Source: Sweltsa coloradensis
Lineage: Eukaryota > Arthropoda > Insecta > Plecoptera > Chloroperlidae
NCBI GenBank assembly: GCA_024449915.1
Contig: JAMZAV010002199.1
Location: 42,380 to 106,379 of the forward strand
Reading direction: 5' to 3'
Length of the DNA: 64,000 nt
Shown here: piece by piece, positions 1 to 64,000 of the stretch
Numbering within the stretch: the first letter of the stretch is position 1
Layout of the letters: every line of letters starts with the position of its first letter
The notes under the pieces: model-generated
Told to the model about the DNA's origin: nothing
What the model saw: only the letters and a program-made list of their open reading frames with translations
The model's database searches: none
Made by a program: the position numbers and the translations under genes

Positions 1-1260
1 AAGTTTATTGGTGCAAGAATTTGGGACTGACTATATCTCTATTGTTGGCAAGTTGTTGTGAATCTTTCTATCCCTTTGAGAGTAGGTCACTGCCCCACAG
101 CTGTTTTGTCAACACACCCTAGCTAAAACCTGCCGCCCTTTGGCTATGGCTGGAGGCAATTCTCCGCCAGTGCGTTGTGCACGGAACTACCCTCCTTCAG
201 AAATAACTCGTTCTCTCAAAGAATAGCAGACCACATTGTTGAGTATAAAATTCGACGTGGTATGAAACTGTTTTATGCTACACCAAAACAAGCCTGCATT
301 GTATGAAAAATAAACACATATTCTTACCAACACTTTTTTAAGCTAATTATTGGTAATAGAAAAACTTTCTATAATCTAAAGATTGATAAGTGGGCCGCAC
401 TAAACTAACAAAGACTCTCTATAAAATATTCATTAATTAATTAACAAAACTATTTATTTGATAATAATTACTTTTCCTTTAAATTTAAAAAAAAAATTAT
501 TGTATTTTGATAACATCTCGACGTGTTTTTAAACTTTTACCTTACCCTACAACAGATCTCCAAACACCCGTTAAATGCATTCTAGCAATTGGAACAAAGA
601 TTTAAAAAATCCACAACACCCTCATTAAAATAATCTAAACGCTACTTACTTAAGAAAGACAACATTTAATTAATTCAGTGAGTATATCCCATATCAACAC
701 AAATCAACTCAATTCAAATCTCAATCTCAACTCAATTCAATATCCAATTATCGACGCAGTCCATCTCAATTCATTTGTCGCGTAGCCTTTATCATTCGAC
801 GCAATATCTCATCATTCCATTTCTCTTTGTAGAGGCAATTTCCCTCTTATCATCTCAATACAATAGTTCATCATTTATCTGATCAACATAGTCAATCAAT
901 ATCTATCTCATCAAATCACTTTTCATACTCACTAGCTATGTCCCTCTAATTCAGTAATGCTGAATATCTTATTTCAACTTAAATGCTGACATAATTTCCA
1001 AACAATGCCCCGCCAAATTCCTATAAACTTATTAACAAACATATTTGATATCTGCCCTAGTCTAATTAATCTTGTTACACTGTCCATCAATCAAAATACA
1101 AATAAAAATTACATGAATATTTACATACTAATTAGCCCACCTTCAAATCATTTTACATTCATTGATCTGTCATCATTCTACCATTTTCATTTTAACTTTC
1201 TTAGATACTAGCTCTTTTAGCTTAGTACCCCCCACTATTTCCAATGCCTTCATCTTTACT
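1..1260. other. AT-rich region, nothing assigned
   Basis: No convincing exon, RNA gene or complete repeat is visible here. About 660-960 is a low-complexity pyrimidine/A run built on repeated CAATTCAA- and TCTCAATTC-like words. The small open frames in it have biased composition and no recognisable domain. About 120-240 is richer in GC and could be a repeat fragment, but nothing identifies it. Confidence 0.5.
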
Positions 1261-2475
1261 TTAACGCGATCTAGGGCGTCGGTCAATGACATTTTTATCC
1301 GGGGGCCTAGCCGTCACCTGTTCTTGTCCGAGATGGGCCCAGTTTTGAACCCTTTCTAAGGCACTTTTCTCAAGTCTTTCTTTTCGCTTCCTACCCCCCA
1401 CTGTCCTGTAAATCTCTTCAGATAAATCTATCATCCAAGTCTCAATTTTCATCAACTCCATGTCTCTTCTCCCTCTCTCTTTCTCCATCTCCATCATTAC
1501 CATTTTACATCCGATTATCTTTTTTTCACTCAGTACGCCCCTATCAACATCATTCCAATCAATCCAAAGGCTTTCCTTTGTCCTGCCGATACCAAACAAC
1601 TTATTGTGTTTCCTTTTTATCAACATCTCATTAATCAATCCATTCTCATTAACCTTTTCACTATCACCACTCTTATCAATCAAACTCTCAACTCTATCCA
1701 TTTTATCAATTTCCATCTCTACAATTTTCAAAACCATCATCCTCATCCTTATCATGAAATTCATTAATGATTCATCATTAGCTCCTTCCCCCCTGATTAT
1801 CTATCACCTGTTTACTTTCTTCTTTTTCTTCTCTCACTTCTTGTCCCCATCCTCTTATTGCTTGCCTTATCCCCCTTATTTCCTGTTTTATCTCTTGTAC
1901 CTGTTTCATTGAATTTTCTATCTCCTGTGATAACCCCCCAATCTGTTTATCAAACTTTTCTTCCATTTTGATCGCATTTTCCCGATTTTCCTGTGACAGT
2001 TTGTTCGCAGTTTCCCTATTTTCCTGTGATTGTTCCTCCATTTTTCCCATTAACAACTTAAACATGTTCATTACTTCAGATTCATTATCTTTTTTAGGCT
2101 TTCTGTTTATTGATTATATCTACTCCTACCAAGCTATCACTTTTTTTCACCCCTTCTGATTCTGTTATCTGTTCTGTTTTACTGTTATCTATCGAACTTC
2201 CATAAAAATCCCTCATCTGTCTCTGTTTTTAGTTCTATTTTTCTCTCTTCCAAGTAAACCCACCTCCTGACACCTCATCTGATTCTGTTAATGTACTTAA
2301 CCCTGTTACAGTTGAGTTTTAAAGTGGGCCGAACTAATTTCCATCTCTGGCATGCTTTCATTTTTTATAAATACAATGCTTGACATGTTGGGAAATGCGT
2401 CTCTCCCTCCACATTTACCTCATTCACAGTACTGTTAAATATGATTCCCTGCTCTGATTGATCCATTTTTTTTTT
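1261..2475 (-). pseudogene. broken gag-like/coiled-coil ORFs of a probable retroelement
   Basis: Three consecutive minus-strand open frames (about 2475-2374, 2071-1778, 1764-1261) are separated by stops or frame changes. The middle one is a clear coiled coil: repeated Glu/Gln/Lys-rich heptads (SQENRE twice, then KMEEKFDKQIGGLSQEIE) with no Pro or Cys. The third is highly charged, with many Met and Lys and a basic C-terminus. N-terminal gag regions of insect LTR elements often look like this, so I infer a decayed retroelement, but I see no zinc knuckle, protease or reverse transcriptase nearby. A host coiled-coil gene is the alternative. The pyrimidine-rich plus-strand reading frames over the same interval are shadows. 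Confidence 0.35.
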
Positions 2476-4555
2476 TTTTAAAAGATTAATTAAGAAAATT
2501 AATTTTTTATTACTTATCCCGGTCGATGTTAATTACATGCCACGCAAACAAAGCGCCAAATATCAGGTTTACCTGTTAAATTTTATCAATTATCTCGGGT
2601 AGCAGTAAAATTCAAGCACCACGTACTGGGCGACAAATTGTAAGTGTACCTCTCTGTGATAAATTTCCCGGACACAGGAGGTCTTACATAAAAAAAGAAA
2701 TACAAAGGGCTAGCTCAAAATTGCCGAAGAACACAAAATTCTACAATTAATAAAAAAAAAAATTAATTATAATTATTAATTATAATTAATTAATTAATTT
2801 TGTAATTTAACAAATTCCTGAAAAACAAACTTATAGTAATAGGATTCAAAAATGGATCAAGTCTACTAAATTAAAACTTGAGAATGATTTTCCCTTCAGA
2901 CTGGATATATTGTAAATAAAATAAAAATACAGACAATTAAATAGCAGCCTACCTGCCTAAGGATCCTTTCTATTATAAATGCTAAATTTCCCCTTTGGGT
3001 AGTCCACCTGCCCATCCATCCATCTTTACCCATCCAAAATATTATAATTAGTTTTTTTAAATTGTTTTAAAATGATGATGAATTTTAAATAGTTACTGGT
3101 TATTAAAGATGTTGGTACTCATCTATTTATTTCCGAAGACAATGCGATGCGTAATTCCCGACCGGACCGTAGTAATCCAGCAGGCCCACGTTGGGTAGCT
3201 GAAGTCGAGCGGCGAAACGTGATCAGCTGATGCGCAGAAGGGAGGGCGCTCCTAGACGTTTATGGGTCGCCACGGAACACGCACGGTGATATGACGTAAT
3301 CCAATTCAATGAGCGGAACAGCCAGCACAGTTAGTAGAAGAATTAATGACATTGATATGCCCAAACGGGATATGAGGCATTCATTGTAATGTTCGGATAT
3401 GAGATGCGCAGACGAACACAAAATCGTAGAATCAATTAATATTCAAATTAGTGACATAGGCACGTCACTGTAACGTTCGGATATGAGATGCGCAGATAAC
3501 ACAATAAAAAACCGAACACACGATGTAAATTACACATACAATATTTCACATATCACTTGATTATTTGTATCCGAAGAATTAACCGTTTAATAGCTTTATA
3601 ATTTTCAACTTTAAAACACTGCGGATTTCACTCACACAGGTCTTCTAATGAGGCCTATTATCGGACTACATCTCGACGGAGCACAGAGGCCGTATCTCCG
3701 ACCGTAACCAACTGTTAATTCAACCGCCTATGCGGCCTGCGCCGACACGCACACACACCTCTACGACAACCCTCACACTTCTCCTAGTACTCCACCTGTC
3801 CAGCTAAGTTTTATATTTCTCAAAGGTCACATGACAAGCCTAGCTCCTCCCTAACAAGTGTAAAGGCACACCACTGTAGATTTACCTTCAAAACACCCCC
3901 TCTCTACACCCTTTATCTATCGTTTCGCACGAGGTTTGATCTGCCTTTATACAATTCCGAGAACCGAGCTGGGGTCTTCCCTCCTGGTTCACGGTCGAAG
4001 TCCAGAGAAGGATTTCGAAAAGTTTTGTCGTTACAAAATATTGAGTGCATTGAAGCATGTGATGTCAATGCTAGAGACCCACCCTCTAAAGAAGAAACCT
4101 CCACGTAGTGAACTTCAAACTTTAATTACTCTCTTAATACTCAACCGATTCGTTTGAAATAAGCGGCAAACATCTTTAACATAACAGGTTTAGATAATGT
4201 GCTACTTTAAAGTTTTGAATTTAAGCTATAAATAGCTTTAAATTTGGTTTTATTACTAATTATTCACTTTTATGTTAATTACACAGACAAATTCGTATAA
4301 ATGATGATTGGTTTTGATAGTTGATTACATAGTGATATCTTATTGATAAAAATACACTTGATATGCTGCTATTAATGAAGTGAATAAATTAATTGCAGAA
4401 ATTTGCATATTAATATGGAAATATGTTTTATATTGAATTCGAAAATAGCTAGGGGGGCTGTTTTAAACTACACACCTATAATTCGCCCCGGGGAGCGGCG
4501 CGCGGCTACTTCGGAGGCCTATAAGGAGGAAAGCCTCCTTCCTCCTCCTCCTTCC
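2476..4555. other. unassigned intergenic/intronic sequence
   Basis: No gene is recognised. About 3140-3910 is richer in GC than its surroundings and contains a 22-bp direct repeat (GTTCGGATATGAGATGCGCA core) at 3391-3412 and 3475-3496. It could be a solo LTR or another TE remnant, but no paired ends were found. About 2750-2810 is an (AATT)-rich palindromic tract. 4485-4560 is GC-rich. Confidence 0.45.
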
Positions 4556-4612
4556 TCTCTAAAACGGGACTCGTGATGGAACTTGGTATGTGGTTATTTC
4601 CCTATTTATATT
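4556..4612. repeat. 57-bp dispersed repeat, copy 1 (other copy 8811-8867)
   Basis: The segment starting TCTCTAAAACGGGACTCGTG and ending CCCTATTTATATT is present almost base for base at 8811-8867 in the same orientation. Copy 1 runs directly into the Helitron-like end at 4614, whereas copy 2 continues into unrelated unique sequence. Confidence 0.8.
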
Positions 4613-4613
4613 A

Positions 4614-5332
4614 CTAGGAAAACGCTTAAGTCCCACCGCGTTGTTGGAAGAGCGTAATTGGTGCATTGAGCTGCCATGTGTTACGCGGATTTTCTGTTGT
4701 TCTGTGAAAAAATCATTACTTAGGAGAAGATTTTTTTAAATTAAATTAAATAAAATAAATAAAAACTTAATTTTTTTAATTTTTCGTAACTTTAAAAAAA
4801 AGAAAACAAACGTTAAAATAGCAATTTTCATAAGAAATAATTATTCGATTGCGCTCAAATTTAACACGAATATATAAATTTATGAAATTAAGGTTCTGTG
4901 AAAAAAATCATTACAATAGGATAAAGCATAGGAGTCATAAGTCAAAGAATTGTTTTAAAAAAAAAAAAAACCGTAAAATTTCGATTTTTATGAGAAATAA
5001 TTTTTCGATTACGCTCAAATTTCACACGAATATCTAAATTCATTAAATTAAGGTTCTGTGAAAAAATCATTACAATCGGGTAAAGCATGTATAGTGTTAT
5101 AAATCAAAGAATTTTTTTAAAAAATCGTAAAATTGCGTTTTTTATGAGAAAAAAATTCCCGATTGCTCTCAAAAACGTGGCAGTTCTAAGTTCAGAGATT
5201 TCGAAGGCCTCCATATCGGTTTAGCCGGAAACGAGGTAACAGACACACAAAAATACAAAAAAAAAGAAAAAAAAACATTCGGGATTTTTTTCTCCAGTGT
5301 AGTGAAATGGAATCTTCGCTTCGCTCATCCAA
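4614..5332 (-). mobile_element. Helitron-like non-autonomous element (minus)
   Basis: On the minus strand the element begins TTGGATGAGCGAAGCGAAG (complement near 5332) and ends with a hairpin AACGC-(12 nt)-GCGTT followed by TTTCCTAG at 4614, then T. The same end structure recurs throughout the window. The 3'-terminal hairpin, CTAG end and T immediately downstream are the known signature of Helitron/Helentron elements. No Rep/helicase gene is present, so the element would be non-autonomous. Confidence 0.6.
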
Positions 5333-5872
5333 TTAAGCGAGCGAAGCGAGCGTTTCCATTTTACTCTGCCAGAAAAAATAGTCACTGTTTTTTTGTTTTT
5401 TTGTTTTTTTTTATGTCTCGCCATAACGTTTGAACGGAGGTTCGGATCAAGTTGAAATTTGGACCATCCGCAAGCTTCGTACTGGATTGAATGCCATTAG
5501 TTTTGTGGCAAAATCGTTCAAAAAGTAACAAAGTTACATTAAAGTTAATCGTTTTTTTTTCGAACTAAACAGCGACAAAATCTGAGGTGGCCAAATCATT
5601 TAAAATGTCCGTCCGGTCACGAATATGTTAATTTTATTTTGATCCCATAAATAGTGTATATGGAAATTACATTTTAACAAAAGTAACATTACCATGGCAA
5701 CCACAAGTCGCACGAGGTTTCTGGCCACTATTCACTGCCACCTAGAGGTTATCAAAATACTATCGAGGAAGCAGTGTATTATTTGTTACCAAAGAGTTAA
5801 AATAGTTTTCCCAAGGAAATAATGTCAAGGTCCTCTAGATGGCCGTGGCTTTTATCCACAAACATAGACATC

Positions 5873-6289
5873 CCATATATATGGCTAGACTAGCAGTCAG
5901 CGGTCCACTTCCGGGACAATTGGAAACCATCTTGAATGGGTGAGTTTGCATCTTTAGTAGATGGGAGCGATTAATCGAAAAAATATTTTTAAAGATGGCC
6001 GCCAGTTTGGCAGGTGAGCATATCAGACTTTAACACCAAATGATTACTAAATTCCCGTATGCAATAACTTTGCATTGTTTCTGTTTGTTCAATACCATGC
6101 TGCACAAGCTAAAACCATATCAAACAATCCAGTAAAGTACTTTATTGCATTAAAAAAGCATAAATTAAAACGCCAAACCGCCATCTTGAATGGGTGAGAT
6201 TGACACTTCAATTTGGTACACTCGCGCCTGTGCGGATGTATGGAGACTGCGTATCTAGCCTACTATAGGTGTTAAGATATCATGTCCAC
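5873..6289. mobile_element. MITE, family with CACCTATNGTAGGCTAGAT inverted ends
   Basis: Diverged left end (GGCTAGACTAGCAGTC) and right end (GACTGCGTATCTAGCC, then TACTATAGGTGTTAA). Internal sequence is shared with 25905-26315 (opposite orientation) and 56672-57050 (same orientation), including a conserved stretch around TGCTGCACAAGCTAAAACC. No coding capacity. The superfamily cannot be fixed because target-site duplications are not clear in this copy. Confidence 0.65.
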
Positions 6290-6343
6290 AAAGTAAAAGT
6301 TTACCCACGGGTTTACCCAAATACCTTAGCAATAAAAAATAAT

Positions 6344-7121
6344 TTGATGAGCGTAGCGAGCGAAGCGAGTGAAGCGAAGACTTCAATTTCACTGACCTCC
6401 AAAAAATTTAGCTCCAATGTTTTTTTGTTGTTTTTTTTTTTTTTTTTGTCTGTTTGTTCGCTCTCTACCGGGCAAACGGCATATGCGATCTTGATGAAAA
6501 TTTGACAGGACCATTGAAATATCTGAACTTAGACTTGCCACGTTTTTGGGTACAATCGAAGAAATATTTCTCATGAATATCGTACTTTTAACGATTTTTT
6601 CGATTTTTTGTGAGATATTTTCGTGCTATTTGGGCCAATTCTGACCAAACGGGTGGGGCTACAACGTTCATATTATACATGGACATTAAGGTTAAGGTGA
6701 TGTAGTACATTTTGAAGGAAAAAGTTGAAAAAGTTAGCCAGAATCCATAGAAATAAAGCTTTAAATATAAGTTTTTTGATTTTTTGTGCGATATTTTCGT
6801 GCCATTTGGGCCAATTCTGACCAAACGGGTAGGGCTACAAACGTTCATATTATACATGGATATTAAGGTTATGGTAATGTAGTACCTTTTGAAAAAAAAA
6901 GTTAAAAAAGTTAGCCAGAATCCATAGAAATAAAGCTTTTAATATAAGTTTTTTACGATAAATAACACCAATTGACAAGAAACAAAAGAAACTTGACAAC
7001 AATCACCTACAATGCGTAGGCTACAAAACAAAGCACTTGAAAAAGTAAAGATACCCCACGCAAACTAAAAACTTTAAAAAAGCTCATCCATCAACGCGGC
7101 GGAACTTTAGCGTTTTCCTAG
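6344..7121 (+). mobile_element. Helitron-like non-autonomous element (plus)
   Basis: Starts TTGATGAGCGTAGCGAGCG and ends AACGC-(12 nt)-GCGTTTTCCTAG followed by T. It holds an internal tandem duplication of a roughly 180-bp block (about 6600-6770 and 6780-6950) with the shared phrase TTGGGCCAATTCTGACCAAA. Close relatives lie at 10035-10801 and 55285-55868. Open frames inside it are repeat sequence, not genes. Confidence 0.65.
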
Positions 7122-7332
7122 TATTATAAACATAGCCCCGTGGACAGCGAACGACGCAAATTTAAAAATTTAAGTAATGTGCAATGTGGGTCTAGCTATA
7201 GCACGTGCTCGCTTATCAACGCGTCCAACTGAGCGTTTCCTAGTTTTTTATATATATATATAGTTTTTTTTTAAAAGCATAAGCCCGCTTTAAGGACATA
7301 GTTATTGATTCATAGCAGTTGTCGTAAAAGTT

Positions 7333-7403
7333 TGCCCCGACTGGGTTCGAACCCAGAACCTCCGTCTTAACGTGCCATAGCTCTACCAATGAGCCACCGG
7401 GAC
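7333..7403 (-). tRNA. tRNA-like sequence in left foldback arm (probably pseudogene)
   Basis: The minus strand folds as a tRNA: acceptor GTCCCGG, D-arm GCTC...GAGC, T-loop TTCGAAC and acceptor return strand TCGGGGC with A as discriminator. The anticodon loop reads ACGTTAA, which would give GTT (Asn), but position 33 is C instead of the near-universal U. The anticodon stem is mispaired and the T-stem is one base short. A tRNA-derived repeat is more likely than a working tRNA gene. Confidence 0.4.
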
Positions 7404-7807
7404 AACAGAACCAACCTTTACTAAACTGCTAGTTGTTGTGAATGCTGACTTCCATGACATAAATCCAACAGAAGACTGCAATGTAGCTGTCAAATCTGAA
7501 AGATCACATGGATAATCCAATCACATCTCATCTCCCATGAGTTAAGCCGGAGGTTCTGGGTTCGAACCCCAGTCGGGGCAAACTTTTACGACAACTGCTA
7601 TGAATCAATAACTATGTCCTTAAAGCGGGCTTATGCTTTAAAAAAAAACTTATATTCATACTACCCAACTCATGGGAGATGAGATGTGATTGGATTTATC
7701 CATGTGATCTTTCAGATTTGACAGCTACATTGCAGTCTTCTGTTGGATTTATGTCATGGAAGTCAACATTCACAACAACTAGCAGTTTAGTAAAGGTTTG
7801 TTCTGTT

Positions 7808-7880
7808 GTCCCGGTGGCTCAATTGGTAGAGCTATGGCACGTTAAGCCGGAGGTTCTGGGTTCGAACCCCAGTCGGGGCA
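7808..7880 (+). tRNA. tRNA-like sequence in right foldback arm (anticodon position GTT)
   Basis: A 73-nt cloverleaf: acceptor GTCCCGG/TCGGGGC, D-arm GCTC-AATTGGTA-GAGC, anticodon stem ATGGC/GCCGG with one mismatch, loop ACGTTAA, T-arm CTGGG-TTCGAAC-CCCAG, discriminator A. The A box (TGGCTCAATTGG) and B box (GGTTCGAACCC) are near consensus. C at position 33 is abnormal for a translation-competent tRNA. This copy is better preserved than the minus-strand one. Confidence 0.45.
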
Positions 7881-7924
7881 AACTTTTACGACAACTGCTA
7901 TGAATCAATATATACATATATATA

Positions 7925-8065
7925 TATATATGTTTTACCTTGGCTTTATAGTAGGCGACTATGACGCTGTTATGTTAGTACTTTAGATAGAAATTAAAAA
8001 AGTGACTACACCGGTGTATAGCCACTTTTTTAATTTATATCTAAAGTACTAACATATATATATAT
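7925..8065. mobile_element. collapsed foldback of the second tRNA-tipped family
   Basis: Near-perfect hairpin: ATGTTAGTACTTTAGATAG with AAATTAAAAAAGTG on one arm and its complement ending about 8060, joined by GACTACACCGGTGTATAGCC. The outer sequence (CTTGGCTTTATAGTAGGCGA) and the arms match the element at 31715-32240, but the tRNA body is missing, leaving only the 3' tip. Confidence 0.6.
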
Positions 8066-8090
8066 ATATATACATAATTAATTATTATTA

Positions 8091-8191
8091 AAGGAAAGGA
8101 AGCCTTAGGGAGAGGCGGGAAAGGAAATGTTCCCGGGGACTCAACACATGGCTCGCTCACTCGTCTAACAACGACTTGGACGTATTCCTAG
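8091..8191 (+). mobile_element. Helitron-like 3' end fragment
   Basis: Ends GCTCACTCGTCTAACAACG, short hairpin ACG...CGT, ATTCCTAG followed by T. It resembles the 57077-58392 subfamily (CACTCGTCCAACAACGAC). Its 5' end was not found; the remainder may be deleted. Confidence 0.45.
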
Positions 8192-8910
8192 TGTAGTTTT
8201 AAGGAGAGCTTTTACATTTCTCCAATATTATTATCTAATAATAAATAAAAAAGAAACCTATGACACCTCTATTTATATTGATGCTAATTTTGAACATGTG
8301 GGTTTTAAAATAAGTACACGTCTAGCTATTTTCACTGTCCTTCAAATAGTTATAAATAAATTAGATAGCAATGAAAACATTTACCAAAACATTGAAGGGT
8401 ACTAGAACACCTAAAGTACTGAAGTATCTATTGTATTTATTACTTATTGACGATCAGTGAATGGTCCTACATGTGCACTGATAGAAAATTAGTTACAACA
8501 TAATATGTTCCTATAGTCTAGTTGATGTTTCTGGCGGTTTAAATTGGTTCGAACTTAACCTTTATTTATTCTTTATTTAAACGAACCGGAAACCGACCGA
8601 AGTAATTCCCTCGAGCCGAAACCCAAATAAAAAATAGTATCGTTTCGATGTATAAATACCGCATATAGCTATAAGTGTATTTTTATATAGGTATTGTTGA
8701 ATAAAACGTTTAGAATTAATTACGTATCTTCTTAATTTTCTTTTTTGGTTCATACATAACTTTAATTTTTCTGTTTTTTCTTATGATGTATGTAATATAT
8801 AAATAAAAATTCTCTAAAACGGGACTCGTGATGGAACTAGGTATGTGGTTATTTCCCTATTTATATTCTATGAAATGGTTAATGGTGTGCGAGAGGTGGT
8901 ATAAAATAAA
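8192..8910. other. unassigned; includes copy 2 of the 57-bp repeat (8811-8867)
   Basis: AT-rich sequence with no exon or RNA signature seen. The only structured piece is the second copy of the repeat described at 4556. Confidence 0.5.
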
Positions 8911-10034
8911 CTTCAACTCTGCGTATTATGATGATTTCTAGTGTGTAAACAGAATATAAATACTCAGAGTGATGCTGGTTATTTATTTTAGACATTCAAG
9001 TGAACCTGCCGATTGATAAACTTACGTAAAGAGCAGACAGTTTACCACTGCCAGAGACGAGAGGTCCCTTGCTTGGTCTAGCAATTTCTAGTTTAACAGA
9101 AAATAGTCTTCGGGTATACGTTATTGTAACTTAAACGATGAACATATTTATAAATACATCAAGCGCGTTTTAATAATTCGTTGTGACCTTAAACGTGCAA
9201 TTGACACTGGGTGTTTTGAAAAGTAAGAGAAAAATTGATGAAAAGGAGTAACTTTTCGAAGCCTTCACAAAGTAAACTTTTTAGCAAATACAAAAAGCGT
9301 GTGCGTACTTGCGATCAACTCTCCAAGGGCACATTTCTATCCACTTCTCTCTTGCCGAGCATTGTCGTCAAGTTGGGAGACTTACATTATGTTTTTCTCT
9401 TTAACTTCGCAGTGTGAAGTTAACGTGAAAAGACCAATTGGCTACATGCTATCTCTAATTCAGTTAAGTTATTCTATCTCATCTTTCTCTTTTACTTTTA
9501 CAACTTCCTAGTTTAAAATCCTATTTATTTATCTAATTGGTTTTCGCTTTTTCAAGATTTATTAATTTGTAGTATCAAATCATTATACAATGTTCTTATG
9601 TTGAATAGGCATGTAATTAAGTAAAATCCATCAATGTGACAATCGCACCGTTTATTATACAACTGTCACATTAGTTAATTATTCGTTTTGTAGGGATTCC
9701 CCTGTAGATTACGCAGCAGTTTTACTCTATTTAATTCTCTTCAGGTCACTAACTGGAACAAAAATGGACCCCATAAAGCTCTCGATACTGGAGCAAATAT
9801 TATTACTTAGACCTAGCATGTGGGTTGGTGCAGAATGACACGTCTTTAGTGTATACTGTCTAAAATATTTTTATTATTAGCTTTGTCTATATTTAAAACA
9901 CAGTCACTTTGTTAAACCAGTTCCATGTGAGTATCCTAGAGCATTTCCATCGTTTTTATGGGAAGGTACCTATTGTATAGTATAGTGATGTGCACCAAAT
10001 AATTCCTTGAACACTTAGTGTTTTTGTATCCTAA

Positions 10035-10801
10035 TTGGATGAGCGTAGCGAGCGAAGCGAGTGAAGCGAAGACTTCAATTTCACTGACCCCCAAAAAATT
10101 TAGCTCCGGTGTTTTTTTTTTTTTTTTCTGTCTGTCTGTTTGTTAACTCTCTACCAGGCAAACGGCATATCCGATCTTGATGAAATTTGAGGGGACCTTC
10201 GAAATCTCTAAACTTAGAGGTGTATTGTTTTTGGGTACAATCGAAGAAATATTTCTCATGAATATCGTACTTTAACGATTTTTTTCGATTTTTAGTGCGA
10301 TATTTTCGTGACATTTGGGCCGATCCTGACCAAACGGGTGGGGCTACAACTTTAATATTATACATGGACATTAAGGTTATGGTGATGTAGTACATTTGAA
10401 GGAAAAAGTTGAAAAAGTTAGCCAGAATCCATAGAAATAAAGTTTTTAATGTAAGTTTTTGATTTTTTGTGCTATATTTTCGTGCCATTTGGGCCAATTC
10501 TGACCAACGGGTGGGGCTACAACGTTCATATTATACATGAACATTAAGGTTATGGTGATGTAGTACCCTTTGAAAGAGAAAGTTGAAAAAGTTAGACAGA
10601 ATCCATAGAAATAAAGCTTTTAATATAAGTTTTTTACGGTAAATAATATCAATTGACAAGAAACAATAGAAACTTGACAACAATCACCTACAATACGTAG
10701 GCAACAAAACAAAGCACTTGCAAAAGTAAAGATATTCCACGCAAACTAAAAACTTTAAAACGCTCATCCATCAACGCGGCGGGACTTTAACGTTTTCCTA
10801 G
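10035..10801 (+). mobile_element. Helitron-like element with an empty site in the duplicate block
   Basis: Starts TTGGATGAGCGTAGCG and ends GTTTTCCTAG at 10801; the terminal hairpin has one mismatch (AACGC/ACGTT). The paralogous sequence at about 42105-42150 lacks it: CTAAATTG runs straight into AAATGTTTGG. The insertion therefore postdates the block duplication, or was lost from copy 2. Confidence 0.7.
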
Positions 10802-11044
10802 CACAACAAATGTTTGGATTAATGTTCCCATGCATCTTGGTAATTATTGAGAAGCAAGTATCTTTGAAAAAATGTATGCTTCTTGCATGATTTTGCCATT
10901 CTTATTAAATGTGTGATGCATTTATGTTTGTTTTGTCCATTGTTTCTTTGTTAGTTTGTAAGTTGTTTGGTTTCAACACGTTTCTTTAATAAAAAGTCAT
11001 TAATCAAACCTTGTAGTGTTTTTAAATAATGACCATGGTTTCAG

Positions 11045-11463
11045 TTCCAGCTCGATGTTTGTCAGTATCAGATGCCGACCAAGCCTGGCGTCCAGTTCCT
11101 GATGACGGGCTGCAAGATGGACGATATCACTGTACAAGATGTCCCTCTAACTTTAAATACAAAGGAACTTTAACACGACACGTGAAATATGACTGTGGCC
11201 GACAAGAGCCGCACAGGTGTCTAGATTGTAACAAGAAGTTCCGTCATGTATCTAAACTTATGACACACATGAAGCACGAGTGTGGAGACGAACCTCGACT
11301 TGTTTGCAAATATTGTGGGAAGAAATACAAAACAATGAGCAGCTTGAATAAACATGTGAATCACGTGTGCGGTAAAGAGCCCCATTTTAAATGACTTCAC
11401 TGTGCTTATCGTGCACATCTTGAAAGTGATTTAAACATGCATATCAAGAAAAAACATCCATGA
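11045..11463 (+). pseudogene. lola: lola-type alternative 3' exon A, truncated by a nonsense codon
   Basis: Paralogue of exon C. The acceptor TTTCAG ends at 11044, and two bases complete a codon before PARCLSVSDADQAWRPVPDD. Three C2HC fingers follow (CTRC...HVKYDC, CLDC...HMKHEC, CKYC...HVNHVC). At 11392-11394 the codon that is TGT (first Cys of the fourth, C2H2 finger) in exon C is TGA here. Beyond it the old frame stays open to the ancestral end at 11461-11463 (LHCAYRAHLESDLN..., ending in HP). The product, if made, would lack its last finger. Either a young pseudo-exon or a truncated isoform; the surrounding decay of its block favours loss. Confidence 0.75.
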
Positions 11464-11649
11464 TGGCCGAGGCTGTTCTAAGTTTAGGAATGTCTTAGCG
11501 TCTCTGAAAATTTAATCAATATTGGAGTAGCCGTTTGTACCATAGACAGACAAAAAACATACAATCATACAATCATACAACAGAACATCATTGAAGTCAA
11601 ATTGAAGTTTAAGAGCTCATACAAAATGTTGGCTCGTTTTTTGTTGCGG

Positions 11650-12319
11650 ATTCAACAAACTTTGTACTTGGAACTGGATATTCTCCGTATGTTCCGTTTC
11701 TCGGGTATACCAACAAAGCCTGCATGCAAACACTCAAAGTCGGCACAGTCCATGCGTTTTTTTGGTTTATTTGGATTAAGGACGCGTCAACCGTTAGGTC
11801 ATAATGCACCACTCTAGTCTAAGGGGGGGGGGGGTGGAGGAGGGGCCCATGCTGGTCAGAACCAGCCACGGGTAAGGGGAGGAAGGGGGGTTTCTCACAT
11901 CGCGGTCGTCATCGTCTTTGTCATCGTTCGTTGTGTGTCATTGTCATCGTCGCCGGGGGTCGTCAAGGGAAGGGGACAAGGTCCCCGGCGACGATTGCCA
12001 GAGCTCGCCTCTAGTTTCGGGGAGTAAGATACTCCGCTCTTTCTAGCTGATGTTTGCGAGGTGGACTTTTTCTCTTGAATCGCCTTTTACGATTAGCAGA
12101 GCCATGCTCTGGGCCAATTCTACCCCGGGCCCAGACGGGGTTCATGCGGAACTGTTCCGATGCCAAGGTTGTAAGAACGTCTATCATTCCTCTAGGTCTC
12201 TTAGGAGACATCTCAAGTACGAGTGTGGGAAAGATCCACAGTTTCCGTGCCCGCAATGTGATTTGAAATCGAAACACCGCTCGAACCTGCGCAAACACAT
12301 TCAAACCATGCACACCTAA
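11650..12319 (+). pseudogene. lola: lola-type alternative 3' exon B, acceptor lost and split by a retroposon
   Basis: Paralogue of exon D. The acceptor TTGCAG of D reads TTGCGG here (11644-11649), so the AG is gone. The leader (SNNFVLGTGYS-like) matches D up to GTVHA; then a 386-bp insertion at 11757-12142 brings an in-frame stop near 11803. After it the finger pair continues intact: CQGC...HLKYEC (C2HC) and CPQC...HIQTMH (C2H2), ending TAA at 12317-12319. The fingers cannot be read from the normal acceptor without removing the insert. Confidence 0.8.
11757..12142 (-). mobile_element. SINE-like retroposon inserted in lola exon B
   Basis: Flanked by 6-bp direct repeats CATGCG (11751-11756 and 12143-12148); the uninterrupted site is visible at exon D (GTCCATGCGGAACTG). 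The T7 run at the left edge suggests an A-rich 3' tail on the minus strand. Body shared with 62640-63030 (strong) and 51137-51430 (weaker): phrases GGACGCGTCAAC, CGAGCTCTGG on minus, and AGCAGAGCCATGCTCTGG. No ORF of its own. It could also be a 5'-truncated LINE tail. Confidence 0.65.
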
Positions 12320-12774
12320 CCCTTCATTCACAGGGAGTTATGGGATGTACACCTTTCATTGTATCCACTGCGACGATTGAGGTTCTGTTAGCAGAACGTA
12401 GTAATTGTGAATATATTTTTATGCAGCTTGGACAATAATTGGCTTCTGATCCAGAATCCTAAAGACTCAACGAAAATGGATTTGGCTTAACAATACGTGT
12501 CCTAAATACGTATTTCAACATTCGCATTAGTACAACATGTATCAACACACACACGACAGAATAAACGCCGTTTGAGTTGAATTGTAGACTTCAGTCGCTG
12601 CGCTTCCTCGTCTACTAAACCATTGCACATTTGCCTCGACCCTGCTTACTCTTCGATATGTGGAAGGTATAAAATAATAGCCTCCGGGTCAAACATATTG
12701 TCAATTAAACTTTAATTCAAGAGCCAAAAAGATAGGCTCTGGCAGATTCAGCCACTGAAAGTCAGCATTCCAAT

Positions 12775-12867
12775 CGTTTAGTAGTTGAATGTTGTACATC
12801 TCTGATAGTTCTTCCTCCAAGCACAAAGTCACATATGATATAGTGTCAGCCTCGGAAAGGCAGCTGA
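12775..12867 (-). pseudogene. tandem duplicate of the CYP4 C-terminal tail
   Basis: Immediately beyond the CYP4 stop, the minus strand repeats a diverged version of the exon's last about 75 bp: ...LCLEEELSEMYNIQLLN compared with LCLTMRLEQELGERYRIQLHKR. At DNA level CGCTTGGAACAAGAGCTG matches TGCTTGGAGGAAGAACTA. It lies after the stop codon and has no acceptor of its own, so it is a leftover of a local tandem duplication. Confidence 0.6.
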
Positions 12868-13051
12868 CTATCGCTTGTGTAGTTGAATGCGGTACCTCTC
12901 CCCCAGCTCTTGTTCCAAGCGCATGGTCAAACATAGTTCCAGTCTCTGTAAGTCGGGCATGTCGAGAAGTGTGGACACTTGGTAGCGGCGCAGAACTTGA
13001 CTTAAGATGCTCTTCATCTGCAACTGTGCATATTTCTGCCCGATGCAGTTC
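12868..13051 (-). CDS. cytochrome P450 CYP4-type, last coding exon (heme-binding Cys)
   Basis: Reads from an acceptor CCCTAG (complement 13052-13057) into (G)NCIGQKYAQLQMKSILSQVL and ends at the stop 12868-12870. Joined to 13584-13748 it completes the P450 signature PFGAGPRNCIG (FxxGxRxCxG), whose Cys is the thiolate ligand of the heme iron; the split falls inside the Arg codon. The residues after it fit the L-helix and beta-4 tail of CYP4 proteins, with a normal C-terminal length. CYP4 enzymes are ER-anchored monooxygenases acting mainly on fatty acids, hormones or xenobiotics. No upstream N-terminal exons are found in the window, so whether the gene works is unknown. Confidence 0.85.
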
Positions 13052-13583
13052 CTAGGGAAAACCAGCAGTGAATACAATACTTGCCATTACAATTACGAAT
13101 TGCAATCACTAAATACAATTACGTAAAAGTACCACAACATTAAAACTACACAATAATCACTACAATGCAATGTGACCACATAATATAGCATAACCAAACT
13201 GACACAGCCCAGCTTCACTACACTTCCATGAATATAAGCTCTAGGAAATATGTTTAACTGACTAACAATACCTATCTTCTTGACTGTACTTTTTTAGTTT
13301 TCGTACAAATTAACGTTTTTGCCATAATCAAAGAAAGAATTCTAATTCATTTATCTAACATATTAATTTTTATACTATATGAATGTAAAGATGCTTGCAA
13401 ATTGCAATATATTTGTAAAATAAAGGTGGGTTGTGCATAATGTTAAAATGTATAAATCTTAATCTTTATCTAAATGTGCAATGTGTATCTACAGGATGGT
13501 TAATAAATCAATCAATGAATCATCCATTTGCAAGCTACATACTCTGTACTTCTGGCCCTAATCCTAGGCATCGTGCTGTTTAC

Positions 13584-13748
13584 CTGGGCCCAGCACCGAA
13601 TGGTACGTAGGCATAGGGGTGTGTGTGCTTGGAGTGTTCCGGCAGCCAGCGGTCCGGCCAGAACTTGTCTGGCTCGGGGAAGTACCGGGGGTCTCGGTGA
13701 GTGGCGTAGGACAGAACAATTACAGAGCTTCCGGCAGGAAGAGTGTAC
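13584..13748 (-). CDS. cytochrome P450 CYP4-type, penultimate exon (PERF region)
   Basis: A 165-bp exon: acceptor TTTCAG (complement 13749-13754), donor GTAAAC (complement 13578-13583). It encodes YTLPAGSSVIVLSYATHRDP, then PRYFPEPDKFWPDRWLPE and HTHPYAYVPFGAGP. This is the stretch between K-helix and heme loop, with the PxxFxPxRW block (PERF motif) typical of CYP4. Its first base completes the Lys codon begun in exon 24180-24361 and its last two begin the Arg codon finished at 13051. The GC-rich codon use stands out from the AT-rich intron. The plus-strand open frame across it is a shadow. Confidence 0.88.
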
Positions 13749-13884
13749 CTGAAATCAGTCCAATTCGTGTTGTTTAATTCTGTGGCTGTAGCACTAGGTC
13801 ATTATGTTCCAAATTTGTGTAACAGCATATAAAAATATATTGGTATGAAAACATTACATAAATTGTTGATTGAATATAAATTAA

Positions 13885-14525
13885 GGCTATTGTATTACCT
13901 CTGGCCGATAATTTGAAAGTCGAAGAAACATGTCTGAAAAGTTTGCTGAATGAAAGAAGGCCCTTTAAAATAACAGAAAAAAAATTGTGAATTTTTTTGG
14001 GCGGGACATAACCTCACTTTTGGAAATTATATTTAGATTTTTGGACAAAAGTGTAGTATACAAGACTCGTTCAAAATTTAATTTTGAGAATCGGTTTTCT
14101 GGACATAGTTTCTTAACAACTTTAGCTATAACTTGACTATAGCTAAAATAGTTTTCTGAAAATAACAGTTGGTGTACGAATTTTTTTGTCAAACGGTGCA
14201 AAACTCGTATTTGTACCGTTTGACAAAAAAATCGTCCACCAACTGTTATTTTCAGAAAACTATTTTAGCTATAATCAAGTTATAGCTAAAGGTGTTTGGA
14301 AACTATGTCCAGAAAACCGATTCTCAAAATTAAATTTTGAACTAGTCTTGTATACTACATTTTTGTCCAAAATCTAAATATAATTTCCAAAAGTGAGGTT
14401 ATGTCCGCCCAAAAAAATTCACAATTTGTTTTCTGTTTTTTTATTTTTTAGTTCTTTCATTCAGCAAACTTTTCAGACATGTTTCTTCGACTTTCAAATT
14501 ATCGGCCAGAGGTGGTACAATAGCC
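13885..14525. mobile_element. long-TIR MITE flanked by TTAA (piggyBac-like target)
   Basis: Nearly a full palindrome: the left arm GGCTATTGTATTACCTCTGG and the right arm complement run about 290 bp each, meeting around 14205-14215. TTAA at 13881-13884 and 14526-14529 forms the target duplication used by piggyBac-type elements. The ends GGCTATT are shared with 57268-57897. No transposase. The apparent ORFs on both strands are palindrome mirror images. Confidence 0.75.
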
Positions 14526-14638
14526 TTAAGAATGTATGTGTGTGCTGCATATGTGTTAAGTGTGCGAGGTGTGAAGATTAATGCGCGACTGAAGTGACTG
14601 AAGATGTAAGTGAAGGTGACAATCAGAATTTTCACTAC

Positions 14639-15206
14639 TGTTCGAGCCGAGGTGCTCAACTCCGAGAATAATGGACTGTATATATTTTGATCTGAACTTA
14701 CCCCGAATCTTGACGTAGGCTGAAGGAGGCAGTGCAGAGGTAAGTACGATGGGCGAGATGTTAAGCCCACCGCGAGAGAGAACAGGGATAAAGAAACTCG
14801 AGTTTGGAATAGTGAGTAGGAAGTTAGAGAATGCCTGGAAGGCAAGTCGAACCAAGGACTGCAGCTCGGAATCCGTCGGTTGTATTCCAAGACGGACGCG
14901 GCAGGCGGCTACACACTTGAATACGTACAGTGAGTGCAATGTCCGGAGAGCGGACACGTGCTTTTGCGAGGTGCGAGCGAGAAAGAAAACGAACTTTGCA
15001 CTTCATCGAGTGAAGGCGAGAGGCGAACTGCATTGACGAACTACTTGCATAAAGTCGAACGCGAGAGAACCAGGAAAAGACGTCTGATAGGCAGAAATTC
15101 AAACAGGTGATAACAATATGTGCAACTTATGAATACGAAACAAGAAATACCAATAGCTAAGAGAAAAATATAACTACCAAAATAGCGCCGGGGAATGGCG
15201 CGAACA
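14639..15206 (-). repeat. 3' LTR of the BEL/Pao element
   Basis: 568 bp, TGTTCGAG...GCGAACA on the plus strand, matching 20714-21287 with only scattered small indels and substitutions. The 5-bp duplication ACTAC abuts its outer edge (14634-14638) and the outer edge of the other LTR (21288-21292). Confidence 0.92.
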
Positions 15207-15293
15207 TAACCGCCCACCTAAAATGGATATTTTAGATAGGACCAAGAGAAATAACTAAGAACTACAACTATAAGACCGAGCCAAAACGAATAA

Positions 15294-16520
15294 CTAAGAA
15301 GGAGGGAGGATCACCAACTTGTTCACCGGACGGGTAAACACTCCTTTGGGAGTCCGAACGGACGCCACTCTGATGACGTTGTCTTTGCCAGGGCACACTT
15401 GTACCACCCGGCCAATAGGCCAAGACAAAGGAGTGGTAGCGGGTTCCAACACGAAGACCACGTCACCGACCTTGAGGTTCGGGCACGCGCGCACCCACTT
15501 CCCACACTGAAATCTGCGTGTGGCAGATACTCAGAGGACCAACGTGTCCAAAAGCTTTGATGCAGTTGACGGACTTGAAGCCAACGAGAGAGGTGAGAGG
15601 CATTCTCGACGACAGCAACTTCGGGGGGTGCGAAAAGCGAAGTGCCGATCAACAAATGTGCGGGAGAGAGGTAATTTTGGGCCATCCAGGGGGTCGAACG
15701 AAGTGGCACAAAGCGGACGACTATTCAACACGGCTTCGATGCGTGAAAACAGGGTGGAGTACTCCTCGAAATTAAGGGCGGAGTCCTTAATTAGTCGATG
15801 CAGGAGTAACTTGGCGGATTTTACCCGGCTTCCCAAAGTCCACCGAAATTAGGAGCGTAAGGGGGGTTGAAATGCCACCTAACATTACGTAGTGCAAGCT
15901 TGTCCGCGATGGCGGTCTCAGCTGCCGTGAGAGAATCGTAGACTCGCGGAGCGAGCGAGCAGCACCTACGTAGTTACGGCCACAGTCGGAGTAAATGTGA
16001 GCTGGGAGTCCACCCCGGGCGAGAAACCGATCAAGACAGGCCAGGAAAGCTTCAGTGAACAGGTCAGAGACCAGCTCAAGATGCACAGCTTTGGTGGCAT
16101 GCAGACGAAGAGACATAAGTAGCCTTGACGATGGAGGCATTACGACGAGGACTCGTCTTCACTGAGAATGGGCCAGCGTAGTCTGTGCCCACGTGGAGGA
16201 ACGCACGCGAAGGCTTAACGCGAGATTCAGGCAGATTGGCCATAATTGGCTGATTAGGCTTGGCGCGGAATTTAAAAACAGGTTAAGCAGCGACGAATGC
16301 GTTGCCGTAACAAACCACGCAGAGAGATAATCCAATACATCTGCTGAATGAGAGCTTGCACAGTGCGGGGGCCAGAGTGCAAGGAGGAGAGATGGAAGGC
16401 ATCACACAAGAGCGCGGACAAATGCGCTTCCTTGGGAAGCAAGAGGGGATGACGAGCTTCTTCGGGGAGAGAAGAAAATGGAAAGCCTGCCGCCCACCCT
16501 GACAAACCCACGGGAGTCAA
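15294..16520 (-). pseudogene. BEL/Pao integrase and C-terminal domain, frameshifted
   Basis: Pieces in order on the minus strand: the zinc-binding part (HLSALLCDAFHLSSLHSGP, QMYWIISLRG, RRCLTCF; about 16520-16272), the catalytic core (LHATKAVHLELVSDLFTEAF, YSDCGRNYVGA; 16140-15787), the RIEAVLNSRPL block (15836-15531) and the terminal domain (LKVGDVVFVLEP...RVVQVCPGKDNVIRVASV; 15494-15294). The core motif usually reads SDNGTNF; here SDCGRNY is altered. Integrase joins the cDNA to chromosomal DNA. At least three frame changes interrupt it. Confidence 0.85.
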
Positions 16521-17041
16521 TGAAGGGCTTGAGGGTGGCGATGCGGGGGGTCACGAACGAGTGGTTTAGCCAGTTGCTTGAGCTCATCAGCGAAGTACTG
16601 CTGCTGAGTGATGCGCACGAACCAGGCGCATCGCGTCCTCAAGATCGGACGGGAGCAGAGGACCAGAGGGGGGTGCAAGGTTACTTCGACGAGCAAGCAA
16701 GATGCGGGAAAAGCGTACCACGTGACCGAACACGCGCTTGGCTTTCAAGAGCGAGGAGAAACTCTGCAGTTTGACAAGCAGAGGATCAATGACGGGATCA
16801 TGAGTTATCAGCACCGTGGGAGACGCTTTCAGCTCGGGCAAGTCGTGGCTGGGTTCAACCGAAGGGACCCGAGCGAGACCACGTGGAGGGGCGGAGAACG
16901 CATGAAGGGGGAACAAGAGAACCATATGGGGTGGTTCAACAGGTCCAGGGGGAGCAGCCCCCGAGAGGCGCAATCGGCAGGGTTCTCTTCAGAAACTAAC
17001 ATGAGCCCAATACAGGGGGGAAGTGGTCTCGAGTATTTCGA

Positions 17042-18332
17042 CTACCGATTGGTGACGAATGTCTTCAGCTGGTGCGGGGGGGTACTGAGCCAAGCGAGCA
17101 CGATAGTGGAGTCAGTGTATAGCAACACTGTTTCTAGTGCAAGGGCTTGAGAGCGGGTAGGGTGTATATAAGCACCCCAGACAATAACAATGCTCCACTG
17201 AGTTCCAACTTGGGCACAGTGAGCAGCTTGACGGGCGCGACCTTGCTCCTGGCTCTCAACAATCGACGTGAGATTGCGAGGCACGTCTCAACGTGCAAGT
17301 AAAGAGTAGCAGCGTAGGCCTTCTCGGAGGCGTCGCAAAACCCTACAAGCCGGTATGTGGCATCGTTCATGACAAGGAGACGCGGAACATGAACATCACT
17401 CAACTTGGGCACGCTTTCAATGGCAGTGAGCCAAGTCTGAGAGATTGATTCCGAGAGTGATTCATCCCACTCCACCGCGCAAGAGCCAGAGATTCTGCTA
17501 TGAAAAAACCTTTCATCCAGGAGACGAAAGGGGTGAGAAACCCGAGTGGGTCGAATATGCGCGCGATGTAGGAGAGTATGGACCGTTTGGTGACGAAACC
17601 CTACAAAGGGCAGAGTGTGGAAGCTGAAGCAATCGGAACGAGGGTCCCACAACAGACCGAGAATTTTCAAAGCTTGTTCGTCGTTGGAGAAGACCAGGGG
17701 AGTTTTAGATGGTCCTTGGGGAGGGAGCTAAGAGCGTCAGGAACATTGCTAGCCCACTTGCGTAGCTCGACGCCTGCACACTGAGTGAGTGACTGCAACT
17801 CAGCACGAAGCACGAGGGCTTCGTCAAGGTCACTGGCGCCTGAAACTACGTCATCTATGTAGATGTTTGAAGTAAGGGCGCGTGAAGCGAGAGGAAACTT
17901 AGCACCTTCGTCCACGACCAGTTGCTGCAACACTCGTTGGGCCTGGAAGGCAGAGGGCGTGAGACCGTAGGTCACTGTATTGAGCTCGTACTCAATGACA
18001 GGAGAGTAGGGCTCAGGACGCCAGAATATGTGCTGACAAGCACGATCGTCCTGGTGCACAAGGATTTGACGGTACATCTGTCTCACGTCCGCGCACAAAG
18101 CTACAGGATAAGTGCGAAAAGTGGTTAGAACAGTGGGAAGGTCACTTTGAAGCTTAGGACCACTCAGCAGGACGTGGTTGAGAGCGACTCCACTTTTATC
18201 AGGAGAAGAGGCGTTGAATACCACTCGCAGTTTAGTGGTAGAGCTTGTGACCTTGTGTACACAATGATGCGGGATTATGTACTCCGCAGGTCGAGAGGAA
18301 GGCTGCATGTGCATGTGAACGAGCGTAATCAC
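17042..18332 (-). pseudogene. BEL/Pao reverse transcriptase and RNase H region
   Basis: RT fingers/palm: TTKLRVVFNASSPDKSGVAL, LCADVRQMYRQILVH, VTYGLTPSAFQAQRVLQQL and the active site YIDDVVSGA (about 18332-17667). Then the connection KILGLLWDPRSDCFSFH and RNase H-like stretch LVGFCDASEKAYAATLYL, LTVPKLELSGALLL, LLYTDSTIVLAWLS (17670-17042). YIDD in place of YVDD/YMDD is normal for this family. A frame change lies between RT and RNase H. It copies the element RNA and removes the template. Confidence 0.88.
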
Positions 18333-18367
18333 TCATGAACTCATGATATGAGTCATGAAGTGGAGGA

Positions 18368-19381
18368 TCACGCTTCAGACGACGCTCTAAAAATGACAAA
18401 AGTCTTGAGCGCGACGTCACGATTGTAGCCTGGCATGACGCAATCAGGCTTGAATGGTAGAGCGACCGAGTAGCGGCCAGAGGGGTCGCGAGAGTGAGTT
18501 TTAATGAAGTGCTCTTCAAAAGAGCGAATCCATTGGGTCCAGAGAGGGAGGTCGACTGACTTTTCTGTTTCCCAGAAGAGACGGAGAGTATGTTCCAACG
18601 GGGAGCTTGTCACAGCGAGAAATGAGTAGGATGACTCAGATGCTGGTTGAGTAGCGTGGACCGGACCTAAGATTACCCAACCAAAAACCGTTTTGAGTGC
18701 GGCAGGTTTGCTGCCTACGATCGTGTGTCCGGTTTTACAGAGAATGTCTGAGTAGAGATCGGCACCAATGAGGAAATCAATGGGCCCTGGTACATTGAAG
18801 CGATCGTCAGCGAGGTCAAGGTCATGATAGCGCTCTATGACGTCAGTGGACACGGAGGATGTAGGCAAATTGCCGGCAATAGTTGAGAGAACGTGTGCAT
18901 TGACATGCATAGAGGGTTGCCCAGAGAGCCGAGAAGCTAAACTGCATTGCACAATACCATGCACTCGAGTATTAGTTTGTCCGACACCTGACAGTTGGGC
19001 GGTGGCTGGATGACTTTCAAGCCCAAACGTTGCACTAACGACTTAGTGATAGCAGAGATTTGTGACCCGGAGTCAACAACCGCGCGAAAGGGTTGCATTT
19101 ATCCCGTGCGCGTCACTAATGAGTGCGCGAACGGTGCCTAGTATGACAGTTTGATGAGTGGGGCTCGAAGCCTGGACTTGACATGACAGAGTCTGGGGCG
19201 CTGAAGGACCTTGCTCGGTGACAGGAGTATCGTCAGCGAGAGACGGAGCGGATTCAGAATGTAACATAGAATGATGTTTAGAGCTTTGACACACAGAACA
19301 TGATTTCGTGGAAGTGCATTGGGATCGCAGATGTGCACCCATACAATTAAAACAGCGTTTTAATGGGCGCAGCGGGGTCAT
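18368..19381 (-). pseudogene. BEL/Pao zinc-knuckle and protease region
   Basis: The 19381-19073 piece has two Cys/His clusters (CFNCMGAHLRSQC and CSVCQSSKHHSMLH), typical of the gag/protease junction of BEL/Pao. The 18964-18368 piece carries the linker with DRFNVPGPIDFLIGADLYSD and VFGWVILGP, a conserved segment between protease and RT in Pao-type polyproteins. The protease active-site Asp lies in the gap between the pieces, in another frame (minus-strand VVDSGSQIS near 19080-19060). Frame breaks at both ends. Confidence 0.75.
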
Positions 19382-19491
19382 AACGTTGGTCTATGGTTAA
19401 ACCACGGAAAACATTGCACTGGTACAATGTATGAGAAGCCTTACATACCGGACAAGCGGACACAGTTGAATGAGAGTGATTACGAGATGAG

Positions 19492-20498
19492 TTAGTGGGT
19501 ACTCGCTGCACACTGTTGTTCGAGGCAGGGTGACGACACTAACAAGGTGTTGATTCGCTTTGAAGGGAGAGAACTTTTGACGGTAGTAACAGAACTTTTC
19601 CCGACAGCACATAACTCCATCGTTCTAGATTGGTCTTCGAGAAAATCGATTAGCGATTTGTACTCGGGAGTTGAATTAGATGTTTGTCTGTTTTCAAAAG
19701 CCTTGCGAGATGACGCATCAAGATTAGCTAATGCCAAACATAACAATAAGAAAATCACCTAAATCGGGAATATTCAGAGCTTTCAGAGATTCGACAGAGT
19801 TGCGATGTGTTTTTAGAAACGCTTGAAGACCGTCATAGGATGACGTTTTTAGAGGAACAAAATCTAAAATCTTGTGGACATACAAACTCCCTAGTAATCG
19901 CTTGTTTTGATAACGAGAGATGAGAGTGTTCAGAGCGAGGGGGTAATTTTCTTCAGTTATTTGAAACTCTGAGATGAGGGCCGACGGAGTTTCAGACAAT
20001 GAAGTTGTTAAATAGTGTAACTTTTGAACATTACTTAATGATTTATTATCATCGATCAGAGATTTGAAAAGAGAATAGAATTCGGGCCATTTGCAAATGT
20101 CTCCTTTGAACTTGGGAAGATCTATGACTGGCAATGCAAGAGATGGTTGAACTGAGGCGGACAGAGGACCAGGTTGAGTCACAACAGGGCGCTGATTTAA
20201 TTTATCAACCGTAGTATAACGAAACTTACAAGCAAAGAAAAGCGTTTCAAAACTGTCTTGAACTTTGTCTATTTCGATCGATTTAGCGGGAAGAACTACT
20301 TGGGGGGTGAGTTCGGCAAGAGACAGTGGGATTTTGCGGAACTCAGATTCCAATGAGACAAATATCAAAACGGGGCCTAAATGCCTCAACTTGATCGGGT
20401 TTTATTTTTTCGAACGCATTGTACGTTCGCTGAACGGACGCGAATATAAACTCGCGTCGAGCAACTAACTTTTTCTGCTGAGCTTGCAACTCTTCCAT
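19492..20498 (-). pseudogene. BEL/Pao gag, frameshifted
   Basis: An ATG at 20498 (minus) opens MEELQAQQKKLVARREFIFA, which breaks and resumes in the frame of 20389-19724. The main block has ALPVIDLPKFKGDICKWPEF, SNVQKLHYLTTSLS and LGSLYVHKI, the hallmark of the Pao-type gag domain. A further piece lies at 19758-19492. It would form the capsid-like shell. The first start sits about 210 bp inside the 5' LTR, a sensible leader length. Confidence 0.85.
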
Positions 20499-20713
20499 GA
20501 TGAACGGAGATTACAAGTATCAACAATAAGAGGAAACAACGTAAGAGACAATTACACTGAATAGCGCAATCAACAGAAAACACGAGAGCGGAAAACTACA
20601 ACACACAACACCGTGTGTGTAGTGCGACGACCAACAAGGACTAACCTTGAATGAGAAAACTATTTGCGAAAACTGCGGAAAATCACCGGAGCATCCGGCT
20701 TCGGAGGACCATG

Positions 20714-21287
20714 TGTTCGAGCCGAGGTGCTCAACTCCGAGAATAATGGACTGTATATATATTGATCTGAACTTACCCCGAATCTTGACGTAGGCTGAAG
20801 GAGGCAGTGCAGAGGTAAGTACGATGGCGAGATGTTAAGCCCACCGCGAGAGAGAACAGGGATAAGAAACTCGAGTTTGGATGGTGAGTAGGAAGTTAGA
20901 GAATGCCTGGAAGGCAAGTCGAACCAAGGACTGCAGCTCGGAAATCCGTCGTTGTATTCCAAGACGGACGCGGCAGGCGGCTACACACTTGAATACGTAC
21001 AGTGAGTGCAATGTCCGGAGAGCGGACACGTGCGTTGCGAGGTGCGAGCGAGAAAAGTTGAGACGAAAACGAACTTTGCACTTCATCGAGTGAAGGCGAG
21101 AGGCGAACTGCATTGACGAACTACTTGCATAAAGTCGAACGCGAGAGAACCAGGAAATGACGTCTGATAGGCAGAAATTCAAACAGGTGATAACAATATG
21201 TGCAACTTATGAATACGAAACAAGAAATACCAATAGCTAAGAGAAAAATATAACTACCAAAATAGCGCCGGGGAATGGCGCGAAACA
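20714..21287 (-). repeat. 5' LTR of the BEL/Pao element
   Basis: 574 bp. It contains the element promoter in its U3/R part (not resolved). Differences from the other LTR are mostly one- to few-base indels, for example in the GAGCGAGAAA stretch and the GATGG(G)CGAG stretch. Confidence 0.92.
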
Positions 21288-21292
21288 ACTAC

Positions 21293-22035
21293 ATTGACTT
21301 AAAGATTGTTCAAAGTAGGTTGCAATCTCACCATACAGAAAATCAAGTGAACATCTAAAAAGCTGGCCATATGTGACAATTTGTGAATATATATATATTC
21401 CTAGAATACAAATGTGGAGCGTTAAAAAACTCAATTGGAGGCAAATGTTGCAGGTTGTTTACAACTTTGTATAGCGTCTTTAAAAAGTGCTTGGCTTGTT
21501 TGAAGTTTTTTAAATCAATTATTTGTTCATATTTTACATTTTGTTTTATACTCTATTAATAATATTACTAGTATTCGACGCAAGTTTTATGTAGAATTTA
21601 GTCCTTATAGTGTGGCATTTGCGTAAATTTAACACATACCTTAATAAGGTCATCTTTAATCGTCAAAGCATTTTGGCAAATCAGTTAGGTTCCTGTATTA
21701 ATCAAATAATATGCAAATAAAGGTTCAGTTTGAGTCTCACTCAGAGGAAGATTTGGTTTCAATACATTTCCTACTGGTTTTACTTGTGCTTGATGTGTAA
21801 GCATTAAATATATCGGAACTACTCGTTGGAGAGCTTAATCACTCCAAACGGAAGATTTGCTTTCAAAACACTGCCGTCTAATTTTACTTTTTCCTAGGAG
21901 TTTAAAAAAGGAATATCATAACTACTATTTGCGGTCATGTATCACACTAAAACATTAATTTGGTTTCAAAATGCTTCCGTTTGGTCTCTCCTTCGCTCCT
22001 GAGAAATATCTAAACTACTTTTTTGGATCAAAATC
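21293..22035. other. intronic sequence, degenerate repeats only
   Basis: No exon found. From about 21740 to 22000 there are three loose repeats of a TTTGGTTTCAAAA-like phrase (GAAGATTTGGTTTCAATACA, GGAAGATTTGCTTTCAAAAC, AATTTGGTTTCAAAATGC). Otherwise plain AT-rich DNA. Confidence 0.45.
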
Positions 22036-22039
22036 TTTA

Positions 22040-22800
22040 ATGGGCTATTAAACATCATTTTATGTTGCCACGTCCAACTCTGCGTTGGATCAGCATTGAA
22101 GATGGGCCTCTCAATTTTTGTTATGTCCTGCCACCAAGCCTCTCATTCCACCACATTCCAGTCTCCTCCTCACTGTTCCACATATTTTCTCACACTATTC
22201 TGCCATTGTTACTTGATCTCGGATATCCTCATTCCGTATTTGGTCCCATATGGTCTTACCTACAATGCTTCTCAAAACTTCACATCTATAGCTTGCACAA
22301 AGTTCTCATCCACTGTTGTCATATTCCAAGTCTTGCTGCATAATATGTCAGTATTGGAACAAATGAGGTATGGTAGATGGTAACCTTGCACTTGTTTGGT
22401 ACTTCTCTGTTCCGTATGAGATCTCGAATAAATTGGAATAACCCAACAGATTGCTGCGTCTTTCCTCCTATCTCTGGTTGAATCCTTCCATCGCATGCTA
22501 CCATGCCCACCAGTCACCACGTACTTAAAAGTCTCTGTCCTCCTAGAAGAAACCTGGCATTCCTAGTTGTATCTCGTGTCATCATCATTGTTTCACTCTT
22601 GCCACTTCCAAACACCAGACCATATTCTCCTGCCACCACACTCCACACATCAACTTGAGATTGAACCTTCTCTTCATCCTCTCCTCATACCAATAGATTG
22701 TCTGCAAATAACATTATTTTCATACATTCTTCTCCGATCTTCTCCGATTTTGTCTATGACAATAATGAACAACAGTGGTGACAGTACACCCCCAACCACA
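22040..22800 (-). pseudogene. LINE reverse-transcriptase fragment
   Basis: The minus strand shows RT palm and thumb pieces in several frames: VLSPLLFIIVID (about 22790-22755), then VACDGRIQPEIGGKTQQSVG, RDLIRNREVPNKCKVTIYHT, SFVPILTYYA and the KTWNMTTVDENFVQAIDVKF tail (about 22510-22272). This is the C-terminal half of a non-LTR RT of the jockey/RTE-like kind with several frameshifts. No endonuclease or 3' tail is preserved. Confidence 0.75.
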
Positions 22801-22899
22801 CTTTTTTTAGTACATAACTATGCAATCAAAGTCAGAGTATGGGGTTTCAGACTTTCAGTACCCTTCAAATTATTTTTAAAATATTGTTTTATTTTTTAT

Positions 22900-24060
22900 A
22901 ATCGCTTTTAGAGTATACCAATTAACCACATAAACTTTTTTTTATATATCAATCTTCTTCTGTTTTGGGGGAATGGTCGTGGGGCTCGAAGCCTCTCCCC
23001 TGGTAGTTTTAGTGCCTGGTGCGAAGCACCTATAACTAAAAATCTGATGTGTGCCAGAGTTGGGCGATGGACAGCGTCCTTGCGCTGCATGGTAATTGGT
23101 GACAGGCACCGTTGATTTCGGTAAAATACCGCCGGAACTTGAAAATGGCAACAAACTTCTAGGATTTGCATCCGTGGCAGAAAAGTCCCACAAGAGACAT
23201 CCAAGGAGAGTTATTTTTATCGTCACGGAGGTCTTAGTCGTGGGTCCACTACACCCACTCGACGACGACCGGCGATGAGACGTTGACGAGCCCGCAGAAG
23301 CCGTGCCTGACGACGTGGAGGCAAGAAACGAGGTCCAAGAGCTGCAATTTGGGGCGCGGGAATACGTCGCTTCTTCTCGGAATAATGTGGCAAGTGCAGA
23401 AACCTGGGGATGGGGTACTTAATTAAAAGCGTACCGAGCCCACATCATCGACAAGCGAACAATGCTCAACCAGAGATCGGCTAACGAAATGGGAAGTCCA
23501 TGTGGTGAACAAGATTCATCCGCAGACGAAGCCAAAAAACATCAAGGCTAATCTCAAAACAATTTCGTATGTGCGTCGTTAACAAGAGCGCTCATCTTCT
23601 TTTCGCCCAGGGAGAAAATGTACAAATTGATAACTTTGGTAAAGCATAACGCAAATTCAAATGCAAATGTAATGGCCAATATAATTGGCTATGCATTCAA
23701 AATCAGGTTTCTTTTCGGGGGAGAAAGAGGGCGATGGTCCCTGTCACTGTTAATCATTTTCATTGAGGCAGAGGCCATTCTTGGAAAAGTATTAACATTG
23801 TGTGCTTCATTGTTTCATGTGACCATTTTCACAGCTGGTGGTGCCAGTAATGAGATTTTCCCATTTTTGAAAACTTTGGTACATATGAAATGCTTGGTTG
23901 CCTCGGCGCCTTAGGCTCGAGCCCTATTATAGTCTATACCTTAATACGGCGACTCGTGAGACTCTGATCCCGCCACTGAAAATACTTACTGAAGGTTTTC
24001 TCCTGGTCTAATTCGAATGTTCCCTTCTGATTCGACCTGTTGGGATACTTACCCCATTGC
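22900..24060. other. unassigned CYP4 intron segment
   Basis: 22960-23610 is GC-richer than its surroundings and has open frames on both strands, but I recognise no domain. It may be more of the LINE or a separate TE. 23610-24060 gives nothing. Confidence 0.4.
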
Positions 24061-24069
24061 AGCCCACTT

Positions 24070-24163
24070 CCCAAAAGTAGAGATATCCCAGGCAAACTAA
24101 AAAAACTTATAAAAAAGCTCATCCATCAACGCGACTAAGAAAAGCGTTCGCGAAGCGGCCTAG
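24070..24163 (+). mobile_element. Helitron-like 3' end next to a CYP4 splice donor
   Basis: Matches the terminal part of the family (GCAAACTAAAAAAACTTATAA, AAGCTCATCCATCAACGCG). The hairpin AACGC/GCGTT is intact, followed by CGCGAAGCGGCCTAG and T. It ends at 24163, 17 bp from the last base of the CYP4 exon at 24180. The 5' part of this copy was not identified. Confidence 0.6.
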
Positions 24164-24179
24164 TGTTATTATATCATAC

Positions 24180-24361
24180 TTGCTCGGAAGATGCACTTCC
24201 TCTTCTATCGCCCGAGGGATTATGGCGGCAACAGGGAACAGCCTCAGCGTCTCCTTGATGCATCGCTCCAGGACCGGAAGGTTCTGCAAGTCCCCGTAAG
24301 TCGCTGGTCGGGAGTCCGAGCCGAACACGTCGTCCAACTCTCGGTGGACCTCGCCCTGGAT
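24180..24361 (-). CDS. cytochrome P450 CYP4-type, K-helix exon
   Basis: 182 bp: acceptor TTCCAG (complement 24362-24367), donor GTATGA (complement 24174-24179). It encodes IQGEVHRELDDVFGSDSRPA, then TYGDLQNLPVLERCIKETLR and LFPVAAIIPRAIEEEVHLPS plus two bases of a Lys codon. ETLR is the ExxR motif of the K helix that, with the PERF motif, locks the heme pocket. DSRPAT...LERCIKETLRL is typical of CYP4. It splices in frame to 13584-13748 across a 10.4-kb intron. The oxygen-binding I-helix and N-terminal exons should lie further right on the plus coordinate but were not found. Confidence 0.87.
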
Positions 24362-24445
24362 CTGGAACATACGATTGTGTTTCAAGAGCACTAATTCGAA
24401 GGCATTAAATCTTTGGCGCAAAGAGTTTAAGAACTCAATACTTCA

Positions 24446-24880
24446 TTTTTTTCTTGGAATCACAGGAAACACACGACTGTAAAAACGTTTGTAAAATTTA
24501 CGTTTAACGCACGTGTAGTGTGGGCTCTGTGTGGTGTGTAAGTAACGTACGTTTTTCTGCGCCACTGTTAGTGTGTAATTCATACATTCCTTGCCCACAC
24601 CGCGCCCACACCGTAAAAAAAGTACGCATTTCAACAGTTTCTGTACGTGTGTTGCCTGTGTGGGCAACGCATGAATAGTTCCTCTACGGTTAGGTGTGTG
24701 ACTCGTAGGCACCTTACCCACACAGCGCCCACAACACAAAACGTTCACGTATTTAACTTGTTTTTGTGTCTGTGTTGCCCAATGCGATGTCCAATGAACG
24801 TACGTCAAGTCGCGCTACGATCCGTGTGTTTCTCATATGCACCTTATACTCAAACCGCGCCCATACTATCAAAACTAGAC
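24446..24880. repeat. degenerate tandem repeat, unit about 120-130 bp
   Basis: Successive units start near ACCGCGCCCACAC, ACAGCGCCCACAAC and ACCGCGCCCATAC and share TGTGTTGCC and ACGTACGT-like phrases. The open frames through it (Cys-, His- and Thr-rich) come from the repeat and show no domain. Confidence 0.5.
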
Positions 24881-24989
24881 GTGTTAAAAAAAATGAATTT
24901 TAAATATTTAAGACTTTCGCGACCCGAATATATTACAAAAGGTGCGAAACGGGTCATTTCGCCGCGTCGCGTGTTTACACTTACTTAGT

Positions 24990-25860
24990 GTGTGAGTTCG
25001 ACATTTCGGAACCACTGTGTGTTTCATCCTTAGGACGACTGATTGTTGAAAGTGCGTTTGCTCGTTGCCTCTCTCGTTTGGGATCGTGTTTGAATGCCTT
25101 GACCAATGGCAATGGGGCTGGCCACATGTGCGTCCGTTGCAATCTCGCAGGTAGTTGTTACACCCCCCCTTGTTGTGACGTCTGCGGGTGAGGTGTGGGT
25201 TGTTAGTGATTGTGAGTGGTTGTGTTGATGAGAGGAGGCCATTGTCTCCATGAAAGTTGTTGGGATTTTTCTTAATCTCCACTGCCTCGCGAATTAGTCT
25301 GGGCCAGTAAGTGGGGTCGAAATAAGTACCCTGGTGTCTCCAAACATGATCTGGTGGTTATCGTCACCTATGTGTTCCAACTCATGTTTGGCTACCGCAG
25401 ACTTTGTGTCGTAACATTTAGCACAGTGAGCTTTGTGTTCTTTTATTCTCGTGGTGATGTTTCGCGCAGTTCGACCCCATATACACTTTTTCCACATTTG
25501 CACGGGATTTCGTACACACCTAAGGTCAACTAAAGGGGGGAAAAAGGGCTTTATTGGTTTTTAGATTGTTTCTAATCATATTACAGGGTTTGTAAACCAG
25601 GAGTATGTTGTGCTTGGCGAGAAATCTGCCCAAACCGTCTGTCGTACGGTGAACGTAGGTAGAGATGCCCACTTAGGTTTAGCCTGGCTTTGATCAACTG
25701 CAATTACCGATTTTCCTGTCATTTACGATTTAAAGGGTTTTTTATGTTATATCGTTCATACCCATTGTCCTGCAAAACTTCGTGACATGTTGTTTTTCGT
25801 TTTCATAGCTGCGTCGTCAGACAGTCGCTTTGGGCCCTGGTTACTAACGTGTTGATATGA
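24990..25860 (-). mobile_element. Penelope-like element, 3' part with GIY-YIG endonuclease
   Basis: The minus strand reads GRFLAKHNILLVYKPCNMIR (about 25640-25560), then KCIWGRTARNITTRIKEHKA, KSAVAKHELEHIGDDNHQIM (25503-25294) and EIKKNPNNFHGDNGLLSST (25282-25220). This is the order at the C-terminus of Penelope-like polyproteins: RT thumb, then the GIY-YIG nuclease with its Arg-rich helix and the KNPNNFNRD motif. Frameshifts separate the pieces and the RT core is missing. The first GIY-YIG Tyr region is degraded. Confidence 0.8.
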
Positions 25861-25904
25861 GATGACAGCAGTTTTTGAGATGGGTGATGGTGAGATGTTG
25901 CGTG

Positions 25905-26315
25905 CATTTATATTAAACCTATAGTAGGTAGATTAGCAGTCTCCTATACCTCCGCACAGGCGCGAGCGTAGCAAATTGAAGACTCAACCGGCCCATTTCA
26001 AGATGGCGAATTTTGGGGTTTTAATTTATGCTTTTTTTAAAGCAATAAAGTATTTACTGGATTGTTTGATATGGTTTTAGCTTGTGCAGCATGGTATTAA
26101 ACAAAAGAAACAATACGAAGTGATTGCATAAGGGAATTAGTAATCATTTGGTGTTAAAGGCTAGTATGCTTACCTGTCAACCTGGCGGCAAACTTGAGAA
26201 CTATTTGGCCACAAATCGCTCCCATTTGATTAACATGTAAACGTCATTTAAGATGGCTTCTAATTGTACCGGAAGTGGACCACCGACTGCTGGTCTAGCC
26301 AATTATATAGGTGTC
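25905..26315. mobile_element. MITE, same family as 5873-6289 (opposite orientation)
   Basis: Left end ATATTAAACCTATAGTAGGT and right end AATTATATAGGTGTCTATGG. The body is the reverse complement of the 5873 copy, with CTTGTGCAGCATGGTATTAA on plus. Confidence 0.65.
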
Positions 26316-27949
26316 TATGGTTTCGTGAATGTAGGGGTCAGTGTGTGTCTCTTTCCTATGTACCGCATGTCCTATGCTGCCATCTTTCCCTTCCGGGTAA
26401 AAGTAGTTCAAGGAAAGGAAGTTTCCCGTACCGTTCTACCCCCATAGTGAACTGTATGTCTGTGTGGAGACTATTCAGGCGTTATTATAAAAACTCCCCG
26501 AGGGCTGTCAAACCATGAGTCTATCGCAAAATAATACGGCGGTCCAAACCTCCTCCTAGTAATATATCTCCTCTACCTCTACCCTTTTCAAGTACCTTAT
26601 CCGCATTTTGCCTTTTAATTCGTCTAACTCTATAAATGTCATGTTCTTTGTTTTCTTTGATGCAATGTTAAACTAAACTTGTAACTCTGTAATCACTGGG
26701 GTCAAGCTACAGAGGACCACACTTGGCCCCGCATTAAACCCTCCAGCCTTTTGGGGAGGTAAAATTCAATAAAATAAATAATGATAAAGGTAACGCGTCA
26801 GTGGTAATGAACAGAGGAAGATTACAACCTAAAAATGAAGGAATTGTTAAAGAACCCGGCATATAGGAAACTTGTAAGGACGGGGTTTTTTTTTTTTGGG
26901 GGGTTGGGGAAAAAAGAAATGGTTTTTTTTTTGAGGTTGGAGGGGTTTTTGCCGGTTGCATTTTGAATTTTTTTTAAATACCCCCCTATTTAGTAGGCCC
27001 CTTTAAGTTTTGAAAAGAAAAAGGGGTACCAATCCCCCTCGGCAAAAAAGGGCGGGCAAGAGGGGTCAGGGGGTTTTTTCAAACCGCATTCAGTGCCATT
27101 TTGGGTAAATTTAAAAAAGGGTTTCCTAGTTTCCCTTTGGAAGTTTTTGTTGGAGCTTTCGGGATTAAAAAAAACCAGGGGCGGGGTAAACCATGGTTTA
27201 AAAGCAGAAAATCCCCCGCCCAAACCTCCTTGTAAAATTTTTCCCAAAACCCTTTTCAGAAAACTTATGTTTTGCTTTTAATTGTTACCAAAAATGTCTG
27301 TCTTTTCTTGTTGTCTTTGTTCTTTTATCACGTGTCCTCGAACCTTGGTCAAGTAAAAAGGGGAAAACCTTTTTTAGGCGGGGGGGAACTTTGGGGGGGA
27401 AAATTTAAATAAAAAAAATTAAGAACCGGTTAAAAAATTTGAAGGGAAAACCAAAAAAATTTTTTTCAAAATTGGAAAAAAACTTTTAACCCCAAAGTCC
27501 CCTTTTTCTAAAAAACAAAACCCCAAATTTTAAACCTTTTAAAAAAGGGAAATTTCAACAAGCCAAAAAATTCAAAAATTTGTAAAGGGGGACCCGAAAA
27601 CGGAATAGAAACAAAAAAAAAAAACCCCGGCCTATATAAAAGTAAAACAACGCACTTTTTCCCAAAAAAACTTAAAAATTTCCTAAGGCCCATTTTAAAA
27701 CCACTCCTTTGAAAAGGATTCCCGGAAAATTTTTGGGAAAAGGACAAACCCCCCGGCCCCAAGTGAAAATGCCGGGGAGGCCCTTTGGGTGGCTTTTAAA
27801 GGGGGAAAGCGGATTTTTAAAATCAGTTTTGGTCAAAAAGCTTAAAGATCCTCGAAGCAGCCAATTTTCAAAACCCATGGGCAGAGACCTCTCTGGTTTC
27901 CCCCCCCTCCCCCGTTTGTCCCCTCGGGGAAGGTCGGCCCTGATTCCGA

Positions 27950-28650
27950 GGCCTGATAACAGTCTAGGAAGGGAAAGGAGACCCTCTTTTTGCTGGCGGT
28001 GGGATGCCCGGGGAGGGGGCCCCTCGACGGAATCGCCAGTTTCTGGGGCGATCCAGTCTCGCTGAACGCATGCACGTCTGGAAGCAGCAACAGAAAATTA
28101 TAAAACTTACCCCGGAAGCGGGACCCTCGGCCGGGGGGGGAATCCCGGGGGCGACCCCGTCCGTAGTTGGGGGGGGGGGGGGGGGGGGTGTTTGGGGGGG
28201 GGGTTTGTGGGGGGGGGTTTTTGTGGGGGGGGGGGGGGGGGGGGGGTTTTTGTTTTGGGTTTTTTTGTGGTGCCTTTCTGGGGGGGAAAGGGGGGGGGGG
28301 GGTTTGGGGGGGGGGGGTTGGGGGGGGGTTGGGGGTTTGGGGGTTTTGGGTGGCGCATGCACGTTTTGGAAGCAGGAGACAGACAATGATCAACGTGCCA
28401 GGAAGGAGGACAATTTGTTGCTGGCGGTGGTGATCCCCGGGGGGAGCGGACTCCCTCGGGGAACTCGTCCAGCTTTGGGCGATACATTTTCCGCTGAACG
28501 CATGCACTTCTGGAACAGGAGACAGACAAGATAAACGGTCCAGGAAGGAGGACACACTCTTTTTGTGGCGGTGGTGAGCCCGGGGAGCGGACTCCTCGAC
28601 GGAATCCCCAGTTTTCTGCACTTTTTCGCTGAACGCATGCGCTGTTGCAA
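27950..28650. repeat. minisatellite, unit about 140 bp, roughly four copies
   Basis: Units share GCTGAACGCATGCAC, GGCGGTGGTGA, CGACGGAATC and GGAGACAGACAA. The GCATGCAC or GCATGCGC landmarks fall near 28067, 28355, 28500 and 28637; the interval around 28160-28330 is replaced by poly-G/T. Glycine- or proline-rich frames through it are artefacts of base composition. Confidence 0.65.
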
Positions 28651-28654
28651 GTGA

Positions 28655-30510
28655 AGTAGGTTTAGGTTTTGATTGTATTTTTTTGTTTTGTTTAGTTACT
28701 CATTATTGGTTTATTAAGGGTACTTTCCGAATGTCCCCCACGCGCCCAAAACACCCAGACATCCCCCAAGTCCCCGAGGTTAACATGGGCTTTACGGGCG
28801 TTGTGATGGCGGCGGGTTTTACGAATGCTTTGGGCACGCCCAAGTGCAATTTAAAAGGCCTTTACACGAGAAATTTAGTTGCAGAATGCATTGCCGAAAT
28901 TTAAATTGAATAAAGTGGATACACATTTCCATAACGCATTACACGCCTTCTGAAAATTGCAGCAATAATTCCAAAAAAAGATGGGCTAAAACTTTCACAA
29001 CTTTGCTAGAAATTAATTCCCCGGAAAAAGGGTCTTTTAATTGCAGCTTGGGCGTCCCCCAAAGCTTTCCCGTAAACACCGCCCCCATCACAACGCCGTC
29101 AACGGAATTTTCACTAAAAAGAAATTATTAAAAGGCGTAACAAATACCTGCTGGAATAAACTGCCCCCTGCATTAAGTTTTTTTGGTTTTAGAAAAACTA
29201 GAAAAAAACTTTATCAACTGAAAAGAAATAAAAATTAAATAACAAACATTTATAATAGGTACGTCAGGGTCATATAAAAATAAAGAGGTCTGAAAGAACC
29301 TCTTTCACCACATCTCGTGGTCAACTCTGGGTGTATTTTTTAAAACCCCTGAAAACTCATTATCGACGATGGTTCCTAGACTTTTGGTTATTTATTTATT
29401 TAGGAGCTTTAAAAGTCTTGGTCAACAAAATATAAATATCTAGAAGGCTCAAAAGTAAAATAAATTTTTATCAAAAAAAAAAGCATAAAACAAACTTTGT
29501 GGTTTTGCAAATAAATTTGACACCCCAGATAAAATTTATTAAAAATTTATTGAAACTAAGGCAAATATAAAAACTAAGGGTTTCTTAATACTATGCCAAG
29601 GCCAAGGATCGAATAATGCTTCTTTACGTTCCTATTATATTTCTTCTAGGCTTTTATAGTTTTCCCGGTGAAAAAGAGAATTTTCCCTTTTACATTTTTG
29701 CAGCCCTGTTTCTTATTTTCTCGATAAGCAGTTCACAGGGGATATAAATAATTACACCCAAAAGTTGACCTCAGTGCGGTGAAAAAAGGGGTTTTTTCAG
29801 CCTCTTGATTTATATAAACCCCGGCTGTACATTTAAGTGTTGTTTATTTTCAATTTCATAAAAATTAATATAGGTATGTTCAAAAATATGACTTTTATTT
29901 AAAAAAAATGAACACTGTTCACGATCAGGTATGTACACAATGCGTAATTTAAAAAAACCCAAATTAGTAAATTTTAAATTTTTTGACCTTAATGTCTAAC
30001 TGAAAAATATTGTTAAAAATTCAAGTTTCCTTAACATAAAATTTTAATTTTTTTCATTGCCGAAATTTGGCTATTTGGTTAGTAATCGCTGTTGGTATGG
30101 AAGCGTGGGGGGCAGGGGGTTTTTCCTTCGAAAAAAATGTTGCAAAAACATCATAATCTGCGTTCGCTAAGGTGGAAAGCCTACCCGGTCTTTTAAATCT
30201 ACACCCGCGTTTTAAAAAAAATATCAAATCCCAAAAATAAAAATCCCTTAAACGTGGGGGTTGCCTAGTATCCAACATAGCAAGGCTTATTTAGATTCCT
30301 TAATTTAAAGGCTTGGCTCGCCTGCCTACCCAGCTAAGGGGGTATATGAAGTCAATCGACAACCAGGCATGACGAAATGGGTGTAGGCATTGAAAGCCCG
30401 TCAATACTCTCCCCGGGAAATTTCTGTGACCCACTTCCCGGAAGTTTAAAAGCGTGCCTGAAAAATTGTAAAATTATTCATTTTGTAAAAACCAAAGAGA
30501 GGTTCTCTGC
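28655..30510. other. unassigned
   Basis: AT-rich, several short frames without recognisable domains. 29041-29235 has a basic open frame (TKKKLLKGVTNTCWNKLP), of unknown origin and within the low-quality block. Nothing else was seen. Confidence 0.4.
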
Positions 30511-30514
30511 ACTA

Positions 30515-30966
30515 AACTACTAGAATCTAGTTTAAAAGGGGGGACGTGAGCACTAAACTACTTGAATCTAGTTCAGGGGTAGTGGCACTAAACTCTAGAT
30601 CTAGTTAAGGGGTACGGGCCCAAACTACAGTCTAGTTCAAGAGGTACTGACCTAAACTACTGAATCTAGTTCAAGGGGGGAGTGAGCACTAAACTACTGA
30701 ATCTAGTTTAAGAGTGTGAGCACTAAATACTTTAATCTAGTTCAAGGGGGACGTAAGTACTAATACTAGAATCTAATTCAAGGGGGACGTAGCCCTAAAC
30801 TACTAGAAACTAGTTCAGGGGGACGTGAGCACTAAAATACCGAAACTAGTTCAAGGGGTACGAAAATACTAAACTATAAATCAGTTAAGGGTACGTGAGC
30901 ACTAAAATACTGAATCTAGTCAAGGGGTAGTAATACTAAACTACTAGAATCTAATTTAAGGGGTGG
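30515..30966. repeat. minisatellite, unit about 35-42 bp, about 11 copies
   Basis: Units read roughly GAGCACTAAACTACTGAATC plus TAGTTCAAGGGGTACGT with point changes and indels. Unit length varies because of indels, as expected for low-quality consensus. There are no unique spacers, so this is not a CRISPR array. Confidence 0.8.
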
Positions 30967-31710
30967 TGGGTACCAACAGCAGTTTTTATTAGTCTAAACA
31001 AAAAAAAGAAAGTTTAATTTCTTACGAATTTTCTGTGTTAACAAAAACAATAACCCAAAACCCGGGTAAAATGGCAAAATTGGGAATTTTTAGCTAAGGA
31101 CCCATCGGCAAAACATTCAAAAGTAAAAAAAAGCGAGTGACATTGGAAGTTTTTTCGAGAAAAATTTGACCTTTTTTTGGGGGATCATGGCTCGATTTAT
31201 CTGTACATACACCGTTTTGTGTTTTGCAAAATTTAAACACTATCTTTTCAAGATTTTTATGCTGATTTTTAAGGGATTATAGTTTTAGACGCATATTTCG
31301 ACGTTTTGAATTTTTTTTGTCAAAGTTTTACAGAATGATTTTTTTAAGGGTCGTTTTAGGTTTTTTACCCTGCTTAGGTGCTAAGGGTATATGTGAATCC
31401 TAAAATAAGCAATTTAAGCCGATTAAGAATTTTCCTTTGTGCAATTTTTCAAATTTCAGGTTACAAAAAGTTTCAAAATTGTGCATAATTTTAGATTTAA
31501 GATTAACTGTTTTAAAAATTTATTAGTTTAGTTTTAATCAATGGTATTTATCCCAAAAATGATGTGGAAACTCACTGTGTTTCTGGGAAAAACAGTGAGA
31601 TTGCCAGTGTTTTTCAGTGTCTGACGAGGAGACGGGCGTTCCGAAAATTCACAAAGTAGTTTTTAAAAATAGACTTCGGTTAGTAGTTTTTAATACACTC
31701 GTCGAAAAAA
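30967..31710. other. unassigned AT-rich sequence
   Basis: Nothing recognised; homopolymer-rich. Confidence 0.4.
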
Positions 31711-31834
31711 TATATTATATGTTAGTACTTTAGACAGAAATTAAAAAAGTGGTGTAGTCACTTTTTTAATTTCTGTCTAAAGTACTAACATAACAGCGTC
31801 ATAGTCGCCTACTATAAAGCCAAGTTTTTTAAAC

Positions 31835-31881
<47 letters not shown>

Positions 31882-31907
31882 GTACTCTAGACAGTAAATA
31901 AAAAAAG

Positions 31908-31965
31908 TGACTACACCGGGGATCGAACCCGGGACTTTAGCTATCCGGGCTATGCTCTTACCACC
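31908..31965 (-). tRNA. tRNA-like sequence, 5'-truncated
   Basis: The minus strand has GGTAAGAGC (end of D-arm), anticodon arm TAGC-CCGGATA-GCTA with GGA at the anticodon position, T-arm CCGGG-TTCGATC-CCCGG, and tail GTGTAGTCA. The first acceptor strand and part of the D-arm are missing. Position 33 is C, as in the other foldback family. A pseudogene or tRNA-derived module. Confidence 0.35.
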
Positions 31966-32089
31966 TTTACAGAGATGGTTTGTATTCTCCAGTTAATTCG
32001 TATGTAGTCTTATAGGCAGTGCAATCTGCTCTACACACGTTATTAACAATGTACAAAATAGACAAAAAACTAAACAGTTTTGAATTGGT

Positions 32090-32161
32090 GGCCGTATAGC
32101 TCAGTTGGTAAGAGCATAGGCCGGACAGCTTAAGTCCCGGGTTCGATCCCCGGTGTAGTCA
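32090..32161 (+). tRNA. tRNA-like sequence with A and B boxes
   Basis: GGCCGTA, TAGCTCAGTTGG (A box), AAGAGC, T-arm CCGGG-TTCGATC-CCCGG (B box GGTTCGATCC). The acceptor strands pair imperfectly and the anticodon arm (ATAGGCCGGACAGCTTAAG) folds poorly. It is inside a mobile foldback, so a functional tRNA is unlikely. Confidence 0.35.
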
Positions 32162-32329
32162 CTTTTTAATTTTTGTCTAAAATACTAACATAACAGCGCA
32201 ATAGTCGCCTACTATAAAGCCAAGGTTAAACATATAGCTTTAAAAAGTGCTAGTAATTAGCACGAAAGGTTGTCTAAATAATTAACACTACACGGATAAC
32301 CGAAAGCTATTTATATATAATTTTCCGTG

Positions 32330-32505
32330 GGAAGCCGGCCCAGGACGCAATTCAAGCCCCTCTTCAGGTGTCTTATAAGGTATGTTGCGGATAGGACGAT
32401 TATGAAGGGATGTCTGAGGATTGTTTAAGAGGACTCAATCCCTTGCATTCGCATTAATTAACGACTGAGGAAAACCTCGGAAAAAAACTTCACTCAGGTT
32501 TTCCG
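32330..32505 (-). mobile_element. SINE copy (minus)
   Basis: The reverse complement contains TTTTTTTCCGAGGTTTTCCT, CAGTCGTTAATTAATGCGAA and GGGATTGAGTCCTC, which also occur in order at 34935-35105. The tRNA-like head is not well kept in this copy. Confidence 0.6.
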
Positions 32506-34060
32506 GTCTCGTCTAATTTGATATGACGCACGATAGTAAATGAAAGTTAAACCAAGTGCGAAGAGATTTGGCGAGAACACTCGAAATATGGCTCAGATTA
32601 ATTAGAATGGATCTTATATGCAAGTGTACTTTACCAATAGCTGTCTCGCAGATGGAGTCCAAAGTGCAAAGCACGAGAATTTTATATACATCGAAGAAAC
32701 GTCCTTCATACTCTTCTAGTTTCCCTGGTAAAAAATCTGTGTTTTCCCAAAAAATACTTCGGAAAACGACACAAAATCTTTGTTGAAGTCGGCGTTTTTA
32801 GTTTTGTGAGCTTTCTTTGGTCATCGCGAAAGGAAACGGCCATCACCGAAAAATTTTTCCCGATACTTTCATCATATCCTTTCCGTTTTTAAATTTGGCG
32901 TCCCCAAATACACTTGAATGTGTGGGGGTCCTTCAGCGCACATAAACGGGGGGCCCCGCCACCCCGCACTTTTGACCCATACTCTTCAAACAACCTCATC
33001 AATACTGGTAAGTTTCTTCATTTTAACATGAACAATAGGCCATTCCCAAAAAAAAGGGGGTACCTTTGGGCCCCCGGAAGTTTTCGCTATTCCCATAAAC
33101 GCCTTTGTGGCCCCCAAATAAAACCCAAACACCATAACAACACAATGAACACACGAAAAGTGAAGAAGAGAGGAGAAAAACGTTCAGGCGACGGCTGCAC
33201 GCTTTAAAACCTTTTGCAATATGGAACTAATTCTTATAGTTCCCCCAAAGGTTCGAGGGTTTTTTCTTCCGCGGTTTGTAGTTAGTCAGCGTTCCGGCGA
33301 CTTTTTTTGCGGGGGTTCCCAAAATGACATAAAGCTCTCTTTAAAAAATATTGTCGCTAACAGTTTAATGATAAATTTTAAAGCGGTCCCTCTATGTATA
33401 CTTCATGTCTGTTTGCCCAACGTTGTGTGTGTCACGTCCCATCACAATAATATGTACCAAACTTGACTTCCGACTGACACTCATTTTTGGTATTTTATTT
33501 TTTGTTTTGGAAATAATTTTTTTAAAGGGCAGAGCCCCACATTTAAAGATAATAAAACAAAATACACGTACGGGGGTTGGCCTTTGGGTCTTGTGGTTGC
33601 TATCTGTTTTCCAATGCAAAAGGGCCCAGGGTTCGTTCCCCACCATCCAGAAGTTTTTTAATTCTGTTTTGGGACTTAGTCCACAGTTCTTGTCTTGGGA
33701 GTTTGTAAAGGGTGACTTTGGAGCCGTCCTAGCAAAACAAAAGCACATAAAATTTTAAATTTTGTTCCCATCGGCCTTGTTGATTCGGGCGTTGATTCGC
33801 GGGTGTTCGCACTGTCCTACCACTGATTGCTAATTTCCTATTAAAATATGGGCTTTGGGGGGTTTATCGCTCACTCGTCGATTGGTGGGGGGCCGCAGGG
33901 TTGGCTTGGTCTTTTTGATTTAAAGGCCCCCCCCCTGAAAAAACATTTTTAAACTGATTGGGTAGACCCAAAAAAAAAAAAAAAAATTTTTTAAAATAAA
34001 GAGAACCTTGACAAAACTACGTCAAAACCTATAACATCGCGGGGGGGAAAAAAAAAAACT
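32506..34060. other. unassigned; possible SINE remnant near 33590-33660
   Basis: Short frames without domains. 33600-33645 contains a B-box-like GGGTTCGTTCCCC, perhaps another tRNA-derived repeat. Frames are unreliable here. Confidence 0.35.
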
Positions 34061-34069
34061 TTTTTTAGG

Positions 34070-34694
34070 GGCGCGTTGATGGATTTCCTTTTTTTTGTAT
34101 GCTTGGGACTCTTTTCCCTTCAGTTCCCCTTGCAAAAACATTTTTTTATATGAGGATAATTTTTTTTAAATTTGGGCAAAAATTTCTAGGAAAATTTGGG
34201 AAAGTAAAAAACTGGAGGGTCGAAGACTTGATTTTTGACACATTGTAGGGATTGTTTTGAAGTTTCTATATTACTTCATACTTTTTAATTTTTAAATTAT
34301 ATACTACCTAAAAAAACTTATATAAAAAACCCTTTTTTTTTTTATGGTTTCTGGGGTAACTTTTCAAATTTTTCTTTCAAAAAGTATACTCACCCTAACC
34401 TTAAGTCCTGTAAAAAATGAACGTTGTAGTCCCAAACCCCATTGGGCAAATCGGCCCCAAAAGTCCGAAAAAAATCGCCTAAAAATCGAAAAAAAAAACG
34501 TAAAAAATACGATATTCATGAGAAATTTCTTCGATTGTACCCAAATACGTGGCAGGTCTAAGTTCAGAGATTTAGAAGGTCCCTCCAAATTTTTATCAAG
34601 ATCGCTTAGTCCGTTTGCCCCGGGAGGAGCGAAAAAAAGAGTTTAATTTGTTGGGGGGTCAGTTAAATTTAAGCTTCGCCCTTTGCTATCCAAT
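34070..34694 (-). mobile_element. Helitron-like element, degraded or badly assembled copy
   Basis: The minus strand starts ATTGGATAGCAAAGGGCGAAG, then AACTGACCCCCCAAC, and runs to CATCAACGCGCCCC near 34070. It has the family phrases (TTTGGGTACAATCGAAGAAA with changes; TCATGAATATCG) but homopolymers are lengthened throughout and the terminal hairpin is lost. Confidence 0.55.
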
Positions 34695-34934
34695 TTAAAA
34701 CCGGTCGTCATTGACGCCCTTTCAAAAAACCTTAACCCAATTTAAAGCCAAGCAGCCATTGAAAAGAATGAATACGCATACATTTTTTTAGGTGCCCGTG
34801 TAGGTATACACATCAGATTTTAACCGGTTTTTGACCCTCAGGGGATTTAAAATGACCTCATTCGGTGCATCCGGCTCAATCATTCAGCTCATTCGGTTTT
34901 TACTTGGCTCTTCGGCACATTCATTGTCATTTTT

Positions 34935-35105
34935 CATACGTTACCGCAGTGTTAGCTCGGGGGGGTCCCGGGTTTCAAATCCCCTCGAGCCGGGGAATCC
35001 TGATAAGTTTTTTCCGGGTTTTCCTCAGTCGTTAATGCAATGCAAGGGGTTTAGTCCTCGTAAATAGCCCTCGGACATCCCCCTTCACAATTGTCCATGC
35101 TTATT
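34935..35105 (+). mobile_element. tRNA-derived SINE copy (plus)
   Basis: A tRNA-like head (GTTAGCTCGG; B-box-like GGGTTTCAAATCCC) is followed by the conserved tail phrase TTTTTTCCGGGTTTTCCTCA, GTCGTTAATGCAATGC and TTTAGTCCTCGTAAATAG. The second copy at 32330-32505 is inverted. Confidence 0.65.
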
Positions 35106-35706
35106 CAGGACTGAACGTTGGGTGATGAAACGTTGAGTGACAATTTCACTATCGACTCGACGCACAACCCAGGTAAAAATAAAAAAATAAGTCGTATTTT
35201 TGGAACAATATGTCAATTCCCCAGTTTACAACTGATTATGCCCATGTAGACAGAATGTTTCGCTCAGCCCATATCCTTGAAATAAAGAACATAAAACAAT
35301 GAAACATTTGTGTCTGGTTATAATTATTTCAACAATAATTCTCTGCAATTGCATTCTTTAAAATGAAAACATGTTTTACGTTATTCAAGCTATCTAGCAT
35401 ATTTCTGTTGTTATTTGTTACATAACGGAGGTAACTTGTCATACATCTATACGACCAGCACTGCATTTCAATAGCTTCACAGCGCACGTTGTGAATATTT
35501 TTAAATAGTCTCCTGATGAAGTTTCATAACTTTTTAAAAGAAAATTGTTTGTGTCCCTTTTCCCAAATATTTCGTTGATTTTACTTTTAAAAAACATGGC
35601 AGATATAAGTCTTAAGACTTGAAAGATTCCCGGAAAATTTCCTAACACCGTTTGTCGAATTAAATCAAGAAATATTTTGATAAAAATAAGCTCCCATTAG
35701 GCATAT
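35106..35706. other. unassigned
   Basis: No gene or repeat recognised. Confidence 0.4.
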
Positions 35707-36507
35707 TCTCTGCGTATGATTTCTAGTGTGTAAACAGAATATAAATACTCAGAGTGATGCTGGATATTAAAATTAAATAAATAAATAAATAAATATATAA
35801 ATAAATAAATAAAAAATAAATAAAAATAAATAAATTGGATTAAGAGTCTACCCACTCAGTTATATAACTGATTTTCAGTGGGGGACAGTAAATCAAAGCG
35901 ACCAAGCCAACCCTGTAGGCCCCGACGCAATCGACGACTGTCTAGATTCTTTTTAAGTGAAATATTTATAAATACATCAAGCGCGTTTTAATAATTCGTT
36001 GTGACCTTAAACGTGCAATTGACACTGGGTATTCTGAAAAGTAAGAGAAAAATTGAAGAGGAGTAACTTTTCGAAGCCATTCACAAAGTAAACTTTTTAG
36101 CAAATACAAAAAGCGTGTGCGTACTTGCGATCAACTCTCCAAGGGCACATTTCCATCCACTCTCTCTTGTCGAGCATTGTCGTGAAGTTGGGAGACTTAT
36201 AATTATGTTTTTCTCTTTAACTTCGCAGTGTGAAGACAACGTGAAAAGACACATTCTCTACATGCAATCTCTATTTCAGTAAAGTTATTCTATCTCTTAT
36301 TTCTCTTTTACTTCAACAACTTCCTAGTTTAAAATCCTGTTTATTTATCTAATTGGTTAACTCACTTTTCCAAGTTTTATTAATTTTTATTATCAAATCA
36401 AAATACAATGTTCTTGATGTTGAATAGGCGTTTAATTAAATAAAATCCATCAATGTGGCAATCGCACCGTTTATTATACAACTGTCACTTTAGTTAATTA
36501 TTCGTTT

Positions 36508-36952
36508 TTGGGCCTTCAAAGTCCAACTCGCTACCTTCCCGTGGTTTGGCCTGTGAGTAGGGGAGTAGTGTATTCCCCAAAACCAAGGGCGAGCTCTGGC
36601 CGGTTGGGGTTGCCGTGTGCAGAAAGAGCCTCTCGCGCAACTTTTTATCACACCTGTCTTCATTCACACAGCCTGCCTCATATTTATTTTCTTCGTTCAC
36701 TTTTTTCTTCTCCATAACTTGCCGGCCCTCTCTGCAACAAGCCACTCCACCGTTCCCACCCAGTTCAACCCATCCTATCCAACATCCTCTCTCCTTCCCA
36801 TTAACCCCCCGCGTCTTCCCTTACGTTCCTCCCTTTGGAAGGGAACAAACATGGTGAGTAATCCACAATTTATGGAAAAGAAAATTCGGAAGATTCCAAT
36901 ACACGTGACATGGGCACTGATAACTCTACTGTTGAGTGCCCTAAAACAACAT

Positions 36953-36980
<28 letters not shown>
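36508..36980 (+). mobile_element. retroposon insertion with 13-bp TSD and (CTAA)n tail
   Basis: The direct repeat TAATTATTCGTTT flanks it (36495-36507 and 36981-36993), and the paralogous site at about 9675-9690 is empty. The right end is a run of ACTA repeats (36953-36980), typical of a LINE/SINE 3' tail made by target-primed reverse transcription. The body has no clear RT; a 5'-truncated LINE end or a SINE. Confidence 0.75.
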
Positions 36981-36983
<3 letters not shown>

Positions 36984-37734
36984 TTATTCGTTTAGTAGGG
37001 ATTCCCCTGTAGATTAGCAGCAGTTTTGCCCTATTTGATTCCAACTGGAACACAAATGGACCCTAACGTCACTCTTAATGTCACGTCTAAAGTGACAAGG
37101 CGGTGAGACCATGTTCACAAACTTCTGGGAAGGCCAGCTAAAAAAAATTGATTTCGTGGTTTTTAATCAAAATTTAATGTGATTTTTCTTTTTAACATCT
37201 GTAAGCTATTGAAAGGAACCCTAGGTATCGTTATCCAAAGTTTCTATTCTATTTACTAGGGGTGTTGATTGTTTGAAATTCTCAGTTTTGACATTTAACA
37301 TTTTCTTCAATTTTTTAAAACAAAACAAAATACAACAACAATAGGAACAGCTCATGTCAAAGCAGTTGGATACTAGAAAGAAAGGATAAAGAAGTTGGAA
37401 ACTGGAATGAAAGGTTGAATAAGAAGGTGGATACTGGAAGGGCATAATGAAGGATCAAGATTGCTGGAGAAACTACAGAGATTGAAAGTACACGCGTGTG
37501 TGAGGCGGCCAATTTTGATATTTTTGAATTTACATCTTTGGATTTTCTATGAAGTTTATTAAGTTTTCCTAAGCCTCCTTGGCAGTCAATTTTGGTATTT
37601 TAAATTTAAATTTATTTACTTGTTTTTGATATGAAGTTTATGAATTGACTTATTTTTACATCTGGTGATGCGTACTTTCTTTTTTATCTGTATTCTTGCT
37701 CAAGCAGAACAAAAGGCCTTATGGCCTTAAGCTT

Positions 37735-37757
37735 TATTATTATTATTATTATTATTA

Positions 37758-37794
<37 letters not shown>

Positions 37795-37795
37795 G
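37735..37795. repeat. (ATT)n microsatellite
   Basis: About 60 bp of ATT repeats directly after AAGGCCTTATGGCCTTAAGC, which looks like the 3' end of a retroposon with an ATT tail in plus orientation (about 37080-37795). Confidence 0.8.
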
Positions 37796-37899
37796 TATAA
37801 TTTTTGATGTATTTCATACAAAACCGGTTCAAAACCGGAGCTAACAGTTGTTACGGACTTACGTCAAGGTACTTCCAGTGTACCTATATTACATACCTA

Positions 37900-40800
37900 C
37901 ATTATTACTTTGTCGTAACTCTTAACTAAAATAAGCATTTTTAAAATAGTTTGTAGATGAGGGTTTTCTTTCTGCTGTGCACTGTCGTGGCCGATTTCTC
38001 GTCGCCATTCCTAGCATTTGCTCTTCGGACTATGGGAAAACAACGAAAAACCACTGTCAGGATGGAAGCTGTCTCGGAATCCGAAGTATAATCTAGCCAG
38101 TTAGAAATTTACGAACTATTCTACACGTGTTGAGTATTACTGCCTTTTGAGTCTCGATGTAAACATGGGTGGAAGATCTAGTTGTTAATGCTTTCATGTA
38201 GCTTCTTCGGATGATTGACGTTGGACGATATTACGAAGGATGTATATTTACCTTGTTCTGTTACCCACATCTTCTTGATTCTCAAGTGCAAAGAGTCACT
38301 TAATACTTGTTCAATTTTTGCTTCCATGAAGTCTCGATGGTTATGGCATATGGGACAGCAACGTCAATGAAGGGTAGTTTAGTTTCTTGTTTATTCTTGT
38401 CACATTTATAATTATAATCCGGTCGTTTGTGATGTATAGTTTGGTTTGTTATAAGTTGAAACTATGCGCTCATAATACAATTGGAAATCTATACTATCTA
38501 GTACTTTCTCCGGTTTGTATTTGTAGTAAGGTGGTGAGTGATCAATGAGGTTTACTTGATGCTGGTTTTTGGTGAATAATGTTAGCTACTTGGTTATGTC
38601 TGTAGAGGAATACGTTTGACATAGTGACTGGCACCCGGGATATGATGTGGTAGATTGTTTCACCCCTTACACTTACATTTTCTACATTGATCTTTTACTG
38701 TCGCATCTTGTTAAGTATTTTTTATAATTTTTCGTTTGCAAATCACTCTGTCTTGAATAGCCAGCATAAAACCTTCTGTTTTCTCCAAATAGATTTCCCG
38801 TTGTTTAACCACCTATTGAGGGCTTTAATATATACGTGACCTTTGTGTAGTTCATCATAATGTCTCTGTGTAGGGTCTTTCTGCAGATGACGTAACTCTT
38901 TTGAAGCGTAGTGATGAGTTTCCCTTGTAGATTGACATTTTTCGTTTGCTAGATGAGTGGAGTTAATTGATTGTCGATAGACACCACAGCCCTATGCAGT
39001 GTTGATTGGGTTGCTCTTGTAAAAAATATTTTTTTCTTAAAATGTTAGTGTTTATAAGAAAGTTGTTCAGATCAATAGATTTCGTCCTCCTTGTTCTCTT
39101 GGGAAGTGTCAATCTCTTTATGCTGAATTTAGGATGATGCATTCTGTGTTTGGTAAGTGTAGTACAGTTAATATTTCCAACGCGGGGATGTCTGTCTGCG
39201 TCCATTAATGATTCCGAATGAATATGTCAGTACTGCCATACTGGTATAGCATATGTATTTATTGCTGTGATCTTGCTTTTACCGTTTAGTTGCGTCTTGA
39301 GGATAGATTTTAGTCGCTTCTTGTATCGTATCTATCATTTTTCTTCATTACTTTATTGTTCACCATTATGGGAGCTTGTGAGAATCCTAAAATATTTGTA
39401 TACTTCTGTATCATCCATTACCCAATACTATTTCCATCATCCAGCTGGAACTCTTCTGCCTGCGTAACCTTAACCTTTTCGATATGTAGGTCTTACAACT
39501 TGTCTACTCAAACTCCATGCAGATATCTTGACTAAATTCAAATGTAGTATTGATAAACTGTTTAGTTGAACAAAATTTGTATGCATATAACTTTAGGTCA
39601 TCATGAAGAATAGGTCGAGAAATTGTGTTGACATACCATATTATTGTCCTTAATTTTAAAATCCGTATGTTAGATTCATAAGCATATGCGACAGTGGGTT
39701 TAATGACAGACCAAACCATAATGCGCCTAAATGAGTCCACCTTGGAAAATACACGTTTAATTGTATTGGATGTAAGTTATCTGCTAGTTTTCCATATTTA
39801 GTTTTAGTGTTGTTCTCCATCGTCTCATTACTAGTCTTCAAAAAGTTAACACAATCACTGGGTTGATTTTATATATTTGTAAAATCTGCAATAAGCCATG
39901 TATCTGTTGGTATAAGCTAAGCTTTCTTGTAGTCATGTAGTTTACGTGAATAGTCCTTGTTTCTTAATGTGTGCTGGGTGTCATCCCCAGTAGAGTCAAT
40001 TAATAAGTTGTTCTTTACATCCCTGTGAGTTTCTTTTTTTACAGCATTCCTTTATGTTCCTCGGGCCATGTATATTGTGTTCTTCGCCAATGATTATATA
40101 TTTATTGTTATTGCATGGAAGTCAATACTTTATATATAGTTGGTTAGACATGTAATTGGCCGATATTTACTTGGGCGTTTTTCGTTGTCATTATCTTTTG
40201 GTTTGAGAAAGGTTACTCCTTAGTAAAGAAATTCGGGTATTCTTTAACTCCATTAAAAAAAACTCGTTGAGACATTTCTAATTTGATGGTGAGTAGTATG
40301 TGAATTACTATAGCAAAAAATTTTGAATATTTTCATTACCTGGTGCTTTCCAGCTATGTGTAGCAAGATTGTCGACTTTAATTCATCAACAGTTATACCT
40401 TCGACTCTCATCTCATTTAACATCCGCCCACCTAGCTCTTTCAGTCTTGAATTCCATTGTGCATTCCTGGTGTGTGCTACTCGGGTTACCCCATATCACT
40501 GCCCAAAACTTTCTATCTCCGTCTTAGTTGGTGTTCCATTTCCTGTTATTTCTTCGTTACCAGATAGTTTTTGGTAAAACCGTTTTCCTTTTCTTTGAAC
40601 ATTCGGTTTTGTTCTTTTCTAATGCTACATTCTCTATATCTTTTTAATCTCTAGCAAGACACTACTTTTTGTTTAAGTGTATCCAAATATTCGCCCTGAA
40701 TGAATTTGTGCAGTGTTTCGTGTTTTGTTGTGAACCTTGATTCTTTTTCAAAATATATTTGGGCAAGTAGAGTACCACATTTTTAGATCGATTACCCATT

Positions 40801-41548
40801 CGCAATGTTCAAAGCTACCGATATCTTTCCGAACATCATCGATTCTCCCAATTAGTCGCTGTTCCCATTTCGGAATTTTCTTCTCTTGTTTGTCTTTGAA
40901 GAGGTAGCAGACTTTACCTTTAAGCCCAAGTATCTAACCACTGCTACAGCTGCACAGTAAATTGCCGCATGAACGTCTGCAAATGATAGTTCGTCTTGTG
41001 TGTATTCTGATAAAATATGTGTGTTCATTATGTGTACCGCTGTCTTCATTTCCTTTGAATGCTTGGGTTTAGGTTCTTTTGTTTGGTTCTATGTGCGCAA
41101 ACTCTGACATGGCTGTTTGCAAATGCTAAAGCTAGGATGTTCTTTAGATGGATAATGTCAGGTGTATTTTCTAATGCGTTATTCATATCTACCTCTTGTG
41201 TTTGATCGTCTAGTCGTTTTAGGTGTCTTGATCTTCTTGGATGGTTTGGCATTTCTAGCGGTTCTGGACGTTCTGGTAGGTCTGGTTGTTCTGGTAGGTC
41301 CGGACGTTCTGGTAGGTCTGGACGTTCTGGTATGTCTAGACGTTCTGGTTGGTCTGGAATTTCTGGTATAACTGGTAGATCTGGAAGTTGTAGCAGGTAT
41401 GGCATTACCGGTAATTCTGGAAGTTCTAGTATCAACTGGTCTTCTTCTTCGCTGTCCTCTGTCGATGTAGTGCCGTTATCATCTTGATGTGCTTGTAGTT
41501 CGTCTTTCACTTCGCGTCTTATTCTAGTTAATATGTTTACTGGTAACA

Positions 41549-41549
<1 letters not shown>
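37900..41549 (-). pseudogene. R2-like non-LTR retrotransposon, full span but frameshifted
   Basis: Minus strand, 5' to 3': an acidic N-terminal frame with a Pro/Glu/Asp-rich repeat (LPERPDLPE units; 41549-41046), then YTQDELSFADVHAAIYCAAV (about 41000-40940). RT pieces include WTHLGALWFGLSLNPLS, VWSVIKPTVAYAYE, the active-site block ILHDDLKLYAYKF (LHDDLKLYA, usually F/LMDDLKLYA) and DICMEFELDKC near 39520-39480. The C-terminus has LYRHNQVANIIHQ (about 38600), then NRPDYNYKC-like and PFIDVAVPYAI pieces to about 38330. These are hallmarks of R2-type single-ORF elements with a terminal restriction-like endonuclease. Many frame breaks; inactive. Confidence 0.65.
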
Positions 41550-41632
<83 letters not shown>

Positions 41633-41785
41633 TTATTATTATTTTATTATTATTGATTCATAGCAGTTGTCGAAAAAGTTTGCCCCGACTGGGGTTCGAA
41701 CCCAGAACAACAACGACAACGACAACTGCTATGAATCAATAACTATGTCCTTAAAGCGGGCTTATGCTTAAAAACCATAATATTA

Positions 41786-41837
<52 letters not shown>
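41540..41837. repeat. (ATT)n tracts split by a tRNA-foldback copy
   Basis: (ATT)n at about 41550-41650 and 41785-41836. Between them 41654-41775 is a deleted copy of the 7262-7920 foldback: GATTCATAGCAGTTGTCG, the T-arm GACTGGGGTTCGAACCCAG, then the opposite end with CAATAACTATGTCCTTAAAG. Confidence 0.8.
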
Positions 41838-41839
<2 letters not shown>

Positions 41840-42388
41840 GCACTTTATACCGGAGCAAATGTTATTGCTTTGAGACCTAGCATGTGGGTTGTTAGTGCAG
41901 AATGATATGTCATCTTTAAGCGTATACTCCGTCTAAAATATTTTTATTAATATTTTTTAAGTATTATTTTTTAAATACTGTCACTTTGTTCAACCGGTTT
42001 CCTGTGTTAGGCCTACCATAGAGCCTTTCCATCCATTTTAAGGGGTAGTGTAGATTAAGAGATTGTACCTTGAGGATTAGTGATGTATACCAAATATCCT
42101 TGAACACTCAGTGTATTTGTATCTAAATTGAAAAAAATGTTTGGATTAATGTTCCCATGCATGTTGGTAATTATTGAGAAACTAAAGTATCTTTGAAAAA
42201 ATTGATGCTTCTTGCATGATTTTGCCACTCTTATGATATGTGTGATGCATGAACATTGTATTTATGTTTGTTTTGTCCGTTGTTTCTTTGTTAGTTTGTA
42301 AGATGTTTGGTTTCAACATGTTTCTTTCTTAACTAGACATTAATCAAACCTTGTATTGCTATGAACATATTATTGGTGTTTGTTTCAG

Positions 42389-42807
42389 GTCCAGCTCGAT
42401 GTTTGTCAGTATCAGATGCCGACCAAGCCTGGCGTCCAGTTCCTGATGACGGGCTGCAAGATGGAAGATATCACTGTACAAGATGTCCCCGTAGCTTCAA
42501 GAACAAGCGTCATTTAACAACACACGTGAAAGATGACTGTGGACGACAAGAGCCACACAAGTGTCTAGTTTGCAACAAGATGTTTCGTCACAAACGTTCT
42601 CTCATGACACACATGAAGTACGAGTGTGGAGACGAACCACGACTTGTTTGTAAAAAATGTGGAAAAAAATCCAAAACAATTAGCAGCTTGAATAAACATG
42701 TTCGTCACGTGTGTGGTAAAAAGCCCCAATTTAAATGTCTTCACTGTGCTTATCGTGCACATCTTAAAAGTAATTTAAACAAGCATATCAAGTCAATGCA
42801 TCCATAA
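42389..42807 (+). CDS. lola: lola-type alternative 3' exon C (three C2HC and one C2H2 finger)
   Basis: The acceptor TGTTTCAG ends at 42388; the exon's first two bases complete a codon, then PARCLSVSDADQAWRPVPDD. Fingers: CTRC...HVKDDC, CLVC...HMKYEC, CKKC...HVRHVC (C2HC) and CLHC...HIKSMH (C2H2), stop TAA 42805-42807; polyadenylation-type AATAAA near 43121. Lola proteins share a BTB domain from constant exons and differ by such terminal exons; they are nuclear DNA-binding regulators of axon guidance and development. Four fingers is more than the usual pair. The constant exons are outside the window. Assignment to lola rests on the C2HC-GKxPxF-C2H2 architecture and the exon array. Confidence 0.85.
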
Positions 42808-42829
42808 TGGCTTTGTTTCTTGCAGATCA

Positions 42830-43372
42830 TGTAAGTGAATTACGACCATCTAGTGTATACTAACGTATCTCTGTGATCTGCGAAATAATCAGAAAACCTA
42901 CGTAATCTCAAGACTTAGACCTCCTCCTACATTTTTTGTGTAAACAATTAAACAAAAATGTCTGGAAAGAAGCTGTTTCTAAATTTTTCTCTGGTGAACG
43001 TGTTTCTTATGGTTAAAAACTGATTCGATCGAACCAACATTTTGATTTGAGTTGATGGACCAAAATAGTATCCTAGAACAGTAAATCCGAATATTTTGTT
43101 GTTTTGTTTTGTTTAATTAAATAAAGTTTACATCGATTGCATATTTGTGTGTATGCTAATTTCTTGCTAAAATTACATAATCTTCCAAATTGTGTCTTCT
43201 TATTTCACTCCCCTAAGTTTTGTTTTCATGCAGGCGAGCGAATATGGGCGTACGGGTCCAGCGACTAATCTCTAGGTTGTCACCACCTATCTCTATCTCG
43301 CTATGCTGGTAGCTCTACCAATCATGCGCGTCGCCGAGAAGGATGTACACAAACGCAACAACCAATAATTGT
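42830..43372. other. 3' flank of exon C, no further gene
   Basis: Likely 3' UTR to about 43140, then unassigned sequence. Confidence 0.4.
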
Positions 43373-43705
43373 ATTTAAAACACTTTAGTGGATAAACTCT
43401 TTATTTTATTATATGAATAACAACGTTACGGAAATGACTGAAACTATTTCCGTCTTCAGGTTTCTTGTGAAAAACAAAATAATCATATTATCAAAAGCAT
43501 GATCAAAAGTATATCAAAACAAACAAATAAGCCAAGGTCGATAAAGTTTAACATTTCACACATGGAAGTTGACAAAAAACAAGGTGATACAAATAAATAA
43601 AAAGGCTATTTCTTAGTATTTACTAAAGGAATCAACATATATTTATTTATTTATATATATATAATAAAATAAAGAGTTTATCCACTAAAGTGTTTGAAAT
43701 ATTAT
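43373..43705. mobile_element. MITE with about 36-bp terminal inverted repeats
   Basis: AAACACTTTAGTGGATAAAC at the left and its complement GTTTATCCACTAAAGTGTTT at the right; the repeat extends through CTCTTTATTTTATTATA. The interior has ACGGAAATGACTGAAACTAT and a short TTTA/TA microsatellite. No ORF. Confidence 0.65.
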
Positions 43706-44236
43706 TATGAACTCTACTAACTTTAAAACCAAAACCAATAATTGTGTGGCAATTTTACTGGATTTGTGATCATAGCCATGTGCTATGTTGAGGGAAACGT
43801 TATCTTTAAACGAATCAAAACAAGTGCGGGTTTTGACAGTTTAGACGCCTATAGCTCCAAAGAAAAGCTCAGATAATGAATGCCTATAGCCTAAAGTGTT
43901 TATTTACTACATGTAGCGTATAGTCTTGGGACGCTTGATAAAGCCAATAAAATCTGACATTCGTGAAATGCGTCATCTCTATTGCCTAAAATATGTATAT
44001 TATTCAAGGAAGACTCTCCTTTTATATTAGGTGATGATTTGATCATTATTATGCATCATTTATGAAACACAAGACCAGCAGCATTGTTAGCTTGTGTGGC
44101 TTGTTTGCAGTCGCGTAACTTCAAATCGGAGGCCCCTGGGCAAAAAATAAAAGTGCCCCCCCCCCTCTAAAAAAATTCCCTATTATTTATAACTACTTTT
44201 AAAAAAGTGTTTGAAAAACTCACCTAAAATTTTTTG

Positions 44237-45060
44237 TCAAGCTTTTGTTTCCGCAAACACGTTGACGTCCTGGAGTTGTTTACGTAAGAGTTGAGCTTCC
44301 TCGTGCTCCACGGGCAACACACTCAATCCACGCAAACGTTCTTGCCCCATCGTACTTCTAAGGTAGTTTTTTATTGTTTTTAATTTTGAAAAAGATCTTT
44401 CAGCGGTGGCAACTGTAACGGGGATTGTTAAAAAAAGTATCAGTGCAGTACACATCGGGAAAACTGACAGAAAGAGCGAAATTTTCTATTAGAATTAGTT
44501 GTGCTAGATGGCTTTCACGGACGAACATTTTGAAATGCCATCTTTTAGGCAAGGCCGGAGTGAAATCAGCTTAGACCGAAACGTTGGTCTTCCGACAACT
44601 CGTCGTTCAACAGTTCTCACGGATGGATGGCTTGAAAGACATAAACACTCGATGTAAACTTTTAAATCTCTCACTGAGCTGGAAGATTATGATGTCCAGG
44701 CAGGCAGCTGTAGTACACAACTGTTCGAAGCGAGCTTCCTGTCAGTCAGTCTCTCGTCCTCACACAACTCATCGAAGTCTCGCTTAAAAACTGGCTTCAC
44801 ATTCCATAAGGTACCAAGTTCTTCGGCTGTTTTTTTTTTAACATCTTCGTATTTTCTCTTAATTTTTTATAGTTCATCATGTAAATTGTTGATGAGTATT
44901 GATCTAGTCAAATCTTGCCCAAAATCGACTGAACCCAAAACAAATTGCAACAGTGAGTTTTATTGTACCAATTTCTTCAGAAAAATGTCCTCATTAACAT
45001 ATCCAAAATCCGCTAAAATCCGTAAGGGGTAAATTCGTCAAATTCAGCTTTTAGTCATCC
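44237..45060 (-). pseudogene. hAT transposase C-terminal remnant
   Basis: The open frame 44455-44237 has ILFLTIPVTVATAERSFSKL, KTIKNYLRSTMGQERLRGL and SVLPVEHEEA. This is the hAT dimerisation region (TIPVTVATAERSFSKLK). Upstream minus-strand fragments (SERFKSLHRVF-like near 44700-44620) fit the same family but are frameshifted. Catalytic parts and ends were not identified. A domesticated hAT gene is unlikely given the breaks. Confidence 0.8.
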
Positions 45061-46253
45061 CTTAATTACAAATTTCAGTTTGACCCAAAACAAATAATTG
45101 CAACAGTTAGTTTTATTGTACCAATCTCTTCAGAAAAATGTCCTTATTAAACATATTCAAAATCCGCTAAAATCCGCAAGGGGTAAGTTCGTCAGTATAG
45201 TATAGTTACGCCACTGCTTGTTGGTCCTGTGGATCATAACCAATCTCTGCTTATATCCAAGTGTACATATAAGATGTGTGTGTGTTGTTAACTACAATCA
45301 TTTGACACAACTTCTTCGCGACTCACAATCAATTGTACACAACTTCTTCTAGGTAGGCTTATAAGTGGCATCGTTGGGCCATGGCCAGTGAAAACGTTTA
45401 ACACTTCTAGGCCTCGGTGAATGTACAAACCTTTAATGCTATACTAATTTGTATTATATTCTATATAACATTTAATAAATGATTATGATTGACATGCTAC
45501 TTTATTTTTTCTTCTCGGTATTCATTCCCATTCTACTAGACAGAGTCACCTATTCGCATTTTAACTCCCCGTCTATCAACCACCAATAATACACCATCGA
45601 TTCAAAAAAGAAATATTACTAGGATTGTAACCAAAATCGCGACTGTTCTAAGTTTAGGTATGTCTAAGAAGTGAGTCTCTGAAAATTTAATGAAGATTGG
45701 AATAGCCGTTTGTCCCGTAGACAGACAAAAAACATACAATCATACTACAGAACATCAGTGTATTCAAATTAAGACTGTTGGCTAAGCTCGAGAAAACCAG
45801 GCATTAACTCAGAACGGCGAACGCAGAGGTAAAGTCAGGATCACTTGGAAGCTCTATCATTCGTCCTATCGGGTTGTGGTTTGCACCAAAATGTTAAGTA
45901 AGAATGTGTAATAGTTGGTAACAAGGCACATTTTCCAAATACTGCTCCTTTTCTTATTAACTGACCGTAAATATGACACCAAACAGTTAATTTGTGGTAA
46001 TTTCCCAATTTTGTGTAAGAGACAATTATTTGAAATTTCAAAATCGGCTTTGATAGAGACACGCGCTCATCTTTTGAGAACAGCCTCCCAAAAATGCAGA
46101 CTTTTTGGATGAAAATTAAAGGTCAAAAAGCGGTACGTTCTGTATGTAAAATTATCTGGATTTGACGATCGGGCGTTTTTTAAATGGGCATTTAACATTG
46201 CAAAAAAAGTTGGCCCGAGCTCATACAAAATGTTGTCTCGTTTTCTGTTGCAG
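45061..46253. other. intron between lola exons C and D; repeat fragments
   Basis: 45640-45760 matches 11470-11590 of the duplicate. 44930-45010 and 45070-45190 are a direct duplication (AACAAATTGCAACAGT... AAAATCCGCTAAAATCCG). 45820-45910 recurs inverted at 50455-50535. No exon. Confidence 0.5.
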
Positions 46254-46531
46254 ATTCCACAAACTTTGTGCTAGAAACTGGATATTCTTCGTTTGTTCCG
46301 TTTTTCGGGTATACCAACCAAGCCTGCACGCAAACACTCAAAGTCGGCACAGTCCATGCGGAACTGTTCCGATGCCAAGGTTGTAGGAACGTCTATCATT
46401 CCGCCAGGTCTCTTAGGAGACATATCAAGTATGAGTGTGGGAAAGATCCACAGTTTCCGTGCCCGCAATGTGATTTGAAATCGAAACACCGCTCGAACCT
46501 GCGCAAACACATTCAAACCATGCACACCTAG
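46254..46531 (+). CDS. lola: lola-type alternative 3' exon D (C2HC plus C2H2 finger)
   Basis: The acceptor CTGTTGCAG ends at 46253. Two bases complete a codon, then SNFVLETGYSSFVPFFGYTN-like leader (first residue S or T by frame), linker TLKVGTVHAELF, finger 1 CQGCRNVYHSARSLRRHIKYEC (C2HC) and finger 2 CPQCDLKSKHRSNLRKHIQ..H (C2H2), stop TAG 46529-46531. The link ECGKDPQFPCPQC between fingers is the typical lola spacing. Splice phase is identical to C and E. The intact partner of the ruined exon B. A mutually exclusive terminal exon is inferred; transcript data would be needed to see its use. Confidence 0.88.
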
Positions 46532-46763
46532 ACAACCCTTCATTCACAGGGAGTTATGGGATGTACACCTTTCATTGTATCCACTGCGATGGTTGAGGTT
46601 CTGTTAGCAGAACGTTGTAAAATATGTGAACTTTATTCTTATGCAGCTTGGACAATCATTGGCTCCTGATCCAGAATCCTAAAGACGCAACGAAAATGGA
46701 TTTGGCTTATTAATAAATGTCCTATGTACGTATTTCAACATTCGCATTAGTACAACATATATC

Positions 46764-47113
46764 CAGTGGTTAATTTCAGGGTGGACGCGGGCGGATTCGT
46801 CCACCCACTTCTTTTTTGGAAAAAGGTTTTCTGGTTTTTGCACTACACAACGATAGTATTATGGTTTTTCATTCAGTACCGTATTTTTTCTGAAACGCTC
46901 AGAAATCACTCTAAAAACCCTGATTTAAAAAATTTGTTTGTTGGGGGGCTTACCCCCAACCCCCCTGCTGTTTTTGCCTAAATCGTTTGTCCAGCAAACT
47001 TCACTTTGAAATATGGTACCCTTCTCACGACCTCGCCTTCCCCGGCGCCCACCGCCACGAGGAAGGAGATCGTCAAGCGTCCACCCACTTATTATTTTAG
47101 AAATTAACCACTG
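46764..47113. mobile_element. hAT-type MITE with 8-bp TSD
   Basis: The ends CAGTGGTTAATTTC and GAAATTAACCACTG are inverted repeats. They are flanked by CATATATC at 46756-46763 and 47114-47121. The duplicate block has the unoccupied site (ACATGTATCAAC near 12535). 8-bp duplications and CAGTG-type ends fit hAT. The interior has inverted GTCCACCC motifs near both ends. Confidence 0.85.
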
Positions 47114-47121
47114 CATATATC

Positions 47122-47704
47122 AACAAACGCACACGCACAAACTCAATCAAATACCTTCCAAAATATATCAAATACCAATTCACAGGACTCACATTCATAC
47201 AAAAGCCTCCTGACAAATAAACTCGAAACCTTCCCACCAAAGGCAATAGAAAAATATATTAAGAATGCCTGGCAAGATTCATGCACACGCCGACTATAAC
47301 CGGGAAGTGTGTGGGTCGACGCAACAGGAAATTGGAAATCACTTCAAACCCAAATTGGCGACATAGCATGGCATCTTGGAAAAAATATACTGTCCTTTCT
47401 GTGATGAAAACGGATCAGCATTTCACTCTTTATACTAATGCCAATCAGTTATTCAAGTATGGCATTTCGTTACACTGTTAATTCAACGAAATTTAAATAA
47501 ATTGTGGATACCACGTGTTACTCTCGTATGTCTCTTTCCAACGACGTCCACTCATCAACCGGAATACCTATACTAGCGAACTTCTTAATAACACTTACCA
47601 TAGCAACAATCTATCGACTACAATAATGTCTCAACCCATACCAGAGTTCCACCCATCTCTCTTTCTGGAACTGAAAAAAAGAATTCTTTCAGAATTTGCT
47701 TTTA
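47122..47704 (+). other. unassigned, possibly a retroelement fragment
   Basis: Frames over 47281-47700 give pieces such as VWVDATGNWKSLQTQIGDIA and PEFHPSLFLELKKRILSEFA in different frames. They look like decayed coding sequence, but I do not recognise the family. Confidence 0.35.
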
Positions 47705-48288
47705 ATTGAGCGAGCGTAGCGAGCGTCTCCACTTGACTCTTATGGCTCGAATGTATGTTTTTTTTTTCTGTTACTGCTTCGGTACAGGTCGCACCGTTTC
47801 TCTGATCGACCTGAAATTTTGCACACATGTACATACCACCTATGCGGGTTGCTGTGTAGTTTTTGAACAAAATACGATCGTTGGTTATAAAAAATAAAAA
47901 TAAAAATAAAAAAATAAAAATGTTTCGATCGTTATGAAATTTTGCAGGGTCAATAAGTACAACATTCTCTCCTATTTTACAAATTTTCAGCTAAATCGGT
48001 CAAGACCTTAAAGACTTATTGGTAATCATAATTCGAAAAATGATGTTCCGATCGTTATGAAATTTGTCAAGGAGGCAGTGAAGAAACAAAGATACACTTT
48101 AGAAGGCATTTCGATTAGATTGTTGTCCCGTGGCGTCATTCAATTCAGCGATCAACAACAACATTGAAAATTTTCGTCTTTTAGACTGTTATTTGATAAA
48201 ATGGACATTATGGGAATGTCGTACTCGGGTCGTGTTGCACGTACCGGTGCTCGCTCAACAACGCGACGGGACTTTAGCGTTTTCCTAG
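47705..48288 (+). mobile_element. Helitron-like element, second subfamily
   Basis: Starts TTGAGCGAGCGTAGCGAGCG and ends GCTCGCTCAACAACGCG, hairpin AACGC/GCGTT, TTTCCTAG then T. The interior differs from the 6344 subfamily but has the same ends; it carries two partial repeats around GATCGTTATGAAATTT (47930 and 48050). Confidence 0.65.
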
Positions 48289-48898
48289 TATTAGAAGAAA
48301 TACTATACATGTTTTTCATAATTTTTGGTGCATGAAAGAAGTATTGTGCACAGTCAACAACTGTACACTGTCCCTGAACCCATTGTTACAATAATTTCTG
48401 CAATCATATTCTACCTTCCAACCCCACCTTAAAGGGGGGGGGGGGGGGGGGGAGAGAAACACTATAAGATTCCAAAATATGTTACTAAATTTTAATTTAT
48501 TTTTAAATGTGATTTATATCAACACGTTTCACAACAAGAACAAAAACATTAATTATTTAACAGTTTAATTTTAACCATTTGTTTATTTGCATTATTGTCC
48601 ATTTGCTTTCCTGTACTACATGATTTGTTATTATTTGCAACGTAACAGAGTTGCCTGTGTACCATTTGATGTATATATGTTATTTGTTTAATAAATAAAT
48701 AGAATGTTTTTTAAAAAAAGCACACACATATTTATGATAATATATCCAATGGTTCAATATTTTTATTCACTGTGGCAAGTTTGTCAAATAGCATTTACTC
48801 CACGAAGTAAAATATTGTAGTTACAAAAAAATGGTCATCACCCCTGTGTGATATAAAACATTGATTTCCCTTTCAACAAGCTGAATCATAACTATGAA
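48289..48898. other. unassigned, G-run at about 48438-48452
   Basis: AT-rich intergenic or intronic sequence. Only a poly-G tract stands out. Confidence 0.4.
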
Positions 48899-49457
48899 CT
48901 AGGAAGCTTCGCAAACGCTTTTTCAGGCGCGTTGTTGGATGAGCGTAATTGGTGCGTTGAGCTGCCATGTGTTATGCGGATTTTTGTTGTTCTGTGAAAA
49001 AAATCATTACAAAGTTGAAGATTTTTTTTTAATTAAATTCAATTAAATAAAAAATTAACTTAAATTTTAATTTTTTTAGTTAACCGTTATTTTTTAGAAC
49101 GAAAAAAATCGTAACATTATAATTTTCATAAGAAATATTTATTCGATTGCGCTCAAATTTCACACGAATATATTAATTCATAAAATTAAGGTTCTGTGAA
49201 AAAATCATTACAATAGGATAAAGCATGTATGTGTTATAAGTCAAAGAATTGTTAAAAAAAGAAAAACCTGTAAAATTTCGATTTTCATGAGAAATAATTT
49301 TCCGATTGCGCTCAAAAACGTGGCAGTTCTAAGTTCAGAGATTTCGAAGGCCTCTATAAAATTTCATCGCAATTGAAATAGAAAAAAATACAAAAAAAAA
49401 CATTCCGGATTTTTTTCTCCAGTGTAGTGAAATGGAATCTTCGCTTCGCTCATCCAA
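48899..49457 (-). mobile_element. Helitron-like element (minus), sister of 4614-5332
   Basis: The minus strand begins TTGGATGAGCGAAGCGAAG (49457) and ends AACGC-(10 nt)-GCGTTTGCGAAGCTTCCTAG (48899) then T. The interior (TTCTGTGAAAAAAATCATTA twice) is shared with 4614-5332. Confidence 0.65.
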
Positions 49458-49843
49458 TAACACGTTCTTTTTTACTCTATTTGTTTGACTCAAGAGTCTG
49501 TCGGGAAGTGGTGATAATGTACAAAGCAGACTTTTCATTGGAAATATAAGAAGAGCATTTCCCTTTTTATTTGAGTAATACCGTTTTCCAGTTTTCCACC
49601 GTCTCTGGTTCCGAATTAACCTCGTTTATTCGGGCGCCGTCTGAGGGTGGAATCGTGTCCAGCCTGTTTGGTCGGTGTTTCCTGTTAACATACCGGTCTC
49701 TGGCTGGTCATTATTCGCTCATCGATGACGTCAGCGCCAACAAGGTTGGCATGGTCTGCTTTAAATTTAACGTCCCCCACTGAAAATCAGTTATGTAACT
49801 GATATAACTGAAATTTATATATTTATTTTTATTATGTTTTCAG

Positions 49844-50115
49844 CCTATGCTATTCCGGAGTTTCGAGTCCTTGCCGGAGGATGGTCTTCGAATCAACCGT
49901 CTTCCGATACAGAACGTTTTCAATGTCCGAACTGCGTCAAGAACTTCAAACACAAGAGGCATCTCACCAGCCACCAGAAATTCGAGTGTGGGAAAGACCC
50001 ACAGTTTCAGTGTCCAAATTGCTCTTACAAAACAAAGCAGAAATATATCCTGAACCAACATTATAAAATGGTTCATCTGTCAAAGCAGATGCACAGATTA
50101 GACGAATCACTTTAG
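49844..50115 (+). CDS. lola: lola-type alternative 3' exon E (C2HC plus C2H2 finger)
   Basis: The acceptor ATGTTTTCAG ends at 49843. Two bases complete a codon, then YAIPEFRVLAGGWSSNQPSS, finger 1 CPNCVKNFKHKRHLTSHQKFEC (C2HC), link GKDPQFQ, finger 2 CPNCSYKTKQKYILNQHYK..H (C2H2), a short tail LSKQMHRLDESL and stop TAG 50113-50115. Same phase as C and D, so it would join the same upstream exon. It has no paralogue elsewhere in the window and keeps the most canonical lola finger pair. The minus-strand frame over it is a shadow. Confidence 0.88.
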
Positions 50116-50119
50116 GATA

Positions 50120-51136
50120 TGCGTCACATTTTTATTTAATTTATTAATGTTTATCATATATCATAAATCATATATCATACACACACATGAACTGATCTAC
50201 ATGGCATGCGTTATTGATGTTATTTATCAATTATTACTAGAGTTCGGACCGACTATTTTACAATTTAAAAATACCATTTAAAAATTCTATTGCTCGGCGA
50301 ATCCAGATAATTTCACATTCAGGATCACTTTTCAACCTGTTATTTTTACAAAGGTTGAGCGTTCAGCTCGATCAGAGCATATTACAATATTTCAAATAAT
50401 TGTCTCCTGCACATGCTAGGGAAATTTGGAAAATGTTCTCTGTGCACATTCTAACATTTTGGTGCAAACCACAACCCTATAGGATGTAGTACGATTGAGC
50501 TTCCAAGTGTTCCAGACTTTACCTGCGTCCCATCCTGCGTCAAAGCCTATAGTTTGCTCTCTTTTCCAATAGTGCAACTATGTATTTCTTATTTCACAGT
50601 CACGTAATAAATACACCATTGAGTTCTCATTGAATTATTGAACTACACATTGTTTTAATTTTATTTACAACGTTGGACAAGGTTACCCTGTTGAAACCCT
50701 CGCAAAGCGATGATCTTTGTTTTATATAATATTCTCCAGGTGACAGAAATTATGTTATTAAAATGTAATTATTGGACATACTCGACTAGTGTCGAAATAT
50801 TACGATTAAAAAAGTATTTCTTACAAGAACAGTGTATGTCCAATAATTACATGTTAATAATCACTCTACCTGTTCTACTAGCTTCATATTTATAAGGTAT
50901 TATGTGAAAATGCCAGCTCATCTATCAATACAATATTATAGCGATGCTGGGTGCTGTGGTAGTGCAATATATATTATATAACTTATCAGTGTATAAATAA
51001 AACAAATTAAAACACCATTCCAATCTAAACAACAGTCTCTTCGTAGGAAGACCGTAACTCAGAGTGCACAACCGACTAGATAATAATATTATGCTCTTTC
51101 CTACCAAAGAATTGGATTGGATATTATTTATGCAAC
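50120..51136. other. 3' flank of exon E and unassigned sequence
   Basis: Likely 3' UTR at first. 50455-50535 is an inverted copy of a segment at 45820-45910. 50755-50860 contains an inverted pair around ATGTAATTATTGGACATAC. No gene. Confidence 0.45.
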
Positions 51137-51430
51137 TTGGCTAATCGAGACGAAGGGAGGGACGTAAGGGGTGACGCGGGGGACAAGGGGTGGAGAGGCC
51201 TGTGCTGGTCAGAACCAGCCACAAGCGTATGGGGAGGGCAGGGGTTCCCCCACGTCGTGGTCGTCTCCGTCTGTGTCATCATCCGTCCGTGTTGTCATTG
51301 TCGTCGCCGTCGGGGAGGTAGTCAAAGGGAAGGGAAAAGGTCCATGACGACGACCCAGAGCTCGCCATTCGTTTCAGGGAGAAGAAATCCCCTAATCACG
51401 GGCCCAAACCACGAGAAAGTTGCGAACCTA
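51137..51430 (-). mobile_element. SINE-like retroposon, diverged copy
   Basis: Shares CTGTGCTGGTCAGAACCAGCC, the GTCGTCATCGTC-like stretch and CCAGAGCTCGCC with 11757-12142, in the same relative order. Ends are not defined. The plus-strand frame through it is not a gene. Confidence 0.5.
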
Positions 51431-51461
51431 CCAAAGAAAGAGACGAACATACTTTGATTCA

Positions 51462-51676
51462 AGGTCCTCTAAATCTCCTAGAGGAATCCGGCGAACGAGT
51501 GGAGCGGGGGCGCAAGGAGATCTAGTGGACCTTGGCTTTAACTGACACGTCGCAGAGTATTGTAAGCAAGGTCCACTGAATCTCCTAGCGGAATCCGGCG
51601 AACGAGTGGAGTGGGGGGCGCAAGGAGATCTAGTGGACCTTGGCTTTAACTGACACGTCGCAGAGTATTGTAAGCC
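51462..51676. repeat. two tandem copies of a 109-bp unit, each a small hairpin
   Basis: Within each unit AAGGTCCACTGAATCTCCT (or its variant) is matched by AGGAGATCTAGTGGACCTT about 50 bp later. The loop AGCGGAATCCGGCGAACGAG and the spacer TTTAACTGACACGTCGCAGA are nearly identical in both units. Confidence 0.85.
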
Positions 51677-52559
51677 TGGTTGATATATTATTTACAGAAA
51701 CATTTACTTTGGATTCAGAAATCAGTCCACTGCTAACTGGAGGTTGACTAGCTCAGCCAATGCACCTTGTAGTCAATGATATTGTGAAACATGATTATGA
51801 AGGATCTATAACTGACCCCTTTGTGATAACGGTGATTTCGCTTCACAACGAAGGCCCAGTCACTGAAAGTAGACGATCAGATACGTCCCCATTTTCGAGA
51901 AGATGGGCTCAATCGTCCGAACAAGCTGAGAGAGGGCTCAAAAAATTCGTAATTTTCCCCTGATTACAGAAAAGGCAACTTGGAAAATGAAATCGGTAGC
52001 TTTTAGCTTTGAGGGGCAAAAAACGGTCAAAAACGGCAAAGTGTAAAAAGACTTAAAGAAGACATACAAACCTAAACTCTAACGCTAATGCTCACACGAG
52101 ATAAAAAAAATAAAGATTAAATACAAATCGGTAACTTTCAGCCTTTAGAGGCCAAAAACGACCAAAAAAGGCAACATGTAAAATAGATTTGATAAAGCCC
52201 GATTTAACAATGAGCTTACGCTAATACCATCACGAGAACATTAAAATAGATACGAAATAGGAATCGGTAGCTTGTAGCTTTTAGAGGCAAAAAACGACCA
52301 AAAAAGGCAAATTTTGTAAAGATTTTAAGACGACCGATTTAACCATTCACTAACACAAATGCTAATACGAGATCATAAAAAATGTAAGGGAAATATGAAT
52401 TGGTAGCTTTTAGTTCTTTCAGCACAAAAATGGATAAGAGGGCACACTAGTAGAGGCCGCAATTTCATCAAAAATAGCGTTAGATAATATGCGTGAGTGT
52501 TATACAATAGTAGTTTGCACAATGTTTATATTAACTAGAAACATAACAAAAACTTGTAA

Positions 52560-52960
52560 AAAGACAGACAAACCTTACACACTCGAAAGAAATGGGATCT
52601 AACAAAAGGGCCAAGCTCATCTACCCTTCCACATTTGCGCATTCTTAATTCATAAACGTACAGTGCCCCGTAACAGCATCCGTGAAAAGCTTGGCAAAAT
52701 AGAATTTGCAATTATTAATTTAAACGTTATAGTTCATCCAAGTTATTTTTTCTAATTAATTTAAATGTAATATCATGCAAATTCTATTTGGACAAGATTT
52801 TCAAGGATGCTGTTACGGGACACTGTACGTTTATGAATTAAGAATGCGCAAATGTGGAAGGGTAGATGAGCTTGGCCCTGTTTCAGGACCCATTTCTTTT
52901 GAGTGTGTAAGGTTTGGCTGTATTTTTACAAGTTTTTGTTATGTGTGGGATCTCATAACT
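52560..52960. repeat. inner inverted repeat of the foldback element
   Basis: AGCTCATCTACCCTTCCACA, ACGTACAGTGCCCCGTAACA on the left reappear inverted as TGTTACGGGACACTGTACGT and TGTGGAAGGGTAGATGAGCT on the right; arms of about 180 bp meet near 52745. Confidence 0.85.
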
Positions 52961-53147
52961 TTTTAAAGTTCCATTGCATTTGTTAAAATATAATAATTTT
53001 ATCAAAGTCGATTAAATTGCTATGGTATTACCAATAAACAATAGAATGAAAAAATGTAGTGGTCCAAAGACCATGCTTTTTGTAAACAATGTAGGCGATC
53101 ATTGTCAAGTAACTATTGTTACTGGTTGATTGTATGCCTGTACCCAG

Positions 53148-53572
53148 ACTAACATCAAGTGATTTTGAGCATGTTTCAAGTCATAATTTTAAGTTCACAT
53201 CACGTTTCATGACGGCTGGGTGACACCTCGAAAACACCCTAACTCTGCTTGTTGTATAAGGTGCCTGAGTGTGTAGCGCACCGCGGCTTGGCTGCGGCGC
53301 CCTAACGGGCACCTAGACTAACATCAAGTGATTTTGAGCATGTTTCAAGTCATTTTTCACCAAGAAGGAATGTTCGTACACCAACCAAATTTGGCATATG
53401 TTGTCAGGTACCCAAATCCCCTTGATTTTGATAGTTTTTAAGTTCACATCACGTTTCATGACGGCTGGGTGACACCTCGAAAACACCCTAACTCTGCTTG
53501 TTGTATAAGGTGCCTGAGTGTGTATAGCGCACCGCGGTTTGGCTGCGGCGCACTAACGGGCAACTAGATAAA
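53148..53572. repeat. direct duplication inside the foldback element
   Basis: CAGACTAACATCAAGTGATT to CGCACCGCGGCTTGGCTGCG (53154-53300) is repeated at 53317-53560; the second copy has about 95 extra bases in its middle (TTTTTCACCAAGAAGGAATG...). Confidence 0.9.
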
Positions 53573-54410
53573 ATACGATTACTGTTTTTACATTTTGTAT
53601 TGTAGGCCAGCTGCACCGCACATTGAGTGGTGGAGTGGATATTAATTATCAATGATCATTTCAATAGTTACACACTTTACTGCTTTGCCTTTCCTGTTGA
53701 TCAAGTAACATTAACTTTGATTTGACTTTAATAGATTTTATAAAAATTAAATAAGAAAGCGCTCCGACTTTTAATAACCGTACATATATAACCGGTCCTG
53801 TGTGACGAAATGCTTTTTTGCCTTTGCCGGCCCCCAAAGTTAAAGGGTACTGAAATCGATTTTCACATTTAATTTGAATTTGTATTGATTTAACAAATTT
53901 ATTGCAACCTATCGCAGCGTTTTCGGGCAATTAGTATTCTATTTGATTTAGTGCCTTTTTGCCGTTTTTTGGTTCCCAAGCTATAATCGACATATTTTAA
54001 TTTACTCATTACATGTTCTGTATTGTCTTGAATTATTGAAGTAATTACTATACTCTACCCAGCGTTATTGGACAATTGGTATTCATTTTAATATATATAT
54101 ATATATATTTACCTTTTACCCTTTTTCGCTCTAAAAGGTAAAAAGTACTATTTTCAATTTCAGATATTGTTTTCTGTTTGGGCTTAAAATATCACATTTG
54201 TTTCCACCATAGCCAACGTTATAGGCCAATTCGTAATCTGTTTAAGAAATATTATCCTTTTTTGCCGTTTTTTGTCTGTAAAATCTAAAAGCTACCGATT
54301 TCGCTTTCCGGGTTGGCCTTGATGTAATCAGGGGAAAATTACGAATTTTTTGAGCCCATTCTCGGCTTGTTCGGACAATTGAGCCCACAAAAGTGCGTAT
54401 CTGATAGCCT

Positions 54411-54984
54411 AAGATGGCTGATTCCGCTTCAGTGTTTTTTTTTCAAACGGGGAAAATTACGGTTTGAAAGAAATTCAGTATCTTCGGTGATTGTTGTTGT
54501 CTTTGCTCTTTACCAAGGCATGACAATAATTCGGAGTTTCTTCATACAACATCCCACTGCTTCCTTCCATCCTTTAAAAGACATGCTTTTTAACAACAAC
54601 AAGTTGTTGATTAAGAATTAATCTCAATTCACATGTCTGGAATAGCTGCGTATTTTTCATAATCAATGTCCCCTTTTAAAACAGGCTAGCCACGTTCTCT
54701 GCCCAAAGATCACCAAAATAATGTACAATCCTTGTTGAAGGGAAAACACAAGTCATGTCAATCATGTTATTGTTTGGTATTTATCTGAGACGAGACACAA
54801 GTATAGACGGCAAGAAAAATGCGTAAAGGGCTGCTCTTCCTAAATAATTTTGCTCTAGCTTTCACAGAAACCACTTGCGCAAACTAAAACGTCGATTTTA
54901 ATTTAAGAGAAAATTAAATTTTATTAAGGGTTATATACTTGGCAGATTGTTTATTTATGTACTTTGCTGAATAGGATAGACGTT
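54411..54984. other. unassigned
   Basis: Nothing recognised. Confidence 0.4.
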
Positions 54985-55127
<143 letters not shown>

Positions 55128-55284
55128 TTAATTAATTAATGAATGAATAAAGAAATATTGTGAAATTCTTCAATAATGGCACCACGGTAAGTTTGGTCAA
55201 ATGTGGCAAATTTTAAACGTGGCCTAACAAGCGCTACGGTTACAGGTACTGTTGGGTCTATAATACGCACAGCATTGTATTTTA

Positions 55285-55868
55285 TTGGATGAGCGAAGCG
55301 AAGACTTCAATTTCACTGACCCCTCAAAAAATTTAGCTTTAATGTTTTTTTTTTTTGTTTGTTTGCTTGTTTTTTTCCTGTCTGTTTGTTCGCTCTCTAC
55401 CGGGCAAACGGCATATGCGATCTTTATGAAAATTTGAGGGGACATTCGAAATCTCTGAACTTAGACTTGCCACGTTTTTGGGTACAATCGAAGAAATATT
55501 TCTCATGAATATCGTACTTTTACGATTTTTTTCGATTTTAAGTGCGATATTTTCGTGACATTTGGGCCGATTCTGACCAAACGGGTGGGGCTACAACGTT
55601 CATATTTTACATGGACATTAAGGTTATGGCGATGTATTGCTTTTTGAAAGAAAAAGTTGGAAAAGTTAGCCAAAATCCATAGAATAAAGGTTTTAATATG
55701 AGTTTTTTGAGGTTTATACTAACAATAAACAATTTACAATAGAAACTTGACAACAATCACCTACAATGCATTCAAAAAGCACTTGCAAAGGAAAAGTGGT
55801 CCTACGCAAACTAAAAACTTACAAAAAAGCTCATCCATCAACGCGGCAGGACTTAAGCGTTTTCCTAG
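55285..55868 (+). mobile_element. Helitron-like element
   Basis: Starts TTGGATGAGCGAAGCGAAG, ends AACGC-(12 nt)-GCGTTTTCCTAG then T. Close to 6344-7121 but with only one copy of the internal repeat block. Confidence 0.7.
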
Positions 55869-56011
55869 TATACATCATAGCATACTTTGTGTATTTTTTC
55901 GTCGAAAAGTTCGCCCCTCATTTAAAATTGACTAAATTAATATGAAGGTCGTGCACTGTACTAACCACTTCAAGTCGCCCATGCATTTGTTTATTACGTC
56001 GTATGACTGTA

Positions 56012-56112
56012 TTTTACAATTTTGACTTTGGTGCTACTTATTACCGGTATTTTATATTTAAGACATTATTCATCTAAAATAAGTAGCCCCAAAGTCAAAA
56101 TTGTAAAATACA
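56012..56112. repeat. small hairpin, about 35-bp arms
   Basis: TATTTTACAATTTTGACTTT with GGTGCTACTTA is mirrored by TAAGTAGCCCCAAAGTCAAA and ATTGTAAAATA. Confidence 0.85.
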
Positions 56113-56671
56113 ATTACCACTTTGAAAAACTGAGGTCACGTAGTGTTGAACCATTTTCGCATGCGGTACAGTACCGGTACATCGCGTTTTTGTACTATTA
56201 ACCCCGTAAAGATGAGAACGGTTGTTGTATCTAAATTTGCACTCTTCTTCTGCTTATCCATATTATTTTGACTTTTCCCAACTTTAGACAGCCCTGGAGC
56301 CCAAAGTTACAGACCGATTTTTTTAAAGTAATGTTTTTATGAAATAGCAAAAATGTACTAATTTGTTGTGTACTCCTTGTTCTAAAAATTTGAATTTTTC
56401 AAAACTTGGGGCAGCCCTACCGCCCAAAGTTACAGTCAGATCTTTTGAAGACATTGTTTTTATGAAAAAATGGAAACTTTCCGATTTGTCCACTAAAGGA
56501 AAAATTAGTATACTATTTTGCACTATTCTTCTGCTAAATGCCCTCACTTACTACTTGAAGTGTATACACGTGGATCTTTAGAACAGTTTATTAAAGTAGA
56601 TTAAATATACGCTGAATAAATAAACGAAGACAAAAAAGATTACAAATTTGTTATCAATTAACCCATAGATA

Positions 56672-57050
56672 TTAAACACCTATGGTAGGCTAGATCAGCA
56701 GTCATTAATCTACTTCCGTGACAATTTGAAGTCATCTTGAATATGGAAGTTTGCATGTTAATCAAAATATGGGAGCGATTTTGTAGCCCAAATAGTTCTC
56801 AAGATTGCCGCCAGGTTGCCCTTATGCAAATGCAATAACTTCTTATTGTTTCTGTTTGTTCAATATCATGCTGCACAAGCTTAAACCATATCAAACAATC
56901 CCGTAAAATACTTAAATGCATTAAAAAAGCATATTAAAACGCCAAATCACCATTTTGTTGGTGGCAGATTGACTCTTTAATTTGCTAAGCTCGCGCCTGT
57001 GCGGAGGTATTGGAGACTGCGTATCTAGCCTACAATAGGTGTTTAATATC
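56672..57050. mobile_element. MITE, best copy of the CACCTATNGTAGGCTAGAT family
   Basis: Ends ATATTAAACACCTATGGTAG and CTACAATAGGTGTTTAATAT are clear inverted repeats extending through GGCTAGATNNGCAGTC. The body matches 5873-6289 and 25905-26315. Confidence 0.75.
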
Positions 57051-57076
57051 AATGAATTAACCACTCATCAATTAAA

Positions 57077-58392
57077 CTAGGAAAACGCCAAAGTCGTTGT
57101 TGGACGAGTGAGTGAGTATCACAATTGCATTTGCAGCTGCAGCATGCACGCATGCAGCTCTGACTCATCTAGTAGAGACTTGTCTAGCTGCTACAGCTGA
57201 GTTGACGTAGAGGCGGGTGACTCCAAAACTGGCAAAACATATCACATCGCCAACACCAAAGTGTTAAGGCTATTCCAGAGCACTTTTACCGATATATCGA
57301 AAGTCAAAGGAAAATGGCTGAAAGTTGGCTGGATGAAAGATGAACTTATATAAAAAAGAAGAAAAAATAACTTTTATTTTTTAACGGGACAAAAGCTCTA
57401 TTTTGGCCATTATATGCAAATTTTGGGTCACTACGAAAATGAATGTTTTAGATGCAATATTTAGTTTTGAGCAATGATTTTTTTTTTACTGTTTCAACAC
57501 ATCTTTGTCTCTGGACTGAGTATAAGGGAAAATAATTTTCTGAAATAATGTTCGATGTACGATTTTTTTTGTCACATGGTACAAAAAAGAGTTTTGAGCC
57601 GGAACACCAAAAAAATCGTTCATCAAAAGTTATTTCAAAAATTATTTTCCCTTGTACTCAGTCCAGACACAAAGGTGTGTTGAAGCAAAAAAAATGCATA
57701 GCTAAAAATTAAATATTGCATCTAAAACATTCATTTTCGTATTTACCCAAAATTTGCATATATAATGGCCAAAATAGAGCTTTTGTCCCGTCCAAAAGAA
57801 AATGTTCTTTTTTTATTCAAGTTCATCTTTCATACAACCAACTTTTAGCCATTTTCCGTTGACTTTCAAAATATAGGTAAGAGTGCTCTGGAATATCAAG
57901 ATTCCAAAATATGTTTTAGAAAGGTCCACTCATGAACTCCATTTCCCTCTCGATATGTTCTGCATCCATCTTTTATGCTCCTCAAATCAAATCCAATTTA
58001 GTAAAGCTCTGCAAATCAAAATTTTTTGCAGTATAATTAATTTTTTGTAAGTTGGCAGGGCAAGATATAATTCTGAAATTTTTCACAGATGTTAATATTC
58101 ATAGTGGTAACATTGTTAAAAGAGGGTATTTTTTTCCAAAGTGAACCTTAAGTTTAAGAAAAAAAAATAGTAATTTGTTTAATTTTTTGTAGGTTGGATT
58201 CTTGCAAATTTTGCTGTCCATGTTAACAGCACTCTATCTATTGGTCCTTGACGTTGGTGTAAAATTTGGTCAAAATCGGACGAGTAGTTTGGCTCCTGCG
58301 CATCGAACACAAAGACAGACATACACACATAAACACAACGAAGTGTCGAAAACTTGCCATAGAGATTCCGTTCGCTCCGCTCACTTGTCCAA
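57077..58392 (-). mobile_element. Helitron-like element with nested TTAA-type MITE
   Basis: The minus strand starts TTGGACAAGTGAGCGGAGCG (58392) and ends AACG-(7 nt)-CGTTTTCCTAG (57077) then T. Inside, 57268-57897 is a separate palindromic MITE (GGCTATTCCAGAGCAC ends, TTAA at 57264-57267), related at its tips to 13885-14525. Confidence 0.6.
57268..57897. mobile_element. long-TIR MITE, TTAA at left edge
   Basis: Arms of about 290 bp; the left GGCTATTCCAGAGCACTTTT matches the complement of the right end. The right TTAA is degraded (reads ATATCAAG). Confidence 0.65.
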
Positions 58393-60640
58393 TTACCGTA
58401 ATCAATACTCGCCTACAAGCCAAGACAACAAGGTTGGCTCCAAGTGTAGGTCCAGGTCCAAATTTAAGTCCACGTCTACAACGTAGAATGTTCTAATTCT
58501 CTGTAAATGACGTATGAAGTACTGTCTGAAAACTCCAAGTCTAGGCCCATTCTTGGTCCACGTCGGCAAATAGACCGAAGTGTACACTCGTTTTTAGTCG
58601 GGTTCAAAAATTGGCTTACAGTGAAATGAACAAAACAACAAAAGGATGCATATTTAAATGTAGGTATACATTTCAGTTTTATTTATTTGCATCATATTTT
58701 TAATTGTTTTTACTGGATGTACAAATAGTTTTTATTGCGCAAATACTTTCCAAGGCGACTCTCGAAAGCACACCTAGCCCAACGGTAGTGTTGGCTTTGC
58801 CCGGCAGGTAGCTCTACTGTAGGCTAGTACAACACTTTAACATTGAGTTGAATGGAGGTAGACCTGGACCCTAATTCAGACACACCCTAGTGCGTAAACT
58901 CTAAATACGATTTTTTTTTTAAATTGATTTTGATTTATTTACTCGGTGGTAAATTTATTTCATAGCCACTTAATCTTGAGTACCATTCAATACACGATAC
59001 TGAGGAAAAAGTCTTTGGTTGACTTCTACGAGACTATTGAGGAGATGATCTGAGGAGGAGGTGAGGAGGGTGTATAGTACCTTATTTACTCGATTATAGG
59101 CCGTCATCAAGTAATGGTCGCATCCTTATTTTACCCACTCAAATTTTGATGTTATAAACACTATTGATAAATAGCTTAGCGCAGTGGCCACACACCACTT
59201 TTCATCTTGAAATTTTAAAATATGCCCGAGGCCTATAATCGCATAATTACAGTACTATATAATAAAAAATAGCACATGTTACCACAAGTTAATAATTTAC
59301 TCAAAAGCTTATATACACACATACATATTGGCATCATTTTTGACATACATTTGAAATTGATCAATTCACAAAATGTGACATGTGAACGTTTAAATTTATC
59401 AATCTGATTTATTGCAAAGAAAATTATTTTTATGGGAATAAATATTACTATTAGTCTATATCTGTATCACATAGTGGTGGTAGTAGTAGTGGTAAGTAAG
59501 TAGAATGCAATATTATTGGAAAACCCTATACTAAATGTAATTACAAAATTATAGTTAAAATAAGAATACAAAACTATGTAGGGTGACATGGGAACTAATT
59601 GAAACCAATTTAGCCTATCAAGTTTTCAGGAATTATTTATTTAACATATCTATCCTATTCAGTTACAAAAACGGTTTACATAAGAGGACAATAAAATAAT
59701 TGTACAAAGTACCGTTCTAATCTCAATGTTAATAGCAATTACTTCAGTCTTCCTTCCGTACTAGTACTTACTGAGACTGACAGGAATGTGCATTGTTTAG
59801 CATTTAAAAATGAAACAATGAAAGTACAAACTACAAAGTGCCATGCATGAGGTGCAGGAGGCACGACCTTGGAAGTAAATGCTGCCACATAAGCTTTGTA
59901 GCAGTGTACTATTGATGTATTGGTATAGAAGTATGGTGTACATTTGACACCACTAGAGTAGACCTACCGCAAACCAAACTGAGTGATAAAGCTCACTGTA
60001 TTTTACAGCATTGTATTTTAACAGAGATCTAATATCTTACAATCGTCACCACAAATGGGGCAAGAGGACACTGCATGCAAAAAACTGCAAGAACAAAATA
60101 ACTACCAATATGCCCATTTTATGACCAAATATACAAAGTAAAAAAAATTGTATTCAGAAAGGAGACATTATAATCAATTTTGCCTGCTTTACTTTCAAGA
60201 TGCAAATCATTCTGTACTTATTAGGTAATTTCCATAAGATAGAAATATTAAGTGATGACTGATGAGTGGGAAACAAGCTAAGAGGATATAAAACATTCTG
60301 GTTCTAGAATAGTGCCAACTGTTGAAAACCAAATTACGATGACACCAATTTATTGTTTGTGACGTTCATTGTTTACCGTGCACTTTAACCAAAAATCTTA
60401 CAGATAGCGTGGCAGGAAGGTGGAATCCCTAGTTTTCAAAGCCAACCTCATTTTCTGTGCGCATTATACAAAAATATCTTATCCATCTTTAACAATTAAC
60501 ATAATTGCGGTTATTTGCAAAACAACGCAAACAAAGGTTGGTTTGCTTCATATTTTAATTGTTGGCACTTCCAAAAGGACAAACCATAAGGTATCGTTTC
60601 ACATGTTTAATATTGGTGTTTGAACTCTTTATCTACTTTA
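58393..60640. other. unassigned except for one MITE
   Basis: 59080-59262 is a MITE (TTTACTCGATTATAGGCC... GGCCTATAATCGCATAATTA) inverted relative to 61318-61503. The rest shows no exon. 58900-59080 and 59450-60600 are AT-rich with nothing recognised. Confidence 0.5.
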
Positions 60641-60807
60641 ACAGCCTGCCGCAGACATACGAGTCCAGCTCGTACTGCCGTAAATACGGCAAACCGAAGA
60701 CATACGAGCTGGGCTCGTACTACCGTAAATATGGCGCGCCGCCAGCTAGTTCCGCGGACCTGTTTGAATCCCGCGCCGTTAGTAGCGCAGAGGTAGCAGC
60801 ACTGTGA
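60641..60807 (+). CDS. candidate small exon with a duplicated TYExxSYxRKYG motif
   Basis: A GC-rich island after a pyrimidine tract and acceptor TTTAACAG (60643). Its open frame reads LPQTYESSSYCRKYGKPK, TYELGSYYRKYGAPP, then ASSADLFESRAVSSAEVAAL and stop 60805-60807. A 45-bp unit is repeated twice with silent and replacement changes, keeping TYE..SY.RKYG. I do not recognise the protein. The frame needs one base (or none, from the GCCGCAG acceptor at 60656) to complete a codon, not two, so it does not share the phase of the lola exons in this frame. Could be a terminal exon of another transcript or a TE piece. Confidence 0.4.
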
Positions 60808-60903
60808 TCATCAGCGTAAAATTCAGAACAAAACGATATGAAGAAGTTCAATATTCGGCCACTATGAACGGTACAATCACAATGAAAGAAATGCGCAACA
60901 GAG

Positions 60904-61101
60904 GTGGACCAACCTACATGTACTTATTACTGTGCATCAATGACAATGACGCAAATTGAACACGATGTTTTGTACGATTTATTGAAAAATAATGATAATG
61001 AGCTTTCAGAGAGCGGGAGTATTCATAGTGATTTTTCTTATCTAAGTTGTGATAGTGATAATATACTCGTTGACTCTATTGATAGTGATGACAGCTCTTA
61101 G
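60904..61101 (+). other. short acidic open frame, doubtful
   Basis: 65 codons with a Ser/Asp-rich C-terminus (NILVDSIDSDDSS). It could be the start of a piggyBac-like transposase, which often begins with an acidic segment, but no catalytic part follows. Low support. Confidence 0.2.
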
Positions 61102-61317
61102 GCCTAGAAATAGTGGACAACGCATTGTTTTAGAGACACATATGCCCTAAAAAAAATTAAAAAAGGATATTTATCATTTCTTATATTGTTGCAAGCCATA
61201 TGTTACTTAAAACCTGTTATAAACATTAATTATTAAAAAATAAATTAAAAACACCCAAATTAATTGCTTTTCCCCTGCCAAAACAACGAAAAAACAACTG
61301 GTATGGCAATGGGTTAA

Positions 61318-61503
61318 GCATACTGTATTTACTATTTATGCGAATATAGGTCTCGGCTCTAGTATATTTTAAAAAAGGAGGGGTGCAGCCATTATGCGGA
61401 ACAATTTTTCAATAGTAATTATAACTTCTCTTTAAAATTTGAGTGGTCAAAACAGGGGTGCGGCCATTACTTGACATCAGCCTATAAGCGAGATAATATG
61501 ATA
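61318..61503. mobile_element. MITE, second copy of the 59080-59262 family
   Basis: Reverse complement shares TTATAGGC..GTCAAGTAATGG, CCACTCAAATTTT, AAAATAT..C..GAG and CGCATAA with the first copy. Confidence 0.65.
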
Positions 61504-61856
61504 TCTTCAATGCCGGCCTAACGCATAGTAGGGCAAGGCAACAGATAAAACTTCATCAGAGAATGAAGATTAATAGGAAATCTTTTGAGAACTATCCCAA
61601 GCTAAAACTGCAAATGTCAATAAGGATGATATAGGAGGCAATGCAATTTTTTAGATGATTGATTAGACTCTAAATATAAATTAATGCATTTTATTTGGTT
61701 TGTTGGCATGGACATTGAGGTACGTAGCTAAATCTATCATTGGCCAGTTCTTATGACTGCATACCCACAGCAAACAAGATAGGAGAGAAGCATGAAGAAC
61801 AGTTAAATTATGTAACTTTATGTTATTACTTGTTAGTTACTACTATGTATTTATGT

Positions 61857-62221
61857 AAGGGATGCACATGATAATCGATATTATCGATCGATAATTAATA
61901 ATATAATATATATACATGTTGATAATGAATTTTGGTTATCGATTATCGAAATATCAAATAGTTGGTAAATAGGGGCACGAATCAAACTCTAAAGACGGAG
62001 ATTATCTCACGTTGTGGCATACACTGGCTGGGCTGATGGTGTCACACTCGAGATTTATGTTTGGAAATGAGCTCTCAGCCGATTGTATTGTTTTGACTTA
62101 CACTTGCCACACTTGAGGTTCCACTTATAGGTCGTAACAGGCTTTGTTGGTGATATCGATTCGATAATGACATTACCTTTTTGATAATCGATAATGAAAA
62201 AAGTATCGATGTGCATCCTTA
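61857..62221. mobile_element. hAT-type MITE with 8-bp TSD
   Basis: AAGGGATGCACATGATAATC at the left, ATCGATGTGCATCCTTA at the right; ATTTATGT duplicated at 61849-61856 and 62222-62229. The interior is rich in ATCGAT motifs. Confidence 0.85.
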
Positions 62222-62639
62222 ATTTATGTTGCTCAACATATCTAGACTTTGCTTAAAATAACTATGTACGGTAAGTATGTAATACACAAATCAAATGGAA
62301 ATGTAATTTGTATCAAACATACAGTTGTATTGTAGTTAGAACAAGTTCCATTCAAAATTACCGTCTCATACAGCAGTAGCACAATATACATATTGATTGA
62401 TAATGATGAATATTGATAATACAATATTGAACACACATTAATGGTTTTCAATTTTCATGCAAATTGAAATAAAATCCTGGGAGAGAAAAACAATTTTTGG
62501 CTGCTGAGTGCTGACCAACCATTGTTGTACTGTTTTTGGTATAATAATGACAACATAGATTGCTTTAAAAATTGTAAATAATCACTTAGATTAGACTTCT
62601 TAATCATATCCCTTGAATAGCATACACCACATACAAACT

Positions 62640-63035
62640 GAGCAGTTTTTTGTTTATTTGGATTACGGACGCGTCAACTGTTAGGTCATAGTGCACCACT
62701 CTAGCCTAGGCGATATGGGGTGGAGGAGAACTCAGAAGCAGCCACCGGAAAGGGGAGAAAGGGGGGGGGGTCTCATGTCGCGGTCGTCATCGTCTTTGTC
62801 ATCGTTCGTTGCTTGTGTCATTGACTCATTGTCATTGTCGTCGCCTCGTCGGGGAGGTCGTCAAGGGAAGGGGGAGGTGTCCCCGACTATGATTGCTAGA
62901 GCTCGCCTCTAGTTTCGGGGAGTAATATACTCCCCTCTTACTAGCTGATGTTTGTGAGGTGGACTTTTTCTCTTCAATTGCCTTTTATGATTAGCAGAGC
63001 CATGCTCTGGACCAATTCTACCCAGGGCCCAGATG
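62640..63035 (-). mobile_element. SINE-like retroposon, copy close to the one in lola exon B
   Basis: Begins GTTTTTTGTTTATTTGGATT and ends GGACCAATTCTACCCAGGGC on plus, collinear with 11757-12142. Target duplications are not clear. Confidence 0.65.
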
Positions 63036-64000
63036 AGAATAAATTCATTTAAATAGGATTTAGTACTGTTAAAGCAAACACATTTCAGTACAGTAGGCCG
63101 AAAACTCACCGATAAATATTTCACTTGGATAAATGGTTAAATCAAAAACACATTTATTTTTTACAAATATTGTAAAAAAAATATATCCACTTAATTCAAA
63201 GAAAACTTTGAATAGGCTTACAATATTACAGAAACAAACATTTTATATATTGTTTAATATAATTGTTGAAGTCGTTGCAGTTCGAATTAGTATATTATGA
63301 TTTGACATTCTAGTCAGCCTAGTAACATGGCATGCAGTCTTGGGGACGCTAGCATGCTATCGCTAATGAGTAATGCTACATGTCGTTTGCTCTCCCTCGC
63401 TTGCTCCCCGAGAGAGCATAAAACACTACCTTTTTCAGAAGTAGCGACGCTACATTCGCGCTGCACGAGAAATGTAGAGCGCTACTTTTCCGCTACATTT
63501 TCATGTTTATAATAGGGGTGTGTGTGGGGCTCTCAAATTAGAATTACCCAGTTTTTATAAATCTTTTGACGCTGCGCCGAGATGATTTTTGGCTCTATTT
63601 ATGTCTACTCGATCGTGACCTATCAAATCATCAAAAGCACACACTACCTAGTTTTGGTTTCCATTACGATATACCAGGCGTCCTTTCAACGTTTAGGAGA
63701 ATTAGTCTTTTAAGAATTCTAGGCGTAACGAAACAGCCATATTGAATTTCTTGTCAACAATGAGTTTTTCCCAGAATAACGGCGGAAGGTTGAACTGCGA
63801 CAAACAACGCTCGGAGTGAACCGACTGGACAAAAGCGATCTATTAATAGCCTGGAAAGTCTCAAGGGAGGGGGGTATATAAGACGTTTATCACTTCATTC
63901 CAATGTGCAATACAAACAATTGGAGTAAATTATTGAGCGGATTACGCTCTAAATCAATAATCCGACTTCTTATTAATCCTTGATACATTTTTGCCTGCAT
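63036..64000. other. unassigned
   Basis: 63335-63490 is richer in GC with repeated GCTAC/GTAGC words. No exon, RNA gene or TE signature. Confidence 0.4.

Follow-up and report, generated by a model that had tools for sequence, protein, structure and literature searches.

Foldback elements with tRNA-like modules in the stonefly Sweltsa coloradensis: probable non-autonomous retroelements of the Penelope-like type

Foldback transposons such as FB and Galileo possess inverted repeats which are built of tandem units. To the Sm-alpha repeats of schistosomes, which have units of about 300 bp, both a Pol III promoter and a hammerhead have been ascribed. How Penelope-like elements (PLEs) are mobilised is poorly understood, and for animal retrozymes a driver has so far only been suspected in print. 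According to PMC11167929, the PLE of the anole cuts and extends both target strands, prefers ATT and starts reverse transcription at two adjacent internal sites, which define the genomic tail; in the in vitro results described there the start site is used without strand difference. For bdelloid PLEs, PMC3846280 describes neighbouring pLTRs in inverted orientation, one of which may carry a 31-bp tail, target duplications of 8-10 bp and mobilisation in trans through the pLTRs, and proposes self-priming for the inversions. The two sources give the tail as optional and 30-40 bp long, and one-sided tails are already published for PLEs and not new here. Animal retrozymes are described with type I hammerheads and with a PLE as suspected driver, and these accounts give no linking motif (PMC7229834, PMC7761336). 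No report of PLE-driven elements bearing a tRNA was found in the literature searched, which covered few subscription journals, so that prior notice is possible.

The window analysed here is a stretch of 64,000 nucleotides of the stonefly genome, for which an earlier note had described two unrelated families of foldbacks with tRNA-shaped modules at their arms and had left it between SINEs duplicated head to head and a distinct mobile unit. Our results support the second option. We think it probable that both families, here called A and B, are non-autonomous, retrozyme-like retroelements integrated by the reverse transcriptases (RTs) of PLEs with a GIY-YIG endonuclease, an attribution which draws on anatomy and not on shared sequence.

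Five insertions, A1 and A2 of family A and B1, B2 and B3 of family B, were found in the window (Table 1). BLAST together with alignment of the units gave two arms with the unit tail outward in all five. The relics of A at 41.65 kb and of B at 7.93 kb, named in the earlier note, were recovered by BLAST. The foldback of family B at 31.7 kb is real as well, but the region 31.7-32.2 kb consists of two insertions, B1 and B3, which lie on either side of one (TA)n. Likewise, the families are two and unlike in overall sequence, but their architecture is common to both. The inverted arms are 98% (7390-7515/7696-7821) and 95% (7253-7345/7568-7660) identical in A1 and 94% (31902-31966/32103-32167) in B3, and the three full tRNA-like modules of the window score 36.4-49.5 bits against the tRNA model of Rfam, all above its gathering score of 29. 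The tRNA-bearing foldbacks are thus real, and good A and B boxes were confirmed in both families. Two of these modules were also called by ARAGORN under the bacterial code. A1 as a simple palindrome of two arms was rejected, as about 0.9 minus unit stands head to head with 1.3 plus units, and the run of A at 7641-7650 belongs to the interior of the family A unit and is no poly(A) tail.

Table 1. Coordinates of the foldback insertions, their parts and a PLE remnant in the window
Feature	Position	Strand	Remarks
A1, family A foldback	7262-7910		(TA)n common to A1 and B2
A1 minus arm	7262..7543	-	about 0.9-1 unit; outer end of type L near 7262, within (TA)n; the central junction forms the inner end
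A1 minus-arm tRNA-like module	7333..7403	-	Rfam RF00005, 36.4 bits
A1 plus arm	7541..7910	+	1.3 units; S-type outer end 7910 against (TA)n
A1 head-to-head junction	7541-7543		GTT microhomology
A1 plus-arm tRNA-like module	7808..7880	+	Rfam 49.5 bits; ARAGORN; T4 directly downstream
B2 tail-only foldback	7926..8056	.	L end left, S end right; adjoins A1, same (TA)n
PLE, decayed GIY-YIG endonuclease region	25223..25746	-	tblastn with L073 PLE endonuclease, E 1.7e-38, 51.5%
B1 tail-only foldback	31718..31836	.	S end left, L end right
B3 two-armed	31881..32233	.	L end right; left end close to S (the alignment stops short by 6 nt)
B3 tRNA-like module	32090..32161	+	Rfam 44.6 bits; T run directly downstream
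A2 tail-only foldback	41650..41774	.	S end left, L end right; lies in (TTA)n

Both families were followed through the assembly of 1.449 Gb in 16,871 contigs. An exact 31-nt piece of the A tail occurs at 2,233 places in the genome, while its reversed control occurs at none, which puts these repeats beyond chance; a 33-nt pattern of family A had no match in viral contigs. In the similarity searches the best 40 of 2,138 candidates for A and the best 40 of 2,182 for B were scored, and the sample of loci is therefore biased to near-full units. It comprises 30 loci of A, 10 of B and 32 further regions, two of which repeat loci L003 and L024.

The unit of family A measures 293-297 bp and that of family B 291 bp. 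Both are circularly permuted and code for nothing, and the units often stand in tandem, head to tail, with up to about seven in one arm (L051). In their non-coding, tandem units A and B resemble the metazoan retrozymes, which are likewise of low GC, consist of non-coding units of about 300 bp (within a range of about 150-450 bp) and occur as dimers to multimers. However, retrozymes are defined by the type I hammerhead, and A and B carry instead a tRNA on a stalk upstream of their start sites. The unit size of Sm-alpha is similar too, but no hammerhead was found in A and B. The insertions L018 and L051 have the same central junction and their flanks match on both sides at about 83%, whereas the minus arm has about 1.2 units in L018 and about 7.2 in L051; arrays therefore also change after insertion.

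Among the 60 clusters which contain both orientations and do not lie at an edge, 54 are of the type minus-plus, three are minus-plus-minus-plus, one is plus-minus-plus and only two are plus-minus alone. The arms of A and B are joined head to head with their tails outward, as expected of PLE integration. The two-armed form is common, not universal, as single-armed insertions of A and B exist. Edge cases and four duplicates among the loci were excluded from the count that follows. Of the insertions selected by the searches, the tails-out two-armed form accounts for 26 of 38 in A and 19 of 29 in B; of those which happened to lie in the same stretches of DNA, a less biased sample, it accounts for 4 of 8 in A and 5 of 14 in B. 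A majority of single-armed copies, which according to the earlier note would make the inversion incidental, was not obtained, the margin being narrow in that smaller sample. The inner junctions lie at many positions of the unit and show short overlaps or fillers, and the centre of symmetry and the length of the arms differ from copy to copy.

The outer ends are far less variable. Most of them fall at two positions of the unit about 45 nt apart, which we name S and L. With three loci left out throughout, 27 of 33 S ends of family A lie at u236/237 and 23 of 24 S ends of family B at u231, while 32 L ends of A were found at u269-285 and 36 of B at u269-279, 20 of these at u277. The windows for S and L were defined only after the ends had been inspected. 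Both ends fall within these windows in 41 of the 54 minus-plus clusters (30 A, 24 B), of which 36 are S/L, four L/L and one S/S; in the other 13 one end is at neither S nor L. After removal of the same-insertion duplicates L012 and L016, 34 of the remaining 39 insertions combine S with L (P = 1.0e-6 if the ends were independent). Some insertions may not be independent of each other: 77 bp of the left flank are common to L064 and L068, L028 and L052 have repeats of the right flank in common, and the matching flanks of L018 and L051 raise the same doubt, although L018 stands outside the 39. The S/S insertion L049 and the L/L insertion L065 lie within larger palindromes that include host flanks and may therefore be later duplications or an assembly artefact; once both are set aside the count is 34 of 37. 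The L/L insertions L028, L068 and L071 are exceptions without explanation. The published in vitro lack of a strand difference (PMC11167929), as far as that source describes it, does not predict this rule of one S and one L.

A check with exact patterns, independent of the similarity ranking and made on the first 100 listed places each for tails and S junctions, points in the same direction. The S end joined to (TAA)4 occurs at 514 places in the genome. Among the matches listed, 36 such junctions lie on contigs C1-C94, and an opposite-strand tail within 2.5 kb was found for 12 of them, 11 times tails-out and once tails-in; one has only a same-strand tail and 23 have none. Opposite S-S pairs are absent among the matches listed, and the five opposite tail-tail pairs are all tails-out.

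These ends bear on two other origins of the foldback. Transposons of the FB/Galileo or MITE type that had captured a tRNA and were moved by a transposase would account for inverted repeats with internal tandem units, which resemble the arms of FB and Galileo, and the window has other large foldbacks without a tRNA match (13881-14529, 52541-52944 and 57271-57895). Such elements have the same terminus on both inverted arms, whereas the termini of A and B differ by about 45 nt in 34 of 39 insertions; the variable centre and arm length, the single arms and a layout of the ends which matches that of RT-coding elements in the same genome also speak against a transposase, so that we consider this origin most improbable. 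An inversion arising within a PLE-type process by snap-back self-priming, on one cDNA or on antisense RNA, is unlikely in our view, but it deserves more weight. In 23 of 29 scorable cases (A 11/15, B 12/14) the arms of one insertion resemble each other more closely than they do the median arm from other insertions, as expected from one molecule, and PMC3846280 argues likewise for the bdelloid PLEs it treats. However, similar arms are also expected from two enzymes copying one RNA, which makes this likeness a weak sign of a shared template, and under snap-back the second arm would have no cause to end at S or L, whereas both outer ends lie there in 41 of the 54 clusters.

The targets fit a PLE as well. 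AT-rich target sequence is a PLE trait and is found for both families: the mean AT content of the 30-nt flanks is 0.77-0.89 compared to 0.615 for the window, and by a strict test 36 of 125 flanks are microsatellite-like versus 74 of 20,000 random 30-mers of the window. Target duplications, such as the 8-10 bp of bdelloid PLEs, would be masked in microsatellites. Family A sits mostly inside (TAA)n and family B mostly inside (TA)n. At the S end the final bases match the target repeats, which makes priming by microhomology plausible. In L005, L012 and L027 an A insertion lies in the middle of host sequence with mirrored flanks, which seems to be a palindromic repeat that contains a TAA run.

In the integration by PLE enzymes which we favour, the template would be an RNA of units of about 290-297 nt, multimeric or circular. 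The enzyme would cut both strands of the target, mostly in (TAA)n for A and in (TA)n for B, and reverse transcription would begin internally on each strand, at S or at L, which in the RNA lie some 45 nt from each other. Most insertions would have one arm begun at S and the other at L, and the two cDNA arms would run inward until they are joined head to head at variable positions of the unit. Hundreds of short insertions with both ends preserved may make this mechanism readable from DNA, namely the start site on each strand, the joining of the arms and the RNA structure needed.

The tRNA-like module lies at u134-206 in A and at u128-199 in B, upstream of S, with 31 and 32 nt between the end of the tRNA and S in the two families. 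Its flanks pair into a stalk, which is matched in stability by only 13 of 1000 shuffles in A and 38 of 1000 in B, whereas for mixed pairs of A and B flanks 535 and 338 of 1000 shuffles are as stable. RNAalifold did not recover the stalk from the A and B copies, because these are too alike and gappy; in 7 of 54 distinct copies of B, T-A takes the place of C-G at one stalk pair. The odd C at position 33 was confirmed in both families: the anticodon-loop string ACGTTAA is present in 62 of 88 A copies (16 have no match to the search string, and the other A loops shown include two with A at this position), and C is found in all 63 matched B copies, 15 of 78 being without match. A run of at least four T within 16 nt after the tRNA was found in all 74 scorable copies of A and in 74 of 75 scorable copies of B (14 and 3 copies, respectively, were not scorable). 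A transcript from the tRNA promoter should therefore end there, before the start sites, and for that reason the module most likely works in the template RNA, in recognition by the enzyme or in RNA processing. The earlier proposal that two Pol III units in inverted arms would give RNAs able to pair does not hold, as one and the same unit points outward in either arm and the transcripts of the two would be identical and not complementary, and the T run should end them; a hairpin RNA would arise only from read-through across the whole insertion.

The same facts weigh on an origin from ordinary tRNA-derived SINEs moved by a LINE, with the head-to-head form due to twin priming or later recombination. 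The tRNA-like region with A and B boxes, the short non-coding units and the single-armed insertions are as in SINEs. In contrast to the 5' promoter of a SINE, however, the tRNA of A and B stands in mid-unit and is followed at once by the T run, so that its promoter would not make the unit; the circularly permuted unit has no poly(A) or simple 3' tail, and a common two-armed, tandem form whose two fixed ends follow the one-of-each rule differs from SINEs too. We regard this origin as very improbable, and A and B are better read as non-autonomous retroelements of the PLE type than as SINEs joined head to head. Annotations as foldback SINEs may hide products of PLEs.

PLEs with a GIY-YIG endonuclease are like A and B in their inverted terminal copies joined head to head, their tandem copies and 5'-truncated arms, in the optional tail between two start sites and in the AT-rich target, and A and B differ from them in the non-coding units of about 300 bp, the tRNA module and the lack of a detectable hammerhead. 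A pattern search found no hammerhead core on the element strand of the A or B units, and Rfam reported only the tRNA in the units of L050 and L035. A single degenerate match on the opposite strand of A was taken as chance.

We also looked for PLEs in the same genome. The best 150 of 1,048 candidates include 28 matches to the GIY-YIG domain PF01541, and such matches stand in opposite-strand pairs on contigs C10584 and C1827. L073 is a frame-broken PLE with RVT_1 and GIY-YIG matches, and L074 is arranged head to head with the short end left and the long end right, as judged by eye. A hammerhead core pattern is present in L073-L075 and was not reported by Rfam. Within the fetched A and B loci a hammerhead family C was found with ends L/S (L022, L056) and S/L (L055), so that all three two-armed copies found by BLAST have ends of the S/L type; L072 is L/S by eye. 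Family D, a hammerhead-bearing PLE, is L/S in L013 and S/L in L053 (by eye), and its ORFs in L037 and L057 resemble the PLE endonuclease, that of L037 also the RT. D adjoins B in common microsatellites at L037, L053, L057 and L066, and at L049 a further PLE is found close to A in (TAA)n. The top GIY-YIG match, L076 on the 2.37-Mb contig C13, was rejected as a PLE since it looks like a bacterial uvrC; this UvrC-like ORF with a full GIY-YIG match points to a symbiont or contaminant contig, or to a transfer.

The hammerhead core stands before S by 22 nt in PLE-1, 53 nt in C and 73 nt in D. The tRNA of A and B and the hammerhead of the PLEs are thus on the same side of S at unequal distances, and they occupy the same place in a loose sense only. 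The interval between S and L in C, D and PLE-1 has GGCCRCGAAA in common (1, 7 and 0 of 2000 shuffles as good), which was seen in family C at L022, L055, L056 and L072 and in family D at L013, L037, L053, L057, L059 and L066; it is possibly a conserved motif of PLE start sites. The S-L intervals of A and B gave at least 303 of 2000 shuffles as good in every pair with PLE-1, C and D, and compared with each other they have nothing significant in common. Terminal sequence shared with an autonomous PLE was thus not found among PLE-1, C and D, and this is the main gap in the attribution.

The module of A and B stands upstream of the start sites, on the side on which a hammerhead is found in PLEs and animal retrozymes. 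Such a correspondence would hint at the purpose of the ribozyme and would link SINEs, retrozymes and PLEs. It is conceivable, and we put it forward tentatively, that A and B are tRNA retrozymes, in which the stalked tRNA functionally replaces the hammerhead in preparing the template near the start sites, and that PLE enzymes regularly start at S on one strand and at L on the other, so that every foldback insertion would preserve the two starting points which a dimeric enzyme used on a single RNA.

The window itself contains the PLE remnant listed in Table 1, whose kind is a candidate driver for A and B. A decayed fragment of a PLE RT lies at 26528-26881 (+), on the strand opposite to that endonuclease region. 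Furthermore, the window holds the relic of a BEL/Pao retroelement at 17134-20401 (-) with Peptidase_A17 and DUF1759 matches, at 42.4-42.8 kb a zinc finger which we take to be lola-like and for which 16 candidates yielded no homologue at E <= 1e-20, and a tandem array of about 13 copies of about 36 bp at 30509-30964.
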